This document shows positions 1-58,318 of a DNA stretch of 58,318 nt, piece after piece. Each line of letters opens with the position of its first letter. Position 1 is the stretch's first letter. The stretch is from Candidatus Woesearchaeota archaeon. GTDB taxonomy: Archaea > Nanobdellota > Nanobdellia > Woesearchaeales > 21-14-0-10-32-9. Position numbers and translations under genes: made by a program. The notes under the pieces are model-generated. The model was not told the DNA's origin. It was given only the letters and a program-made list of their open reading frames with translations, and did not search any database. The stretch is from the NCBI GenBank assembly GCA_021735165.1, contig JAIPHP010000006.1:1-58318 (forward strand). Direction: 5' to 3'.

Positions 1-1079
1 CCTTTTTCTTGGAGTTTTTGTAGTATTTTTTGTGGTATTTTTTCAGTGTTTGGTGTTGTTGGTGTTGTTGGAGTTATTGGTTGGGTTTTGTTGTCTGGTT
101 TTTGCGTTTTATTATCTTTCTTTTCGGAAGCTTCAATTACCGTCACATTGAATTCGTTGGCGTTTATTGTTGTGTCTTCGTTACTTGCATACACTCTTGC
201 TGTTGTTGTGCTTTCTTTTTTTGCTATTATTGTTAGAATTTCTTGGTTTATTGCGTAGTCGTAATTTTTTGAGCTTGTGAAATCATAGAACAGTTTGTCT
301 CCTTGGAAGTACTCTGTTAGGTTGTATGTTTTGTTTTGTCCTTTTTGTATTTCTGTATTTTCGAATTTTTTTGTTTGTTTTATTATGTCTTTTTGGAACT
401 GTATTGTTATAGTTTCTAGGTATATTTCTCCTTCTTCTATTATTATGTGTATTTTTTTGAGATTTTGATTTGGTATTGGTTCTGTTATTTCGAATGTTGT
501 GTTAAGTTCAGAACTTTGATTGTTGTTTTCTGCGGATTCTATCAGGAATGTCGTGCTTGTGTTGTTGTCTGTTTGGTTTGTTGTTAGTGTGGTTTCTTCT
601 TGTTCTTTTGTGCCTGTTTCGTTTATTGTCGTGTTTGTGTTGTTGTCTGTTTGGTTTGTTGTTTGGTTTTCTGTCATTTTCGTTTCTGATGGTAATTCCA
701 GTTTTATTGTTTTGTCTGTGTTTGTTTTTGTTGCAAATGCTGTGAGTTTTTGTTTTTCTTTGTATTGTGTTGTGTATATTGTGTGGTTTCCTATTTCAAA
801 TTCTGCTATTATTGTTGCTTTTGTTTTGTTGTTTATTTTGCCTTTTATTGTGATGCTTGTCACATTTTCTATGCTCAGAGGTATGTTGTCTGTTTGGTTT
901 ATTGTTCGGTTTAGTTCTAGTATTCCGTTTATATTTTCAAAGTATATTGTTTTTCCTGTGAGTGCTTCAGGCAGTATTATCGCTGTTGCAAACAGTATTA
1001 AGAATGTTAATCCTAGTAGTGCGAGTTCTATTTTTTTATTTTTTTCAAGGTATTTGTATTTTCTTAATTTATTTTTCAT
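1..1079 (-). CDS. Secreted or membrane-anchored Thr/Asn-rich surface protein, 3' end outside window
   Basis: The minus-strand frame is open from an ATG at 1079 to the window edge, about 359 codons, so the C-terminus is missing. A basic N-terminus is followed by one hydrophobic segment (about residues 16-33), a signal peptide or anchor. The rest is rich in Thr, Asn and Gln with many N-x-T sequons, and the motif NQTDNNT occurs twice, matching a DNA repeat of about 35 bp at roughly 548-585 and 625-663. A later segment (YFxGDxLxY ... TTTARVYASN ... FNVTVIE) resembles cadherin/Ig-like beta domains of archaeal surface proteins. The piece at the window edge is a Pro/Thr linker. Function is unknown; an envelope role is inferred from architecture. 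Confidence 0.75.
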   Translation of the reverse strand, partial: MKNKLRKYKYLEKNKKIELALLGLTFLILFATAIILPEALTGKTIYFENINGILELNRTINQTDNIPLSIENVTSITIKGKINNKTKATIIAEFEIGNHTIYTTQYKEKQKLTAFATKTNTDKTIKLELPSETKMTENQTTNQTDNNTNTTINETGTKEQEETTLTTNQTDNNTSTTFLIESAENNNQSSELNTTFEITEPIPNQNLKKIHIIIEEGEIYLETITIQFQKDIIKQTKKFENTEIQKGQNKTYNLTEYFQGDKLFYDFTSSKNYDYAINQEILTIIAKKESTTTARVYASNEDTTINANEFNVTVIEASEKKDNKTQKPDNKTQPITPTTPTTPNTEKIPQKILQKLQEK

Positions 1080-1141
1080 TTTTTAAGGTTTAATTTTTGC
1101 ATTGTGCTGTTTGTTTTTTTTGCTTGTTTTATGTTGATTAG

Positions 1142-1300
1142 TCATTTATCTTCCTCATTTTCTAGTTCTTTTCTGATTTTTTCGAAAATTAGATTATAAC
1201 AGTAAGAAGCCTTGTTCATTCCTAGTTTTTTTGCTCTTTTTTCTATTAGTTTATCTGCCTTTTCAGATACTGTTATTTTGATTTGTTTTTGTTTTGTCAT
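1142..1300 (-). CDS. Ribbon-helix-helix DNA-binding protein, 52 aa
   Basis: This short frame starts MTKQKQIKITVSEKADKLIE and ends in an acidic tail. The beta strand KQIKITVS followed by two helices (EKADKLIEKRAKKLG and NKASYCYNLIFEKIRKEL) is the classic MetJ/Arc/CopG fold, which binds DNA as a dimer. It lies 62 nt upstream of the surface-protein gene on the same strand, so the two may be cotranscribed. Its promoter region carries a 23-bp palindrome and an 8-bp inverted repeat, plausible autoregulatory operators. No toxin partner follows, so an antitoxin role is not supported by context. The fold is clear; the target is inferred. Confidence 0.8.
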   Translation of the reverse strand: MTKQKQIKITVSEKADKLIEKRAKKLGMNKASYCYNLIFEKIRKELENEEDK

Positions 1301-1340
1301 GTTTTTTTCTATTTTCTTTTTTTTAGATTTATGAATTTAG

Positions 1341-1404
1341 AGTACTTAAATAAGGTCTTAATAAGTACTTTCATTTATTTTATTTAAATATTCAATATTT
1401 AAAT
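1341..1404 (-). promoter_or_regulatory. Palindromic promoter/operator region of the RHH gene
   Basis: Reading toward the RHH gene, a perfect palindrome with 11-bp arms (ATTTAAATATT, centre C at 1393) spans 1382-1404 and contains TATA-like TTTAAATA. Next comes a perfect 8-bp inverted repeat, AGTACTTA at 1341-1348 and TAAGTACT at 1362-1369, near the expected transcription start. An RHH dimer binding here would block the promoter. The sequence symmetry is directly visible; its operator role is inferred. Confidence 0.5.
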
Positions 1405-1469
1405 GTTGTTTTTTTGGTCTTTTTTTGGTCTTGTAAATCGAAAGAATTTTGTTTAATGTCAATACAAAC

Positions 1470-1480
1470 CTTTTTAAAGG
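1470..1480 (+). promoter_or_regulatory. TATA box of the ribosomal superoperon
   Basis: CTTTTTAAAGG is the only good TATA-like element on the plus strand ahead of uL3. It predicts a transcript start near 1500, exactly where a hairpin-rich leader begins. No closer TATA box is obvious before the uL3 ATG. Confidence 0.5.
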
Positions 1481-1500
1481 CTCATCAATTCCCAAAAAAC

Positions 1501-1691
1501 GTTGTAAATAAGACTTAATACGTCTTGCAACTTAACATCGCCTGAAAAGGGATTTTTCGAAGCTTTTTGCTTCTAAAGATTAATTCCAATAATAGGTGAC
1601 TAAAACATCATCAAAAAATCATCATTAAAACAAGATGAGTGTTTACAAAACACAAATGATTCAAGCAATTTCAAATCGGATTTATGATTTG
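1501..1691 (+). ncRNA. Hairpin-rich leader of the ribosomal superoperon (or independent small RNA)
   Basis: Four hairpins follow one another. The first is 1501-1531: GTTG/CAAC enclosing AAGAC/GTCTT. The second is 1549-1587: GGGATT/AATTCC enclosing GAAGC/GCTTC. The third is 1621-1660: ATCATT/AATGAT enclosing GTGTTT/AAACAC. The fourth is 1672-1691: CAAATC/GATTTG. In such AT-rich DNA this is notable. It could be a regulatory leader of the r-protein mRNA or a separate RNA. I see no RNase P, SRP or 5S signature. Confidence 0.4.
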
Positions 1692-1788
1692 TATTTTGAA
1701 TGAATTTGTAACACTAAGTAAATCTTGTAAGTTGATACTTTCGTTCAAAATCAAAAAATACACTAAAAAATATGTTCAGAGTTAAAAA

Positions 1789-2787
1789 ATGGGAAAACCA
1801 CAAAAACCAAGGTCCGGAAGCATGGGTGTTTGGCCCAGAGTCAGATCTAAAAGGCAATATGCAAGAGTCAGATCGGTTCCTATATTAAAAGAAACAAAAC
1901 TTCTTGCATTTCCTGCATACAAAGCAGGTATGACTCACGTCATGGCTGAAGGTTCAGATAAAAATAAAAGAACTTCAAAAACTGTTTCTCAAGTTCCGGT
2001 AACAATTTTGGAATGTCCTCCAATAAAAATTGCAAGTATCAGATTATATGGAAAAAATGATGATGAAGAACTTGTCGTTGTAAATCAATTAAATTTCAAA
2101 TCAGAAAAGGAACTTAATAGAAAAACTAACGTTCCAAAAAAAACATTTGCCACAACAGAAGAATTAGATAATATAGATACTGAAAATTTAGTTGATGTTT
2201 CTATCCAAATATATACTCAACCAAAAATTGCTAAACTTAAAAAAACACCAGAAATATTTGAGGTTAATTTAAGTGGTTCTATCAAAGAAAAGATTGCGTG
2301 GATAAAAGACCACGTGGATAAGCCAGTTTCTATTCAAGATGTTTTTAAAGAGGGTCAATTTGTTGATTCACATTCTATAACTACAGGAAAAGGATATCAG
2401 GGACCTGTTAAAAGATTCGGTATTGGACTAAAGAGCCACAAGTCTGAAAAAGGAGTAAGATCTGTAGGTTCCTTAGGAGGCTGGTCTGGACAAGCTCACG
2501 TTATGTATAGGGTTCCTCATGCAGGTCAAATGGGGTATCATCAAAGAACACAATTTAACAATTTCATTCTAAAAATTTCAGACAAACCAGAAGAAGTAAA
2601 TCCTCAAGGAGGCATTGTGAACTATGGTTTGTTAAATACGAGTTATGTTCTTGTTCAAGGTTCAATACCAGGTCCTAAAAAAAGACTGATAACCTTGACA
2701 GAACCAATCAGACTAAATAACAAAAAGCCAGAATTTAATGTTCAAGGCATAAAAAAAATAAGTACAGCTAGCATTCAAGGAAGATAA
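1789..2787 (+). CDS. rpl3: Ribosomal protein uL3 (L3)
   Basis: This is the first gene of the S10/spc superoperon and encodes large-subunit protein uL3, which reaches into the peptidyl-transferase region. The 332 residues match the archaeal L3 length. The start MGKPQKPRSGSMGVWPR, the central GKGYQGPVKRFG and the tip region YHQRTQFN are diagnostic. The ATG at 1789 lies about 290 nt after the predicted transcript start, an unusually long leader for this genome. The stop is 2 nt before the uL4 ATG, so the two are probably translationally coupled. Codon third positions are more mixed here than in the A-rich distal operon. Confidence 0.97.
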   Translation: MGKPQKPRSGSMGVWPRVRSKRQYARVRSVPILKETKLLAFPAYKAGMTHVMAEGSDKNKRTSKTVSQVPVTILECPPIKIASIRLYGKNDDEELVVVNQLNFKSEKELNRKTNVPKKTFATTEELDNIDTENLVDVSIQIYTQPKIAKLKKTPEIFEVNLSGSIKEKIAWIKDHVDKPVSIQDVFKEGQFVDSHSITTGKGYQGPVKRFGIGLKSHKSEKGVRSVGSLGGWSGQAHVMYRVPHAGQMGYHQRTQFNNFILKISDKPEEVNPQGGIVNYGLLNTSYVLVQGSIPGPKKRLITLTEPIRLNNKKPEFNVQGIKKISTASIQGR

Positions 2788-2789
2788 AC

Positions 2790-3812
2790 ATGAATATCAA
2801 AATTAAAGGATTAAAAAATACAATTAAAGGCGAACTTGCTCTTCCAAATCAATTCAAAGAGCCAGTAAGAGAAGATCTAATAAAACGAGCCGTATTAGCA
2901 ATCCAAGCAAATAGAAGACAAGCATATGGTGCAGATCCAGAATCAGGGAAAAATGTTTCTGCGCAATTAAGCAAAAGAAGAAGAAAATACAGGGGAACAT
3001 ATGGTATAGGACAATCAAGAACTCCGAGAAAAGTAATGAGTAGATCAGGAACAAGATTCAATTATACTGGCGCATTTGCACCTCAAACCGTTGGAGGAAG
3101 AAGAGCTCATCCTCCAAAAGCTGATAAAATATGGGATCAAAAAGTAAACAAAATAGAAAACAGAAAAGCAATAAGATCTGCATTGTCAGCAACAATAATT
3201 CCGGAACTTGTAAAAACAAGAGGACATAAGATCCCTTCAGACTATCCGTTTGCAATCTCAGATGAATTCAAATCATTATCAAAAACAAAAATTGTGAAAG
3301 AAGAACTAATAAATTTAGGATTCAAAGATGAACTTATAAGATCTGAAATTTCAAAAGTTAGAGCTGGAAAAGGAACTCTTAGAGGAAGAAGACATAAGAA
3401 AAAAGTAGGCGTTCTAATCGTGACTGATACACAATGCGATTTGATTAAAGGCGCAACAAACATTCCGGGAATAGATGTAATATTATTAAATAAACTAAAT
3501 ACAGAAAACCTTGCTCCAGGTGCAGCGCCTGGCAGAGTGACTCTATTCACAGAATCCGCAATAAAAGCATTATCTGAAAAAAAACTATTTACAAAAGAAT
3601 ACAAATCAGAAGAAACAGCAGAAACAAAAGTCAAGAAAAAAAAAGAAATAAAACCAAAATCACTAAAACCATCAAAACCAAAAAAGGAAAATAAGAAAAC
3701 CAAAGAAGTCAAAGAACCTAAGAAAATCAAGGAACCTAAAGACAATAAAGAAAACAAAAAAACATTATCTTCAAAAACTCAAACAAAAAAGGACAATGAG
3801 GCACAAGAATGA
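2790..3812 (+). CDS. rpl4: Ribosomal protein uL4 with Lys-rich C-terminal tail
   Basis: uL4 lines the exit tunnel of the large subunit. The core (about residues 1-275) has the family loop with RRKYRGTYGIGQSRTPRK and GGRRAHPPK. Roughly residues 275-340 are an added, nearly pure Lys/Glu/Pro/Thr tail of repeated KEPK-like units that archaeal uL4 usually lacks; it is probably disordered and may bind rRNA. The stop overlaps the uL23 start by 4 nt (ATGA). Identification is secure; the tail function is inference. Confidence 0.96.
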   Translation: MNIKIKGLKNTIKGELALPNQFKEPVREDLIKRAVLAIQANRRQAYGADPESGKNVSAQLSKRRRKYRGTYGIGQSRTPRKVMSRSGTRFNYTGAFAPQTVGGRRAHPPKADKIWDQKVNKIENRKAIRSALSATIIPELVKTRGHKIPSDYPFAISDEFKSLSKTKIVKEELINLGFKDELIRSEISKVRAGKGTLRGRRHKKKVGVLIVTDTQCDLIKGATNIPGIDVILLNKLNTENLAPGAAPGRVTLFTESAIKALSEKKLFTKEYKSEETAETKVKKKKEIKPKSLKPSKPKKENKKTKEVKEPKKIKEPKDNKENKKTLSSKTQTKKDNEAQE

Positions 3813-4069
3813 GTAAAGACAACGTAATAGAATATCCATTAGCAACAGAAAAAAGTATTAAACTAATGGAATCAGAAAATAAGTTAATATTCGTTGTGAC
3901 CAGAACAGCAAACAAACAGCAAATAAAACAATCAATAGAAGAAGAATTTGATGTTAAAATAACAGATGTAAAAACATTAATGGATACAAAAGGAAGAAAA
4001 AAAGCATATGTCAAATTTTCAATGGAAACACCAGCAATTGACATAGCAACAAAATTAGGATTAATGTAA
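3809..4069 (+). CDS. rpl23: Ribosomal protein uL23
   Basis: This 86-residue protein is uL23, which sits at the tunnel exit and is the docking site for SRP and the SecY translocon. It has normal archaeal length and the family motifs YPLATEKS at the start and TLMDTKGRKKAYVKF in the beta hairpin. It overlaps uL4 by 4 nt and is followed by uL2 after 11 nt. Confidence 0.96.
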   Translation: MSKDNVIEYPLATEKSIKLMESENKLIFVVTRTANKQQIKQSIEEEFDVKITDVKTLMDTKGRKKAYVKFSMETPAIDIATKLGLM

Positions 4070-4080
4070 GGTGTAAATAA

Positions 4081-4779
4081 ATGGGAAAAAACTTAATTCA
4101 GCAAAGAAGAGGAAAAGGATCAGGAAGATTCAGAAAACCAGTCTTCAGATTTAAAGGCGAAATAAAAATGCTGAAAAAAAACACATATACCGTAAACAAT
4201 TTAGTTAGATGTCCGGGACACTCAGCACCACTAATTGAAGCAAAATATGACGACGGATCAAAATCCTTATTAATCGCTCCAGAAGGCGTGTGCTTAGGAG
4301 ACCAATTCACAATAAACAACGGAGATATAAAAGCAGGAAACATACTAACACTAAAAGACATACCTGAAGGAACAAGTGTTTTTTGCATAGAAGGAAGACC
4401 TGGTGACGGAGGAAAATTCGTACGAAGTTCAGGAGCAAGCGCGAAAATAGTAAGTAAAACTCCAAAAGCAATAACATTAATATTGCCTTCAAAAAAACAA
4501 AAACTTTTCCATCCAGAATGCAGAGCAATGATTGGAGTGGCTGCAGGAGCGGGAAGAACAGAAAAGCCACTGATGAAAGCAGGCAAAAAACATCACATAG
4601 CAAAATCAAAGAATCAATATTATCCAATAGTGTCGGGTTCAGCAATGAATGCAGTAGCACATCCATTCGGAAATAAAAGAAGCTTAAGAAAATCAAAAGC
4701 AAAACCAACATCAAGAAATGCACCTCCAGGAAGAAAAGTTGGTATGATTGCAGCAAAAAGAACTGGAAGAAGGAAATAA
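4081..4779 (+). CDS. rpl2: Ribosomal protein uL2
   Basis: uL2 is needed for subunit association and peptidyl-transferase assembly. The 232 residues are close to the archaeal norm. Visible hallmarks are the N-terminal QQRRGKGSGRFRKP, the core RPGDGGKFVRSSGASAKI and the C-terminal segment AVAHPFG with the rRNA-contacting histidine, followed by a basic Arg/Lys tail. Spacing to uS19 is 12 nt with a weak purine-rich ribosome site (AAGG). Confidence 0.97.
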   Translation: MGKNLIQQRRGKGSGRFRKPVFRFKGEIKMLKKNTYTVNNLVRCPGHSAPLIEAKYDDGSKSLLIAPEGVCLGDQFTINNGDIKAGNILTLKDIPEGTSVFCIEGRPGDGGKFVRSSGASAKIVSKTPKAITLILPSKKQKLFHPECRAMIGVAAGAGRTEKPLMKAGKKHHIAKSKNQYYPIVSGSAMNAVAHPFGNKRSLRKSKAKPTSRNAPPGRKVGMIAAKRTGRRK

Positions 4780-4791
4780 GGTTAAAATAAA

Positions 4792-5172
4792 ATGGCAAAA
4801 AAACAATTCACATACAAAGGAAAAACCCTTGAAGAACTTCAAGAATTATCCCAGAAAGAAGTTGCAGAATTACTTCCATCAAGACAACGAAGAAAACTAA
4901 AAAGAGGACTCTCTGATGAAGAAAAAGCTTTACTCATAAAATTAAACAAAAAAAGCACAATAAAAACACACTTAAGAAATATGATAATATTGCCTGAAAT
5001 GGTAGGAAAAACAATTCAAATACACACAGGAAAAGAATTTCAAGCAATAATAATACAACAAGAAATGATAGGACACTATCTGGGAGAATTAGCATTATCA
5101 AGGAAAAAAGTAGGACACAGTTCACCAGGTGTAGGCGCAACAAAATCATCAGGAAACGTATCAGTAAGATAA
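4792..5172 (+). CDS. rps19: Ribosomal protein uS19
   Basis: This is uS19 of the small-subunit head. The archaeal-type N-terminal extension ([12 protein letters not shown]) precedes the conserved core with [20 protein letters not shown] and the C-terminal [21 protein letters not shown] pattern that contacts tRNA and uS13. The 126 residues are slightly short but complete. The uL22 ATG follows the stop after 2 nt. Confidence 0.96.
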
Positions 5173-5174
5173 AA

Positions 5175-5936
5175 ATGGACAACAAATACGCATATAAGGA
5201 ATTGAAAGAAAATATGGCTAGAGCACTAGTTAAAGATGCATCAATAAGCACAAAAACTTCAATAGAGATGGCAAAATTCCTAAAAGGAAAAACAACAGAA
5301 AAAGCAAAAACAATACTTAACAGAGTACTAGAGAAAAAAACAGCAATACCGTTCACAAGATTCACAAATGGCTTAGGACACAGAGCAGGCTCAGGAATAG
5401 GTACTGGAAGATTTCCTCAAAAGGCAACAGAAGAATTCCTAGATTTAATAAAATCAGTAGAAGCAAATGCTCAAGCAAAGGGACTTTCAACAAATCTAAA
5501 AATAATACATTTATTAGCAAACAAAGCAAGCAATCAATTCCACTATGGAAGACAACGAAGAAGAAAATACAAAAGAACACATTTAGAACTAGTTGTTGAA
5601 GAACAAGAAGAAACAAAACAAGATAATAAAAAAGCAAACAAAAAAGCAAAGCCAGCACAAAAAACTAGCACAGTAGAAAACAAAACTCCAAAATCAGCTT
5701 CGAGTTCAACTTCCAAAACTGAGAACAAAACAAAAATATCAGAACAAAAACAAAATTCATCAACACAAACTTCCGATAACAAAAAAGAAAATCTGTCCGA
5801 ATCAAAAGAAAGCCCAAATGAAAAAAAAACTGAAGAATTAAAACAAGATAAAGAACTCAAGAAAAACACAGAACCAAACAACACTCCAAATACAGAACCA
5901 AAAATCACTGAAAAAAACACAGAGGATAAAAAATGA
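5175..5936 (+). CDS. rpl22: Ribosomal protein uL22 with about 105-residue disordered tail
   Basis: Residues 1-145 are a normal archaeal uL22 (early SISTKTSIEMAKFLKGKTT, tunnel hairpin GRQRRRKYKRTHLELVV). Residues of roughly 146-253 are an extension of Lys, Glu, Asn, Ser and Thr with no hydrophobic core, making this one of the longest tails in the operon. The extension uses the same A-rich codons as the core, so it is not an obvious insertion. It overlaps uS3 by 4 nt (ATGA). Confidence 0.95.
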   Translation: MDNKYAYKELKENMARALVKDASISTKTSIEMAKFLKGKTTEKAKTILNRVLEKKTAIPFTRFTNGLGHRAGSGIGTGRFPQKATEEFLDLIKSVEANAQAKGLSTNLKIIHLLANKASNQFHYGRQRRRKYKRTHLELVVEEQEETKQDNKKANKKAKPAQKTSTVENKTPKSASSSTSKTENKTKISEQKQNSSTQTSDNKKENLSESKESPNEKKTEELKQDKELKKNTEPNNTPNTEPKITEKNTEDKK

Positions 5937-6715
5937 TCGAAAGAAAATTTGTAGCTCAAAACATCAAAGAATTTGAAATAAAAAAATACTTATTCAACGA
6001 ATTAAGTAGAGTAGGATTAAGCGATGTAAAACTACAAAGAACACCACTCGGAGAAAAAATAGTAGTGACAGCTTCAAGACCTGGCCTAGTAGTTGGAAAA
6101 GGAGGCTCAAACATCACAAGATTAACAAAAGAACTAAAACTAATATTCAAATTAGAAAACCCGCAAATAGAAATAGAAGAACTACTAGATCCAAGAGCAG
6201 ACGCTTCAATAACTGCAGAAATGATTGCGAACTCACTAGAAAAATACGGACCTGCAAGATTCAAAGGCGTAGGACACAAAGCAATGAGCACAGTAATGTC
6301 CTCAGGAGCACTAGGTGTAGAAATACTAATAAGCGGAAAAATCCCGAGCAGCAGAGCAAAAACATGGCGATTCTACCAAGGATACTTAAAAAAATGTGGA
6401 GACATAAGCATATCAGGCGTAAATAATGCTCAACAAATAGCAAGACTAAAATCAGGAATCGTAGGAATACAAGTCACAATCATGCCAGGAACCACCAAAC
6501 TACCCGATAAAATAGAACTATTAGATGAACCACAAACAATCATAGAAGAAGTGAAAACAGAAGAAACTAAAACAACAGAGAAAGAAAAAGAAAAAAAAGA
6601 AACAAAACAAAAAACAACCAAAAAGAAAGCAACAAAGAAAAAAACAACCAAAACAACAGAAGAAAATAAGGTTCCAAAATCAGAGAAAGAAAATCACAAA
6701 AACACAGAAGAATAA
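5933..6715 (+). CDS. rps3: Ribosomal protein uS3
   Basis: uS3 lies at the mRNA entry tunnel. The type II KH domain shows GKGGSNITRLTKEL (GKGG at residues 55-58), followed by the C-terminal domain motifs SGKIPSSRAKTWRF and VGIQVTIMPG. About 55 residues at the C-terminus (from roughly 205) are a Lys/Thr/Glu-rich tail. It overlaps uL22 by 4 nt, and the uL29 ATG comes 2 nt after its stop. Confidence 0.96.
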   Translation: MIERKFVAQNIKEFEIKKYLFNELSRVGLSDVKLQRTPLGEKIVVTASRPGLVVGKGGSNITRLTKELKLIFKLENPQIEIEELLDPRADASITAEMIANSLEKYGPARFKGVGHKAMSTVMSSGALGVEILISGKIPSSRAKTWRFYQGYLKKCGDISISGVNNAQQIARLKSGIVGIQVTIMPGTTKLPDKIELLDEPQTIIEEVKTEETKTTEKEKEKKETKQKTTKKKATKKKTTKTTEENKVPKSEKENHKNTEE

Positions 6716-6717
6716 AA

Positions 6718-6954
6718 ATGAAATCAAAAGAAATAAGATCACAAAAACCTGAAGAGTTCCCAAAAAAACTAAAAGAGCTGAAATCAGAGTTAATACAACT
6801 ACAAGGACAAGCAGCAACAGGAACTCCACCAAAAAACCCAGGAAGAATAAAACAGATAAAAAAAATAATTGCAAGACTCAAAACAATACAGCACGAACAA
6901 GAACTAAAACAAAAATTGCAAGAAACCAAAACAAAATCCAAGGAGGAAAAATAA
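6718..6954 (+). CDS. rpl29: Ribosomal protein uL29
   Basis: This 78-residue all-helical protein is uL29, located near the tunnel exit beside uL23. The pattern KPEEFPKKLKELKSELIQLQ, then a Pro-Gly turn with NPGRIKQIKKIIARLKTI, fits the two-helix fold. Archaeal superoperons have uL29 between uS3 and aIF1, as here. Confidence 0.93.
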   Translation: MKSKEIRSQKPEEFPKKLKELKSELIQLQGQAATGTPPKNPGRIKQIKKIIARLKTIQHEQELKQKLQETKTKSKEEK

Positions 6955-6958
6955 GTAA

Positions 6959-7264
6959 ATGCCAGAAATCGATCCAATAACAGGCTTGCCCAAAGAACTA
7001 GGCGCTTGGGATAACATCACAAAAGAAAGTCAAAAAATCACAATAAAAATTATCAAGAAAAAATTCGGAAAAAAATACACTGTGGTTGAAGGAATAAACA
7101 AACACGAAGTCAACATAAAAGAAATCACAAAAAAACTAAAAAACAAATTCGCATGCGGAGGAACTGCCAAAGAAGGGCACATAGAACTTCAAGGCGACCA
7201 CATGAAAGACATAAGAAAAGAACTGGTTACCCTCGGATTTGCACCAGATCAAATAGAAAAATAA
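6959..7264 (+). CDS. aif1: Translation initiation factor aIF1 (SUI1 family)
   Basis: aIF1 binds the 30S P site and controls start-codon fidelity. The 101-residue protein has the SUI1 beta-alpha core: KITIKIIKKKFGKKYTVVEG, KKLKNKFACGGTAKEG and LQGDHMKDIRKELVTLGF. A strong AAGGAGG lies about 13 nt before the ATG. Location between uL29 and the RNase P protein is the classic archaeal arrangement. Confidence 0.95.
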   Translation: MPEIDPITGLPKELGAWDNITKESQKITIKIIKKKFGKKYTVVEGINKHEVNIKEITKKLKNKFACGGTAKEGHIELQGDHMKDIRKELVTLGFAPDQIEK

Positions 7265-7269
7265 AAACA

Positions 7270-7527
7270 ATGAACAAACACCAACAAGAATACATCGGAA
7301 AAAAAATAGAAATAACAAAATCAAACGATAAACAACATCAAGGAAAGATAGGAAAAATAATAAACGAAACAAAAAACACATTCACAATACAACTAATCAC
7401 AAAAAACAAAGAAAACAAAATCATAACAATACTAAAACAAAACAAAGAATTCAAAATCAATGAAAAAACAATAAACGGAAACAAAATAACAAAAAAACCA
7501 GAAGAAAGAATCAAAATCAAAACATAA
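7270..7527 (+). CDS. rnp1: RNase P protein component 1 (Rpp29/POP4 family)
   Basis: Archaeal Rpp29 supports RNase P RNA in tRNA 5'-end maturation. The 85 residues include an Sm-like beta barrel pattern (GKKIEITKSN, HQGKIGKIINETKNTFTI) matching the family. The frame is open further upstream, but that would overlap aIF1, so I chose the ATG at 7270, 5 nt after the aIF1 stop. Position between aIF1 and uS17 is diagnostic. The sequence is short and divergent, so part of the confidence rests on synteny. Confidence 0.82.
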   Translation: MNKHQQEYIGKKIEITKSNDKQHQGKIGKIINETKNTFTIQLITKNKENKIITILKQNKEFKINEKTINGNKITKKPEERIKIKT

Positions 7528-7572
7528 AAAAATAAATTTTGATACCTCACAAGGTCTCAAGGGATGAAAAAA

Positions 7573-7848
7573 ATGAACGAAAAACCACTAAGCATCAGAG
7601 GAAGAAAATTCACAGGCACAGTAGTAAGCGATAAAATGAGCAAAACAGTCACAGTAGAATGGGAAAGAAGAAAATACGACCCAAAATATGAAAGATACGA
7701 AAAAAGAAAAACCAAAGTAAAAGCTCACAACCCCGAAAACATAAACGCAAAAACAGGAGACAAAGTAATAATAGCAGAAACAAGACCTATATCCAAAACA
7801 AAAAATTTCATAGTACTAAAAATAATACAAAACGAAGAAGAAAACTGA
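7573..7848 (+). CDS. rps17: Ribosomal protein uS17
   Basis: uS17 is an OB-fold small-subunit protein. Motifs [22 protein letters not shown] and the Lys-rich loop followed by [32 protein letters not shown] are typical. Two in-frame ATGs exist, at 7564 and 7573. The AAGGGAT sequence abuts the first but is well spaced from the second, so I prefer 7573 (91 aa); the alternative adds three residues. A 45-nt gap separates it from rnp1, the largest inside this part of the operon. Confidence 0.93.
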
Positions 7849-7854
7849 TAAAAA

Positions 7855-8256
7855 ATGAAAAGTGTAAAAGCAACGATATCAAAAGCGCTCCCTCACGGAG
7901 CTGTATTAGGAACCTGCGATAACAGTGGCGCGAAAGTCCTAAAGGTTTTCGCTGTAAAAGGAAGAAAAACCATCAAAGGAAGAATGCCTGAAGCAAGAGT
8001 GGGAGACCTAGTACAAGCATCAGTAATAAAAGGAAAACCAGACATAAGAAAAACAGCAGTCTTAGCTGTAATAGTAAGACAAAAAAAAGAATACAGAAGA
8101 CTAGACGGAACAAGAATAAAATTCGAAGATAACGCTGCAGTCGTAGTAAAAGACATCAAAGGCAATCCAAAAGGAACAATATTCAAAGGCCCAATAGCAA
8201 AAGAAGCATGCGAGAGATGGCCAGGAATCGCAAAAATAGCAAACATAATCATATAA
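7855..8256 (+). CDS. rpl14: Ribosomal protein uL14
   Basis: uL14 forms part of the intersubunit bridge. The 133 residues are full-length, with the family segments GTCDNSGAKVLKV, RMPEARVGDLVQASV, AVIVRQKKEYRRLDGTRIKFEDNA and the C-terminal GPIAKEACERWPGIAKIA. It starts 6 nt after uS17 and ends just before a GGAG ribosome site for uL24. Confidence 0.97.
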   Translation: MKSVKATISKALPHGAVLGTCDNSGAKVLKVFAVKGRKTIKGRMPEARVGDLVQASVIKGKPDIRKTAVLAVIVRQKKEYRRLDGTRIKFEDNAAVVVKDIKGNPKGTIFKGPIAKEACERWPGIAKIANIII

Positions 8257-8269
8257 GGAGAATAAAAAA

Positions 8270-8731
8270 ATGAAAACAAAATTTTCAACAACGTGGAAAC
8301 ACAGCAAACAAACAAGAAAACAAAGAAAATACCTACATAACGCTCCACTACACATAAAACAAAAACTACAATCAACAAACCTAAGTAAAGAACTAAGACA
8401 AAAATATGGAACAAGAAACACAACTGTAAGAAAAGGAGACAAAGTCAAAATACTAAGAGGAAAATTTAAAGGCCAAGAAACAAAAGTAGAGGAACTAAAC
8501 CTAAAAACAGGAAAAATCTACTTAACCAAAATAGAAATAACAAAAAAAGATGGCTCAAAAACAAGAGTTCCACACAGGGCAAACAACCTACAAATAACAG
8601 AACTAAACCTCGACGACAAAAGACGAAAACAAAAACTACTTCAAAACACACAAAACTCAAAATCAAAAACCCAAAAAAACGAGAAAACAAGCACAACAAG
8701 CACAAAACAAACTGTTACAGAGGGAAAATAA
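8270..8731 (+). CDS. rpl24: Ribosomal protein uL24
   Basis: uL24 is an early assembly protein of the large subunit. An archaeal-type N-terminal region (STTWKHSKQTRKQRKYLHNAP) precedes the KOW motif KGDKVKILRGKFKGQETKV. After about residue 118 there is a Lys/Gln/Thr-rich tail of about 35 residues. The start has a GGAGAA ribosome site 8 nt upstream, and the eS4 gene follows after 1 nt. Confidence 0.94.
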   Translation: MKTKFSTTWKHSKQTRKQRKYLHNAPLHIKQKLQSTNLSKELRQKYGTRNTTVRKGDKVKILRGKFKGQETKVEELNLKTGKIYLTKIEITKKDGSKTRVPHRANNLQITELNLDDKRRKQKLLQNTQNSKSKTQKNEKTSTTSTKQTVTEGK

Positions 8732-8732
8732 A

Positions 8733-9434
8733 ATGGTCAAAAATCACATGAAAAGACTAACCATGCCAAAAACATGGAGAATACTAAGAAAAAACACAAC
8801 ATTCATAACTAGACCAAAGGCTGCGGGTCATACACAAGAAATGGGAATATCACTAAACACATTCCTAAAAGAAATGACCAACACAACCGCAACAACAAAA
8901 GAAACAAAATACTTACTAACAAAACAAGAAGTACAAATAAACGGAAAGAGAAAAAGAAACCACAAACAACAAGTAGGATTCTTAGACCTAATAACAATAC
9001 CAAACACAAATAAAACTTATAGAATAATCATAGACAAAAAAGGAAAACTATCTGCAAAAGAAATACAAGGCGACGAAACCAAAAAAACATTTGCAATAAT
9101 AAAAAACAAAACCACAAACAAAAATGGAAAAACACAAATAAACACACTAAGTGGAATGAACATCTTAGACAATACAGAAAAAATAAACGAATACAAAACA
9201 GGAGACACACTAATAATAAAACTACCAGAAAAAAAAATTGAATCCTGCATAAAAAGAGAAAAAGGAAATCTAGCCTTAATCTACACAGGAAAACACGCAG
9301 GAAAAACAGGCACAATAGAAGAAATAACCGACCAACACATAAAAATAAAAACCAAAGACGAAACAATACAAACAAAAAAATCATACATAATCATGATAGG
9401 AAATAAAAAACCAGAACTAACAATCGAAGCATAA
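8733..9434 (+). CDS. rps4e: Ribosomal protein eS4 (S4e)
   Basis: This archaeal/eukaryotic small-subunit protein has three parts: the N-terminal RLTMPKTWRILRKNTTFITRPKAAGH, an S4-like RNA-binding middle (LTKQEVQINGKRKRNHKQQVGFLDLI) and a C-terminal KOW domain (LALIYTGKHAGKTGTIEEI). The 233 residues are normal length. It sits between uL24 and uL5 as in other archaea. Confidence 0.95.
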   Translation: MVKNHMKRLTMPKTWRILRKNTTFITRPKAAGHTQEMGISLNTFLKEMTNTTATTKETKYLLTKQEVQINGKRKRNHKQQVGFLDLITIPNTNKTYRIIIDKKGKLSAKEIQGDETKKTFAIIKNKTTNKNGKTQINTLSGMNILDNTEKINEYKTGDTLIIKLPEKKIESCIKREKGNLALIYTGKHAGKTGTIEEITDQHIKIKTKDETIQTKKSYIIMIGNKKPELTIEA

Positions 9435-9436
9435 AA

Positions 9437-9961
9437 ATGACAGAAAAAAACCCGATGAGGCAAATAAGGATAGAGAAGGTCACCTTAAACATAGGTGCAG
9501 GGAAAGACCAAAAAATCTTAGAAAAAGGACAGAAATTAATCAAAAACCTAACAGGAATAGACCCAATAAAAACAATAACACAAAAAAGAATACAAGGATG
9601 GGGACTAAGAGTAGGGCTTGCAATAGGAACAAAACTAACACTTAGAAACGAAGATGCACAAAAAATAATACCTAGATTACTAAGCGCCAAAGACAACACA
9701 CTAAAAGAATCCAGTTTTGACAAAAACGGAAACATAAGCTTTGGAATACCAGAATACATAGATATAGAAGGCGCAAAATATGACACAGAAATAGGAATGA
9801 TGGGCTTACAAGCCACAATAACCCTAAAAAGACCAGGATATAGAATAAAAAACAGAAAACTGCAAAACAAAAAAATACCTCAAAAACACAGAATACACAA
9901 AGAAGAAGCAATACAATTCATGAAAGAAACATTCAAAACAAAAACAGGTGACGAAGAATGA
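9437..9961 (+). CDS. rpl5: Ribosomal protein uL5
   Basis: uL5 binds 5S rRNA and contacts the P-site tRNA. The start [18 protein letters not shown] and the later [20 protein letters not shown] and [19 protein letters not shown] segments are diagnostic; 174 residues is normal for archaea. It overlaps uS14 by 4 nt (ATGA at 9958). Confidence 0.96.
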
Positions 9962-10188
9962 CTCAAGCAGATCACACTAAAGTATTAAAACAAATACAAA
10001 AAAAACCAGGAAAATACGCTAAATACAAAAAATATAGTATACCAAAAGAAAGAGATCAAGGAAAATACAAAAAAAGATGCAGAATGACCGGCGCAACAAG
10101 AGGAGTAATACACAAATACGGAATCAACCTTTGCAGAAAAACATTCCGGCAATTCGCAACAAAATTAGGATTTAAAAAATATTCATGA
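9958..10188 (+). CDS. rps14: Ribosomal protein uS14 lacking the zinc site
   Basis: The C-terminal half [20 protein letters not shown] followed by [16 protein letters not shown] aligns with archaeal uS14, a small-head protein. Archaeal uS14 normally holds zinc with two CxxC pairs; here each pair has become CxxT (C41/T44 and C59/T62), so only two ligands remain and zinc binding is unlikely. The 76-residue length includes an N-terminal extension of about 20 residues. It overlaps uL5 by 4 nt and lies just ahead of uS8, as expected. Confidence 0.92.
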
Positions 10189-10198
10189 GGCTAAAAAA

Positions 10199-10591
10199 AT
10201 GACACTAAACGATCCACTAGCAAATGTACTAAGTCACATATATAACTACGAAAAACTAGGCAAAAAAGAAATGACCACTAAAAACAACTCAAAACTAATC
10301 AGAAATGTATTAAAAATAATGCAAGAAGAACACTTAATAGGAAGTCATGAAGAAATAGAAGATGGCAAAGGAAACATACTAAAAATAAATCTTCTTGGCT
10401 CAATAAACAAATGCGGAGTAATAAAACCAAGATTTAAAACAAAATACGACGAATTTGAAAAATACGAAAAAAGATTCCTACCCGCAAAAGATTTTGGAAT
10501 ATTAATAATATCAACAAGCCAAGGTCTAATGACTCACAAACAAGCAAAAGAAAAAGGTGTAGGCGGCAAACTAATAAGTTATGCATACTAA
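10199..10591 (+). CDS. rps8: Ribosomal protein uS8
   Basis: uS8 is a primary 16S-binding protein of the central domain. The start [20 protein letters not shown], the middle [11 protein letters not shown] and the C-terminal motif [27 protein letters not shown] are all conserved in the archaeal family. At 130 residues it is full length. Confidence 0.96.
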
Positions 10592-10606
10592 AAATAAAAG
10601 ATTAAA

Positions 10607-11155
10607 ATGAAAGAAAACAAGCAAGAAGTAACAATTGAAATGCCTGAAGACTGTCAAATAACCATGACAGGAAAAATCCTAAAAGTAACAGGACCAAAAG
10701 GAGAAAACCAAAGAAAACTAGCAGACATACACATGAACATAAAAATAGAAAACAAAACAATCACTCTAAGCTACCAAAAATCAGGAAAAAAACAAAAAGC
10801 ACAACTACACACAACAAGAGCACACATAAAAAATATGATCAAAGGAGTAAAAGAAGGATACAACTACAAACTAAAAATATGCTCAGGACACTTTCCAATG
10901 AACGTAGCACTAAAAGGAAACATATTCGAAATTAAAAATTTCATAGGAGAAAAAGTACCTAGAACAATCAAAATAAAAGAAGGCGCTAAAGTCAACATAA
11001 AGGGAGACACAATAGAAGTAGACGGAATAAACAAAGAACTAGTAGGACAAACAGCCGCAAGTATAGAAAAACTAACAAAAAGACCCGGATTTGATAAAAG
11101 AATATTTCAAGACGGAATATACATAACCGAAAAAGACGGAAAAAAAATAGCATAA
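10607..11155 (+). CDS. rpl6: Ribosomal protein uL6
   Basis: uL6 lies near the GTPase-associated centre. The protein has the duplicated uL6 domain; recognisable are VTGPKGENQRKL, HIKNMIKGVKEGYNYKLKI, GHFPMNVALKG and KRPGFDKRIFQDGIYI. The 182 residues match archaeal uL6. Confidence 0.95.
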   Translation: MKENKQEVTIEMPEDCQITMTGKILKVTGPKGENQRKLADIHMNIKIENKTITLSYQKSGKKQKAQLHTTRAHIKNMIKGVKEGYNYKLKICSGHFPMNVALKGNIFEIKNFIGEKVPRTIKIKEGAKVNIKGDTIEVDGINKELVGQTAASIEKLTKRPGFDKRIFQDGIYITEKDGKKIA

Positions 11156-11171
11156 TTACAAGGATGAGAAA

Positions 11172-11714
11172 ATGAAACCAAAAAAATTCCTAAGAAAAGA
11201 CACTCACAAAAAAACAAAAGTAGGTATGAAATGGAGAAAACCAAAAGGACTCCAAAATAAAAAAAGACTGCACGTCAAAGGACACGCAGCAACAGTCAAA
11301 CCAGGGTATGGAACAGAAAAAACCAAAAAAAACACAAACAAACAAGGACTACTAATAGTAAGCGTAAATAAAATAGAAGAGTTAAAAACAATAAATCCTA
11401 AAACTCAAACAATAACAATACCCAACTTAGGAAGAAAAAACAAAACACAAATAATTGAAGAAGCAAAAAAACTAAACATCACAATACAAAACTTAAACCT
11501 AAAAAAATACGAAGAAAACACAAAACAGAAACAGAAACAGAAACAAGAAACCGCAAAACAAAGAGAACAAAAACTAAAAGAAAAGCAAAAACAAGACAAA
11601 GAGAACAAGAAAAATACAGAATCAAAAACTCAAACCACAGAAAACAAAACAGAAGAAGACAAAAAAAAGCAACAAAAAGAAGAACAAGATAAAATACTAA
11701 CAAAAGCAAAGTGA
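11172..11714 (+). CDS. rpl32e: Ribosomal protein eL32 with long coiled or disordered tail
   Basis: Residues 1-115 are eL32: FLRKDTHKKTKVGMKWRKPKG, then LHVKGHAATVKPGYGTEK and a central strand LLIVSVNKIEELKTI. Residues of about 116-180 form a Gln/Lys/Glu tail made of repeated KQK-type units, probably disordered or a single helix. An archaeal eL32 is usually about 130 residues. A GGATGAGAA ribosome site lies close to the ATG, and eL19 starts 7 nt after the stop. Confidence 0.92.
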   Translation: MKPKKFLRKDTHKKTKVGMKWRKPKGLQNKKRLHVKGHAATVKPGYGTEKTKKNTNKQGLLIVSVNKIEELKTINPKTQTITIPNLGRKNKTQIIEEAKKLNITIQNLNLKKYEENTKQKQKQKQETAKQREQKLKEKQKQDKENKKNTESKTQTTENKTEEDKKKQQKEEQDKILTKAK

Positions 11715-11721
11715 AAATAAA

Positions 11722-12222
11722 ATGAAAATCCAAAAAAGACTAGCATCACGATTAATGAAAGCATCCTCTAAAAGGATAAAATTCGCAGCAGACAGACTAG
11801 CAGACATAAAAGAAGCAATAACCAAAACAGATATAAGACAATTAATAGATGAAAAAGCAATCACAAAACAAAACGAAAAAGGAATAAGTCGAAGCAGAGC
11901 AAACAAAATAAAAAAACAAAAAAGCAAAGGAAAACAAAAAGGTCCTGGAAGCAAAAAAGGAAAAAGAACTGCAAGACTACCAAAAAAAGAAGAATGGATG
12001 AACAAAATAAGATCGCAAAGACAACTAATAAAACAACTAAAAGATAACGAAAACATAACACAAGAAACATACAGAGAAATATACAAAAAGTCAAAAGGCG
12101 GATACTTCAGAAACAAAAGACACATTAAACTATACTTAGAAGACCACAATTTATTCCAACAATCCAAATCCAAACCAAAAAAACAACAATCAACAAACAA
12201 AAAAAATACAAAAAGTGAATAA
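11722..12222 (+). CDS. rpl19e: Ribosomal protein eL19
   Basis: This highly basic 166-residue protein is eL19, which spans the large subunit and makes an intersubunit bridge. Signature regions are QKRLASRLMKASSKRIKF, SRSRANKIKKQKSKGKQKGP, GSKKGKRTARLPKKEEWM and YRKIYKKSKGGYFR-like sequence near the end. Size and operon position are standard. Confidence 0.94.
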   Translation: MKIQKRLASRLMKASSKRIKFAADRLADIKEAITKTDIRQLIDEKAITKQNEKGISRSRANKIKKQKSKGKQKGPGSKKGKRTARLPKKEEWMNKIRSQRQLIKQLKDNENITQETYREIYKKSKGGYFRNKRHIKLYLEDHNLFQQSKSKPKKQQSTNKKNTKSE

Positions 12223-12224
12223 TC

Positions 12225-12740
12225 ATGGCATCAAAAACAACATACACAGTACAGTACAGAAGGAAAAGAAACGGAAAAACAAACTACAAAAGAAGATTAG
12301 AACTACTTAAAGGAAGACAAAAAAGACTAATCGTTAGAAGAACAAACACACAAATAATAATGCAAATAGCAACATATAATCCAGATGGAGATAAAATACT
12401 ACTAACAACAGGAAGTGCAGACCTCAAAAAAACAGGTTGGAAACATGACACAAAAACATTACCTGCAGCATACTTAACAGGACTAATACTAGCAAAAGAA
12501 GCACAAAAACACCAAATAACAGAAGCAATACTTGACCTAGGGCTTCAAACACCAAAAAAAGGAAACAGAATATACTCCGCGCTGAAAGGAGCAATAGACG
12601 GCGGACTAAAAATACCAGCCTCAAAAGAAATATTCCCCTCAGAAGATCGAATAACAGGAAAACACATAGCACAACATAATGAAAAAGCAAAATCAATACA
12701 AGAAGACTTCGAAAAAACAAAAAAACAAATACTAAACTAA
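12225..12740 (+). CDS. rpl18: Ribosomal protein uL18
   Basis: uL18 binds 5S rRNA together with uL5. YRRKRNGKTNYKRRLELLKG at the start, LIVRRTNTQIIMQIATYNPDGD, then AYLTGLILAKEAQ and the C-terminal GAIDGGLKIP segment are archaeal uL18 hallmarks. It has 171 residues, with 2 nt separating it from eL19. Confidence 0.95.
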   Translation: MASKTTYTVQYRRKRNGKTNYKRRLELLKGRQKRLIVRRTNTQIIMQIATYNPDGDKILLTTGSADLKKTGWKHDTKTLPAAYLTGLILAKEAQKHQITEAILDLGLQTPKKGNRIYSALKGAIDGGLKIPASKEIFPSEDRITGKHIAQHNEKAKSIQEDFEKTKKQILN

Positions 12741-12761
12741 AAAAAATCCGAGTGATCAAGC

Positions 12762-13574
12762 ATGCCTAAAAAGAAAATAACAAAAAAAAATGAAGATTTA
12801 GAAGAACAACCAGAAGTACTAGAACCAATAGACGAAGAATCGCCTAAAGTAGAAAAAATAGAAACAAATATTGTAGAAAACTGGACTCCCAAAACGGAAC
12901 TAGGCAAAAAAGTAAAATCTGGAGAAATCACAAACATAGACCAAATAATAGATTCTGGAAGAACAATTTTAGAACCAGAAATAGTAGACTCACTACTACC
13001 AGAATTAGAATCAGAATTACTACTAATAGGACAAGCTAAAGGAAAATTTGGCGGCGGCCAAAGAAGAATATTTAGACAAACACAAAAGAAAACAAGAGAA
13101 GGAAACAAACCAAAATTCACAACAATGGCAGTAGTAGGAAACAAAAACGGATATATAGGCCTAGGACTAGGAAAAAGCAAAGAAACAGTTCCCGCACGAG
13201 AAAAAGCAATAAAAAACGCAAAACTAAACATATTCAAAATCAGCAGAGGATCAGGTAGCTGGGCCTCAAACAGCAAAGAACCAACAAGCATACCATACGC
13301 AGTACAAGGAAAAGTAGGCTCCGTACAAATAAAACTAATGCCAGCACCCAAAGGAAAAGGCTTATGCGTAGAAAAAGAATGTGCAAAAATACTAGCACTT
13401 GCAGGCATAAAAGACATTTGGGCAAAAAGTCAAGGGCAAACAAAAAACAAAATAAACCTCATCAAAGCATGCGAAAAATCACTAAAACAACTAATCAAAA
13501 CAAAAACAAGACCCCAAGACACAGAAACATTAAGCATACAAGAAGGAAGACTGAGGCTAGAACAAAATGAGTGA
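12762..13574 (+). CDS. rps5: Ribosomal protein uS5 with N-terminal extension
   Basis: uS5 helps form the mRNA entry site and contributes to fidelity. A charged N-terminal extension of about 40 residues precedes the archaeal core: LGKKVKSGEITNIDQII, the double-stranded RNA-binding-like FTTMAVVGNKNGYIGLGLGK and the C-terminal PAPKGKGLCVEKECAKILALAGI. Total 270 residues. The last 8 nt overlap the uL30 start, so the two are translationally coupled. Confidence 0.95.
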   Translation: MPKKKITKKNEDLEEQPEVLEPIDEESPKVEKIETNIVENWTPKTELGKKVKSGEITNIDQIIDSGRTILEPEIVDSLLPELESELLLIGQAKGKFGGGQRRIFRQTQKKTREGNKPKFTTMAVVGNKNGYIGLGLGKSKETVPAREKAIKNAKLNIFKISRGSGSWASNSKEPTSIPYAVQGKVGSVQIKLMPAPKGKGLCVEKECAKILALAGIKDIWAKSQGQTKNKINLIKACEKSLKQLIKTKTRPQDTETLSIQEGRLRLEQNE

Positions 13575-14010
13575 AGAAAAAAACAAACAGAACCCAGAAA
13601 AAACGGAAAAGGTTCAAAACACACAAAAACAAAGTTCAAAAAACAATACCCAAACAGGAGAAGAATACGCAGTATTGCTAGTTAGAGGTCTAATAAACGT
13701 AACATACGAAGTTAAAGACACCCTAAAAATGCTAAACCTACAAAATCAAAACCAACTAACAATAATACCAAAAACTAAACAAACAGAAGGAATGCTAAAA
13801 AAAACAAAAGACTACATAACATACGGAGAAATAAACCAAGAAACTAAAAAACTCCTAAACGAAAAAAGAAAAACAAACAAAAAATACTACGCACTACACC
13901 CTCCAAGAGGAGGATTTGAAAGAAAAGGAATAAAAACACCATTCACAAAAGGTGGAGTACTAGGATACAGAAAAGAAAAAATCAACGAACTAATCAAAAA
14001 AATGCTATAA
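13567..14010 (+). CDS. rpl30: Ribosomal protein uL30 with N-terminal extension
   Basis: Residues from about 36 on are uL30: AVLLVRGLINVTYEVKDTL, MLNLQNQNQLTII, DYITYGEI and the C-terminal LHPPRGGFERKGIKTPF. The first 35 residues are an extra hydrophilic Lys/Asn/Gln segment of the same type as the tails on neighbouring proteins. The start overlaps uS5 by 8 nt. Confidence 0.92.
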   Translation: MSEEKNKQNPEKTEKVQNTQKQSSKNNTQTGEEYAVLLVRGLINVTYEVKDTLKMLNLQNQNQLTIIPKTKQTEGMLKKTKDYITYGEINQETKKLLNEKRKTNKKYYALHPPRGGFERKGIKTPFTKGGVLGYRKEKINELIKKML

Positions 14011-14020
14011 AAAATTAAAA

Positions 14021-14098
14021 ATGTCAAACGAACATAAATATCAATATTCATCAAGCCCAACAAAAACAATAGATTTTAACTACGAATTAAGAGGATAG
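14021..14098 (+). CDS. Candidate 25-aa microprotein between uL30 and uL15
   Basis: In an operon where genes are usually 1-20 nt apart, the 94-nt gap between uL30 and uL15 is almost filled by an ATG-to-TAG frame of 26 codons. It starts 10 nt after the uL30 stop and ends 6 nt before the uL15 ATG. The peptide begins MSNEHKYQYSSSPTKT and ends NYELRG. Its last codons overlap the GAGGAT ribosome site of uL15, so translating it could influence uL15. No known family is recognised, and chance cannot be excluded at this length. Confidence 0.4.
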   Translation: MSNEHKYQYSSSPTKTIDFNYELRG

Positions 14099-14104
14099 TA
14101 AAAA

Positions 14105-14551
14105 ATGGTTCACAATAAAAGAAGCAAACTAAGCAGAGCAAGAGGAAGCTGGACTCACGGTGGCGGCGAAAAGAAAAAAAGAAGAGGCGCTGGACACAGA
14201 GGAGGCAGAGGAAAAGCAGGATCCGGAAAAAAAGGAGACGCAAAAAAAACAATGTACTGGAAAGACACCAAATACTTCGGAAAATACGGCTTTCATCCAA
14301 TAAACCAAAAAACAACAACCACAATCAACATATCAGACCTAGAACTTCAAAAAGACAAATTATTAAATAACGGGCAAGCAACAAAAACAGGAGACACAAT
14401 AAAACTAGACTTAACAGCTCTAAAATACACAAAATTACTCGGTGCTGGAAAAACAAAAACAAAATACGAAATAACAGTTTTAGAAGCATCAAAAATAGCA
14501 ATAAAAAAAATAGAAGAAGCAGGCGGAAAAATAAATCTTCCAAACGCTTAA
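14105..14551 (+). CDS. rpl15: Ribosomal protein uL15
   Basis: uL15 is a late-binding large-subunit protein. The glycine- and arginine-rich start SKLSRARGSWTHGGGEKKKR, then GAGHRGGRGKAGSGKKG and FGKYGFHP, are diagnostic of the archaeal form; 148 residues is normal. GAGGAT lies about 7 nt before the ATG. It immediately precedes secY, the universal arrangement. Confidence 0.96.
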   Translation: MVHNKRSKLSRARGSWTHGGGEKKKRRGAGHRGGRGKAGSGKKGDAKKTMYWKDTKYFGKYGFHPINQKTTTTINISDLELQKDKLLNNGQATKTGDTIKLDLTALKYTKLLGAGKTKTKYEITVLEASKIAIKKIEEAGGKINLPNA

Positions 14552-14573
14552 AAAAAAGGAACGGTAAGAAAAA

Positions 14574-15908
14574 ATGTCTTTCTTAGACAACTTAATAGCG
14601 GCACTCCCCGAAGTCAAACCACCAACACAAAAAAAATTAGCATTCTCAGAAAAAGTTAGATGGACCGCCATAATCCTGGTCCTGTTCTTCGCATTAGGCC
14701 TAGTACCCGTATATGGTCTAGGACAAAATACACTAGCACAATTCGAATTCTTATCAACAATACTAGGAGCGAGCTTCGGATCACTAGTAAGCCTAGGAAT
14801 AGGCCCGATAGTTACTGCAAGCATAGTACTTCAATTATTAAACGGCTCAGGACTAGTAAAATTTGACTTAAGCTCGGAACAAGGAAAAAGAAGATTTCAA
14901 GGACTTCAAAAACTACTAAGCGTGTTTTTCATAATTCTAGAATCCATAATATTTGTAATAACAGGAGCCCTTGGAGCACAACCAGGCATGACAGAAATAG
15001 TAATTCTACAAATAATTATTGGGGGATTATTCATACTATTCATGGACGAAATAGTAAGCAAATATGGCTTTGGATCAGGAATAAGTCTCTTTATAGCAGC
15101 AGGAGTAAGCCAACAAATATTCTTACAATTATTCAACCCACTAACAAGCGAAGCAGCAAGCATACCATCAGGACACATAATAGCAATACTATCCGCACTA
15201 TTCACACAAACAGGCACAGACGTAATATTATCAAGCTTCACAATAATATTGGCAACTGTGATAATATACTTAATAGTTGTATATGTTCAAGCAATGAAAG
15301 TAGAGATTCCTTTAAGTTTTGGAAGAGTTGCAGGACACGGAATAAGATGGCCACTAAACTTCTTATACGCAAATGTAATACCAATAATCTTAGTATCCGC
15401 ACTTATAGCAAATTTTCAATTATTAAGCCAAATGTGGCCTACACTACAACCAATATTTAACTGGATACAAGCCCCAAATATACTCCAAGCAGCATTTGAC
15501 GGACAACTTTTTAGTGCAGGCTCATTAACAATCATAGGACAAGCAGCAATATACATGGTAATCTATATGGTAGGCGCTACAGTATTTAGTATATTTTGGG
15601 TTCAAACCTCAGGCCTAGACGCAAGTAGCCAAGCACAACAAATGATAAATTCAGGATTACAAATCCCTGGTTTCAGGCGGGACAAAAGAGTGCTAGAAAG
15701 AATGCTCAAAAGATATATAACTCCCTTGACTGTAATGGGTGGAATAAGCATAGGAATACTGGCAACCCTAGCAGACCTAACAGGAGCAATAGGAACAGGA
15801 ACAGGCCTCTTATTAACAGTAATGATAATATACAAGCTATATGAAGATATCGCAAAACAACATATGTACGACATGAACCCATTGATGAAAAAATTCATGA
15901 AATTCTAA
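14574..15908 (+). CDS. secY: Protein translocase subunit SecY
   Basis: SecY is the pore of the Sec translocon in the cytoplasmic membrane. The 444 residues hold about ten hydrophobic segments. The N-terminal amphipathic part (LPEVKPPTQKKLAFSEKVRW), the plug-adjacent region ending in LSLGIGPIVTASIVLQL-type sequence, the loop KVEIPLSFGRVAGHG and the C-terminal IPGFRRDKRVLERMLKRYI that binds the ribosome are recognisable. As last gene of the superoperon it couples ribosome production to secretion; secE and secG are not nearby. The gene has the A-ending codons of its neighbours. Confidence 0.97.
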   Translation: MSFLDNLIAALPEVKPPTQKKLAFSEKVRWTAIILVLFFALGLVPVYGLGQNTLAQFEFLSTILGASFGSLVSLGIGPIVTASIVLQLLNGSGLVKFDLSSEQGKRRFQGLQKLLSVFFIILESIIFVITGALGAQPGMTEIVILQIIIGGLFILFMDEIVSKYGFGSGISLFIAAGVSQQIFLQLFNPLTSEAASIPSGHIIAILSALFTQTGTDVILSSFTIILATVIIYLIVVYVQAMKVEIPLSFGRVAGHGIRWPLNFLYANVIPIILVSALIANFQLLSQMWPTLQPIFNWIQAPNILQAAFDGQLFSAGSLTIIGQAAIYMVIYMVGATVFSIFWVQTSGLDASSQAQQMINSGLQIPGFRRDKRVLERMLKRYITPLTVMGGISIGILATLADLTGAIGTGTGLLLTVMIIYKLYEDIAKQHMYDMNPLMKKFMKF

Positions 15909-16074
15909 ATTTATAGTTACGCATATACTACTCATTGTGGGTGCGCGCTCAAAAATTCGCTTAGCACAAGTAAAATTTAAATCTGGGAATGCAGCTGTCA
16001 GGATTCAGAAAAAAGAAGACAAAGTAAGATCCCTTAACAAAAATTTTCATTTCACGAAGTTCTAACTTTCTAAT

Positions 16075-17244
16075 TCACTTCATTACTTTTCTAACAATAA
16101 CGTACAATATGATAAGCAAAATCAAAATAATAATTCCAGTCACAAAAAAACCCAAGCTATAAGATTCAACCATCAAAAAACCGACAGAAAAAATAATAAT
16201 AGTATCAAAAAGTTTTCTGATCTGCTGCTTTATAGAAAGCATAGTTGCCTTAAATCGCTTGTTCACAAGAAAATTATCAATATAATACTCTTCTATTAAA
16301 GACATCCTACCAAAATAATAACCCATAAGCAGAGCAAATATTGCCGCAACAAAATAAGGATTAGTGATTTGAGATGCAAAAATAATTAATCCAGGAAAAA
16401 CAAATATTTCAATCAACATTAGTCTTTTTATAGGGATTTTTTTCAAAAGCTTCAGATTATGTCCTACTAAAAACCATATTATTCTCGAAACACCCATAAT
16501 GCTCCCAATAAAAATAACTGGCATTCCTAAGCTTTGAACAAATGGCTCTTTGTAGGGCGTCAAACCAAACAATAAACCACCAAGCAAACCGAAAAATATT
16601 GAAGTTAGATAAAAACCAGTTCCTTTGAATTTTTTTAATTGAGACAAAATATTTTCTCCTTTTTTATCTTCAACACAATATTTTATTACAGGAGTAAACA
16701 ATGTGAAACTAAGCAACAACCCTAAAACATCAAGCATTAAATAAGCCATAATAGGCATCACAATGGAAATCTCAGTCAAAAAAGGTAATGAAAGAATCAT
16801 TACAGCAGAAGCCAACGAAACATTAGCATCAATCTTCCCATGAAGAACTCCGTACTCTTTCTCTCTTTTAAGACCAATCAAAGTATTATGCAAAAATGCA
16901 CTATAAGTCCCTGAAGAAAAGGCAAAACCCAATGCAATAAATGACGATCCTAAGATAAAATAAATAAGAGAATTTCCCAAAACAAACAACAAACTCGAAG
17001 TAAGCATGAATATTTTTCCCAGAATTATTGTCTTTTTATGACCAAACAAATCAGCAACATAACCGGAAGGAATCTCTGCAAGGAAACCAACTAACCAACC
17101 AATACCAACATATAAACCAATCTGCTGAGCAGTTGAATCCGGTAATGTCAGAAAATAAATAGAGAGAATAGGAATATAATTCCTTCTGTTACATAACTTG
17201 ATAAGAAAAAATTTCCAGATATTAGATTTCAATTTTTCATCCAT
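16075..17244 (-). CDS. Major facilitator superfamily transporter
   Basis: A 389-residue membrane protein with about 12 hydrophobic segments. The loop after the second one, GYVADLFGHKKTIILG, is MFS motif A, which places it in the family; substrate is unknown. An in-frame start at 17292 exists, but a TATA box (TTATAAATAATT) lies inside that stretch, 25-30 nt before the ATG at 17244, so I take the latter (start MDEKLKSNIW). It is convergent with secY. A drug or small-metabolite exporter is possible but not shown. Confidence 0.85.
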   Translation of the reverse strand: MDEKLKSNIWKFFLIKLCNRRNYIPILSIYFLTLPDSTAQQIGLYVGIGWLVGFLAEIPSGYVADLFGHKKTIILGKIFMLTSSLLFVLGNSLIYFILGSSFIALGFAFSSGTYSAFLHNTLIGLKREKEYGVLHGKIDANVSLASAVMILSLPFLTEISIVMPIMAYLMLDVLGLLLSFTLFTPVIKYCVEDKKGENILSQLKKFKGTGFYLTSIFFGLLGGLLFGLTPYKEPFVQSLGMPVIFIGSIMGVSRIIWFLVGHNLKLLKKIPIKRLMLIEIFVFPGLIIFASQITNPYFVAAIFALLMGYYFGRMSLIEEYYIDNFLVNKRFKATMLSIKQQIRKLFDTIIIFSVGFLMVESYSLGFFVTGIIILILLIILYVIVRKVMK

Positions 17245-17315
17245 AAACAAGCAATCGAAAGAATTATTTATAATGTTGTCGAATAAAATCACAGCCAGGG
17301 ATAAACACTCAAAAA

Positions 17316-17326
17316 CCTTATAAATG
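17316..17326 (+). promoter_or_regulatory. TATA box of the DUF106 gene
   Basis: CCTTATAAATG lies about 40 nt before the ATG at 17363, leaving room for a short leader with the ribosome site AAAGGG. It is only about 70 nt from the divergent MFS promoter. Confidence 0.6.
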
Positions 17327-17362
17327 GTTAAACATTCTAAAACGAAATCAAAGGGTTAAAAA

Positions 17363-18103
17363 ATGGTTTTAGAAACAATATTAAATATGGATTATTGGTT
17401 ACTCATAGTTATTCTTTCGTTAATTGTAACTCTTATTTCTACACTTACATACAAATATACAACTGATCAAAAGAAAATAAAGCAACACAGAGCAGACGTT
17501 AAAAAACTCCAAAAAGAGATGAAATTATACAAAGACGATCAGAAAAAAATGTTAAAAACACAACAAGAAATGATGTCTAAAAACATGGATTTAATGAAAC
17601 AAAGCTTTAAGCCAATGCTTTATACATTCATACCTTTGCTTTTAATATTAAGTTGGATGTCCTCAACACTCGCATTTGAACCAATACAACCAGGAGTTCC
17701 TTTCGCGATAACGGCAACTTTTGATGAAAACTACATGGGAACACTAAATGAAACAAAACTAACAGCAGACAAAGCAATAAAAATGAAATTAGACAATGAT
17801 TTTCAACCTGATGGCAAACAATTAAGATGGATTATAAATGCAGAGGAAGAGGGAACCTACAACTTCTTAATAGAAGGCGAGAGCTTTAAGGAAACAAAAG
17901 AAGTATTAGTAACAAATAGTAAAAAATATGTTTCTCCAACACAAACATATTCTGGTCAATTAGAAAAAATTGAAATAAGTAACAAAAAAGTAAAGCCTTT
18001 CCAAGGACTCCCCATAATAGGCGGGTTAGATTGGTTATGGAGCTACATTTTACTATCTGTAGTTATGAGTATAGGTCTAAGAAAACTACTAAAAATCGCA
18101 TAA
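17363..18103 (+). CDS. DUF106 membrane protein, archaeal YidC/EMC3-like insertase
   Basis: The family (Oxa1 superfamily, related to eukaryotic EMC3 and bacterial YidC) helps insert membrane proteins beside the Sec pore. Features in order: transmembrane segment about 12-31, a cytosolic coiled-coil hairpin rich in Lys/Gln (about 34-80), a second hydrophobic segment (about 86-104), an outside-facing beta-rich domain (about 105-215), and a third segment near the end. The inserted outer domain makes it longer (246 aa) than minimal family members. Location shortly after secY fits the usual archaeal context. Confidence 0.8.
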   Translation: MVLETILNMDYWLLIVILSLIVTLISTLTYKYTTDQKKIKQHRADVKKLQKEMKLYKDDQKKMLKTQQEMMSKNMDLMKQSFKPMLYTFIPLLLILSWMSSTLAFEPIQPGVPFAITATFDENYMGTLNETKLTADKAIKMKLDNDFQPDGKQLRWIINAEEEGTYNFLIEGESFKETKEVLVTNSKKYVSPTQTYSGQLEKIEISNKKVKPFQGLPIIGGLDWLWSYILLSVVMSIGLRKLLKIA

Positions 18104-18442
18104 TTTTCTTAAAAAAAGAATTGTTCTTTAAAAAATAATGTGCGATTAATTATTGTGCGTAATTATTGCGAATAAGAATCCTAAAATGTAGTAAAATAAT
18201 ATAATCACAATAAAAAAATGATGACTTTTGACAAAGTAACTAAATAAGAACACAAAAAATACGGTTAAATCAAAGAAAGAGAAAAAACTCATAAAAAAGC
18301 AAAAAGTAAAATAAAGAGAGTTAATACTTAAAAATTTCTATAGCTATTAATAGATAAATGTAACTTCTTATGAATCTGGACAAATTGATAATTATAGCAT
18401 CACACAATAAGCTTTATAAATAGACATTCTTTCCCAAAATGT
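18104..18442 (+). other. 339-nt AT-rich intergenic region with eL34 promoter
   Basis: No credible gene is seen. Just after the stop there is a weak hairpin, AAAGAA/TTCTTT, followed by A-runs. An isolated ATGATGA at about 18219 resembles a box C, but no matching CUGA box follows. The only firm element is the TATA box CTTTATAAATAG at 18412-18423. Confidence 0.5.
18412..18423 (+). promoter_or_regulatory. TATA box of eL34-eL14
   Basis: CTTTATAAATAG is centred about 25 nt before the eL34 ATG at 18443, so the transcript is probably leaderless. Confidence 0.7.
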
Positions 18443-18712
18443 ATGCAACACAAAACTAAATCAAGAACGTTTAGAAGAGTTAAGGTAAGAGTTGTTTCAG
18501 GTACAAAGACCTCTTATCAAAGAAAGAAACCTTCTGCACCTACTTGTCCAGAAACTGGTCAAAAACTCAAAGGAGTTCCAAGAGCACTTCCTTTTGAGTT
18601 AAAGAAGATGCCTAAATCAAGCAAGAGACCAGAAAGACCTTATGGTGGTGTGTTGTCTTCAGAAGCTACAAGAAAGCTAATGAAAAATAAAGCAAGAAAT
18701 TTAGAATTATAG
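18443..18712 (+). CDS. rpl34e: Ribosomal protein eL34 lacking the zinc site
   Basis: The conserved eL34 core is clear: SRTFRRVKVRV, then GVPRALPFELKKMPKSSKRP and ERPYGGVLSSEATRKLM. In most archaea two CxxC pairs hold a zinc ion; here the first is CPET (one Cys) and the second is SSEAT (no Cys), so the zinc knuckle has been lost. An upstream ATG at 18438 runs into a stop after six codons, so 18443 is the start. It is followed by eL14. Confidence 0.93.
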   Translation: MQHKTKSRTFRRVKVRVVSGTKTSYQRKKPSAPTCPETGQKLKGVPRALPFELKKMPKSSKRPERPYGGVLSSEATRKLMKNKARNLEL

Positions 18713-18768
18713 ACCTGCTTTTGCGGTGACGCAGAAGATTTCTAAAGGGTCAAAAGGTGATGAAAATG

Positions 18769-19200
18769 ATGAATGTCGGAAGAGTTTGTATGAAAATAGC
18801 TGGAAGAGATGCAGGACAATTATGCGTCATAATAAATGAGATAGATGATTCTTTTGTATTGATTGATGGTCAAACAAGAAGAAGAAAATGCAATGTAAAA
18901 CATTTGGAACCAGTAGATACTTTGCTTGATATTAAAAAAGATGCTTCAACAGATGAAGTTATTAAAGCGTTTAAAACGTTAAATGTTGAAGTTAAAAAAA
19001 CAAGTCCAAAAAAATCAACTAAAAGACCTAAAAAACAGAAAATAAAGAAAGAAAAACAACCCAAACAAACTAAAGAGATGAAGAAAGCCTCAAAAAAGAC
19101 AGAATCAACAAAGAAACTAGCTAAAAAAGAAGAAACTAAAGAAACGGAAGCTGAAAAAGAAGTTAAAAAAGAGCTTTCTGGCGGCAAAAAAGAAAATTAA
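18769..19200 (+). CDS. rpl14e: Ribosomal protein eL14 with Lys-rich tail
   Basis: Residues 1-75 form the KOW-type eL14 core: NVGRVCMKIAGRDAGQLCVI, FVLIDGQTRRRKCNVKHLEPVD. The remaining 70 residues are a Lys/Glu/Thr tail, probably disordered. Four in-frame starts are possible (GTG at 18757, ATG at 18760, 18766 and 18769). The ribosome site AAAGGTGAT ends at 18761, and the spacing seen in other genes here favours 18769 (143 aa). It lies in an operon with eL34, as in many archaea; cmk and truB, often next, are absent. Confidence 0.9.
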   Translation: MNVGRVCMKIAGRDAGQLCVIINEIDDSFVLIDGQTRRRKCNVKHLEPVDTLLDIKKDASTDEVIKAFKTLNVEVKKTSPKKSTKRPKKQKIKKEKQPKQTKEMKKASKKTESTKKLAKKEETKETEAEKEVKKELSGGKKEN

Positions 19201-19204
19201 TTTT

Positions 19205-19771
19205 TTATGTTCTTTTTTGATTACTTTGTTTGTTTGCATATTCTGCTGCTTGTTCTCTTAGTGTTTGTCCACTTATCAAATACTCTTCGAACTTAATATT
19301 CAATGCTTTGTTTGTAAAGAAAACATCTTTTTGGTTGTTTGCAGATTCCGCACGATAAAGTAGTCTGCTTAGTTGCATGATTTCTTCAAATATTTTGTTA
19401 TCTATAACCGCGTTTTCTTTTATCTGGTAAAATTTTGTTTGAAGTGTTTGCTCAGTGTTAGGCAAGCTTATTATAATTTCTAGGGGTTTTAGTTTTTCTT
19501 CGAATTGAGCAACTTCTTCTGTGACATTTAAATCTTTCAAGTCTAAATTGTATGTGTCGTATAGTGAATTTTCATCAGACGGTATGTGTTTTGTAATTTC
19601 TAATTCTGGGCTTATTCGCATCTTAGCTAATTTTGCTAAAATGTTTTTTATATCACATTCATACCCTTTATGCTGCATATTTTCTTGTACATAATCTATG
19701 ATTGTTCCCAAATATTTCTCTGCAAAATTTTCTTCGAATCGGAATTCCATAAGTTGTTCTTCTTGTTGCAT
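19205..19771 (-). CDS. Conserved-looking hypothetical protein, 188 aa
   Basis: I do not recognise a family. The protein is acidic, soluble and mostly helical by composition, with no signal peptide or membrane segment. I chose the ATG at 19771 (MQQEEQLMEF) because AAGGTGG sits 5 nt upstream; the frame extends to a GTG at 19792. A TATA-like TTTTTATAG precedes it. It converges with eL14 (4 nt between stops) and diverges from the TrmB regulator gene, which may be linked to its control. Confidence 0.65.
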   Translation of the reverse strand: MQQEEQLMEFRFEENFAEKYLGTIIDYVQENMQHKGYECDIKNILAKLAKMRISPELEITKHIPSDENSLYDTYNLDLKDLNVTEEVAQFEEKLKPLEIIISLPNTEQTLQTKFYQIKENAVIDNKIFEEIMQLSRLLYRAESANNQKDVFFTNKALNIKFEEYLISGQTLREQAAEYANKQSNQKRT

Positions 19772-19855
19772 ATGAACCACCTTAAAGGGCACTTAAACTG
19801 ATAGACTATAAAAAACTTTCCATTTTATTCACTTTTGAATGGTAACATACGCAAA

Positions 19856-19867
19856 CATTTATAAATG
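19856..19867. promoter_or_regulatory. Palindromic TATA element upstream of the TrmB-type gene
   Basis: CATTTATAAATG is a perfect 12-bp palindrome about 55 nt before the TrmB start. It is flanked by direct copies of ACGCA at 19849-19853 and 19871-19875, 22 bp apart, i.e. on the same DNA face. These are candidate contacts for an autoregulating TrmB dimer; that role is inferred. Confidence 0.45.
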
Positions 19868-19917
19868 ATAACGCATTTCTCTTTTTATCAAAATTAATAA
19901 TAAAGGTGATGTATAAA

Positions 19918-20715
19918 ATGCTAGTAAAACAAGACTTTTTGAACAAACTTAAAGATTTCGGAATAAATAGCTATGAAGCAAAAATATGGACTGCTCTTTT
20001 GTCAAGAGGCGTTAGTACTGCGGGAGAACTCTCAGACATAGCTAATGTGCCAAGAAGTAGAAGTTATGACGTTTTAGAATCTTTAGAAAAAAAAGGTTTT
20101 GTCGTAATGAAAATAGGAAAACCAATAAAATACATCGCAGTACCACCCGAAGAAGTTCTTGATAGAGTCAAGAAAAATGTAAGAGAAGAATCTGAAAGGA
20201 CCGTAAAACAAATAGATACAATCAAAGATTCAGAAATATTAAACGATTTAATACAGCTTCACCAAAACGGGGTTGAAATGGTAGACCCAACAGATCTTTC
20301 CGGCGCTGTAAAAGGAAGAGATTCACTTTATGATCACATAAACATGATGATAAAAGAATCAGAAGAATCTCTTGTAATAGTAACAAGCGAGGAAGGATTA
20401 CTAAGAAAAGCAGACATTTTACTAAAAAATTTAAAAAAAGCAAAAGCTAAAGGAATAAAGATAATGATTGGAGCACCAATAAAAAAAGAAACTCCTGAAA
20501 TAAAAGAACTAAAACAAATAGCAGAAATAAGAAATATAAATATCAATGCAAGATTTTGCATCTCTGATAACAAATCAGTCCTTTTCATGCTAGCAAATGA
20601 TGCCGAAGTACATCCTACATACGATGTTGGAATTTGGGTAAACACCCCTTTGTTTGCATCAGCACTTCAACAGTTATTCGAGTTAGCTTGGAAATCCATA
20701 AAAATAAAAGCATAA
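19918..20715 (+). CDS. TrmB-family transcriptional regulator
   Basis: An N-terminal winged helix (about residues 5-75; KLKDFGINSYEAKIWTALLS, GELSDIANVPRSRSYDVLESL with the recognition helix around PRSRSYDVL) is followed by a coiled linker and a C-terminal phospholipase-D-like sensing domain (about 115-265). This is the TrmB layout used by archaea to control sugar and central metabolism genes. The ligand is unknown. The start ATG at 19918 has AAAGGTGAT 7 nt upstream. The downstream 140-aa gene starts 13 nt after the stop. Confidence 0.88.
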   Translation: MLVKQDFLNKLKDFGINSYEAKIWTALLSRGVSTAGELSDIANVPRSRSYDVLESLEKKGFVVMKIGKPIKYIAVPPEEVLDRVKKNVREESERTVKQIDTIKDSEILNDLIQLHQNGVEMVDPTDLSGAVKGRDSLYDHINMMIKESEESLVIVTSEEGLLRKADILLKNLKKAKAKGIKIMIGAPIKKETPEIKELKQIAEIRNININARFCISDNKSVLFMLANDAEVHPTYDVGIWVNTPLFASALQQLFELAWKSIKIKA

Positions 20716-20728
20716 TTTTTAAGAAAGA

Positions 20729-21151
20729 ATGTTCGAATCAACTAAATATTTCAAAGATGAAAATTTAAATAAGGATCATATTTCTAATCTTAAAAAAATT
20801 ATTGATGAAAACTACGATAAACTTCTAAATTTTATTTCACCTACTGATTTAAACAAACCTTTTAATAAAATAAATCACTGGTCCCTAACGGACCCTATTA
20901 AAAGAATAGACAATATAATGGATGATTTAGCTTCTGAATCTATATATTATATATCAAAAAACAAGAATTCTTTCGATCTTAGTGATAATGTAAAAATAAT
21001 TAGTTTAATATCTAATTTAGCAGATGAATTAAAACCTTATCTTAAAAAACTAGATACGCCTAAAGAGTTATCTCCTAGAATAATTTTCACAGAAAAATTA
21101 TGTGGTGTATATGAACAAAAAATAATTAATATGTTAGACAGTTACAAGTAA
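20729..21151 (+). CDS. Hypothetical protein, 140 aa
   Basis: No family is recognised. The protein is Asn/Lys/Ile-rich, soluble and apparently helical, with a pattern of long amphipathic helices (for example TDPIKRIDNIMDDLASESIY). It begins 13 nt downstream of the TrmB gene with no clear promoter of its own, so cotranscription with the regulator is likely. Base composition is slightly richer in AT than the TrmB gene. Confidence 0.65.
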   Translation: MFESTKYFKDENLNKDHISNLKKIIDENYDKLLNFISPTDLNKPFNKINHWSLTDPIKRIDNIMDDLASESIYYISKNKNSFDLSDNVKIISLISNLADELKPYLKKLDTPKELSPRIIFTEKLCGVYEQKIINMLDSYK

Positions 21152-21297
21152 ACTGTTTTTAGAGTGTGTTCTATTAAGAATTAAAGAGTATAAATTTATA
21201 AATTTCGACTCTTTTAAAACAAAAAAATTCAAATAATGTTTAAAATAAAGATATATTAACACATAAATTTAAAATTAAAGACTTCTTTCGTGTAGTT

Positions 21298-21978
21298 ATG
21301 GACATAATCAGACTTAGAGTTGTAGGCACAAGCCACGTTGCAAAAGAATCACAAGATAAAATAAAAACTGCTTTCGCAGAATTCTCCCCTGACATAATCG
21401 CTATAGAATTAGACAGACAAAGGTTTTATGCTTTATCAAATAATGCTAAAAGTTCCCTCTCAATAACAGATATATCTCGTATAGGTATAACTGGGTTTAT
21501 TTTTGCAATAATAGGTAAATTGGTGCAAAAGCATATAGGAAAACTGGTCGGTGTAATTCCGGGAGAGGAAATGCTCCTGGGCGCGAGATTGGCTAAAAAT
21601 AATAAGCTAGCGTTGGCATTAATAGATCAAGAAGTTTCTATAACTTTAAAACTAGGAAAAGAAGTTAAATTTTCTGAAAAAATGAAAATTGTGTGGGATA
21701 TATTGTCCGCTCCTTTTAGAAAACAAGAAAAGATATCTATTGATTTAAATAAAGTGCCATCGAATGAAATAATTGATAAGATGATGTTGCAACTGGAAAA
21801 AAGATACCCCGGGTTTCACAAAGTTTTATTAGCAGACAGAAATAAATTTATGGCAAAAAAATTATTTTTATTGCTAAAAAACAACCCTGATAAAAAAATA
21901 TTGGCAATTGTTGGTGCAGGTCATGAAAAAGGAATGACTAGCTCTTTAGAGAAACTAGTAGCATCTAATCTGATTTAA
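21298..21978 (+). CDS. TraB/PrgY-family membrane protein
   Basis: The N-terminal RVVGTSHVAKES and C-terminal IVGAGHEKGM are the two GxxH motifs of the TraB (Tiki/EreA-like) fold, thought to hold a metal or catalytic histidines. At 226 residues it lacks the long C-terminal membrane domain of the usual archaeal TraB of about 400 residues; a single hydrophobic stretch lies near 60-78. A TATA-like TTTAAAATT about 30 nt before the ATG suggests a leaderless transcript. Function in archaea is unknown. Confidence 0.85.
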   Translation: MDIIRLRVVGTSHVAKESQDKIKTAFAEFSPDIIAIELDRQRFYALSNNAKSSLSITDISRIGITGFIFAIIGKLVQKHIGKLVGVIPGEEMLLGARLAKNNKLALALIDQEVSITLKLGKEVKFSEKMKIVWDILSAPFRKQEKISIDLNKVPSNEIIDKMMLQLEKRYPGFHKVLLADRNKFMAKKLFLLLKNNPDKKILAIVGAGHEKGMTSSLEKLVASNLI

Positions 21979-22016
21979 CCATCAGATTTATATATTATTT
22001 ATCTAATTTAAGAATC

Positions 22017-22781
22017 ATGTTCAGACTTAACCAGGGTTGGAAAGCATTTTTGAGTTTTGAAACTAAAGAACTCAGAAATTTTTTAATAACTGTAATAATT
22101 GCAGGTTTTCTTCTCAGTTCAAGGCATTTAGCTGCTGCAGAAACTCTTGATTCAGCAGTACTTTATTTTGTTGGTTTTACATTAATATTTAGCATATTAT
22201 ATTTTGTTTTTGTAGCGTCTCAAAAATTTATTGCGGCGACTAAAGGGTATCATGGAAGATATGAAATATGGAAATATGGTCCTTTACTCGGATTTTTTTT
22301 AACTATGTATTCTTTAATGTTTTTTCCATCACCAGTTTTATTTTTCTTAGTTATTTTGTACTTAGGTAATGTTTCAATAATAGATGTGCCTCGACTTAGG
22401 CTGGGCGAACATAGAAGAAGTATAAATATAAAAGACATGACTATTGTGGGATTAACAGGGCCAATAGTGCTTCTTTTTTTAATTTTGTTTTTTATACCAT
22501 TTTATGCCCTGACGGGATTTTCTATAATTAAGTGGGCGATTATTTTCGGAAGTTTAATTTTGTTCTTTACAAGTCTTCCCCTTCCTTATATGAACGGGAT
22601 AAATGTTCTTATAAAGTCCAGAATTGGTTGGTTAATTTATTTCTTTTTTTGTGCAGTGTTTATGTTCATGATTTCTGCCAGTCTAGCATCTTGGAATGTT
22701 TGGATATATATTTCTGCTGTTATTATTGCTTTATTGTTAGCTTGGTGGTTTAAGAAATATATGGTTCCTAAATTACATTGA
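22017..22781 (+). CDS. Site-2-protease-like membrane protein without catalytic motif
   Basis: A 254-residue protein with about six to seven hydrophobic segments. Its order of motifs resembles archaeal M50 site-2 proteases: a QKFIAATKGYHGRYEIW segment where HExxH plus FxAxxYGxxxEFRLW would be, an internal VGLTGPIVLLF like the SLAGPLTN motif, and LPLPYMNGINVL like LPIPPLDG. Both the HExxH residues and the second-motif Asp are replaced, so it should not be an active protease. The family link is my inference from pattern. A TATA box just upstream suggests a leaderless transcript. Confidence 0.55.
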   Translation: MFRLNQGWKAFLSFETKELRNFLITVIIAGFLLSSRHLAAAETLDSAVLYFVGFTLIFSILYFVFVASQKFIAATKGYHGRYEIWKYGPLLGFFLTMYSLMFFPSPVLFFLVILYLGNVSIIDVPRLRLGEHRRSINIKDMTIVGLTGPIVLLFLILFFIPFYALTGFSIIKWAIIFGSLILFFTSLPLPYMNGINVLIKSRIGWLIYFFFCAVFMFMISASLASWNVWIYISAVIIALLLAWWFKKYMVPKLH

Positions 22782-22813
22782 AACCTAAGATGCCGCTTAT
22801 CTTGTTTTTTTGC

Positions 22814-23083
22814 TTAAAGCATAGAAAATATTCCTTTTTGAAATAAAAATAAAGAGCAAATGAGTGTAATTATTGTGATTGGATATATTAACATTAAAAG
22901 CATGTATATTGCGATACCTATGTCTGTAAAACTTGCAAAATCTCCTCTAAATGCTAATCCTTTCAGTATTAAATAGAGAAATATGCTTAGAAATATTTTA
23001 AGAGGCACAAGTTCAAAATTGAATAATGTTATTATTATTGCAGCTATGATATCAACAAAACCTAAAAATTTTATAACAACCAT
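22814..23083 (-). CDS. Small membrane protein, 89 aa
   Basis: Three hydrophobic segments separated by short polar turns (KFLGFVDIIAAIIITLF, ILKGLAFRGDFASFTDIGIA, and a last segment ending in LFQKGIFSML) make up the whole protein. I associate this type of small membrane protein with DPANN archaea but know no function. It converges with the preceding gene. Confidence 0.65.
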   Translation of the reverse strand: MVVIKFLGFVDIIAAIIITLFNFELVPLKIFLSIFLYLILKGLAFRGDFASFTDIGIAIYMLLMLIYPITIITLICSLFLFQKGIFSML

Positions 23084-23492
23084 TTAGTCTGTGAACTTTA
23101 TCGCATTAATATTTTCTTTGGTTTTAAAGATGTTTGTCACGCTTATAATTTAGAGTGTGTTGCGTAGTATTGAGTTTTTTTGGATAAAAAACTTGTTTTT
23201 ATAGGGTATGAGCATTTTTAGTAAAAAAAATTAAAGGTTGTTTCATTAACTATTGTTTTTTGGAGTGTCTCTTCAGGTCTTTCTTTTTCGTATTGCAAAG
23301 TATTGTTAGCTGCTTTGCAGTCTAAGGTTTTTACTAAGAAACACCGATCTTTAACGTGTTCCACGTTGTGTTTCTCTCAATTGAACTCTAGGGTAATACA
23401 GATATTTGGGACACGCCCTGTTTTTTTGAAAAGATTTAAATATTAGGTTTTTTGTAATTATTATATTCATATTTTTATAGGAGGGTGTTATT
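23084..23492 (+). other. Intergenic region holding element copy A and the promoter of the 77-aa gene
   Basis: About 180 nt before the element has no recognised feature, except AAATTAAAGG at about 23227, a TATA-like site around 27-35 nt before the element. After it, GATTTAAATATTAG at about 23432 is the likely TATA element of the miniprotein gene, and GGAGGG at about 23480 is its ribosome site. Confidence 0.5.
23262..23420 (+). repeat. Structured dispersed element, copy A (about 159 nt)
   Basis: This sequence recurs at 55910-56066 with about 90% identity by eye. The termini GGAGTGTCTC and GGGACACGCC form an imperfect inverted repeat. Inside are hairpins GCAAAG/CTTTGC (23295-23300, 23313-23318) and AGAAACAC/GTGTTTCT (23337-23344, 23368-23375), the latter enclosing AACGTG/CACGTT. 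GTTTTTT occurs at both borders (23255-23261 and 23420-23426), a possible but low-complexity target duplication. Differences between the copies largely spare the stems. It could be a miniature mobile element or a small-RNA gene; no coding frame is conserved. Confidence 0.75.
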
Positions 23493-23726
23493 ATGTCAAA
23501 AAAAGTTGCTAAACTCGGATTAAAAAAAGAAACTGGGTATCTTTATTTTATTGATAAGAATGGTGATGTTGCAAGAGCGGTCATGGTAAGGGGCGCTTTG
23601 AAGGGTAAAAAGAAGAAACCGGAAGTTGTTAGCAAGGCAAATATTAAAAAAGAAGCCGGTTTTTTGTATTTTGTTGATAAAGAAGGCGATGTTTCTAAGG
23701 CTAAAATGGCTCGTGGAAGAAAATAG
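23493..23726 (+). CDS. Small basic protein made of two tandem repeats, 77 aa
   Basis: Two copies of a roughly 28-residue unit, consensus KKExGxLYFxDKxGDVxxAxMxRG, at about residues 10-38 and 50-76, joined by a Lys-rich linker. Each unit could form a short beta hairpin with a basic end. I associate related single- or double-repeat proteins with Woesearchaeota-type genomes but know no function; the strong basic charge suggests nucleic-acid or ribosome binding. Expression signals are unusually good: GGAGGG, a TATA box and a T-run terminator. Confidence 0.75.
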   Translation: MSKKVAKLGLKKETGYLYFIDKNGDVARAVMVRGALKGKKKKPEVVSKANIKKEAGFLYFVDKEGDVSKAKMARGRK

Positions 23727-23729
23727 TTC

Positions 23730-23740
23730 TTTTTTTTTTT
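23730..23740 (+). terminator. T-run terminator after the 77-aa gene
   Basis: An uninterrupted run of 11 T lies 4 nt after the stop codon, the kind of signal that stops archaeal RNA polymerase. Confidence 0.6.
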
Positions 23741-23949
23741 AAAATATTTGTTTTCAATATGGTAATTAACTTTTTTGCATTATTATAAAACTGTTGTATG
23801 AATTAACAAATAGTATGACTGAATAGATATAAGCTGCTTAGAATATCATTTTTTGCGCGATAGATACACGCCTCTTTTTCGTTTTTAAGTAGCCCTGAAC
23901 AAGAATTTTCAGTATTTATGAATAAAAAAACAGTCTTACTTCAAATTAT

Positions 23950-24810
23950 TCATGATTTTACGTCCTTTTCGCTTTTCTTCACAGTTTTCTTTTTAGTTAT
24001 TTTCTTTTTACTCTTTGTTTTTTTTACTGTTTTAGACTCTTCTTTTGGACTATTTTTCGTATTTTGTATGTCCTTTTCAACATTATTTTGTGAGGTATCC
24101 TGTGCTTGTTTAATTTGTTTAGGCTCAGGTGGTTGTTCTAATATCATTATTTTTTTAGATTCAGGGGTTTGCATGTTGGCTTCTAATTTTTGTTTTATTG
24201 TTTCTATGTTGTCAAATCTTTGACTTGCCTCTGTTGTTTGTGCAATTGGTTTATTAGAGTTTAAATTGCTATAGTTTTGTGGTTTGTAGTTTTGATAAGA
24301 AGTCTTTTGGTTTCTATAACTTAAATTTTGCTGTCTAACTGGCTTATTATATTCAAACCAATCTTCTTTTGTTATAGGATGAAAAAAATCCACTTCTTCT
24401 AGCAGTATTCTTGCAGTATTGTCCTTCACTGCCGAGATTTCCACTCTTACACCCTCGCTTTTTAAGTGTCTTACTAAATCAATATAATCAGAGTCTCCGC
24501 TTAAAATTATTATTGTATCGACTTTGCTTGCTAATTGTGTTGCTTTTATAGAAAGGGGTATATCTGCTGATTTATGACAAGGAACTACTGATCCAAAAAA
24601 GTTTTCATGTAATCGATCCGCCAATTTTGAAGATATTTGTCTTCCTTCTCTGAAATATATAAGCCTATTTAGTCCTCTTCCATTTAATAATCTAGGGATT
24701 ATTACGTCAAAATTCAACATAGAATTTGATTGTGTTTGAGCTTGTATGCTTCTTTCAATGTTATTTCCATCACATAAAATTGCTACTGATTGCGTTATGT
24801 TTGTTTTCAT
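23950..24810 (-). CDS. NYN-domain (PIN-like) ribonuclease, LabA type
   Basis: Residues of about 5-160 form an NYN domain: AILCDGNNIE with the first acidic residue D14, and IILSGDSDYIDLVRHL with D106 and D108, the metal-binding carboxylates. The rest is a Gln/Asn-rich linker and a Lys-rich C-terminal tail, probably disordered and RNA-binding. Proteins of this kind cleave or process RNA; the target is unknown. A purine-rich AGAGGAATAA lies before the ATG. It is on the same strand as the PpiC gene but separated by 76 nt. Confidence 0.85.
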   Translation of the reverse strand: MKTNITQSVAILCDGNNIERSIQAQTQSNSMLNFDVIIPRLLNGRGLNRLIYFREGRQISSKLADRLHENFFGSVVPCHKSADIPLSIKATQLASKVDTIIILSGDSDYIDLVRHLKSEGVRVEISAVKDNTARILLEEVDFFHPITKEDWFEYNKPVRQQNLSYRNQKTSYQNYKPQNYSNLNSNKPIAQTTEASQRFDNIETIKQKLEANMQTPESKKIMILEQPPEPKQIKQAQDTSQNNVEKDIQNTKNSPKEESKTVKKTKSKKKITKKKTVKKSEKDVKS

Positions 24811-24886
24811 TTTTTTGTATTTATTATTCCTCTTTTTTTTAAGTATAAATATTAGAATTAATTTAATAAAATAAAAATGTTTGTAT

Positions 24887-26599
24887 TTAGCATTCTGTGT
24901 ATTCTTTTAATCTGTCAATATTTTGTATTCCATTGTATATCTTTCCATTTATTTCCCAAGCAGGGTATGCTCTTATGTCTTTTGTTTCACAGATTGTATC
25001 ATAGTTCTCTGATTCCTTATCGCATTCTATTATTTTTATTTTATCTGCTTCGTCTTCAAAAAAACTTAGTTGTTTTTCGTTATCTGGAGACCAATAAACT
25101 GTATACATTGTTGCTTTTTGTGATATGCAGTCTGTTAAGCTAGGCGTTGTTTTTTGTGACTCTGTTTCATTTGTTTCTTCTGTGTCTGTTGGTTGGATGT
25201 TGGGCTCTGGAATTTGTTGACTTGTATTTTCAGTTTCTTTATCATCCGTATATATTTCTATAATTGCATCTTTTTTGAGTTCTTCAACTTTCATATCATA
25301 TTTCTTGTTTACTTCTTGTTGTTGTATTCCCAATTTTATTTGTTCTTTTACTTCCTCAAAAGTTCTTGTTGTTTCTGGTATTTGTTTTATTTTCTGCATT
25401 ATATGGTACCCAAATTGAGATTTTACGAGTCTTATTTCTTTTTCATCCATTGTAAATCCAGCTTCTTTGAATTCCGGCACTAATGGATCATTCATTGTAT
25501 AGTTGTATTCTCCACATGTTTCTTTACTTGCTATGTCTTCTGTGTATTCTTTAACTAAGTCGCAAAAATTTGTCGCATTTTCATTTATTTGCAATTGTAT
25601 GTCTTTTGTTTTAGTGTATGTCTCAGTTTCATTTTCGTCTGTGAATAGTATTAATATGTGTCTTACTTGTGCTTGTTCTGGGACTTTGAATAAATTTTTG
25701 TTTTCTTCATAGTATGTTTTTAGTATTTTTTCACTTGTGTTTATTGTAGGAATTATTGTTTGATTTATGTATTCATTAACGATCATGCTTTGTTGATAGA
25801 AAGTTACCATTTGTTCGTATTCCATGTTTTGTTCTGCGAGTCGAGTTTTTAGTTCTTCTATTTCTATTCCTGTTTCCAACATTCTTTCTTGCAACTGTTT
25901 TTCTGCTTCATTTTTTGTGATTTTTATCCCTTGTTTTTCTGCATCTTGCAATATTAGTTTTTCATCTATTATTTGGTTTAGTATGATTTCTTCATTTACG
26001 GTTGTTGCACCAAGACTGCTTAGGCTTTGAATTCTAAAATCAATTTGACTTTGATATATTGGTTCGTTGTTTACTAATGCCAGTACTTTGTCTGCAGGAG
26101 TATTTGTTTGTGCTGCGTTGAATGCGAAGTATAATGCTATTATTATTGCTATTATAACTAATGAACTAGCAGCAACTATTGCCCAGTTTCCTTTTTCTTC
26201 ATCTTCTAGAATTATTGTTTGCGGTTCCGTTCTTTTTTTCTTTGATTGCTCTTCAGGCTCACTTTTCTTTGATTTTTTGTTTTCTTTCTTTTTTGTTTCT
26301 TCTTTAGTTTCTGGTTTCTTTTCTTCTTTAGTTTCAGTATTATCTTTTAGGAATTTTTTCTTTTTTGGCGCTGTTTTTTTAGAAGTCTTCATTTCTGTTT
26401 TTGTTTTTTGTTCTGTTTTTTCTGGTTCTGAATCTGTTTTTTTTGCTGTTTTTTGTTCTGTTTTTTCTATTTCTTTTGAATCTTTTTTTAATTCAGTTTC
26501 AAGATCTAATTCTGCTTGACTTTTTCTTTTTGGATATAAATCTGAGTCGTATTCTATTTCTGTTAATTCATCTACGTCTTTGAATAGATCATTTGCCAC
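24887..26599 (-). CDS. Membrane-anchored PpiC foldase with thioredoxin-like C-terminus
   Basis: The layout is: a charged cytosolic Lys/Glu/Thr region (1-135), one membrane segment (about 139-161), a SurA-type chaperone region (about 170-300), a parvulin/PpiC domain (about 305-405; QVRHILILF, KSQFGYHIMQ), a linker, then a thioredoxin-like domain (about 495-570). It would fold proteins outside the membrane. In the last domain the usual WCxxC is replaced by WSPDN, so disulfide chemistry is unlikely. The start is taken as GTG at 26599 because AAAGGGTGAT lies 4 nt upstream. It is divergent from the HerA-like gene. Confidence 0.88.
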   Translation of the reverse strand: MANDLFKDVDELTEIEYDSDLYPKRKSQAELDLETELKKDSKEIEKTEQKTAKKTDSEPEKTEQKTKTEMKTSKKTAPKKKKFLKDNTETKEEKKPETKEETKKKENKKSKKSEPEEQSKKKRTEPQTIILEDEEKGNWAIVAASSLVIIAIIIALYFAFNAAQTNTPADKVLALVNNEPIYQSQIDFRIQSLSSLGATTVNEEIILNQIIDEKLILQDAEKQGIKITKNEAEKQLQERMLETGIEIEELKTRLAEQNMEYEQMVTFYQQSMIVNEYINQTIIPTINTSEKILKTYYEENKNLFKVPEQAQVRHILILFTDENETETYTKTKDIQLQINENATNFCDLVKEYTEDIASKETCGEYNYTMNDPLVPEFKEAGFTMDEKEIRLVKSQFGYHIMQKIKQIPETTRTFEEVKEQIKLGIQQQEVNKKYDMKVEELKKDAIIEIYTDDKETENTSQQIPEPNIQPTDTEETNETESQKTTPSLTDCISQKATMYTVYWSPDNEKQLSFFEDEADKIKIIECDKESENYDTICETKDIRAYPAWEINGKIYNGIQNIDRLKEYTEC

Positions 26600-26723
26600 A
26601 ATTATCACCCTTTGATTTGTAAAATAATAGGATATTTTTATAATTGTATGTAACCGGTCTTTTTAAACTTATCGTTTGCACTAATTATGAAATGGTAACA
26701 GTTTATTGTTCTTTTTTAAAGAT

Positions 26724-26735
26724 AAATTTAAAAAG
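26724..26735 (+). promoter_or_regulatory. TATA box of the HerA-like ATPase gene
   Basis: AAATTTAAAAAG lies about 17-22 nt before the ATG at 26746, giving a leaderless or nearly leaderless transcript. The position argues against using the in-frame ATG at 26644. Confidence 0.55.
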
Positions 26736-26745
26736 CTGTTTTTTT

Positions 26746-29355
26746 ATGAGTTTAGTTATGAATGATATAGTTATAGGTAGAAGTGAAAAAGATAAAAAGA
26801 AATTTGGAAATAAAGGTGTTGTTTTTTTAGGCAAACATTATATTCAAATGGGCCGAACAACCAGTCTTTCTAATGATGTTTTTTTAGATGTTATTAACAG
26901 TCACGTCGTTTTTATTTGTGGTAAGAGAGGCGGCGGCAAATGTCTTGCGGGGGATACAAGAATTACTCTAAGTGATGGTTCTGTCAAGAAAATTGATGAG
27001 TTAGAAAATAATGATCAAGAAATTATTAGTTTAAATGAAGATTTGAAAATAAGATCCATGGGCAAAGAAAATTTTTTTAAAAGAATTGTTGACAAAACTC
27101 TGCTTTTAACTCTTGAAACTGGAAAAAAAGTGAGGTTGACTCCAGAACATCCTTTATTAACTGTTTCGGGTTGGGTAGAAGCTAAAAATTTGCGGGTAGG
27201 TTCAAAAATTGCAACTCCCAAAATTCAAAGAGTTTTCGGAGAATATGATTTATCAGAGGCTAAAGTCAAATTATTGGCTTATTTGGTTGCTGGCTGTATT
27301 GTCAAGAAAAATTTTATTTTATTTAATATTAAGGATTCCATTTTAGTATCTGATTTTTGCAGTTCTATAAAACAGTTTGATTCGAATTTAATAATTGAGA
27401 ATAATGACTGTTTTTCAGTTAAAATTTTAGAAACTAATATCGATTGTTTTTTTGATAAAAACAAAAATTTAAGTGTTGACTCTAGAAATCTTTATGTTAG
27501 AGATCTTAAAAATTCTTTAAGTAAATTGCTAGATTTGTCAGACTGTCCCGGCATGACTTTAGAAAACAAATTTGTTCCCCAAGATATTTTTAAATTACCT
27601 AAACATAAGCTATCTTTATTTTTGAATAGATTATTTTCTTGTGATGGAAGACTGTGTTGTGAAGACGATGAGTGGAAAATATATTATGATTCAAATTCAG
27701 AAAAATTAGTCAACGATGTTCAACATTTACTTTCCAGATTCGGAATTGTCAGCATCTTAAAAAATAAAAGACAGGGTTCTTCTTTTGGACCAAAGTACGA
27801 ATTAATCGTTCAAGGTTCTTTTTTAAGAAGTTTTATTGAAGAAATTGGTTTTTTTGGGAATAAACAAAAAATCCAAAAGCGTGCTTTTTTAGAAACTGAA
27901 AAAGTAAAGAACAATTCCAATTTAGACAATATTCCTAAAGAATTACTAACTTTTTGTGATCATACTCTGCCTGTTGTTAATGATGATGGATTAGGTTACA
28001 ACCTTTTTGAAAATGTAGTAAATCAGGGGAGTTCTTATTGCTCTGAACAAAGATTGGCGCAAATCTCTATTAATGATAAACATGACGCTGTAAATAAATT
28101 GGTCAATTCAGATATTTATTGGGATGAAATTATTTGTGTTGAAGAAATAGACGAATCTATACCTGTTTATGATTTTTCTGTTCCAGACACGCACAATTTT
28201 GTTGCAAATGATATAATTGTTCACAATTCTTACACTATGGGTGTTATTGCCGAAGGTGTTGCTGATTTGCCTGAAGAAATAAAACAAAATTTATCAATAA
28301 TCCTCGTAGACACTATGGGTGTTTATTGGACTATGAAGTATGGTAATAAACAAGATCCTGATTTGTTAGATTCTTGGGGATTACAAGGAAAAGGTTTGGA
28401 TGTAAAAATTTTCACGCCTTCAGGTTATCACGATGAGTTTAAAGAAAAAGGCATTCCCACAGATTATCCGTTCAGTATTAAACCATCCGAGCTTTCAGGT
28501 CATGATTGGGTTGTAACTTTTGGTTTATCAGAAGATGATCCAGTTGGTGTTCTTATCGAAAAAGTTATTTACGATTTGAAAGAATCGGGTAAAGATTACG
28601 GCATCAAAGACATCATCAAATCTTTAGATGCTGAAAAAAGCGCTGAAGAAAACGAAGTGAACGCTGCCAAGAATCGTTTTTTGAATGCAGATAATTGGGG
28701 TTTGTTTTCTAAAACAGCAACAAAGATTTCAGATATTGCTATGCCTGGGCAAGTCACTGTTTTGGATGTTAGTTGTTATGCTACTATGCAAGGTTCTTGG
28801 AAGATTAAAAATTTAGTTGTTGGGCTAGTTGCCGAAAAGCTTTTTATTCAACGTATGACTGCAAGAAAAGAAGAAGAATATTTGGATTTGCATAAGAGTC
28901 TCAATCCTTATAGTGATGAAGCCGTAAAAAAACAAAATTTTCCTCTAGTTTGGTTAGTATTAGATGAAGCTCATGAATTTTTACCTGTTAAAGGAAAGAC
29001 TTTAGCTACAGATCCTTTAGTTACTATTCTAAGAGAAGGAAGACAACCAGGCATTAGTTTGATTTTAGCCACTCAGCAGCCTGGTAAAATACATACTGAT
29101 GTTATGACGCAATCAGATACTGTTATTGCACATCGTATTACCGCTAAAATGGACACAGACGCTTTGGGCATGTTAATGCAGTCATATATGCGAAAAGGTC
29201 TAGTTGAAGAACTTGACAATTTACCTAGAGAAAAAGGCGCAGCTATTATTTTTGATGACACAAACGAAAAAATGTATCCTGTTCGAATCAGACCCAGATT
29301 TACTTGGCACGGCGGTGGTAGTCCTACAGCGATTCATGATGTTGATGAAGATTAA
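26746..29355 (+). CDS. HerA/DUF87-type ATPase interrupted by an intein
   Basis: After removing the intein the protein has 440 residues: an N-terminal beta region, a P-loop GKRGGGKS (59-66), a Walker B strand WLVLDEAHEF and a sensor-like ILATQQPGKI, matching hexameric HerA-type DNA-translocating ATPases that work in end resection or plasmid and chromosome handling. No nurA nuclease gene is adjacent. The start at 26746 is chosen from the TATA box; the next ATG at 26758 is also possible. Codons end mostly in T, unlike the ribosomal operon, but the same holds for the surrounding region, so this is not evidence of transfer. Confidence 0.9.
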   Translation: MSLVMNDIVIGRSEKDKKKFGNKGVVFLGKHYIQMGRTTSLSNDVFLDVINSHVVFICGKRGGGKCLAGDTRITLSDGSVKKIDELENNDQEIISLNEDLKIRSMGKENFFKRIVDKTLLLTLETGKKVRLTPEHPLLTVSGWVEAKNLRVGSKIATPKIQRVFGEYDLSEAKVKLLAYLVAGCIVKKNFILFNIKDSILVSDFCSSIKQFDSNLIIENNDCFSVKILETNIDCFFDKNKNLSVDSRNLYVRDLKNSLSKLLDLSDCPGMTLENKFVPQDIFKLPKHKLSLFLNRLFSCDGRLCCEDDEWKIYYDSNSEKLVNDVQHLLSRFGIVSILKNKRQGSSFGPKYELIVQGSFLRSFIEEIGFFGNKQKIQKRAFLETEKVKNNSNLDNIPKELLTFCDHTLPVVNDDGLGYNLFENVVNQGSSYCSEQRLAQISINDKHDAVNKLVNSDIYWDEIICVEEIDESIPVYDFSVPDTHNFVANDIIVHNSYTMGVIAEGVADLPEEIKQNLSIILVDTMGVYWTMKYGNKQDPDLLDSWGLQGKGLDVKIFTPSGYHDEFKEKGIPTDYPFSIKPSELSGHDWVVTFGLSEDDPVGVLIEKVIYDLKESGKDYGIKDIIKSLDAEKSAEENEVNAAKNRFLNADNWGLFSKTATKISDIAMPGQVTVLDVSCYATMQGSWKIKNLVVGLVAEKLFIQRMTARKEEEYLDLHKSLNPYSDEAVKKQNFPLVWLVLDEAHEFLPVKGKTLATDPLVTILREGRQPGISLILATQQPGKIHTDVMTQSDTVIAHRITAKMDTDALGMLMQSYMRKGLVEELDNLPREKGAAIIFDDTNEKMYPVRIRPRFTWHGGGSPTAIHDVDED
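26941..28227 (+). mobile_element. Intein inserted in the Walker A motif, 429 aa
   Basis: The insertion begins at Cys1 (CLAGDTRITLSDGSVKKIDE), has the block B histidine in RLTPEHPLL (His70) and ends VPDTHNFVANDIIVHN, followed by Ser as the first residue of the C-extein. All splicing residues (C1, H70, H428, N429, S+1) are present, so splicing should work. It splits GKRGGGK from S. In the middle are two LAGLIDADG helices: the first reads LLAYLVAGC (Asp replaced by Gly), the second NRLFSCDG (Asp kept). The homing endonuclease is therefore probably inactive. Confidence 0.93.
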
Positions 29356-29422
29356 CTAATATTGGTTTTTTTTCGGTTTTCTTTCCAGTAAATATATAAA
29401 ATACTTGTATTTCATAAGTATT

Positions 29423-29722
29423 ATGCCTTTTAGTAAAACGTTTCCAAAAAGCACGGATAAATCTGTATATCCTAAATGGGAAGAGATATATTTAACTGAA
29501 GAAGAAGAGAAAAAAGCAGAACAAGACTGCAGAAATGATAATATTTTGAAAATGTTGCAGTGCGTTGATGATGCTAGAAGTATTGTTTTAGATAAAAAAC
29601 TAATGGAGAGTCAACAAATTCTTGTAGATATCGCTGTTGCTTTATTTGAAAAAAGAGCAAGCCATGAAGTCTTTTTCAAGGAAAAAAAAGCAAAAGAAAA
29701 ATTTGACAAATTATCTAATTGA
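29423..29722 (+). CDS. Hypothetical protein, 99 aa
   Basis: The protein begins MPFSKTFPKSTDKSVYPKWE and continues as charged helices ending FEKRASHEVFFKEKKAKEKF. I believe similar small proteins occur in DPANN genomes, but no function is known. The ATG at 29423 is preferred over an in-frame one at 29405 because a TATA box (AAATATATAAAATAC, about 29387-29401) lies 25-30 nt before it. It follows the HerA-like gene on the same strand with its own promoter. Confidence 0.7.
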   Translation: MPFSKTFPKSTDKSVYPKWEEIYLTEEEEKKAEQDCRNDNILKMLQCVDDARSIVLDKKLMESQQILVDIAVALFEKRASHEVFFKEKKAKEKFDKLSN

Positions 29723-29799
29723 ATTTTTCTATCATTAAACTGTGTGCACTTAAATAAGATGTTGCTGGAATAATTTTTAGTGTTTTTATTGAGAACATG

Positions 29800-29862
29800 T
29801 TTCTGTATATTTAGGTCGTAGATATACACCAAAAGATTTTTGTGCCTTGGTATTCTAGGCAC
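29800..29862 (+). repeat. Possible degraded relative of the terminal hairpin element
   Basis: Positions 29800-29818 match 58154-58172 at 17 of 19 bases (TTTCTGTxxATTTAGGTCG). A hairpin GTGCCT/AGGCAC follows at 29842-29862. The surrounding 279-nt gap (29723-30001) holds nothing else I recognise. The similarity is short, so relationship is only suggested. Confidence 0.3.
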
Positions 29863-30001
29863 GCTTTTGCTTTTCTAAGTAGGAATTTAAAATAACAATT
29901 TTTATCATAGTTATCTATTCATATTCAGCGCTTTAAAAATAATTTACTCATAAATACAATTTTAAAGCAATTAATTAACTGTGTTAAGGATATAACTAAA
30001 T

Positions 30002-31894
30002 TCACTTAATTCTGACAGATTCAAGGTTTCTTGGAACTTCAGTTTCTACTCTGAACTGTTTGTGTAACGTAGAAGCTAAATCCAAACATCTATTATTTTC
30101 TCCGTGGTTAATTAAAATTCTACGAGGTCTAGGACTTAGATGTTGAACAAAGTTGATTAATTCTCTACGATCTGCATGACCGCTGATTTCAATTCTAGTA
30201 ACATCCATTCTAATATTAAGAACTTCTTCTTTGCCACCTTCACGGAAAATAATTTCTTTTTCTCCGCGCTGAATACGCCTACCAAGCGTACCTTCCCCTT
30301 GATAACATGAGAATACTAGAGTGTGCCTTTTATCTTCAGCTAAACCCTTTAAATACTCAACACTAGGGCCCCCACTCAGCATACCACTAGTAGCAAGAAT
30401 AATACAAGGACCTTCTTCTTCCATGATTTGTCGTCTTTCTTTTTGGCTTCCAACTTGTTTAATGTTTTTATTCAAAAAAGGATTATTGTCTTTGTGGAAA
30501 ATTTGTTGTCTAATCGTTTTGTTCAAAAATTCAGGATATGCCGTAAAAATAGCAGTAATGTCCCAAACCATGCCATCAATATAAATGGGAATTTCTGGAA
30601 TCAATCCATTCCTTACCATTTCTTCAACCAAAATCAAAACTTCCTGACCACGACCGCTTCCTAAAGTAGGCATTAAAACCTTGCCATGGCGGTTAACTGC
30701 AGTTTTAATGACTTCTTGTAAAATATTGTCTTGTGTCCTGACAGACTCCGTAACATTTTCTCTACCACCATACGTGGATTCGACAAGCATAGTTTCTAAT
30801 CTTGGAAACTGAGTTGCAGCAGGGCTTAACAGACGAGTTTTAACAAATTTAATATCTCCAGTATATAATAAATTGTGCAAGCCGTTACCTACATGAATAT
30901 GAACCATGCTACTGCCAAGTGTATGTCCTGCATTATACAAAGTAATTCTAACATCAGGAGTTACATCCGTCACTTCTTCATAATCCAACGTTATAGTGTG
31001 TTTCACCATCTCTTTTACATCATCAGTATCATAAATAGGATCTTTGCCTTCTCCGCGCGCAATCTTAATAGTATCTAATTGCAACAAAGCCATAATGTCT
31101 CTTGTGGGCGCTGTACAATAAACAGGGCCTCTATAACCAAACTTAAACAAATAAGGAATCAAACCCGTATGGTCAACGTGAGCATGACTAACAATAATTG
31201 CATCTAGTTCCTTAATATTTAGCTCAGGAGCTTCTAAAAACGGATAAGGATCATCAGGACTACTAACATCAATACCACAATCTAATAAAACTCTTGACTC
31301 TGGAGTTTGTAATAACAAACAAGATCTGCCAACTTGTCTTGCACCACCAAGATAACTTATTCTAATCCACTCATGTTTCTTCTGACGAAGCCAACCGTTG
31401 TACACTCTTTCACCAACTTTGTTCAAAAATTTTCTACGATAATCAGAATTTTGATATAAAACGCTTCGAATATTTTCAATGATTTGACTTCTAATAAGAG
31501 GAGTTCTCTTAATTTGAGGAACCCAAAAAGTTTTGGCCTTTATTCGTTGTAGCAATTCACCTTGTTTGCCTATTGCAAGACCAGGTTTCTCAGCTTCAAT
31601 AATGACGATTGATCTTTGAGGATCAAATATTATCTGATCAATTCCAGCTTCATCACCAATCAATGCTCTGATTTCTTTCTCAGCTTTATCAGGATCATGA
31701 CACAACTCTGGATCCGGCCTTAATTCAATTCTTTTTTTAATTTTATAAACAATGCTCTTCACAAGACCCTTATCATCCTTAACAAAAGTCTTATCTTTAG
31801 AATACAAAACAATATTTGCACCCTCAAAAACAGCATCACTGATCTTTCCACTCGGTATATCCTTTAATATTTCCTTTATTATTTCGCTTGACAT
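30002..31894 (-). CDS. fttA: aCPSF1/FttA, KH and beta-CASP ribonuclease for transcription termination
   Basis: This 630-residue protein is the archaeal CPSF73 homologue that cleaves nascent RNA and ends transcription. Two N-terminal KH-like modules (about 1-150; EKPGLAIGKQGELL) are followed by a metallo-beta-lactamase domain starting near 178 with HAHVDH at 237-242, the beta-CASP domain, and C-terminal ISGHADRRELI and INHGE motifs. All metal ligands appear intact. It is next to the proteasome beta gene on the same strand with a 94-nt gap. It fits the many T-rich gene ends in this window, which FttA would recognise. Confidence 0.96.
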   Translation of the reverse strand: MSSEIIKEILKDIPSGKISDAVFEGANIVLYSKDKTFVKDDKGLVKSIVYKIKKRIELRPDPELCHDPDKAEKEIRALIGDEAGIDQIIFDPQRSIVIIEAEKPGLAIGKQGELLQRIKAKTFWVPQIKRTPLIRSQIIENIRSVLYQNSDYRRKFLNKVGERVYNGWLRQKKHEWIRISYLGGARQVGRSCLLLQTPESRVLLDCGIDVSSPDDPYPFLEAPELNIKELDAIIVSHAHVDHTGLIPYLFKFGYRGPVYCTAPTRDIMALLQLDTIKIARGEGKDPIYDTDDVKEMVKHTITLDYEEVTDVTPDVRITLYNAGHTLGSSMVHIHVGNGLHNLLYTGDIKFVKTRLLSPAATQFPRLETMLVESTYGGRENVTESVRTQDNILQEVIKTAVNRHGKVLMPTLGSGRGQEVLILVEEMVRNGLIPEIPIYIDGMVWDITAIFTAYPEFLNKTIRQQIFHKDNNPFLNKNIKQVGSQKERRQIMEEEGPCIILATSGMLSGGPSVEYLKGLAEDKRHTLVFSCYQGEGTLGRRIQRGEKEIIFREGGKEEVLNIRMDVTRIEISGHADRRELINFVQHLSPRPRRILINHGENNRCLDLASTLHKQFRVETEVPRNLESVRIK

Positions 31895-31988
31895 AGAACT
31901 TTCACTTCACTTTTCTTAAAAAAATACTATTTAAATTTCACCTAACTCAATTTTTTAAATAACCTTTATGACAAAAAAATTAATTTAA

Positions 31989-32630
31989 TTAATTTAATTT
32001 GTTACTAATCAATTTTTGTGCAAGTTTTTTCACACCATTTTTATTAATAACAAAAACATCAACGCCTTCACCTGATGCGTTATCCCTCTTTAAAGCAGAA
32101 CCAATTGCCCTAAAACAAAGGTCTACTGATTCATCTTCTGTCAATCCTTCTTTGTAAGAATCTTCTAAAACACCTAATGCGTAAACCATGCCAGACCCGC
32201 TAGTAACAAATCCAACTTCTGGTTTAATTTCAGTCAAAGATCCATCAGGGAAAATATCATATAGATGAGCTCCTGTAGAATCATACCCTCCAATAATAAA
32301 ATGGGTTATACTTCCTCGGCTTCTAATCCCGCTATAAGTAAACGCAGATAATAAATTAGCAGCCTCTCTAACGCTAGCAACCCTGCCAGTTTTTAATTCC
32401 TTTAAAGCAAGTTCAGCTTTCAGATATTTAATTAAAACTTGAACATCAGAAACACTACCTGACAAAGTCAAAGCTAAATTATCGGTGATTGGAATGACTT
32501 TCTCCACAGTCTTATCAACAATAAGACTTCCTGCTGTAGCTCTCTTATCAGCAGCCAAAATAACGCTGTCCTTTGCCAACACACCGACAGTTGTAGTGCC
32601 TGTCTTTAAAATATTTTTATCTTCACTCAT
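31989..32630 (-). CDS. psmB: Proteasome beta subunit
   Basis: The proteolytic subunit of the archaeal 20S proteasome. A propeptide of 11 residues (MSEDKNILKTG) precedes TTTVGV, so the catalytic threonine is residue 12 after initiation; LAADKRATAG carries the catalytic Asp/Lys region and TSGSGMVYALGVLED the rear motif. The start ATG at 32630 was chosen over an in-frame TTG at 32645 because the TATA sequence lies about 25 nt upstream. The alpha subunit is not in the window. Confidence 0.95.
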   Translation of the reverse strand: MSEDKNILKTGTTTVGVLAKDSVILAADKRATAGSLIVDKTVEKVIPITDNLALTLSGSVSDVQVLIKYLKAELALKELKTGRVASVREAANLLSAFTYSGIRSRGSITHFIIGGYDSTGAHLYDIFPDGSLTEIKPEVGFVTSGSGMVYALGVLEDSYKEGLTEDESVDLCFRAIGSALKRDNASGEGVDVFVINKNGVKKLAQKLISNKLN

Positions 32631-32762
32631 TAATATCAATCCCAATTTATATTATATTGTGCCTAGCAGCCTTTAGAATCGCTAGAAAAAATTTCATTAA
32701 ACTACGTAAGTCTCCATTTATTTATATAGTTTTTGCTAAATAATCCAAAACAACCACAGTAA

Positions 32763-32774
32763 CCTTTATAAATC
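32763..32774 (+). promoter_or_regulatory. TATA box of the uL1-uL10-P1 operon
   Basis: CCTTTATAAATC predicts a start near 32793 and a leader of about 40 nt that ends in GGAGGG before the uL1 ATG. A small stem CTAC/GTAG lies just ahead of that ribosome site and could be part of uL1 autoregulation, as known in methanogens; this is only a suggestion. Confidence 0.65.
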
Positions 32775-32830
32775 AAACAGCATTCCTGACAATTACCCGA
32801 AAACACTACTTCACGTAGGAGGGAATTAAT

Positions 32831-33478
32831 ATGGATAAAAATTTAATACAAAAATCAATAAAGGACTTAAGAGAAAACGCAAAAAAAAGAAAATTCTCAC
32901 AATCATTTGACTTGATAGTAACACTAAAAGATTTAAATCTGAAAAACGTTGATGAACAAGTAGATTTCTTTACAACAATACCTCACATTCAAGGAAAACA
33001 AAAAGTAGCAGCCCTAGTAGGACCTGAACTAGAAGAAAAAGCGAAAAAAATATGCGATATCACAATAAATGTAGATGACTTTGATAAATATAAAGATAAA
33101 AAACTAGCTAAAAAGTTAGCAGCTGAACATACTTTTTTCATAGCACAAGCAGAAATAATGCCAAAAGTTGCAGCTACATTCGGAAGAGTGCTAGGCCCAA
33201 GAAATAAAATGCCAAATCCAAAATTAGGATCTGTACTGCCTGCCAAAGGGCAAGTAGAAACAATATATGAGAGACTACAAAAAACAGTTAGAGTAATGGC
33301 GAAAAAATCACCAGTCATTCAAGTAAAAATAGGAAAAGAAGATATGACTGACGAACAAATAATAGAAAACATACAACATGCATACAATCAAATAGTGCAT
33401 CACTTACCAAAAGAAAAATCAAACGTCAAAGAAATAATGCTAAAACTAACAATGAGCAAACCAGTAAAGATAGAATAA
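32831..33478 (+). CDS. rpl1: Ribosomal protein uL1
   Basis: uL1 forms the mobile L1 stalk that helps release E-site tRNA. The 215 residues contain the family motifs FDLIVTLKDLNL, PKVAATFGRVLGPRNKMPNP and the RNA-binding region around VMAKKSPVIQVKIGKEDM. First gene of the stalk operon with a strong GGAGGG ribosome site 7 nt before the ATG. Followed after 10 nt by uL10. Confidence 0.97.
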   Translation: MDKNLIQKSIKDLRENAKKRKFSQSFDLIVTLKDLNLKNVDEQVDFFTTIPHIQGKQKVAALVGPELEEKAKKICDITINVDDFDKYKDKKLAKKLAAEHTFFIAQAEIMPKVAATFGRVLGPRNKMPNPKLGSVLPAKGQVETIYERLQKTVRVMAKKSPVIQVKIGKEDMTDEQIIENIQHAYNQIVHHLPKEKSNVKEIMLKLTMSKPVKIE

Positions 33479-33488
33479 AGGAATCAAA

Positions 33489-34343
33489 ATGGAAAAAGTT
33501 CAAGCACATGTATCAGAAGAAAAGAAAAAAATCGTTAAAGAATTTTCAGATTTAATAAAAAAGTACGAAGTCATAGCCGCAGTAGATGTAGAGAATTTGC
33601 CTGCAAAACAACTAAACCAAATGAGAGCCAGTCTACGAGGTAAAGCTCATTTACAAATGACAAAAAGAAGACTTCTAAAACTAGCAATAAATGATTCAGG
33701 AAAAGAAAAAATAGACGAACTAATAAAATATATGACGGGGATGCCAGCTTTATTATTCACAAACGAAAACCCATTCACACTGTTTAAAATACTAAAAAAA
33801 AGTAAAAGTCCAGCGCCAATAAAAGGAGGACAAATAGCCCCTAAAGACATAATTGTAAAGGCAGGCCCGACAAATTTTGCACCAGGACCAATAATAGGTG
33901 AATTAGGTCAATTTAGAATCATAACTGGTGTTGAAAACGGAAAAGTCGCAGTAAAAAAAGATGTCACAGTAGCAAAAGAAGGCGAAGAAGTAAAACAAGG
34001 ACTGGCCGCATTACTAACAAGACTAGAAATATATCCTATGGAAATAGGATTAAACCTACAAGCAGCATACGAAAAAGGATCAATACTAACAAAAAAAGAC
34101 CTAGACATAGACGAAGATGCATTCCTAGCACAACTTAAAGGAGCAGCAAGAGATGCATTTGCTTTAACAATAGGAATAGCATACCCGACAAAAGACAACA
34201 TAACACAATTAATATGCAAAGCAACAACAGAAGCAATAGGATTAGCAGATTCACAAAATATAATAACAAAAGATACAGTAAAAGTACTTGCTAAAGCAGA
34301 AGCTCAAGCAACAGCAATTAAAAACAAAGTAACAAAAGAATAA
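33489..34343 (+). CDS. rpl10: Ribosomal protein uL10 (P0), C-terminal acidic peptide missing
   Basis: uL10 anchors the stalk that recruits translation GTPases. The RNA-binding domain (AAVDVENLPAKQLNQMRASL, RGKAHLQMTKRRLLKLAI), the inserted domain and the helices for P1 dimers are present. Archaeal uL10 usually ends with a charged linker and the factor-binding peptide GLGALFG or similar; this protein ends at about residue 284 with AEAQATAIKNKVTKE, so that peptide is absent. P1, the next gene, retains it. Start spacing to uL1 is 10 nt. Confidence 0.95.
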   Translation: MEKVQAHVSEEKKKIVKEFSDLIKKYEVIAAVDVENLPAKQLNQMRASLRGKAHLQMTKRRLLKLAINDSGKEKIDELIKYMTGMPALLFTNENPFTLFKILKKSKSPAPIKGGQIAPKDIIVKAGPTNFAPGPIIGELGQFRIITGVENGKVAVKKDVTVAKEGEEVKQGLAALLTRLEIYPMEIGLNLQAAYEKGSILTKKDLDIDEDAFLAQLKGAARDAFALTIGIAYPTKDNITQLICKATTEAIGLADSQNIITKDTVKVLAKAEAQATAIKNKVTKE

Positions 34344-34386
34344 GACCAACGAAAGTACAATACTATACAATTAGGAGGAACAAAAA

Positions 34387-34686
34387 ATGGAATATGTATA
34401 TGCAGCATTACTCCTGCACAAAGCAGGGCAAAAAGTTGATGAAGAATCAGTAAAGAAAGTACTAACAGCAGCAGGCGTTCAAGCAGATGATGGAAGAGTA
34501 AAATCACTAATAGCAGCACTAGATGGAGTGGACATAGAAGAAGCTATAAAATCAGCAGCAATAGCACCAGCACCAGCAGCAGCGCAAGCAGCAGCACCAG
34601 CAGCAGAAGAGAAGAAAGAAGAGAAGAAAGAAGAAAAGAAAGATGATGGAGCTGCAGCAGCAGGACTAGGCGCACTTTTCGGATAA
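34387..34686 (+). CDS. rpl12: Ribosomal stalk protein P1 (aL12)
   Basis: P1 dimers bind uL10 and recruit elongation factors. The N-terminal dimerisation domain ([20 protein letters not shown]), an Ala/Pro hinge, a Glu/Lys-rich segment and the terminal factor-binding peptide GLGALFG are all visible in 99 residues. It has a strong ribosome site (AGGAGG) and is followed by T-rich terminator sequence. Confidence 0.97.
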
Positions 34687-34699
34687 GCTTAAAAAACAA

Positions 34700-34715
34700 T
34701 TTTTTTAATTTTTTT
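34700..34715 (+). terminator. T-rich terminator after the stalk operon
   Basis: Two runs of seven T separated by AA follow the P1 stop codon within 15 nt, without a stable hairpin. Confidence 0.6.
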
Positions 34716-34743
34716 AAACTAATTTTTCATCAGTGATACCAAC

Positions 34744-35676
34744 ATGTTACAAGAACAAGAAAAGGAAAAGCTCTTAGAGACACTAAAAAAAGCAAAAGAT
34801 GAAGTAAACAATCTAAAAAAGAGACTGAACGAGCTTAACAAAGAAAAAGAAAAATGGTTCTCAAAAAAAGCAGAAATAGGTACACAAATAAAAAGCAAAA
34901 TAAATCAAGTTAAAGACCTAAAACAAAAAAGAAATCAATTCTCAACAGAAGTAAAAACTCTAAAAGACAAAAGAAACCAACTAAACACAGCAATAAGCAC
35001 AAACATAAAAGACTTAGTTCACAAAGATGATAAAACTGATATAAAAAGAGACAAAAATAAAAGTTATGGATTCATAAAAAAACAAATAGAAAAAATAGAA
35101 TATAACATGGAAACAACTCCTATGAAGTATGCGCAAGAACAAAAACTGATGAAACAGCTAAAACAGCTAAGAAAAGAACTAGAAACGTTAGCACCAATAA
35201 GAGAGGCAACAAAAGAAATAAAAGAAAAAAGCAAAGAAACAGACAAACTCAAAAAAGAAGCAAATAAACTGCACAAAGATATGCAAGAAAAAGCACAATT
35301 AAGCCAACAATATCACGAAGACCTAATAAAGCTATCAAAAGACATAGACGAACTAAAAGAAAAAGAAGAAGAAGCATTCAAACAATTCTCAGAACAAAAA
35401 GACGTATTTACAGAAGCAAACAAAGATTTAAAAGAAAAATTAAAAGCTGTAAATGAACTACAAAGCAAACTTCAAGAGCATAACATAGAATTCAAAGAAG
35501 AACGGCAAAGAAATGATAGACAAGAACTAAAGAAAAAAGCAGCAGAAGTAGAAGAAAAACTAGAAAAAAGAAAAAAACTAACAACAGAAGACCTACTAAT
35601 ACTGCAAAGAACAGGAAGCACAGGACAAAAAAAGAAGCCAAACAAAGAACAACAAAACGACACAGAAAACAAATAA
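34744..35676 (+). CDS. Archaeal coiled-coil protein (COG1340-like)
   Basis: The 310 residues are almost entirely coiled coil with heptad-like Leu/Lys/Glu pattern; a short central break has KSYGFIKKQIEKIEYNMETTPMKYAQEQKL, the conserved segment of the COG1340 family. A short polar C-terminus follows. The family is conserved in archaea, but its function is not established. It is downstream of the stalk operon terminator with its own weak TATA (TTTTTTAAAC). Confidence 0.8.
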   Translation: MLQEQEKEKLLETLKKAKDEVNNLKKRLNELNKEKEKWFSKKAEIGTQIKSKINQVKDLKQKRNQFSTEVKTLKDKRNQLNTAISTNIKDLVHKDDKTDIKRDKNKSYGFIKKQIEKIEYNMETTPMKYAQEQKLMKQLKQLRKELETLAPIREATKEIKEKSKETDKLKKEANKLHKDMQEKAQLSQQYHEDLIKLSKDIDELKEKEEEAFKQFSEQKDVFTEANKDLKEKLKAVNELQSKLQEHNIEFKEERQRNDRQELKKKAAEVEEKLEKRKKLTTEDLLILQRTGSTGQKKKPNKEQQNDTENK

Positions 35677-35846
35677 TTATTTCTTTATAAAATACTATAA
35701 CAAAAATTATTTCTAAAAACAAAAAATTGAACTTAAAACTAAAAAATACCTAAATGCTGACGATAAGAACACAAAAACTCCATAAACTCCTGTGAAAATT
35801 CACAAAAGACAAGTAAAAATATAAACAAAACACCACTTCTAAACAT

Positions 35847-36650
35847 ATGACTTTACACATAATAAGCTTAGGACTTGGAAATCTTAGAGATATAACAATA
35901 AATGGCATGAATGCAATAATGAAATCAAAACTAGTATTTCTAGAAAATTACACGGCAATAATGAACTGCACACAAAAAGAAATGGAAAACTTCTATCAAA
36001 AAAAAATAATCCTAGCCACAAGAGAACTAGTAGAAAAAGAATCAGACAAAATACTAAACCCTGCAAAAACAGAAAATATAGCATTCCTAGTAGTCGGTGA
36101 TGCTTTTGGAGCAACAACTCACGCTGATTTATTTTTAAGAGCAAAAGAAAAAAACATTCAAATAAAAATATATCATAACGCATCAATAATGAATGCAATA
36201 GGAGAAACAGGACTAGAACTATATAAATTAGGAAAAACAACAAGCGTAGTGTTTGACGACAACAACTGGCTGCCAGAAACTCCATACAATGTAATAAACG
36301 AAAACCTGAAAAGAGGACTACACACGCTCTGTTTACTAGATATAAAAGTAGCAGAACCAACTCCAGAAAATATAAGAAAAGAACTAGATAAGCCAGAACC
36401 TCCAAGGTTCATGACAATAAACAAAGCAATAAAAATACTAAAGAAGTTAGAAGAAAAAAAACAAAACAAAATAATCTCTGATGAAACTATTGGAATAGGA
36501 ATAGCAAGAATTGGCGCAGAAGATCAAATAATAAAAACAGCAACGCTAAAAGAACTAGAACAAACAAACTTCGGAAAAGAAATGCATTCTCTAATAATTC
36601 CAGGAAAACTTCACGAAATAGAAGAACAAATGATAAACCAACACAAATAA
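35847..36650 (+). CDS. dph5: Diphthine synthase
   Basis: Dph5 methylates the aminocarboxypropyl histidine of elongation factor aEF2 using SAM during diphthamide synthesis. Motifs of the class III methyltransferase fold are visible: HIISLGLGNLRDIT at the start, VVGDAFGATTHADLFL, the NASIMNAIGETGLELYKLG segment and the C-terminal IGIARIGAEDQ. The 267 residues are full length. A TATA-like AAAATATAAAC about 30 nt upstream suggests a short or absent leader. Dph2 and Dph6 are not in the window. Confidence 0.94.
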   Translation: MTLHIISLGLGNLRDITINGMNAIMKSKLVFLENYTAIMNCTQKEMENFYQKKIILATRELVEKESDKILNPAKTENIAFLVVGDAFGATTHADLFLRAKEKNIQIKIYHNASIMNAIGETGLELYKLGKTTSVVFDDNNWLPETPYNVINENLKRGLHTLCLLDIKVAEPTPENIRKELDKPEPPRFMTINKAIKILKKLEEKKQNKIISDETIGIGIARIGAEDQIIKTATLKELEQTNFGKEMHSLIIPGKLHEIEEQMINQHK

Positions 36651-36710
36651 GAAAAACTGGCGCTTAAAAATAATAAACATTATTATCAACGTATAAAATT
36701 ATCAAAAAAA

Positions 36711-37571
36711 TCAAAAACCATAACGCCTAGATCTAATATTTTTTTCTTCACGAATAAAATTCCTAATCAACTCAATCGTTGATTGCCTAGATGGCTGGCT
36801 CAAAGAAACAACTCCTAAACCAACAGGATTCAAAAATTTATTCGAATAATCTACACGAACAGGATCTTCGAAATAATTATTAAAATGGTCTCCCCCAACC
36901 AAATTAACTGAAGATTCATTAGTATCAATAGCTCTAAGATAAAAAACAGGACTAATTAAAACAGGTTTCCTGGCTACGTTGCTCAAACGAATATTTTTAT
37001 TTTTCTTTCTTTCAACAGCATAAGCAACAGGTGCTCCCCCCCTATACGCATCATCATTAAAAAAAGAAGTATCATTAACTTGATACAAAGCAACATGCTT
37101 ACTATCAAAAGAAACATGAAATAGTCTTCGAAGAAATACATCTTCTTTCTTTTTAGAGTCAACAGAATAACAATTCAAAATATGGGGTAAATCGTTCAAA
37201 GCAAGAACATTTTCGTCAAAACCAACATATATTTTTTCAAAAAAACCGAGCTTTTTAGCAGTCACATTCTCAACAGATTTAATCATGTGTTTAGAATAAA
37301 AATCGATATTTTTTTTCAAATCAGAATCAACAAACGCATCCAATGATAAACAACCAGCATCTTCTCCCAAATAAGTTCTAACAACAATATCTTCCGAATT
37401 AAGATCTCTTGAATCAGGAAATAATTCAAAAGAATGATTCATCATATAATTTAAAAAATTAGGTTTATCTTTTAAAAATAAATGTTCTACATTACGTTTA
37501 CGCGAACTATCCTTGCCAATATCAACACCAAAATAATTATCAACACTTTTTTTCAATACGATAATGTTCAT
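36711..37571 (-). CDS. Hypothetical protein, 286 aa
   Basis: No family is recognised. The protein is soluble, begins MNIIVLKKSVDNYFGVDIGK and contains polar segments with scattered aromatic residues; the C-terminal part includes NPVGLGVVSLSQPSRQSTIE and a basic end. An upstream in-frame hydrophobic stretch is open to 37832, but a TATA box (ATATTTATAAAG) lies about 25-35 nt before the ATG at 37571, and the longer frame would overlap secF on the other strand, so I use 37571. Confidence 0.65.
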   Translation of the reverse strand: MNIIVLKKSVDNYFGVDIGKDSSRKRNVEHLFLKDKPNFLNYMMNHSFELFPDSRDLNSEDIVVRTYLGEDAGCLSLDAFVDSDLKKNIDFYSKHMIKSVENVTAKKLGFFEKIYVGFDENVLALNDLPHILNCYSVDSKKKEDVFLRRLFHVSFDSKHVALYQVNDTSFFNDDAYRGGAPVAYAVERKKNKNIRLSNVARKPVLISPVFYLRAIDTNESSVNLVGGDHFNNYFEDPVRVDYSNKFLNPVGLGVVSLSQPSRQSTIELIRNFIREEKNIRSRRYGF

Positions 37572-37676
37572 GCACAAAAGCAAATTCCAACTCTTTATAA
37601 ATATTTTGCTACTAAACAATAGTGTTTTGAGGGTGTGGTTATTACAACGCAGCGCGCTATAAGAAGATACCGATAT

Positions 37677-37687
37677 CCTTATAAATA
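37677..37687 (+). promoter_or_regulatory. TATA box of secF-secD
   Basis: CCTTATAAATA lies about 39 nt before the GTG start of secF; a GAGGAG ribosome site lies between. Confidence 0.65.
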
Positions 37688-37720
37688 AAACCTCTATCCA
37701 AAACAAAAGAGGAGATCTTA

Positions 37721-38719
37721 GTGAACCGAAGAGAAAAAAGACAAAAAAGATTCCTAAAAAAACAACCAAAAATTGTGGATGTACAAACAGAAACGAAAAA
37801 AATAGAGAAAGAAAAAGATACATCAAACTCATTTTACTACAAACACTACAAAAAACTTCTAATAATACCTTTTGTAATGCTACTATTTGGAATAATGATT
37901 ATAGGAATAAATATAGCAACAACAGGAGATTTCATAACTAAAGGAATAAGTTTTACAGGAGGAACAGAACTAATAATAACAAAACAAGGACTAAACGCAA
38001 AAACAATTGAACAAAAACTACAACAGGAATTTCCATTAAATGACGTAATAGTAAGAGAAACGACAAGCTTTGGACAAATAACAGGAATAACAATAGAATC
38101 AAACATAATACAAGAAAACCAAGAACAAGTAAAAAAATTCACCAACAAAGTAAAAGAACTTACAAATCCATCACAAGGAGAACTAACAGAAAACATCCTG
38201 GGCGCAAAAATGGGAGAATCTTTCTTCCAACAACTAATGGTTGGCATATTAATAGCACTGCTCTTTATGGGCATAGTCGTTTTTCTATACTTCAGAACAA
38301 TAATACCAAGCGCAGCAGTAATACTTGCAGCAATATCAGACATAATTGTAACAATAGCAATAACAGACTTATTTGGTATGAAAATAGGCGTAGCAGGAAT
38401 AACAGCGCTACTGATGCTAATAGGATATTCAGTAGACACAGACATACTACTAAGCTCCAGAGTACTAAAAAATAAAGAAGGAACTGTCTACAAAAGAACA
38501 ATAGATTCAATGAAAACTGGAATTACCATGACTGTAACAACAATGGCCGCTATAATAGTGACCTTAATAATGGCTCATTTAAATTCAATAGGAGAACTAA
38601 CTGAAATAATGACAATCATATTAATAGGTCTGTTAGTAGACCTAATAAATACTTGGTTACAAAACGCAAGCATACTAAGATGGTATATGGAAAGGAAAGA
38701 AAAAAATGAACAAAATTAA
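37721..38719 (+). CDS. secF: Protein-export membrane protein SecF
   Basis: SecF works with SecD to use the ion gradient for late steps of protein export. One N-terminal membrane segment (about 46-67), an outer domain with GISFTGGTELIITKQG, then five segments from about 170 with SIGELTEIMTIILIGLLVDLINTWLQN and the family motif GYSVDTDILLSSRVLK. The start codon is GTG with AGGAGATCTTA before it. The 3' end overlaps secD by 14 nt. Order secF-secD is typical of archaea. Confidence 0.95.
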   Translation: MNRREKRQKRFLKKQPKIVDVQTETKKIEKEKDTSNSFYYKHYKKLLIIPFVMLLFGIMIIGINIATTGDFITKGISFTGGTELIITKQGLNAKTIEQKLQQEFPLNDVIVRETTSFGQITGITIESNIIQENQEQVKKFTNKVKELTNPSQGELTENILGAKMGESFFQQLMVGILIALLFMGIVVFLYFRTIIPSAAVILAAISDIIVTIAITDLFGMKIGVAGITALLMLIGYSVDTDILLSSRVLKNKEGTVYKRTIDSMKTGITMTVTTMAAIIVTLIMAHLNSIGELTEIMTIILIGLLVDLINTWLQNASILRWYMERKEKNEQN

Positions 38720-40433
38720 AAAAATATTCACAAACAAAAGAATACTAATACTACTCGCGTTCCTAATAATATCAGTAATACTAATACAACCAGGATTCTC
38801 AGAACAAGGTGTAGCAATAAGAAGCGTGCAAAAAGACAGCGCGGCAGCACAAGCATTCCCAACACCAATATTGAGCCCGCCGCAAACAACAAAACCTATG
38901 GGTCGAGAAGTAATACTAAGTGTAAACGACCAACCAATAAACACAATAAAAGAATACTACGATTCAATAGAACAATTTCAAATAAACGACACATTCACAA
39001 TAAAAACAAACAAAAAAACATATTTCATAACAATAAACCCCCTAATTAATTTAACACTAACAAACGAAACAGAAACAACACTAATAAACAGAACAACTGT
39101 AAACGAAACTACAAACGAAACAATAACAGAAGAAATAGAAACAGAAAAACCAGTATATAAAGAAGAAATAATAGGAAAACAAGATATAGGAATAACAGTA
39201 TACGACCGTCCGACTAGTAACGTAAAAAAAGGTCTAGACTTAGAAGGGGGAACCAGAGTACTACTAAAACCACAAGAAGAAATAAATGATGAAGACATGG
39301 ACATAATAGTAGAAAATATAAAACAAAGACTAAACGTTTTTGGAGTCAGCGATATAACTGTAAGGCCGACAAGAGATTTCTTTGGAAACCAATTCATATC
39401 TGTAGAAATAGCAGGAACAAACGAGGATCAAATAAAAGAGCTATTAACACAACAAGGAGAATTCCAAGCAAAAATAGGACAAATAACAGTATTTGAAGGC
39501 GGAAATAAAGACATACTAAATGTGTGCAGAACGAGTCAATGCTCATTCATAGATCCAATAAATACCTGTCAACAAACAACAGACGGAACGTACTTCTGCG
39601 GATTTTGGTTCCAAATAACACTAAGTCAAATAGCAGCAGAAAGGCAAGCAGATGCAACAAGAGATCTAGGAATAATTCCAAGTTCCTCTGGACAAAATTA
39701 CCTAACAGAAAATCTGTCATTAATATTAGATGGAGAAAAAGTAGATGAACTAAGCATAAGCTCCGGACTAAAAGGGCTAGCAACAACTCAAATAAGAATA
39801 TCAGGTTCAGGACAAGGAACTTCACAAAAAAGTGCGAGCGAAAATGCAAAAGAAGAAATGAAAAGACTCCAAACATTACTCATAACAGGATCTTTACCTG
39901 TAAAACTAGAAATAGCAAATGTAAATACCGTAAGCGCGATATTAGGAAAAGACTTTACAAAAACCGCTATGAATACAGGACTACTAGCAATACTGGCAGT
40001 AATAATAGTTGTAGCAATAAGATACAGAGAACCAAGAATAAGCATACCTATGGCAATAACGATGCTATCAGAAGTAATAATTTTGCTAGGATTTGCAGCA
40101 TTTATAGGTTGGAATATAGACATAGTAGCAATAGCTGCAATAATAATTGCTGTAGGAAGCGGAGTAGATGATCAAATAGTTATAACGGACGAAACACTAG
40201 GAAGAAGAAAAAACAAAGACGAAACAATAGATTGGAAAGCTAGAATGAAACGAGCATTCTTCATAATAATGGCAGCATACTTTACACTCGTAGTAGCAAT
40301 GATCCCTCTTATGTTTGCAGGTGCAGGACTTTTGATGGGATTCGCAATAACAACCATAGCCGGAGTAACAATAGGTGTTCTAATAACAAGGCCTGCATTT
40401 GCAGCAATACTTGAAATACTTCTTGAAAAATAA
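38706..40433 (+). CDS. secD: Protein-export membrane protein SecD
   Basis: SecD is the partner of SecF. One membrane segment (about 12-30), a long outer P1 domain (GLDLEGGTRVLLKP, NIKQRLNVFGVSDITVRPT) and five C-terminal segments (NTVSAILGKDFTKTAMNTGL, IIIAVGSGVDDQIVITDE) are seen in 575 residues. Before the P1 core there is a Thr/Asn-rich insert with several N-x-T sequons (about 110-140), similar in style to the secreted protein at the window start, which suggests N-glycosylation on the outer face. It overlaps secF by 14 nt. Confidence 0.95.
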   Translation: MNKIKKIFTNKRILILLAFLIISVILIQPGFSEQGVAIRSVQKDSAAAQAFPTPILSPPQTTKPMGREVILSVNDQPINTIKEYYDSIEQFQINDTFTIKTNKKTYFITINPLINLTLTNETETTLINRTTVNETTNETITEEIETEKPVYKEEIIGKQDIGITVYDRPTSNVKKGLDLEGGTRVLLKPQEEINDEDMDIIVENIKQRLNVFGVSDITVRPTRDFFGNQFISVEIAGTNEDQIKELLTQQGEFQAKIGQITVFEGGNKDILNVCRTSQCSFIDPINTCQQTTDGTYFCGFWFQITLSQIAAERQADATRDLGIIPSSSGQNYLTENLSLILDGEKVDELSISSGLKGLATTQIRISGSGQGTSQKSASENAKEEMKRLQTLLITGSLPVKLEIANVNTVSAILGKDFTKTAMNTGLLAILAVIIVVAIRYREPRISIPMAITMLSEVIILLGFAAFIGWNIDIVAIAAIIIAVGSGVDDQIVITDETLGRRKNKDETIDWKARMKRAFFIIMAAYFTLVVAMIPLMFAGAGLLMGFAITTIAGVTIGVLITRPAFAAILEILLEK

Positions 40434-40435
40434 AA

Positions 40436-40738
40436 ATGAATCCAGAACAACTATATGAAAAAGTAAAAAAAACAGTAGATGAAGCAAATAAAATAAGAGT
40501 ATCCCGAAACAAAAAAATAATAGAAAATTTGCAACTAAAAAAAGTAAACCAAAAAGAATTTCTAATAACAATAGATACGCCTGAGAGCAAACACATATTC
40601 ATAAAATATTTACCGCAATACACAGATCAAGAAAACATAACACACAAAGGAAAAATTATAGATATACAAAATAATATAAACACGAATGAAGAAAACCACG
40701 AAAAATATTTAATAATTCTAAAAGAATCACTTCTATAA
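40436..40738 (+). CDS. Hypothetical protein, 100 aa
   Basis: The start codon is 2 nt after the secD stop, so it is the third gene of the secF operon. The protein is soluble and Lys/Asn/Ile-rich with mixed helix and strand pattern (EKVKKTVDEANKIRVSRNKK, then FLITIDTPESKHIFIKYL). No family is recognised. Coupling to secDF is the only functional hint. Confidence 0.65.
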   Translation: MNPEQLYEKVKKTVDEANKIRVSRNKKIIENLQLKKVNQKEFLITIDTPESKHIFIKYLPQYTDQENITHKGKIIDIQNNINTNEENHEKYLIILKESLL

Positions 40739-40764
40739 AATAAATATTTTTAAAGAAGAACTCA

Positions 40765-40776
40765 CTTTTATAATAC
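40765..40776 (+). promoter_or_regulatory. TATA box of tRNA-Val
   Basis: CTTTTATAATAC lies about 11-22 nt before the mature 5' end of the tRNA, allowing for only a short trailer to be removed by RNase P, and also probably drives the ferritin-like gene behind it. Confidence 0.55.
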
Positions 40777-40786
40777 AAATATAACA

Positions 40787-40859
40787 GGGCTTGTGGTCTA
40801 GTGGCTATGACGTCCGCCTGACTCGCGGGAGATCCCCAGTTCGATTCTGGGCGAGCCCA
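40787..40859 (+). tRNA. tRNA-Val (GAC)
   Basis: The 73-nt cloverleaf has acceptor stem GGGCTTG/CGAGCCC, D stem GTC/GAC, anticodon stem TCCGC/GCGGG with loop CTGACTC (anticodon GAC), T arm CCCAG-TTCGATT-CTGGG and discriminator A; CCA is not encoded. Val identity fits A35, C36 and A73. The base after the anticodon is T, where archaeal tRNA-Val normally has a purine. There is no intron. Confidence 0.93.
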
Positions 40860-40887
40860 TAAAAAACCAAAACAAGAGGGGGCAAAA

Positions 40888-41163
40888 ATGGAAGAAAAAA
40901 CAACCAAATTAAGTGAAAAAACACAAAATACGCACAGAGCAATAGAATCACTACGAGAAGAAATAGAAGCAGTAGATTTCTACAATCAAAGAGCAGATGC
41001 ATGCACTGACGAAGAACTAAAAAAAATATTAATACACAACGCAGATGAAGAAAAAGAACACTTTGCAATGTTATTAGAATGGATTAGAAGACAAGATTCT
41101 CAACTAGAAAAAGAACTGAAAGAAACACTATTTAAAAACGGACCAATAACAGGGCAACACTAA
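40888..41163 (+). CDS. Encapsulated-ferritin-like (EncFtn) protein, 91 aa
   Basis: EncFtn proteins oxidise and pass on iron, usually inside encapsulin shells. The sequence REEIEAVDFYNQRADACTDE followed by HNADEEKEHFAMLLEWIRRQ has the family's metal residues: Glu in the first helix (about E27) and Glu55/His58 spaced ExxH in the second. The C-terminus (KETLFKNGPITGQH) lacks an obvious encapsulin-targeting peptide, and no encapsulin gene lies in the window. GAGGGGG is 7 nt before the ATG. The gene begins 28 nt after the tRNA with no TATA box between, so they are probably cotranscribed. Confidence 0.88.
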   Translation: MEEKTTKLSEKTQNTHRAIESLREEIEAVDFYNQRADACTDEELKKILIHNADEEKEHFAMLLEWIRRQDSQLEKELKETLFKNGPITGQH

Positions 41164-41190
41164 AAAACAAAAACGAATAAAACATCAAAA

Positions 41191-41787
41191 ATGAGAATAG
41201 GAATAGACATAGATGAAGTGCTAGCAGATCTAATACCTCAAGTACTAATATACTTCAACAAAAAAGAAAATACGAACCACGAAAAAGAAAACATAAAAAA
41301 ATTTGATTTATCACATTTGTGGAAAACAACAAAAAATGACACCATTCAAAAAATATATGAATTCTACCAAAGCAAAGAATTTGAACAAACAAAACCAGTA
41401 AAAGACAGCCAAAAAATAATAAAAAAATTAACAAAAAAACATGAACTATATGCAATAACAGCAAGACCTGAATTAACAAAAGAAAAAACAGTTAATTGGA
41501 TAAAAAAACATCATCCAAACATGTTCAAAGAAATACACTTCTCAAATGATTTAGTTCAAACCACCAAAAAAAACAAAACACAAATATGTAAAAGCCTAAA
41601 AATACAAGTAATGATTGAAGACAATCTAAACTACGCAAAAAAAATAGCAAAAACAGGCACAAAAATACTGCTGTTGAACCAACCATGGAATCAAACAAAG
41701 AAATTACCAGAAAACATAGTTCGTGTCAAAAACTGGAAAGAAATAGAACAAAAATTAACGAAAATCACTACTGTTAAAACATCTTAA
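41191..41787 (+). CDS. HAD-family 5'-nucleotidase-like phosphatase
   Basis: The N-terminal DIDEVLAD has both HAD motif I aspartates (D6, D8), followed by AITARPE (motif II) and VMIEDNLNYA (motif IV). This pattern matches the 5'(3')-deoxyribonucleotidase (NT5C) branch, which removes phosphate from nucleotides, though other small phosphates are possible. At 198 residues it is full length. It lies 27 nt downstream of the ferritin-like gene on the same strand. Confidence 0.85.
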   Translation: MRIGIDIDEVLADLIPQVLIYFNKKENTNHEKENIKKFDLSHLWKTTKNDTIQKIYEFYQSKEFEQTKPVKDSQKIIKKLTKKHELYAITARPELTKEKTVNWIKKHHPNMFKEIHFSNDLVQTTKKNKTQICKSLKIQVMIEDNLNYAKKIAKTGTKILLLNQPWNQTKKLPENIVRVKNWKEIEQKLTKITTVKTS

Positions 41788-41842
41788 ACTAAAAAAACAT
41801 CAACAACATAAATACAAATGCAATTTCAAATGAAACAACAAC

Positions 41843-41962
41843 TTAAAAATTTCTTTTTTGCTCTTCACACTCAATCTGATCAATTAAATCATCAAACAAC
41901 AAAGAACAATCTTTGCTGCTAACATCAACAAAAGATCCTCCTAAATAAACAAACGTTCTCAT
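41843..41962 (-). CDS. Small protein, 39 aa
   Basis: The frame MRTFVYLGGSFVDVSSKDCS continues through LLFDDLIDQIECEE to a short basic end. An excellent ribosome site, GAGGTGG, lies 6 nt before the ATG, which is the main reason to accept it. The peptide is acidic with two cysteines and an amphipathic helix; no family is recognised. It is on the same strand as, and downstream of, the DUF378 gene (99-nt gap). Confidence 0.55.
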   Translation of the reverse strand: MRTFVYLGGSFVDVSSKDCSLLFDDLIDQIECEEQKRNF

Positions 41963-42061
41963 AAAAAACCACCTCAATCTAAAAAGATGATACTCTTATT
42001 AAAACTAAATGAAATAAAAATATAGAAAACAAACACATAAAAAAAAGAAAAAATTAAGAAC

Positions 42062-42262
42062 CTATTTTTTCACTAAGAAATAAATAGTATACAAAGCTGA
42101 CAAACCAACCAAAATATATACTATGGTTCCTATAACTGGTGCCCAACTATTGAAAATAGCAGCTACTAAATCAAAATTAAACAAGCCAACAAGTAGCCAA
42201 TTTAAACCGCCAACTATCAACAAAATCAAAGCTATCCAATCTAACGTTGTTTTTTTAGCCAT
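42062..42262 (-). CDS. DUF378 membrane protein
   Basis: A 66-residue protein with two hydrophobic segments: LDWIALILLIVGGLNWLLVG and VIGTIVYILVGLSALYTIYF. The motif GGLNWLLVGLFNFDLV is the DUF378 (YuzA) signature. The function is unknown. A strong GGGGTGAT site precedes the ATG. It sits just downstream of the bactofilin-like gene on the same strand. Confidence 0.88.
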   Translation of the reverse strand: MAKKTTLDWIALILLIVGGLNWLLVGLFNFDLVAAIFNSWAPVIGTIVYILVGLSALYTIYFLVKK

Positions 42263-42327
42263 TTAATCACCCCTGACCTAAAATTGTGTTGTTGAATATT
42301 TAAATTTTATGGCAAAAAACAAAAAAA

Positions 42328-43449
42328 TCACTTCTTTTTCTTCCTACGCTTAGGTTTATCTTTGCCATAAAAATTTCTAATAAAAGAGCCAAAAGCCATA
42401 ATGCTCAAAATAACCCAAATCAAAACTCCTAAAATAGGAATTAAAATAACTACCATAAAAATGATGGAACCCAAAAACATCTTAACATATTTATAATCTT
42501 CAGAAGTAAATAATCTAATAAGTAAACCTCCAAGATACCAAGCACCAACAACACCACTTAATAAAAACAAAATGCCGTAGACCGCAAATAAAATAAAACT
42601 AAGAGGTAAACCAACAACACTAAATAAAAGGGCGAATCCTACAACAGGGATTAAAATGATGCTTGCTAATCCAATCAAAAAAGAATAAAGAGGTCTTTGC
42701 ATCAAAGTAACATTTAATCTACTAGAAAAATCTCTAGAAACAAGTAAAAATACAACGCCTGTAACAAAAATGGTCACCAAAGTCAAAAACCACTCAAAAA
42801 TTCCGAAAGTATACTTACTAAAATCCGATAAAAATCCTTCATAAGTAAAATTATAAACATCTCCTTTGACAAGAGAATTATCAATAACAAGATTATCACT
42901 CAAATATACATCTCCCAAAAATAAAGAATTCTCATCAACACTCAAATAACGAGCATTAACATAAACATCATCACTAAAAACGCCATTAAGAACAACATTT
43001 TCTCCATCAATCTTTACAGAACCATCATAATTACCATTAAGATTAATTCGTAGAGCATTAATCCAAACTGTCCCTCCCACATCAGCGGACTCCTCAAAAA
43101 CAACAGATTCAGCAAAAGTTAAAACTTCCTTAAATACGGTGCCAGAGACAACTAAATCCCCACCTATAAATCTCAAATCTCCACCAATATTACCTATAAT
43201 TAAAGCATTCTCTGTCAAACCAACAAAATCATCATTAATTGTGCCATTTAAAAGAATATTTCCTGAAAGAGCATATAAATCACCTAAAACATCTTCCTGA
43301 ACAACTAAATCATCAGAAATAACATATAGATTATCTCTAAAAGAATCATTAACATTAAATGAAGACTCAACAACAAAATTATCTGCGCTTAAAGCAGAAA
43401 CACTATTCGCTAAAATCAGCATCAGTAATATAAACATTAATTTCTTCAT
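42328..43449 (-). CDS. Bactofilin-like membrane protein with signal peptide
   Basis: A cleavable-looking signal peptide (1-19) leads into a right-handed beta-helix-like region (about 25-205) of short repeats such as DDLVVQEDVLGDLYALSGNI, in the style of polymer-forming (bactofilin) proteins, then four C-terminal membrane segments and a basic tail (KPKRRKKKK). It may form an outer scaffold tethered to the membrane; that is inference. GGAGGGTGAT precedes the ATG. Confidence 0.78.
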   Translation of the reverse strand: MKKLMFILLMLILANSVSALSADNFVVESSFNVNDSFRDNLYVISDDLVVQEDVLGDLYALSGNILLNGTINDDFVGLTENALIIGNIGGDLRFIGGDLVVSGTVFKEVLTFAESVVFEESADVGGTVWINALRINLNGNYDGSVKIDGENVVLNGVFSDDVYVNARYLSVDENSLFLGDVYLSDNLVIDNSLVKGDVYNFTYEGFLSDFSKYTFGIFEWFLTLVTIFVTGVVFLLVSRDFSSRLNVTLMQRPLYSFLIGLASIILIPVVGFALLFSVVGLPLSFILFAVYGILFLLSGVVGAWYLGGLLIRLFTSEDYKYVKMFLGSIIFMVVILIPILGVLIWVILSIMAFGSFIRNFYGKDKPKRRKKKK

Positions 43450-43599
43450 GAAATCACCCTCCCCAATATGAAAAATATAAACGCCCCTCTCTTAAATATT
43501 TTTTCATTCTATAGTGGTTTCATTTATAAAGGTGCAATTAGCTTCAATAGAGAAAATATATTCGAAAAGTATATAAACCAGAAAAACAAGGAATGAATT

Positions 43600-43923
43600 A
43601 TGAGAAGAGGAAGACCAATAGGTAGCCCTGTAAGACAAAACATAATAGAAATATTGTATTTCCTCGGAAATGCGCATGGATATCACATATATAAAATATA
43701 CAAACAAATATTTCCTAAAATAACTCTTAGAGGAATATACTACCATTTAAAAAAAGGAATAGAACTAGGAGAACTACAAATAGATGAAGTTCAAAAAGAA
43801 TCAGGAACTTATTCTTGGGGCTCTGAAGCAGAAAAAACATACTACAAAATAGGGCCTAAAGCTAAACCAAAAGCAGATCCGCGAGTAAAAGTGTTTTTAG
43901 AGACACAAAACACAAAAAAATGA
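43600..43923 (+). CDS. Winged-helix transcriptional regulator, PadR-like
   Basis: Residues of about 8-75 form a winged helix: VRQNIIEILYFLGNAHGYHIYKIYKQIFPK, then LRGIYYHLKKGIELGELQI as the recognition helix and wing. The 107-residue protein resembles PadR/ArsR-type regulators; I associate close relatives with DPANN genomes. A TATA box (AGTATATAAACC, about 43569-43580) lies 20-30 nt before the ATG, giving a leaderless transcript. It is divergent from the bactofilin-like gene, which may be its target. Confidence 0.82.
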   Translation: MRRGRPIGSPVRQNIIEILYFLGNAHGYHIYKIYKQIFPKITLRGIYYHLKKGIELGELQIDEVQKESGTYSWGSEAEKTYYKIGPKAKPKADPRVKVFLETQNTKK

Positions 43924-44139
43924 TACTTCTTGAAAGTAACAAAATATTTATAAATTAAAAATTTATTCTTGTTAAAAAAATAAAAGAACAAAACAACACT
44001 AAAGACAAACCACACATAAATACTAACTCATATAATAAAAACTACCAAATAAATAACCCATCTAACATCAAAACTACCAAACCAATCAAAAAACGCAATA
44101 AAACCAAAAAAATTACAGAAAAAAACTGAAAATCTGAGA

Positions 44140-44898
44140 ATGATACAAATAACAGAAGAAATATACAGATTGTATCAAATACAACATTTAGACTTATTCA
44201 AATGGACTTTAATACAAAATTTAGAACAAAAAATACAACGAGCAAATATAAAAGAATGTAGAGTAGAACTATTAAAAGAAAACAATAATATAAAAAAAGG
44301 AAAAACAAGAATACCCTTTCTAATAACAACACACAAACAAAAATTTGTAATAAAATCCTATGATATTTACTCAAAAATTCGCGAAGCAAAAATAATAAAA
44401 CAAACAGAATCAACTATTGGCCCAAAAATATTATACTTAGGAGAAGACTTCCTAATAGAGGAATACATACACCCGAACTCATATGAAACACTGTGGTCTA
44501 AAGTCAATGAACAAATACCAGAAACAATAATTAATGCATTCACAGAAAGCGCAATAGTGCACGCTAAACTAGCAAAATTTAACGTATTCTATAACCACAA
44601 CCACTGGTTAGATGAATTTCACAAAAATCATGAAAACTACAAAGTAACAGATTTTGGAACTTCAATATTAATAAACGAATTAAAAGACATAGAAAAACAA
44701 AAAAAAATAATAGATTCACAACTACACACAACAATAATAGAACAAATAAACAAACTAAACACACAAAAAGAAATAAAACACATACTTAAAATGAACTCAA
44801 TCTACACAAAAAACGCACTATACGACAAAAAAAACATAATAGATATAACACAAAAGAAAATGATACAAACATTCATACACGAATATCAAAAACAATGA
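44140..44898 (+). CDS. Protein-kinase-fold protein, possibly inactive
   Basis: A kinase-like order of motifs is visible in 252 residues: QKFVIKSYDI (beta-3 Lys72), REAKII (helix C Glu82), HAKLAKFNV (around His141) and KVTDFGTS (DFG at 171-173). The catalytic loop does not show HRD or HGD clearly, with YNHNHWLDEF in its place, so activity is uncertain. RIO/Bud32 or aminoglycoside-kinase branches are the nearest models. The 216-nt gap before it holds an isolated TATA-like ATATTTATAAAT but no gene. Confidence 0.5.
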   Translation: MIQITEEIYRLYQIQHLDLFKWTLIQNLEQKIQRANIKECRVELLKENNNIKKGKTRIPFLITTHKQKFVIKSYDIYSKIREAKIIKQTESTIGPKILYLGEDFLIEEYIHPNSYETLWSKVNEQIPETIINAFTESAIVHAKLAKFNVFYNHNHWLDEFHKNHENYKVTDFGTSILINELKDIEKQKKIIDSQLHTTIIEQINKLNTQKEIKHILKMNSIYTKNALYDKKNIIDITQKKMIQTFIHEYQKQ

Positions 44899-44910
44899 CC
44901 CCTATTGTAA

Positions 44911-45603
44911 CTACAATTTTTTCAAAAAACCAATAAGAGCAAATCCTTCACGTTTAGTAAGCATAGCCTTACCAACAAATTTCTTCCAGATAGACCTCTG
45001 ATTTTCTCTCTCATCTTCAGTACAAAAAAAAGTCTTATCAATAATTCTATCAACTTCTCTTAATAAAACATTCTTTTCTTCAAAACTAAGAGCCTTATGT
45101 TCTTCTAACAAATTAATTCCCCTTTCAACAGAAAAAATCTCATATAAAGTAACTGCGACAGCATGACTCAAATTAAGAACAGGATAAACAGGAGATGATG
45201 GGATATGCAAAGAAAAATCACAAATGGACAATTCACTCTGATACAACCCGTCATCTTCCCTACCAAAAACAAGGCCCAAAGATCCATCATACCCTAAAAT
45301 TTTCTCCTTCAAATCATTAAGAAGAACAGGACTCCTAAGAACATTATAATCTGATCCAATAATACCTGTAGTGCCAATTAAAGTATCAAACATATTTCTT
45401 AGTTCCTCAAAAGAATTCAAAACAATCGCAGAATCTAAAATGTCCTGAGCATGCTTTGCTCTATTCTTAGCTTCAACATCAATTTTGCAACTAGGAGAAA
45501 CTAAAATAAGACTATTACAACCAAAATTCTTCATAACACGAGCAACAGCACCCACATTACCAGAAAATTTGGAATCAACTAAAATAACTGAAATTTTCAC
45601 CAT
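44911..45603 (-). CDS. trmJ: SpoU-family RNA 2'-O-methyltransferase, TrmJ-like
   Basis: The three SPOUT motifs are present: SGNVGAVARVMKNFG, LGLVFGREDDGLY and YPVLNLSHAVAVTLYEIF. TrmJ methylates the ribose at tRNA position 32 and is the best match, although another tRNA or rRNA target is possible. The ATG at 45603 (MVKISVILVD) is chosen because a shared TATA region lies 22-34 nt upstream; the frame continues further but would run across pgk. Total 230 residues. Confidence 0.85.
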   Translation of the reverse strand: MVKISVILVDSKFSGNVGAVARVMKNFGCNSLILVSPSCKIDVEAKNRAKHAQDILDSAIVLNSFEELRNMFDTLIGTTGIIGSDYNVLRSPVLLNDLKEKILGYDGSLGLVFGREDDGLYQSELSICDFSLHIPSSPVYPVLNLSHAVAVTLYEIFSVERGINLLEEHKALSFEEKNVLLREVDRIIDKTFFCTEDERENQRSIWKKFVGKAMLTKREGFALIGFLKKL

Positions 45604-45623
45604 AAAAATCAGAAGAACAGTTA

Positions 45624-45637
45624 CATTTAAATAATTA
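45624..45637. promoter_or_regulatory. Shared bidirectional TATA region of trmJ and pgk
   Basis: CATTTAAATAATTA is palindromic at its core (ATTTAAAT) and lies 20-32 nt from both start codons, which are only 52 nt apart. Either both genes use one TBP site or two overlapping ones, and both transcripts would be leaderless. Confidence 0.6.
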
Positions 45638-45655
45638 TACGAACCAAAAAAACAC

Positions 45656-46825
45656 ATGGCAGTAAATACAATAGAAGCAATGGACTTTAAAGGAAAAAGA
45701 GTGTTCCTAAGAGCAGGATTTGATGTACCTATAAATAATGAAGGGAGAATACTAGATGACTTTAGAATAAAAGAAACAATACCAACAATAAAACTACTTT
45801 TCAAAAAAGGAGCAAAACAAATAATAATTGGAAGTCACCAAGGAAGACCTAAAGGAAATGAAAAACACTTACGAATGGACAATATTGCAAAAGAAATATA
45901 CAAATTAACAAAAAAAACAACAGAAAAATTAAATGATTGCATAAATTTTAGAGAAGAAGAATTTCCAGAACCAGAAGATGCAAAAATAGTTTTATTAGAA
46001 AATCTAAGATTTTACAAAGAAGAAATAGAAAACAACGAAGAATTTGCAAAAGAACTAACAAAATACGCAGATATATATGTAAATGACGCTTTTTCGGTGT
46101 GTCATAGAGAACACGCATCAATGTGTGCAATAACAAAATTCATACCTGGATGTGTGGGTTTACTAGTAGAAAAAGAACTCAGAGCTTTTAATCACATATT
46201 AAAAGAACCAACAAGACCTTACGTTGCAATAATTGGGGGAGCAAAACTATCAACTAAACTGCCCATAATACAAAATTTAACGCAGAAAGTAGATAAACTG
46301 CTTATAGGAGGCGCTATGATATTTACTTTTTACAAAGCAAAAGGTCTAAGCACAGGAAAAAGCCCTGTAGACAAAGAATCCATAGCTATGGCTCAAATGC
46401 TCAACAATAACGATAAAATAATGCTGCCAACAGACATAATAATTTCAGACAATCCAGAATCCACAAACTGCATGAATGTAACAATAGATAAATTACCCAG
46501 CTACATGTATGGTCTTGACATAGGTGAAAAATCAGTGTTAGAATTCAAAAAAAAGCTCGCAAAAGCAAAAACTGTTGTGTGGAATGGACCGCTAGGGTAC
46601 TATGAAAATCCTGCATATGCAAGAGCAACGGTAAACATTTTAAAATTCTTAGCACAAAGCCCTGAAATAAAGACAATAATAGGCGGTGGAGACACAACAA
46701 ATCTTGTTACTAAATTAGGGATAAAGGAAAGGTTCTTTCATGTAAGTACTGGAGGAGGAGCGACATTAAAGCTACTAGAAGGGAAAAAATTAGTAGCAAT
46801 AAAGACACTTGAAGAAAATAACTAA
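45656..46825 (+). CDS. pgk: Phosphoglycerate kinase
   Basis: Pgk converts 1,3-bisphosphoglycerate and ADP to 3-phosphoglycerate and ATP. Motifs include FLRAGFDVPIN, GSHQGRPKG, ENLRFYKEE, YVNDAFSVCHREHAS and the nucleotide-site GGGDTTN followed by STGGGATLKLLEG. The 389 residues are full length for archaea. It is the only clear central-carbon enzyme in the window. Confidence 0.97.
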   Translation: MAVNTIEAMDFKGKRVFLRAGFDVPINNEGRILDDFRIKETIPTIKLLFKKGAKQIIIGSHQGRPKGNEKHLRMDNIAKEIYKLTKKTTEKLNDCINFREEEFPEPEDAKIVLLENLRFYKEEIENNEEFAKELTKYADIYVNDAFSVCHREHASMCAITKFIPGCVGLLVEKELRAFNHILKEPTRPYVAIIGGAKLSTKLPIIQNLTQKVDKLLIGGAMIFTFYKAKGLSTGKSPVDKESIAMAQMLNNNDKIMLPTDIIISDNPESTNCMNVTIDKLPSYMYGLDIGEKSVLEFKKKLAKAKTVVWNGPLGYYENPAYARATVNILKFLAQSPEIKTIIGGGDTTNLVTKLGIKERFFHVSTGGGATLKLLEGKKLVAIKTLEENN

Positions 46826-46898
46826 ATAAATTCAAATCCAGAGTATTTTTTTAAGTCTATATAAGAGACATATAATTTAACATCATGTGTCTTGTTGT

Positions 46899-47336
46899 CT
46901 ATTTGTTCATTTCTCTTCTTAAAAAATCTCCCCTGTCTTTAATGTTTCTAACAAGAACTTGTTTATCTTGCTTAAAAAACGTCCCAAAACCGAGATTTTC
47001 ATCAAATTTATTTTGAACAAAAAAGATTTCTTTGTTAGAATTATTTCTAGTGATATTTTCCTTAAATACATCTCTACCGCAAAGAAAAAGAAACTCTGCT
47101 GTATCATTAATAAAAATTTTATTATCTGAATTTTTTGATAATAATTCTAAAAGAAAAAGACTTGGCTCAAATCTTTTCTTTATTCTGCCTAAAAAACCAG
47201 AAGGAAACATTCGGTCATCAGCGTCTATAAAATATTTTTGGGTGCTTGTTATAAAATAGTAATTATTGTCTTTTAGAATGTACTCAAAATCAACAACAGA
47301 GTTAATACTTTTAGCAAAATCGTTAATATTGTTCAT
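46899..47336 (-). CDS. PUA/NIP7-like RNA-binding protein
   Basis: The 145-residue protein has EFLFLCGRDVFKENI and, near the end, VLVRNIKDRGDFLRREMNK. The first resembles the pre-PUA/NIP7 motif WLFTCGRD and the second the end of a PUA-type barrel, as in archaeal RNA-modification or ribosome-assembly factors. The match is by pattern and only moderately sure. Its start overlaps the stop of the coiled-coil gene by 4 nt, so they form an operon. Confidence 0.55.
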   Translation of the reverse strand: MNNINDFAKSINSVVDFEYILKDNNYYFITSTQKYFIDADDRMFPSGFLGRIKKRFEPSLFLLELLSKNSDNKIFINDTAEFLFLCGRDVFKENITRNNSNKEIFFVQNKFDENLGFGTFFKQDKQVLVRNIKDRGDFLRREMNK

Positions 47337-48553
47337 TTTAATTCAATAAACTCATCTAATTCTTTTATTAATTTAGAAATTTTTTGTTTGATAAGTTTTG
47401 TATTGATGCGTTCAATCTGATTTTCTAGCTCTTCAGCTTTACGTTCTTCTTCTTCAATATCTTTTTGAATAGATTCCACCCAACCTTCTTGTTCTTTAAC
47501 ATTTAGCCTGGAAGGGTTATTGCTTATTCTTTTTTTCAAATTACTAATTTCGTCTTCTAAACTAAGGATTGAATTTCTTAATTTTTCTAAAGAATCTTTT
47601 TTTAAAGAATCAATAATTTTTTTCATTTTTATTTCTTTATCTTCTTTTAACTCAAGTTTTGGAAGTGACTTTTGTAAATTATTTAATTCTTCGTACAATT
47701 TTAAGGTTGTATCATTTTTCAAAGTTTTGAACGGTTCTTTAAGATATTCAGAAAGAATGTTGTTCGCTTGAAGTTTCGCATATTTTTTTATTGCTGAGTC
47801 AACGCTGGATATAATGCTATGGATTTTCTTTTCTTTTTCAATAAGGGAGTTTTTATTTTCTTCTAATAAAATTTTTAATTTTTCAAAATCTCTAAAACTT
47901 GCAGAGTCTCTTAAAGAAATAATTTTTTGTTCTATTTTACTTTTTCTTTCAAACAAAGTAAGCTTAGAAGCTTGAATGCTTTCCATCGATTTTCTTAAGT
48001 TTTCTAGTTCTCTTTCAGAATCATAAAATTTTCTTAATAAATTTTTAATTTCTTGAACTTTATTCAAACTAGTTTTATCAAGGCGTTCTATAGATGAAGA
48101 AATAAGATTATCAAATTCTCCAAGTTTTTTAGTAACTGTTGCAACATCATCTGCGACAAAGTCTCTAACAATAAAAAAATTCTTTTGTGTGTCAGTTGCA
48201 AGATTTTCTAATTTCTCTGCTGATTCCTCTAAAAATTTTTTTACATCGTCGTATTTTTCAGGAATTTCTAAATTAGAAAGAAAAGAACGTATTTTGTGAA
48301 TATAACTATTTCTATTACCTTCAAATATGCTGATTGCTCTTTCAGGAATAACACTGGTATCTTTTACTTTTGCAGATTCAAGAGAATCCAGTAATTCGTT
48401 CAATCGAACTTTTTTAGCTTTAAATTCTCTTTTAATTATCGCAATATTCTCAGAGATTTTTTGTGCTTCTACGTATTCGTCTAGCCAATCTAGTAATTCA
48501 TCTAAATGAATGTGTTTTACAGTTTTTTTTTTGAAGAAATTAAATATTGCCAT
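47333..48553 (-). CDS. Long coiled-coil protein, 406 aa
   Basis: After a short N-terminal part (MAIFNFFKKKTVKHIHLDEL) nearly the whole protein is coiled coil, with breaks around residues 60-110 and 285-300. It lacks Walker motifs, so it is not an SMC ATPase itself. Possible roles are scaffold or chromosome-related, but no family is recognised. The TATA sequence TATTTAATATAAAC lies about 30-40 nt before the ATG. It is cotranscribed with the PUA-like gene. Confidence 0.7.
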   Translation of the reverse strand: MAIFNFFKKKTVKHIHLDELLDWLDEYVEAQKISENIAIIKREFKAKKVRLNELLDSLESAKVKDTSVIPERAISIFEGNRNSYIHKIRSFLSNLEIPEKYDDVKKFLEESAEKLENLATDTQKNFFIVRDFVADDVATVTKKLGEFDNLISSSIERLDKTSLNKVQEIKNLLRKFYDSERELENLRKSMESIQASKLTLFERKSKIEQKIISLRDSASFRDFEKLKILLEENKNSLIEKEKKIHSIISSVDSAIKKYAKLQANNILSEYLKEPFKTLKNDTTLKLYEELNNLQKSLPKLELKEDKEIKMKKIIDSLKKDSLEKLRNSILSLEDEISNLKKRISNNPSRLNVKEQEGWVESIQKDIEEEERKAEELENQIERINTKLIKQKISKLIKELDEFIELK

Positions 48554-48684
48554 GATAATATCTAAAAAAGAGAATAATTGTTTATATTAAATAGTTTCGA
48601 AAACACAAACACAAATTATCTTCCATATGGTAATAAACTGTTTTTTGAAGAAACATTTTTATATTTATATTTATGATATCTTCT

Positions 48685-49284
48685 ATGGATGTTGTTGTTG
48701 ATTTGGCTTTAAAAGGTAATGAACTCTCTGATTATTTGCACAGCGAATTTTCTAAGCTTGAATTTATAAAAACACAGGAATATTCTTGGAAAGAAGGATT
48801 CCTTTTCATTCACCAAGATGTCTGGAAGATTGAAAATAGAAATAAAAACAAGGGCACTTTGGATGCTTTAACTGAATTTCCTGAGTTTTATGATGTTTTT
48901 GTCCGTTCTTCATTTGATTACTTTCTTTTTTCTAACAAAACTAATATTTATCTAAAAGAAGAAAATCTTGCTTTTGACATCTTTGCAGGTATACATGCAG
49001 AATCTCCGAACTATGAGTCAGCGGCTTTGTTAAAAGATCAAGTTGTTTCTATTCCTTTAAGTGCTGATAAGATAATTCCTAATAAATTATATGAAAAAAA
49101 CGATTTTAAATATTGGGATAAACCTATTGCTAAAGAATTGAAATTGGACGATTCTCCAGATTCAACTTTTTGTAAATTTATAAAATTAGATGATGTCGAT
49201 TCAATTAATATATTGCATAAGTTTGATCCCTCGCTGTATAAATTTTTAGTCGATGCCATTTTCATATACTCTCCTTTTTTTTAA
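48685..49284 (+). CDS. Hypothetical protein, 199 aa
   Basis: No family is recognised. The protein is acidic and soluble, with many aromatic residues (EFYDVFVRSSFDYFLFSNKT) and an alternating strand-like pattern. The TATA box TTTTTATATTTATAT (48656-48670) ends so near the ATG at 48673 that the next ATG at 48685 is the likelier leaderless start; the longer form would add four residues. It is followed 67 nt later by another unknown gene with its own TATA box. Confidence 0.6.
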   Translation: MDVVVDLALKGNELSDYLHSEFSKLEFIKTQEYSWKEGFLFIHQDVWKIENRNKNKGTLDALTEFPEFYDVFVRSSFDYFLFSNKTNIYLKEENLAFDIFAGIHAESPNYESAALLKDQVVSIPLSADKIIPNKLYEKNDFKYWDKPIAKELKLDDSPDSTFCKFIKLDDVDSINILHKFDPSLYKFLVDAIFIYSPFF

Positions 49285-49351
49285 CTTGTTTTTCGTCACA
49301 ACTAATTGACATAGAAAATATTATATAGTTTTTATTTCAATAATTTTTTTT

Positions 49352-50170
49352 ATGAACTATAGTGACTGCTTAGATAGCGTAGTTTTTAGAAATTTTTTTG
49401 TTTCCAGACAAGAGGTATTTGTGCTCCCCGAAAATTTTTTATCAATAGATTCTATTGAATTGCCTGATTTTTTAGAAGAACTAGATTCCCGAGGCTTTGT
49501 TGTTGATTACGATTCGTCTAACAAACTCATCAAAATATCAGATTCTGATAGGTTTAAACAAAATAAACAAAAAAAATTTTTACTAGCTGAACTTGAAAAA
49601 AAAGAAAAATACAATAAATTATCAGATGATGAACTGAATTCTTTGTTAGATATTAGACGTGAAGCACATTTCCCTTTATACCGTCTTGTTGACCTTAAAT
49701 ATGCTTCTTCAGAAAATACACAATCAGTCCACATTTTTTGTCCAAATAGAGATTTTGAAATTGTTTTTAAAAACATCTTTAATTCTCACCACATTTATAA
49801 TTCTCCTGAAGATGATATAAAAATGGGATTTGAATTAGGTGTTAAAGCCACAGTTTTATATGGTGGGAGCAATAGAGGCGCAGGAATAGGTTTAATTTAT
49901 TCCGCTTTGAATCTCATCAATGATTTTTTTAAGCCTTTGGAGACTCAATTAGAGGATTCAAAAATTCGAAAATTATATCTTGAACGTATTAACTTAATAA
50001 ATAATGATCAAAACAAATATATCCCTCCTAGCGATGTTTCTCTTAGAGGACTGCGTAAATCTGCTAGATGTTCTTATTTTTCAAAACAAAAAAAAGAATC
50101 AGCGCAGTTTTCAGAATACGAGCTAAAACGTGCAGAAAATTTTTTTAATAAATTACAAAAAGTAATTTAG
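49352..50170 (+). CDS. Hypothetical protein, 272 aa
   Basis: No family is recognised. There is a charged N-terminal half with KQNKQKKFLLAELEKKEKYN, and a later glycine-rich loop with KATVLYGGSNRGAGIGLIYS that could bind a phosphate or sit between helices. A TATA box (ATTATATAG, about 49319) lies 25-33 nt before the ATG. The stop overlaps the end of the next, convergent gene by 4 nt. Confidence 0.6.
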   Translation: MNYSDCLDSVVFRNFFVSRQEVFVLPENFLSIDSIELPDFLEELDSRGFVVDYDSSNKLIKISDSDRFKQNKQKKFLLAELEKKEKYNKLSDDELNSLLDIRREAHFPLYRLVDLKYASSENTQSVHIFCPNRDFEIVFKNIFNSHHIYNSPEDDIKMGFELGVKATVLYGGSNRGAGIGLIYSALNLINDFFKPLETQLEDSKIRKLYLERINLINNDQNKYIPPSDVSLRGLRKSARCSYFSKQKKESAQFSEYELKRAENFFNKLQKVI

Positions 50171-50760
50171 TTCTTCTGACCCCACCTGTGCTTTATTCTT
50201 CGGTATACATAGAATATTACCACTCCAAGACCTCCTAAAAATATCAGACACAAACTTATAATTGTTTTTTGTATTGCAGTCAATTTTTCTGATGTTATTG
50301 TATCTAGTATTATTGTTAGTACGAGAAAAAGTGTTATTCCATAAAATGCCATGTTTACAAATACGTGTATGTGCATTATAGGGGTTATTTGAGCTATTCC
50401 AAAGTAAATATAAGCTATTAGAAATAAAAAAATGATTATGTCTTGCCAAATTAATTTTAATGGTTTTTTGTTTATTTCATGAACTATTTTATGAAGTTTT
50501 CCTATTTCTCTCTTCTTATGTACTTCTTCATGCATTTCTAATTCTCTCATGTGTGTTCTTGTTACTTCCGCTCTTGTCATTGTTATCATTGACGCTATAA
50601 ACATTAGCACGAAAAATAATGCAAATGTAAATCTCCAACTTAATTCTGTATCTGGAGATAACTGTAAAGTATCTATTGGAAGCCATATTGATATAAAGAA
50701 ACCTATTATTGCTATTGCCATGAATCCTGATGTTAAAGGAACATATCTTTCTTGAGTCAT
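50167..50760 (-). CDS. Integral membrane protein, 197 aa
   Basis: About five hydrophobic segments: two near the N-terminus (11-27 and 42-61), two in the middle (about 106-125 and 131-152) and one near the end (163-184), with a cytosolic helical loop between that contains HMRELEMHEEVHKKREIGKL. No family is recognised. AAAGGGGTGG precedes the ATG, with TATA ATTTATAAATA further up. Confidence 0.7.
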   Translation of the reverse strand: MTQERYVPLTSGFMAIAIIGFFISIWLPIDTLQLSPDTELSWRFTFALFFVLMFIASMITMTRAEVTRTHMRELEMHEEVHKKREIGKLHKIVHEINKKPLKLIWQDIIIFLFLIAYIYFGIAQITPIMHIHVFVNMAFYGITLFLVLTIILDTITSEKLTAIQKTIISLCLIFLGGLGVVIFYVYRRIKHRWGQKN

Positions 50761-51072
50761 TTGTCCACCCCTTTCATATTATTTTAAAATCTGTATTTAT
50801 AAATTTTTTCTCAAAACAGTCTATATGGTCAATAAAAATGACGAAATATGTTCATGGCTCTAAGTCTCAAAGGATGCGGTATTATTTGATTGTTCCTTTT
50901 ACATAGCAGGTTGAATCTTTGTAATGAAAATTTAATATTGGTTTTTTTTTAAATCCACAAATCCTGTTGTTTGTTATACTTAACTACGTCTGCTTTTGTA
51001 GGCAAAATGTTGTTTACAAAATATTTTAAAGATCTTTTTTTAAATACCTATTATGAACTATTTTGGATGTTA
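50761..51072. other. 312-nt intergenic region, no gene seen
   Basis: The first 50 nt hold the promoter and ribosome site of the minus-strand membrane-protein gene (TATA at about 50797-50806). In the remainder I see no tRNA, convincing box C/D or coding frame; there is a T-run at about 50943-50952 and AT-rich sequence. Confidence 0.5.
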
Positions 51073-52188
51073 TCAATTTTTATATATGAATGTTTCAACT
51101 TTTGCGTTCATTCTTCTTTTTTGATGTTCTTCTAGAATTTGGTTTATTTTCTCTATTAATATTGTTTTTAGTTCTCCTGAAAGCAGTTTGCCTGTTTTGT
51201 AATCTTCATATATTTGTCTTAGTTTATCATCATCCTCTTCAAAGACTAAGAGCCATTGGTAGCTTACATCTATGTCCGGGTTTCCTCCGTGTTTTCTATG
51301 TTCTTTGACAGTATCTTTTCCTCCAGAGAATGCGTATTTGTTGATTTTTTTCTTAACTTCGTTAGGTTTGTCTGTCATATATATTGCGGTTCCTGTAGAA
51401 CTTGATTGTTTTCCGTTTTCAGCTCCTGTAAGTCCGGGCATGAATTTGCATTGGATGCTTGCAGGCTTATAGTGTCCTAGTTTTTCTATCACATCTCTAG
51501 TTACTCTAAAATGGGGATCTTGATCTATTGCATGTGGAATTAGGCAAGGCATTTTTTGTTTGTTTATTATTGATGGTAGAAATGCAGGCACTGCTTGCAT
51601 TGCTGTATAAAATATCTCTCCTATGTTTTTATCGTTAGTAAATCCGAATGCTCCTTTTACTGTTGAGAATGTTATTTTTTTGGCTACTTTTATTGCTTCT
51701 GGATATAATAAGTTTGCATGTTTTGTGTCTTGTATAAATTTTGTGTTTTTTGGATTAAATCCTATTGCTATTACATCCAACATGTTTTCATAAGTCCATT
51801 TTTGTATTTCTTCATATGTTTTGTCTTTAAATAGAAATTTTTCATCATCTGTAAATTGGAACCATAATTCTATGTCTAATATTTCTTGTAGGTATTTTGT
51901 GAATTCCCAGACACTATAGTGGCCTAGATGTATAGGTCCTGATGGTCCGCATCCAGTATATATGAATGTCTTGGTTCCTTTTTCGTATTGGTCTAAAAAC
52001 CATTTTAGTTCTCTTTGCGCGTAAAATATTTGTCTTCGTAGGAGTCTGTGTAGTTTTTTTCCTTTTTTTTGGGCGATTTTTTCAAGTCTTTTTATGAGTT
52101 CATCATTTATTTTTTGCAGCCCAAATTCTTCTATCATTTTTTCGTAATTTATTTTGCCTGTTACTTCCCAAGGTGTTATGGTTCCCAT
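51073..52188 (-). CDS. trpS: Tryptophanyl-tRNA synthetase
   Basis: A class I synthetase charging tRNA-Trp. The HIGH motif appears as GPSGPIHLGHY, the KMSKS loop as KQSSSTGTAIYM, and archaeal TrpRS motifs IPHAIDQDPHFRVTRDV and LIPH are present. The start ATG at 52188 (MGTITPWEVTG) follows the stop of the RNA-binding gene by 19 nt; an in-frame ATG at 52269 would overlap that gene. 371 residues, normal for the archaeal/eukaryotic type. Confidence 0.96.
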   Translation of the reverse strand: MGTITPWEVTGKINYEKMIEEFGLQKINDELIKRLEKIAQKKGKKLHRLLRRQIFYAQRELKWFLDQYEKGTKTFIYTGCGPSGPIHLGHYSVWEFTKYLQEILDIELWFQFTDDEKFLFKDKTYEEIQKWTYENMLDVIAIGFNPKNTKFIQDTKHANLLYPEAIKVAKKITFSTVKGAFGFTNDKNIGEIFYTAMQAVPAFLPSIINKQKMPCLIPHAIDQDPHFRVTRDVIEKLGHYKPASIQCKFMPGLTGAENGKQSSSTGTAIYMTDKPNEVKKKINKYAFSGGKDTVKEHRKHGGNPDIDVSYQWLLVFEEDDDKLRQIYEDYKTGKLLSGELKTILIEKINQILEEHQKRRMNAKVETFIYKN

Positions 52189-52207
52189 TTTTATCTTGTT
52201 TTTTTCT

Positions 52208-52660
52208 TTATTTAAAGATTTTTTGTATTGTTTCTTGTGCTTTTTCTGTTTTTTTTGGAAATGCAGCAATATTTATTTTTATATGGTAGCAATTCCCTGT
52301 GTCTGTTAGTTTGTAATTTCCTTTAAGCATTTCTTTTTTGTCTAACCTCAAATAGTAATTTAGGTCTTTGTCCAGTCTGTTTTTTTGTGTTAGTAGTTGA
52401 TCTTTGTCTTCTTCGCTTAATTGTTTTTTTAGGGTCTCTAAAAATGTGTTTATGTGTCTGTCTTTTTCTAGTATTATAGTTATTATTTTAATTTTTTTTT
52501 CATTGAATCCTTTGGCTTTTATCTCTTCATATGGTATTTTTTGTTTTATGATTTGCTCTTTTTGTATTTGTATTAGTTCATATAGTTTATTTTTTAATTC
52601 TTGTTCGGGTTCTTCTGGTTGTGTGAAGAGTCTTATTGTTATGTGATTTGCGAGTTTCAT
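52208..52660 (-). CDS. PF01877-type RNA-binding protein (COG1325)
   Basis: The protein begins KLANHITIRLFTQPEE and has the family's spaced motifs: IITIILEKDRHINTFLETLK, LDKDLNYYLRLDKKEML and GNCYHIKINIAAFPK. Members of this archaeal family (about 150 aa) bind RNA and have been tied to exosome or rRNA processing by gene neighbourhood. It precedes trpS on the same strand with 19 nt spacing. Confidence 0.85.
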   Translation of the reverse strand: MKLANHITIRLFTQPEEPEQELKNKLYELIQIQKEQIIKQKIPYEEIKAKGFNEKKIKIITIILEKDRHINTFLETLKKQLSEEDKDQLLTQKNRLDKDLNYYLRLDKKEMLKGNYKLTDTGNCYHIKINIAAFPKKTEKAQETIQKIFK

Positions 52661-52764
52661 TTATTTGTTTTTTTTCTTTTGTTTATGTATTTTACTATAT
52701 TTATGGTCTATATTGTAAATAATTGTGGTTAATTTTATATATTAAGCCCTAGTTATTGCTTATT

Positions 52765-53685
52765 ATGAAGCACACAATTAATGTTACCTTGTTATTCATC
52801 TTGATGTTTTTCATTTCTAATTTATTAGGCCTTTATTTGTTGAATATTTCTATGCAAAGCATTGAAAATTTTAATGGAACTTCAAAAATAGTTTATTCTT
52901 CAACAACTATTGGGGATAGAGCAGAGGTTTCTGGTTGGGAAAGTCTTGTTTACATTGCACTAGGCATAACTATTGGAACATTCATCTTATTATATTTTGT
53001 TAAGAGAAAAAAAGTTAATTGGTGGAAAACTTGGTTTTTTATTGCTGCAGCTGTATCTATGAGTGTTGCTTTTGGAACTTTGTTTGGTCCAAATTTTTTT
53101 TTGGGATCTTGGATTTTAAGTTTTGTTTTGGCTTATGTTAAGATTTTTAGGTTTAACTCTTTAGTTCATAATTTCACGGAAATTATTATGTACGCAGGTA
53201 TTGCTGTTTTATTTGTTCCTATTCTTAATGTTCAAGTAATGATTGTTTTATTAGCGTTTATTAGTTTATATGACGCATTAGCAGTTTGGAAAAGTAAGCA
53301 TATGGTTAAAATGGCAAGGTTTACTTCTGATGCTAGTGTATTTCCTGGTTTGTCTTTGCAATATGATCAAGATAAGAAAGTCTCAGAGAACTTGTTGCTT
53401 TATAAGAACAAAAAAACTCTTAAGAGTTCTGTTAAAACAGGCATTTTAGGGGGAGGGGATGTTGTATTTCCTTTACTTTTTAATGGTGTTTTGATGTCTC
53501 ATCTTATTTTACTAGGTATTTTGCCATCTTTAGCTTTTTTATATTCTCTTATTCCTATTTTTGTTTGTTCTCTGGCATTATTTGGTTTATTTTGGTTTGG
53601 TAAGAAAAATAGGTTTTATCCTGCTATGCCTTTCTTATCTTTAGGTTGTTTAGTTGGTTTTTTCATTGTATTCTTTATTGTTTGA
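52765..53685 (+). CDS. Presenilin-type intramembrane aspartyl protease
   Basis: The archaeal presenilin/SPP family (A22) cuts within membrane segments of substrates such as remnant signal peptides. About nine hydrophobic segments, with the catalytic motifs SLYDALAV (D170), LGGGDVVFP (D232) and the C-terminal PAMPFL in place of PAL. The 306 residues are full length. The ATG at 52765 follows a TATA-like TTTTATATATTAAG by about 30 nt; an in-frame TTG nine nt earlier is less likely. The gene overlaps nothing but lies close to endA. Confidence 0.9.
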   Translation: MKHTINVTLLFILMFFISNLLGLYLLNISMQSIENFNGTSKIVYSSTTIGDRAEVSGWESLVYIALGITIGTFILLYFVKRKKVNWWKTWFFIAAAVSMSVAFGTLFGPNFFLGSWILSFVLAYVKIFRFNSLVHNFTEIIMYAGIAVLFVPILNVQVMIVLLAFISLYDALAVWKSKHMVKMARFTSDASVFPGLSLQYDQDKKVSENLLLYKNKKTLKSSVKTGILGGGDVVFPLLFNGVLMSHLILLGILPSLAFLYSLIPIFVCSLALFGLFWFGKKNRFYPAMPFLSLGCLVGFFIVFFIV

Positions 53686-53726
53686 CATCAATATCTTTAT
53701 ATAGGACTGTTTCCTTTCTTATTTTT

Positions 53727-54365
53727 ATGGTGGCTAAGAAAAAAGTAACTAAGAAAAAGGTCTCTGTGAAAGAGAATGTTGTTGAAGAGATTCAGCTCAA
53801 AGAACCTAAAGAGCTTAAAGAGGAAGTTAAACCAAGAAAACCTGTGATTAATGCTCTTTTTAGTAAAGAGAGAATTGTCACTGAAAATTCAAATGATGCT
53901 CGCGAACTTTTTAATCAGAGTAGGTATGGTGTTGTTTTAGAAAATGGTCAAGTTCAGTTAAGTTTGCATGAAGCTCTTTATTTAATGGAAAAAGGCAGAC
54001 TTAAAATCATGGACGCCCGTAAAAAAAATCTTGAATTTACTGATTATTTAAAGAAAGCAAAGAAAACAGAACCTAATTTTTGGGTAAGATATTCTGTTTT
54101 TAAGGATATGAGGAATCGTGGTTATATTATTAAGACAGCCTTGAAGTTTGGTGCGGATTTTAGGGTTTATGATAGGGGCATAAAGCCTGGCGAAGATCAT
54201 GCTCGTTGGGTTGTTTATCCAGTTCATGAAGGTTCTACTCTTACTTGGTATGAGTTTGCTGCTAAGAACAGGGTAGCTCATTCTACTAAGAAACGGTTAA
54301 TGATAGCTGTTGTGGATGATGAAGCTGATGTTACTTATTGGGAGGTTAAGTGGACTAGGCCATGA
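53727..54365 (+). CDS. endA: tRNA-splicing endonuclease EndA
   Basis: EndA cuts the bulge-helix-bulge at tRNA introns. After a Lys-rich N-terminal part (about 1-40), the catalytic core shows FRVYDRG (Tyr), GEDHARWVVYPVHEG (His) and HSTKKRLMIAVVDDEADVTY (Lys), the full triad. At 212 residues it is of the homotetramer-like single-domain size. The start at 53727 follows the TATA box CTTTATATAG by about 28 nt. The stop overlaps the next gene by 4 nt. The one tRNA in this window has no intron. Confidence 0.94.
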   Translation: MVAKKKVTKKKVSVKENVVEEIQLKEPKELKEEVKPRKPVINALFSKERIVTENSNDARELFNQSRYGVVLENGQVQLSLHEALYLMEKGRLKIMDARKKNLEFTDYLKKAKKTEPNFWVRYSVFKDMRNRGYIIKTALKFGADFRVYDRGIKPGEDHARWVVYPVHEGSTLTWYEFAAKNRVAHSTKKRLMIAVVDDEADVTYWEVKWTRP

Positions 54366-55354
54366 ACTCGATAGAATTGGTTTCTACGGAAGATGTATTA
54401 AACACTGTTAGATTGCACGGTCCTTTAATTCCTCTTGAGGTTAGAAAGATATTAAGAAAAGGAGACAGTATAACTATTGGTGCTGCACTTTCTCAGCTTG
54501 TTGCTAGTAAAAATGTTTTGTTTACGAATGTTAAAAGAGGAGGAAGTCCTTTTTATTATATGAATGGTCAAGAGGCTAAATTAGAGCGAGCCGCTGATAA
54601 TCTTAACGAAAAGGATAAACAAACTTTTAATTACTTAAAGTCTGAGAAAGTATTAAGAGATAAAAAACAAGAACCTTTAACTAGGGTTTCATTGCGACAA
54701 ATCAAAGATTTTTCTAGGGAGTTTTCTGTAACTGTTAACGGCGAAAAAGAGATTTTTTGGAGGTATTATTTGGTTTCTGAACAGGAAGCATATAATATTT
54801 TAAAAGAGCGGTATGCTCCTAGAAAAGAAGAGGTTAAAGTTCCAGAAAAAGTTAAAGATTTAGATAATCAAGATCTTTCAGCAGTAGCTAAGGGTTCTGT
54901 CGAATCTGAAGTCAAAGTTGAGAAGCAAGAGAAGAAATTTTCTTCTCCGAAGAGTAATTCTTTTATTGAAAAAAATAAAGAAGAACAAAAAAAACTTTCC
55001 GAAGTTGATTCAAAAACTGTTGAAAATATTTTTGATAGTGTAACTGACGAGTTTCTTACTCAGATTAAAAGATTTTTTGATAAAAATAATATTTTTGTTG
55101 TTAATGCAGAATTAGTTAGGAAAGGTTCGGAATATAATTTTACTATTTTAATGGAAACTCCTATGGGCAGAGCTGAATATTTTTGCAAAGCTAAAAGCAA
55201 AAAGAAAAGCAACGATGGCGATCTTTCCACTGCTTATGTTCAGGGACAAGCAAAGAGGATTCCTGTTGTTTACTTAACAACTGGTGAAGTTACTAAGAAA
55301 GCTAAAGATAAATTAAAGACCGATTATAAAGGTATGTTAATTAAAGAGATTTAG
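54362..55354 (+). CDS. Winged-helix protein with restriction-endonuclease-like C-terminus
   Basis: Residues of about 5-70 look like a winged helix (NTVRLHGPLIPLEVRKILRK, TIGAALSQLVASKNVLFTN). A polar, Lys/Glu/Ser-rich linker (about 160-215) leads to a C-terminal domain where ILMETPMGRAEYFCKAKSKK and DLSTAYVQGQAKRIPVVYLT resemble a PD-(D/E)xK fold. It overlaps endA by 4 nt and is surely cotranscribed, which suggests RNA or DNA processing linked to EndA. The fold call is inference. Confidence 0.6.
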   Translation: MNSIELVSTEDVLNTVRLHGPLIPLEVRKILRKGDSITIGAALSQLVASKNVLFTNVKRGGSPFYYMNGQEAKLERAADNLNEKDKQTFNYLKSEKVLRDKKQEPLTRVSLRQIKDFSREFSVTVNGEKEIFWRYYLVSEQEAYNILKERYAPRKEEVKVPEKVKDLDNQDLSAVAKGSVESEVKVEKQEKKFSSPKSNSFIEKNKEEQKKLSEVDSKTVENIFDSVTDEFLTQIKRFFDKNNIFVVNAELVRKGSEYNFTILMETPMGRAEYFCKAKSKKKSNDGDLSTAYVQGQAKRIPVVYLTTGEVTKKAKDKLKTDYKGMLIKEI

Positions 55355-55863
55355 TTCATGAATTTTTTAAGAGTTAAGAAGTCTATTTCTTCTCTTGTCT
55401 TTTTTAAATCTTTAAATGTGAACTTTTGCGTTTCTTCATCTAAGGATACACAACAGTCTTTTATCACCTTTATTTCATAGTCTCTATCATATGCGTCTTG
55501 AATCAAGCTTCGGACGCAAAGATTTGTTAGTATGCCACACACTACTATTTCCTGTATTCCTTTTAATTGTTTTTCTAAATTTGTTTTGTAAAATGGGCTT
55601 ATTTTATTTTTTTTAATTATTATATCTGTTTCTTTCGTGTGTAGTTCTTTTATTATTTGTGTGTTTTCTGAATTTTCTGCAAACTCCGTATTTGAATCTT
55701 TTTCTATATGTATTGTGAATATTATTTTGTATTTTTGTTTTCTGCAGAAATCTATTAGTTTATTTGTTTTTTTTATTTGTTTGGAAATGTTTCCTACGTA
55801 GTAGTCTGATTTTTTATCAATCCATTCTTTTTCATAATCTACTAAGATGAGAGCTTTTTTCAT
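55351..55863 (-). CDS. Isochorismatase-family hydrolase (nicotinamidase-like)
   Basis: The catalytic triad of the family is present: D9 (ILVDYEKEWID), K84 or K85 (IIIKKNKISPF) and C116 (CGILTNLCVRSLIQDA). The fold hydrolyses small amides or enol ethers; nicotinamidase is one option, but the substrate cannot be read from sequence. The 170 residues are compact but complete. The 3' end overlaps that of the previous gene by 4 nt, and its promoter region lies next to element copy B. Confidence 0.85.
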   Translation of the reverse strand: MKKALILVDYEKEWIDKKSDYYVGNISKQIKKTNKLIDFCRKQKYKIIFTIHIEKDSNTEFAENSENTQIIKELHTKETDIIIKKNKISPFYKTNLEKQLKGIQEIVVCGILTNLCVRSLIQDAYDRDYEIKVIKDCCVSLDEETQKFTFKDLKKTREEIDFLTLKKFMN

Positions 55864-56285
55864 AAAAATAGTTAAGAATGATTACATATATAAAATTTTT
55901 GTTGTGCCCGCGAGCGTCCTTAGGTCTTTCTTTTTCGTATTGTAAAGTATTGTTAGCCGCTTTGCAGTCTTAAGTTTTTTACTAAGAAACACAGATCTTT
56001 AACGTGTTCCATATTGTGTTTCTCTTAATGGATCTCTAGGGCAACACAGATATTTGGGACAAACCTGTTGTGCCCCAAATTATGTTTTTATGTCTGTTTA
56101 GAAGATAAAGTTGTGTAATTGTTTTTTGTGTCTTTGTATGCTAATGGATTTTTGTGTTTTTAAGTATAATTGGAGCTGAGATTTTCCTTGTTTTGTTTAA
56201 AATTATTTTTTTGTTGGGTGTTTTTTTTTCTGTTAGACTAATTATTTCAAAAATTTTATATATGTGCCTCTTGTTTTTTGTTTTT
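55864..56285 (+). other. Intergenic region holding element copy B and two promoters
   Basis: A TATA-like CATATATAAAAT at 55885-55896 can serve the minus-strand hydrolase (22-33 nt from its ATG), and, in the other direction, starts 14-25 nt before element B. After the element, about 190 nt are featureless until ATTTTATATATG at about 56252, the TATA box of the M3 peptidase gene. Confidence 0.55.
55910..56066 (+). repeat. Structured dispersed element, copy B (157 nt) with 9-bp flanking repeats
   Basis: This is the partner of 23262-23420. The hairpins are retained: GTAAAG/CTTTGC (a G-U pair replaces G-C) and AGAAACAC/GTGTTTCT. GTTGTGCCC is found exactly at both borders (55901-55909 and 56067-56075), which looks like a 9-bp target duplication. 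The copies are in the same orientation, 32.6 kb apart. A TATA-like site about 20 nt upstream leaves open the alternative that this is an expressed RNA gene. Confidence 0.75.
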
Positions 56286-58058
56286 ATGGAAGAAAAAAAA
56301 AATATTTGGGATTTGAGTCATTTGCTTAATGGATTGTCAAAAGAAGAGATTGAAAAGAATATTATGAATTTAAGTTCTCAAATTAAAGGTTTGAGAGATT
56401 CTTTGTCTGATGATATTCTACCTTCCGATTTACTTGAAATAATAAGAAAGAAAGAGGCACTAGGAGTTTTTATGAGGCGTCTTAATACTCATCTTAGCAT
56501 GAGATTTTCTGAAAATACTAAGGATCCAGATGTTTTGGCATATAATGTTAAATTAAGTCAACTGTTTACTGATATTCAAAATGACACTATGTTCTTTTCT
56601 CTTTGGTTTATGAATTTGAGTGACTCTGTTGCTACTAAATTGATGAACTCTAATGAATTGAAGGATTACAAATATTATTTATCTAGGATTCGTGAAGAAA
56701 AAATCCATACTATGTCTGAGGAAGTTGAAAAAATTATTAATATTAAGTCTGAGACAGGAGGAGATGTTTTTGCGGATTTATATGATTTATTTACTAGTTC
56801 TTTTAGATTCGAGGCATTTGGCAAAAAAGATCTTGTTATTGAAGAGATAACTTCAAATTTTCAAGATTACAATCCTGAAATTAGAGAGGAGGCATATGAT
56901 GTTTTGCTTTCTAAATTTAAAGATGAAAGCACAATTATTGCTGAAATGTATAAAAACATAGTTGTAGATTGGGATAATGAATCTTTAAAAATAAGAAATT
57001 ATGATTCTCCTATTCAAGTAAGAAATAAATCTAATCAAGTTTCTGATGAGACTGTTAAAGCTCTTATCGATACTGTGAGAAAAAATGTTCATGTTTTTCA
57101 GGAATATTTTAAGTTAAAATATGAATTGAATAAGCGTTTAGGTGATACATATGCTTATTCAAGGTATCATGTGTATGCTCCTGTTAAATCTTCTGAAGAA
57201 AAAAATTATTCTTATGAAGATGCAAAAAGTATAGTTTTGGAGTTATTTAAGTCATTTGATGAGGAGTTTTTTTTAAATGCTAAAAAAATTTTTGATATGA
57301 ATCATGTTCATAGTCATCCAGCGCCCTACAAGAGGAGTGGTGCTTTTTGTTCTAGCCCTTTTCCAGATATGGAACCTTATATTTTGTTGAATCATACTGG
57401 TAAATTAAGAGATGTTTATACTATGGCTCATGAATTTGGACATGGTATTCACGGCATTTTTGCTTCTGATCAGAATTTTATGAATTATGATGAGCCTTTA
57501 GTGATGGCTGAAACAGCTTCTGTATTTGCTGAGATGTTATTGACAGAAAAATTGTTGAAAGATGTTTCTTCAGATAGGGAAAAAATAGCCATTTTGGCAC
57601 GGCAACTCCATGATGAATATGCGACTATTTTAAGACAAGTTTATTTTTGTGTTTTTGAAATATTTGCTCATGATAATATTAAATCCGGGTTGACTAAGGA
57701 TGAAATCGATAAAAAATATTACGCTTTGTTAAAGGAGCAGTTTGGGGATATGCAAATTCCTGAAAAATTTAAACATGAATGGAATTATATTCCTCATATT
57801 CATCACACCCCGTTTTATGTTTATGCTTATGCTTGGGGTAATCTAATGGTTTTATCTTTATATAAAATGTATAAAGAACAAGGTGATGCTTTTATTCCTA
57901 AGTATAAGGATATTTTAAGAGCTGGTGGTAGTGATGCTCCTGAAAACATTTTGAAACGTGCAGGTATAGATATTGCTAGTGAAGGATTTTGGCAGAAAGG
58001 AATGGATCAAATTAAAGAGCAGATTTCTTTGTTAAAAAAATTAAGTGAAAAGATATGA
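56286..58058 (+). CDS. M3-family oligoendopeptidase (PepF-like)
   Basis: A zinc peptidase degrading short peptides in the cytosol. The helical N-terminal region starts MEEKKNIWDLSHLLNG; the catalytic motif MAHEFGHGIHGIF (HEFGH at 382-386) is followed by AETASVFAEML with the third ligand Glu. The 590 residues match oligoendopeptidase F length. The start ATG at 56286 follows the TATA box ATTTTATATATG by about 25-30 nt; the hydrophobic in-frame extension upstream is not used. With the proteasome it could finish protein breakdown to amino acids. Confidence 0.93.
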   Translation: MEEKKNIWDLSHLLNGLSKEEIEKNIMNLSSQIKGLRDSLSDDILPSDLLEIIRKKEALGVFMRRLNTHLSMRFSENTKDPDVLAYNVKLSQLFTDIQNDTMFFSLWFMNLSDSVATKLMNSNELKDYKYYLSRIREEKIHTMSEEVEKIINIKSETGGDVFADLYDLFTSSFRFEAFGKKDLVIEEITSNFQDYNPEIREEAYDVLLSKFKDESTIIAEMYKNIVVDWDNESLKIRNYDSPIQVRNKSNQVSDETVKALIDTVRKNVHVFQEYFKLKYELNKRLGDTYAYSRYHVYAPVKSSEEKNYSYEDAKSIVLELFKSFDEEFFLNAKKIFDMNHVHSHPAPYKRSGAFCSSPFPDMEPYILLNHTGKLRDVYTMAHEFGHGIHGIFASDQNFMNYDEPLVMAETASVFAEMLLTEKLLKDVSSDREKIAILARQLHDEYATILRQVYFCVFEIFAHDNIKSGLTKDEIDKKYYALLKEQFGDMQIPEKFKHEWNYIPHIHHTPFYVYAYAWGNLMVLSLYKMYKEQGDAFIPKYKDILRAGGSDAPENILKRAGIDIASEGFWQKGMDQIKEQISLLKKLSEKI

Positions 58059-58062
58059 TTTG

Positions 58063-58077
58063 TTTTTTAATTTTTTT
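58063..58077 (+). terminator. T-rich terminator after the peptidase gene
   Basis: Runs of six and seven T, separated by AA, lie 5-19 nt after the stop codon, similar to the signal behind the stalk operon. Confidence 0.5.
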
Positions 58078-58080
58078 ATT

Positions 58081-58318
58081 GCGCGTTAGCGCGAGGGGTT
58101 TAATACCCCGACCTGCACAAAAATCTTTGATTTTTGGCATGCCAGAAACTTTGTTTCTGTGCATTTAGGTCGCGATAACAAGCAATCTAAACACGTAAAA
58201 ACTTTTAGTTTTTAGTGCACAGAAATCTTTGATTTCTTGTTGAATCGCGTCTAGGCGACTGAAGCGTAATACTCCATCCTTCAGGGTGGAGATACAAAAA
58301 AATTATCTTTGATAATTT
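58081..58318 (+). mobile_element. Multi-hairpin element, possibly an IS200/IS605-type end, cut by window edge
   Basis: About ten hairpins lie in 238 nt. They include GCGC/GCGC (58081-58092) and GGGGT/ACCCC (58095-58109). A long arm CGACCT-GCACA pairs with TGTGC-(ATTT)-AGGTCG (58109-58119 with 58158-58172) and encloses two smaller hairpins and the palindrome GGCATGCC. CTCCATCC/GGGTGGAG with loop TTCA is at 58272-58291. Four hairpins carry the same loop CTTTG. The CTCCATCC hairpin resembles right ends of IS200/IS605 elements as I know them, but no tnpA or tnpB gene is in the window. Identity is an inference. Confidence 0.45.

Follow-up and report, generated by a model that had tools for sequence, protein, structure and literature searches.

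The 3' end of the window (by which we mean the whole stretch of DNA analysed, 58,318 nt) is very probably the left part of a non-autonomous element of the IS200/IS605 family, about 300 nt long, that is of the PATE type, would be mobilised in trans by TnpA and bears hairpin modules as a second order of structure. We arrive at this reading because the sequence is dispersed over about 37 places, has no terminal inverted repeats, carries TTAT on both sides, is built of co-varying palindromes and has a left end in common with Y1 elements. PATEs of Haloquadratum walsbyi are characterised by the lack of a transposase and of terminal inverted repeats, by IS605-like near-terminal palindromes and by high copy number (PMC3119063). 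The element described here falls under the PATE definition of that species; its mobility is supported, if not proved, and mobilisation in trans by TnpA is what we infer.

The window corresponds to one entire contig (C6) of a 1.10-Mb genome in 31 contigs, and it stops within a dispersed repeat. It therefore holds the left ~240 nt of the ~300-nt element, the rest being cut off by the contig end. The remainder is found at the end of a second contig, C27, which overlaps the end of the window exactly over 120 nt; joined, the two contigs would give an element of 300 nt with the right end GCGATTTTTATTAT, the joint being suggested by contig ends that lie inside the repeat, where an assembler misjoin is possible. 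With TTAT counted as its start, the window copy begins 17 nt after the stop codon of the neighbouring pepF gene. The parts of the element are listed in Table 1.

Table 1. Coordinates, in the window, of the element, its palindromes and modules, and the neighbouring gene.
Feature	Position	Strand	Basis or remark
Oligopeptidase F gene (pepF, Peptidase_M3), neighbour outside the element	56286..58058	+	PF01432 4.1e-43, PF08439
Presumed target/cleavage tetranucleotide TTAT	58076..58079	+	TTAT before TGCG in essentially all full copies, upstream sequence differs
Start of the element proper, TGCGCG	58080	+	
Left palindrome, three-way junction	58078..58186	+	Fold of compact copies from six genomes; outer-arm co-variation
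Outer arms of the left palindrome	58078-58088 and 58176-58186	+	Surround the GGGGT-TTAAT-ACCCC hairpin (58095-58109) and the GACC/GGTC tip
Left-tip double-hairpin module, site GACCT^TTAGGTC	58115..58164	+	Some other copies in this genome lack the module, others have it
Hairpins of the left-tip module	58118-58136 and 58143-58159	+	Feet TGC/GCA, centre GCATGC
Joint double-hairpin module between the palindromes	58191..58241 (approximate ends)	+	Hairpins 58196-58214 and 58221-58237
Right palindrome, 5' part	58243..58318	+	120-nt contig overlap; same layout in uninterrupted copies
Right-palindrome arm AATCGC	58243-58248	+	GAAGC at 58261-58265, paired with GCTTC on C27
Apical hairpin of the right palindrome, CTCCATCCTTCAGGGTGGAG	58272-58291	+	
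Third double-hairpin module, right arm, site GGAGATA^GCTTC	58295..58318	+	Truncated at the contig end; from the joined sequence and the catalogue of hairpins
First hairpin of the right-arm module, AAAATTATC-TTT-GATAATTTT	58295..58318	+	Second hairpin, TAGAAACAA-TCAG-TTGTTTCTA, on C27

The original prediction, made from the sequence alone, was that the end of the window holds four hairpins sharing the loop CTTTG on unrelated stems. All four are present where they had been placed (58119-58135, 58144-58158, 58221-58237 and 58300-58318), and the first two can be extended by one base pair (58118-58136 and 58143-58159). On neither strand of the window is there any other CTTTG hairpin whose arms reach 5 bp, and the clustering of the four is far above chance: when the 238 nt were shuffled 5000 times with dinucleotides preserved, 4997 shuffles contained no such hairpin, three contained one and none contained more, meaning that shuffled AT-rich sequence is not as rich in them, and in any other 238-nt tile of the window at most two hairpins share any one 5-nt loop. 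A coding explanation, named in advance as a result that would count against the prediction, was rejected, as the M3 peptidase gene stops upstream of the element and no gene accounts for the hairpins.

The shared loop is better described as a TTT triloop closed by a C-G pair, and a fifth TTT hairpin, TAAAAACT-TTT-AGTTTTTA (58196-58214), which has T-A as its closing pair, lies between the four. Three second-order double-hairpin modules, at the left tip, the central joint and the right arm, contain the four CTTTG hairpins. The pattern of a constant loop on changing stems is thus real but loose, in that the exact CTTTG is less well kept than T-richness and hairpin form. The proposed constraint on loop and arms is partly supported, in that both arms of homologous hairpins change together and the T-rich loops lie on one strand of the element, but part of the loop sharing is due to common descent of copied modules, and other loops (TGTG, TATT, TCAG, TTCGTT) differ. 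A loop recognised by a protein or an RNA had also been suggested; recognition by a protein remains putative. There is a precedent in the IS605 of Halanaerobium, the left and right hairpins of which have the loop pentanucleotide AAGCT in common, proposed to serve TnpA recognition (PMC7290912).

A DNA search of the same genome with the region revealed copies at about 37 places, in both orientations and with lengths of ~140-430 nt. The shortest (139-142 nt) read TTAT-TGCGCGCTAGCGAAGGGGGTTTAATACCCCGACCTTTAGGTCGATAGCACGCAATCTGAAAATCGCGATAAGCGACTGAGTCGTAATACTCCGTCCTTTAGGGCGGAGATAGACTCGGAGCAGCGATTTTCATTAT, and these compact copies fold as two adjacent imperfect palindromic domains. Copy boundaries are consistent: TGCG is directly preceded by TTAT, the right end likewise carries TTAT (in rare cases TCAT or TTAA), and the flanks are unrelated; one TTAT per side is compatible with no duplication or with a 4-bp duplication. 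The two ends (TGCGCG.. on the left, ..TTTTCATTAT on the right) are not inverted repeats of each other, and the palindromes lie near both ends. No transposase ORF is present, the element being too short to encode one. Deletion derivatives also exist, in which the left tip is joined to the right tip or hybrid hairpins are joined at the loop (L048, L049). A genome of the same family (G010) has one 122-bp copy repeated identically at four different sites.

One copy (locus L063) lies near the start of a gene for a DUF4190 protein, and cutting 240 nt out of it by the TTAT rule restores a normal protein start, MVNKNNGLAITG..., so the reading frame of the gene points to what would be an empty site. 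No relative yielded an allelic empty site: at the window locus the PepF relatives are too distant (47-51% identity), with a different downstream neighbour gene in the same-genus genome G001. The nearest named PepF relatives in GTDB contigs belong to Nanoarchaeota/Woesearchaeota MAGs (48-49% identity), which places the host among the DPANN archaea, probably in Woesearchaeota. As a separate observation, the copy in L063 (G000:C27:9200-12300, at ~1413-1660) is in frame and free of stop codons over its 240 nt (80 codons) right after the DUF4190 start, so the gene could remain readable, with an N-terminal stretch encoded by the element, as in Rickettsia palindromic elements.

The copies are mostly intergenic, and several of them lie between convergent genes, which together with the position of the window copy 17 nt after the pepF stop codon would suit transcription terminators or mRNA 3' stabilisers kept in intergenic regions by the host. 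We give this explanation very little credence, given that copies also occur just upstream of serS and inside the DUF4190 gene start, that the paired arm changes and the TTAT ends span the whole element, and that no element follows pepF in G001. A side effect of the hairpins on transcripts is possible.

Sequences related to the element extend through the order. The exact core GGGGTTTAATACCCCGNCC was found in 9 of 353 genomes of the order, and in three genomes of other families (G062, G125 and G314) it occurs within the same two-palindrome layout, flanked by outer arms that are wholly different in sequence and yet complementary. Between lineages the palindrome arms change together and the inner hairpins GGGGTTTAATACCCC and CCTTTAGG are retained. 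Watson-Crick pairing of the right outer stem is 0.98 for cognate arms versus 0.62 for arms taken from different lineages, and that of the left outer stem 0.88 versus 0.57. Arms were delimited by hand for this scoring because a MAFFT alignment of compact copies misses the outer stems of distant families, and module arms were excluded from the covariation evidence, as they are paired by construction in the scoring. Within the genome of the window, subtypes swap GAGTC/GACTC for GAAGC/GCTTC. Since arms re-pair both across lineages and among these subtypes, structure is kept more than sequence. Compact variants of seven kinds fold into the two domains, with the outer stem of the left domain absent from the minimum-energy fold of one of them (G001_C7). 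The mismatches lean to the same strand (26 G-T versus 11 A-C), although this counts for little because the copies are related.

Compared with the compact form, longer copies carry double-hairpin modules, each a tandem pair of perfect hairpins, 45-60 nt long as a module, with mostly T-rich loops and complementary feet of 3-4 nt (TGC/GCA, TAC/GTA, CGC/GCG or CAC/GTG). Modules are found in the GGGG..CCCC hairpin (TTTAATAC^CCC), at either tip (left, GACC^TTTAGGTC; right, GTCC^TTTAGGGC), where the two palindromes join and in the right arm (GATA^GACTC), and by a rough pattern count these sites are empty in some copies of the genome and filled in others. For example, the joint reads AATCTAAAAATCGCG in the compact copy at C1:43654-43797, where the module is absent, and the right-arm site is empty in L032 and L057 and holds other stems in L054 and L063. 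On the element strand, catalogued copies have 79 TTT loops versus one AAA loop. The hairpin CAAAAATCTTTGATTTTTG occurs at 17 places in the genome, all within loci of the element. At a homologous site TTT is kept on differing stems, ACAAAAGC/GCTTTTGT here and ACAAAATC/GATTTTGT in G001, and the left-tip module of G001 has other stems and the loops TGTG and TATT.

The case for module insertion, as opposed to module loss or spread by gene conversion, rests on the compact form being found across families. The opposite polarity, with long forms ancestral and compact copies produced by deletion of hairpins, we regard as unlikely. Deletion derivatives such as the tip fusions and loop-joined hybrids above are clearly present and favour it, but G010, G062, G125 and G314 have the compact form, which agrees with the left end of the insertion sequence (IS) described below, itself module-free; moreover, the same site holds different modules, and deletions would have had to go precisely back to CCTTTAGG without suitable direct repeats. 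It is conceivable, though on balance doubtful, that the modules are themselves mobile. They would then form a second layer of parasites that targets the exposed loops of single-stranded IS200/IS605-type elements and other structured sequences, the T-rich loops on one strand could be a handling mark for TnpA or another ssDNA enzyme, and elements would grow by recursive nesting of hairpins.

Modules were also encountered elsewhere. A tRNA-Gln(CTG) gene (L060, G000:C24:10700-13700, at 1352-1597, + strand) has a 171-nt intron in its anticodon loop that contains, in antisense, a decayed copy of the tip double-hairpin module (ATGCACAGAAACATAGTTTATGGCATTCCAGAAATTGAAAAATTTCTGAG), and hairpin pairs occur in a neighbouring, different palindromic element in L192; these two cases suggest that modules are not confined to the element described here. 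Other palindromic IS200/IS605-like elements are nested in or lie beside its copies (L037, 1-125; L058, 1690-1795; L192, ~250-450), one of them with its own hairpin pair, and repeats of this sort lie at the ends of several contigs.

The connection to a transposase comes from related genomes. In a genome of another family of the order (G232, locus L140), the same left end is followed by an intact gene for a Y1 transposase of 136-143 aa with an HVH motif and YIRNQ (Pfam Y1_Tnp PF01797, 5.8e-23), downstream of which come a CCCCGACCTTTAGGTCGTGGG hairpin and then GGTCATTTAT. Its closest solved relatives are chains 2xm3/2xma, which we take to be ISDra2 TnpA. G001 has the left end of this IS at seven places, mostly contig ends, one of which reads into the start of tnpA, and the opposite end of one such contig holds a separate 3' fragment of tnpA with a similar, TnpA-type right end. 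In the genome of the window, the IS left end occurs with a 139-nt leader, 81% identical to that of G001, at C16:1-139 and C19:22375-22514. Profile searches of this assembly gave no match to Y1_Tnp. It most likely lost the interior of this IS, the repeat having probably caused the contig breaks at C16 and C19, so that the IS ends at these breaks point to a tnpA in the genome itself. An autonomous element in this assembly was considered and rejected, as only IS left ends at contig breaks are found.

The end of a single-strand transposon of the IS200/IS605 type had been suggested, and the type was right, the left end being common to Y1 elements of the order and the genus; a transposase in the element itself is not present. 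Of the tnpA and tnpB to be looked for beyond the window, a Y1 tnpA was located in the elements of related genomes, with neither Y1_Tnp nor TnpB in the assembly itself. On the right the PATE terminates in ..GATTTTCATTAT, unlike the Y1 elements (..GGAGGTCATTTAT), with a similar right apical hairpin, and the two IS ends in the genome of the window come directly after TTAA, not TTAT, so that these Y1 elements are candidates for the exact mobilising partner. A literature search for IS200 in Woesearchaeota gave nothing relevant.

Two further explanations also start from IS200/IS605-related biology. The region might be a TnpB guide (omega) RNA or another functional structured RNA from the end of an IS605 element, and strong folding, IS605-like apical hairpins and a position just 3' of a gene are what such an RNA might display. 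However, the genome has no TnpB (PF07282), the region has no Rfam match, and the ~37 copies lie dispersed in both orientations, variously interrupted or deleted, one of them in frame inside a gene. This explanation is accordingly most improbable. The guide-type RNA of the original prediction finds no support, and in place of its single large folded RNA there are the dispersed copies. It is also very unlikely that the copies are REP/BIME-like sequences moved by a domesticated TnpA_REP (RAYT), with the paired inverted hairpins as BIMEs. They do resemble these in their paired hairpins with feet, high copy number and mostly intergenic location, and the REP partner is likewise a Y1 enzyme (PMC6006769), but the GT[AG]G (GTAG or GTGG) foot is absent, the feet being TGCA, GTAC, CGCG and CAC. 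In addition, the enzyme related to this element has the short IS200 form, carries a Y---Q motif (YIRNQ) and is encoded within a complete IS that shares the left end, and the hairpin pairs sit inside a larger, TTAT-bounded element.

For the preferred reading, a PATE mobilised by TnpA, a mechanism can be proposed from what is established for Y1 enzymes. TnpA of IS608 and ISDra2 binds subterminal hairpins on single-stranded DNA, and tetranucleotide guides set the cleavage. For Y1 TnpA in general, the subterminal hairpins on single-stranded DNA measure ~20-25 nt and tetranucleotide guides again set cleavage (PMC6006769). By analogy, the TnpA (HUH) of related elements would act in trans on the element, in which the folds of the top strand have been retained. 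Its substrate would be that strand in single-stranded form, as in the lagging-strand template; TnpA would bind the subterminal hairpins and excise a single-stranded circle, and the circle would be inserted 3' of a TTAT. Modules would enter few fixed sites, hairpin tips and joints, where they may be tolerated because an added hairpin leaves the fold of the element intact and thus does least harm. They probably arrived as small mobile units preferring exposed loops of ssDNA structure, and may then have been carried along by the element and exchanged between its two similar tips. Their placement could be due to a mover of their own or to errors of TnpA on hairpin tips, both being possible.

The type of element is already known; what is new is its nested build in a Woesearchaeota-like archaeon, for which the closest precedent is the PATEs of Haloquadratum attacked by SMR-A. 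With PATEs it shares the absence of a transposase and of terminal inverted repeats, near-terminal palindromes, a multicopy state and core or tip-joining deletions (PMC3119063), and in H. walsbyi repeat-mediated deletions of the core occur between the two similar palindromes of a PATE (PMC3119063). It differs in that its palindromes abut, have hardly any core between them and each possess a long co-varying outer stem, in its Woesearchaeota-like host, and in that the related transposon is of the IS200 type (TnpA only). SMR-A is found mainly inside near-terminal palindromes of PATEs and IS605-type transposons, and its mover has been called enigmatic (PMC3119063). The modules described here likewise settle within near-terminal palindromes, in tips, joint and arms. 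SMR-A, however, is ~110 bp long with prominent terminal inverted repeats and similar to HqIRS42/43/55, whereas the modules are hairpin pairs of ~45-60 nt with 3-4-nt feet, several per element, at fixed tips and joints and mutually nested. Because of this different size and build, and the different host, we do not class them as SMR-A, from the description of which they are set apart.

IS608, ISDra2 and the IS605 of Halanaerobium resemble the element in the kinship of the Y1/HUH transposase, in subterminal hairpins, in the left-end tetranucleotide and in top-strand polarity; unlike IS200/IS605 elements, the window element has no tnpA and has extra hairpin pairs, and its right terminus is unlike that of the local Y1 elements. 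Tandem hairpin pairs that act as mobile repeats are also known as double-hairpin or repetitive hairpin-forming elements of mitochondria (PMC2800124). These are of similar size but have no host transposon, and in them it is the stems that are conserved and the loops that vary, the reverse of what is found here. The family represents a two-level derivative of IS200/IS605 in an uncultivated DPANN lineage, with a compact palindromic element and hairpin pairs in its tips and joints, and gives a second, unrelated case of the unexplained pattern of Haloquadratum, small repeats inside IS605-type palindromes. Its natural variants, with the same fold, changed arms and filled or empty tips, offer a ready test of which parts of a hairpin a Y1 transposase reads.

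A second dispersed repeat of ~160 nt, with strong folding and short inverted ends, was noticed in the window at 55910-56070 and in L195, L196, L198 and L200. It reads GTGTCC..TTAGGTCTTTCTTTTTCGTATTGCAAAG...AGATATTTGGGACAC, and its segment CAGATATTTGGGAC has seven exact occurrences in the genome (0 for the control). In L199, one end of this repeat runs straight into a copy of the hairpin element.
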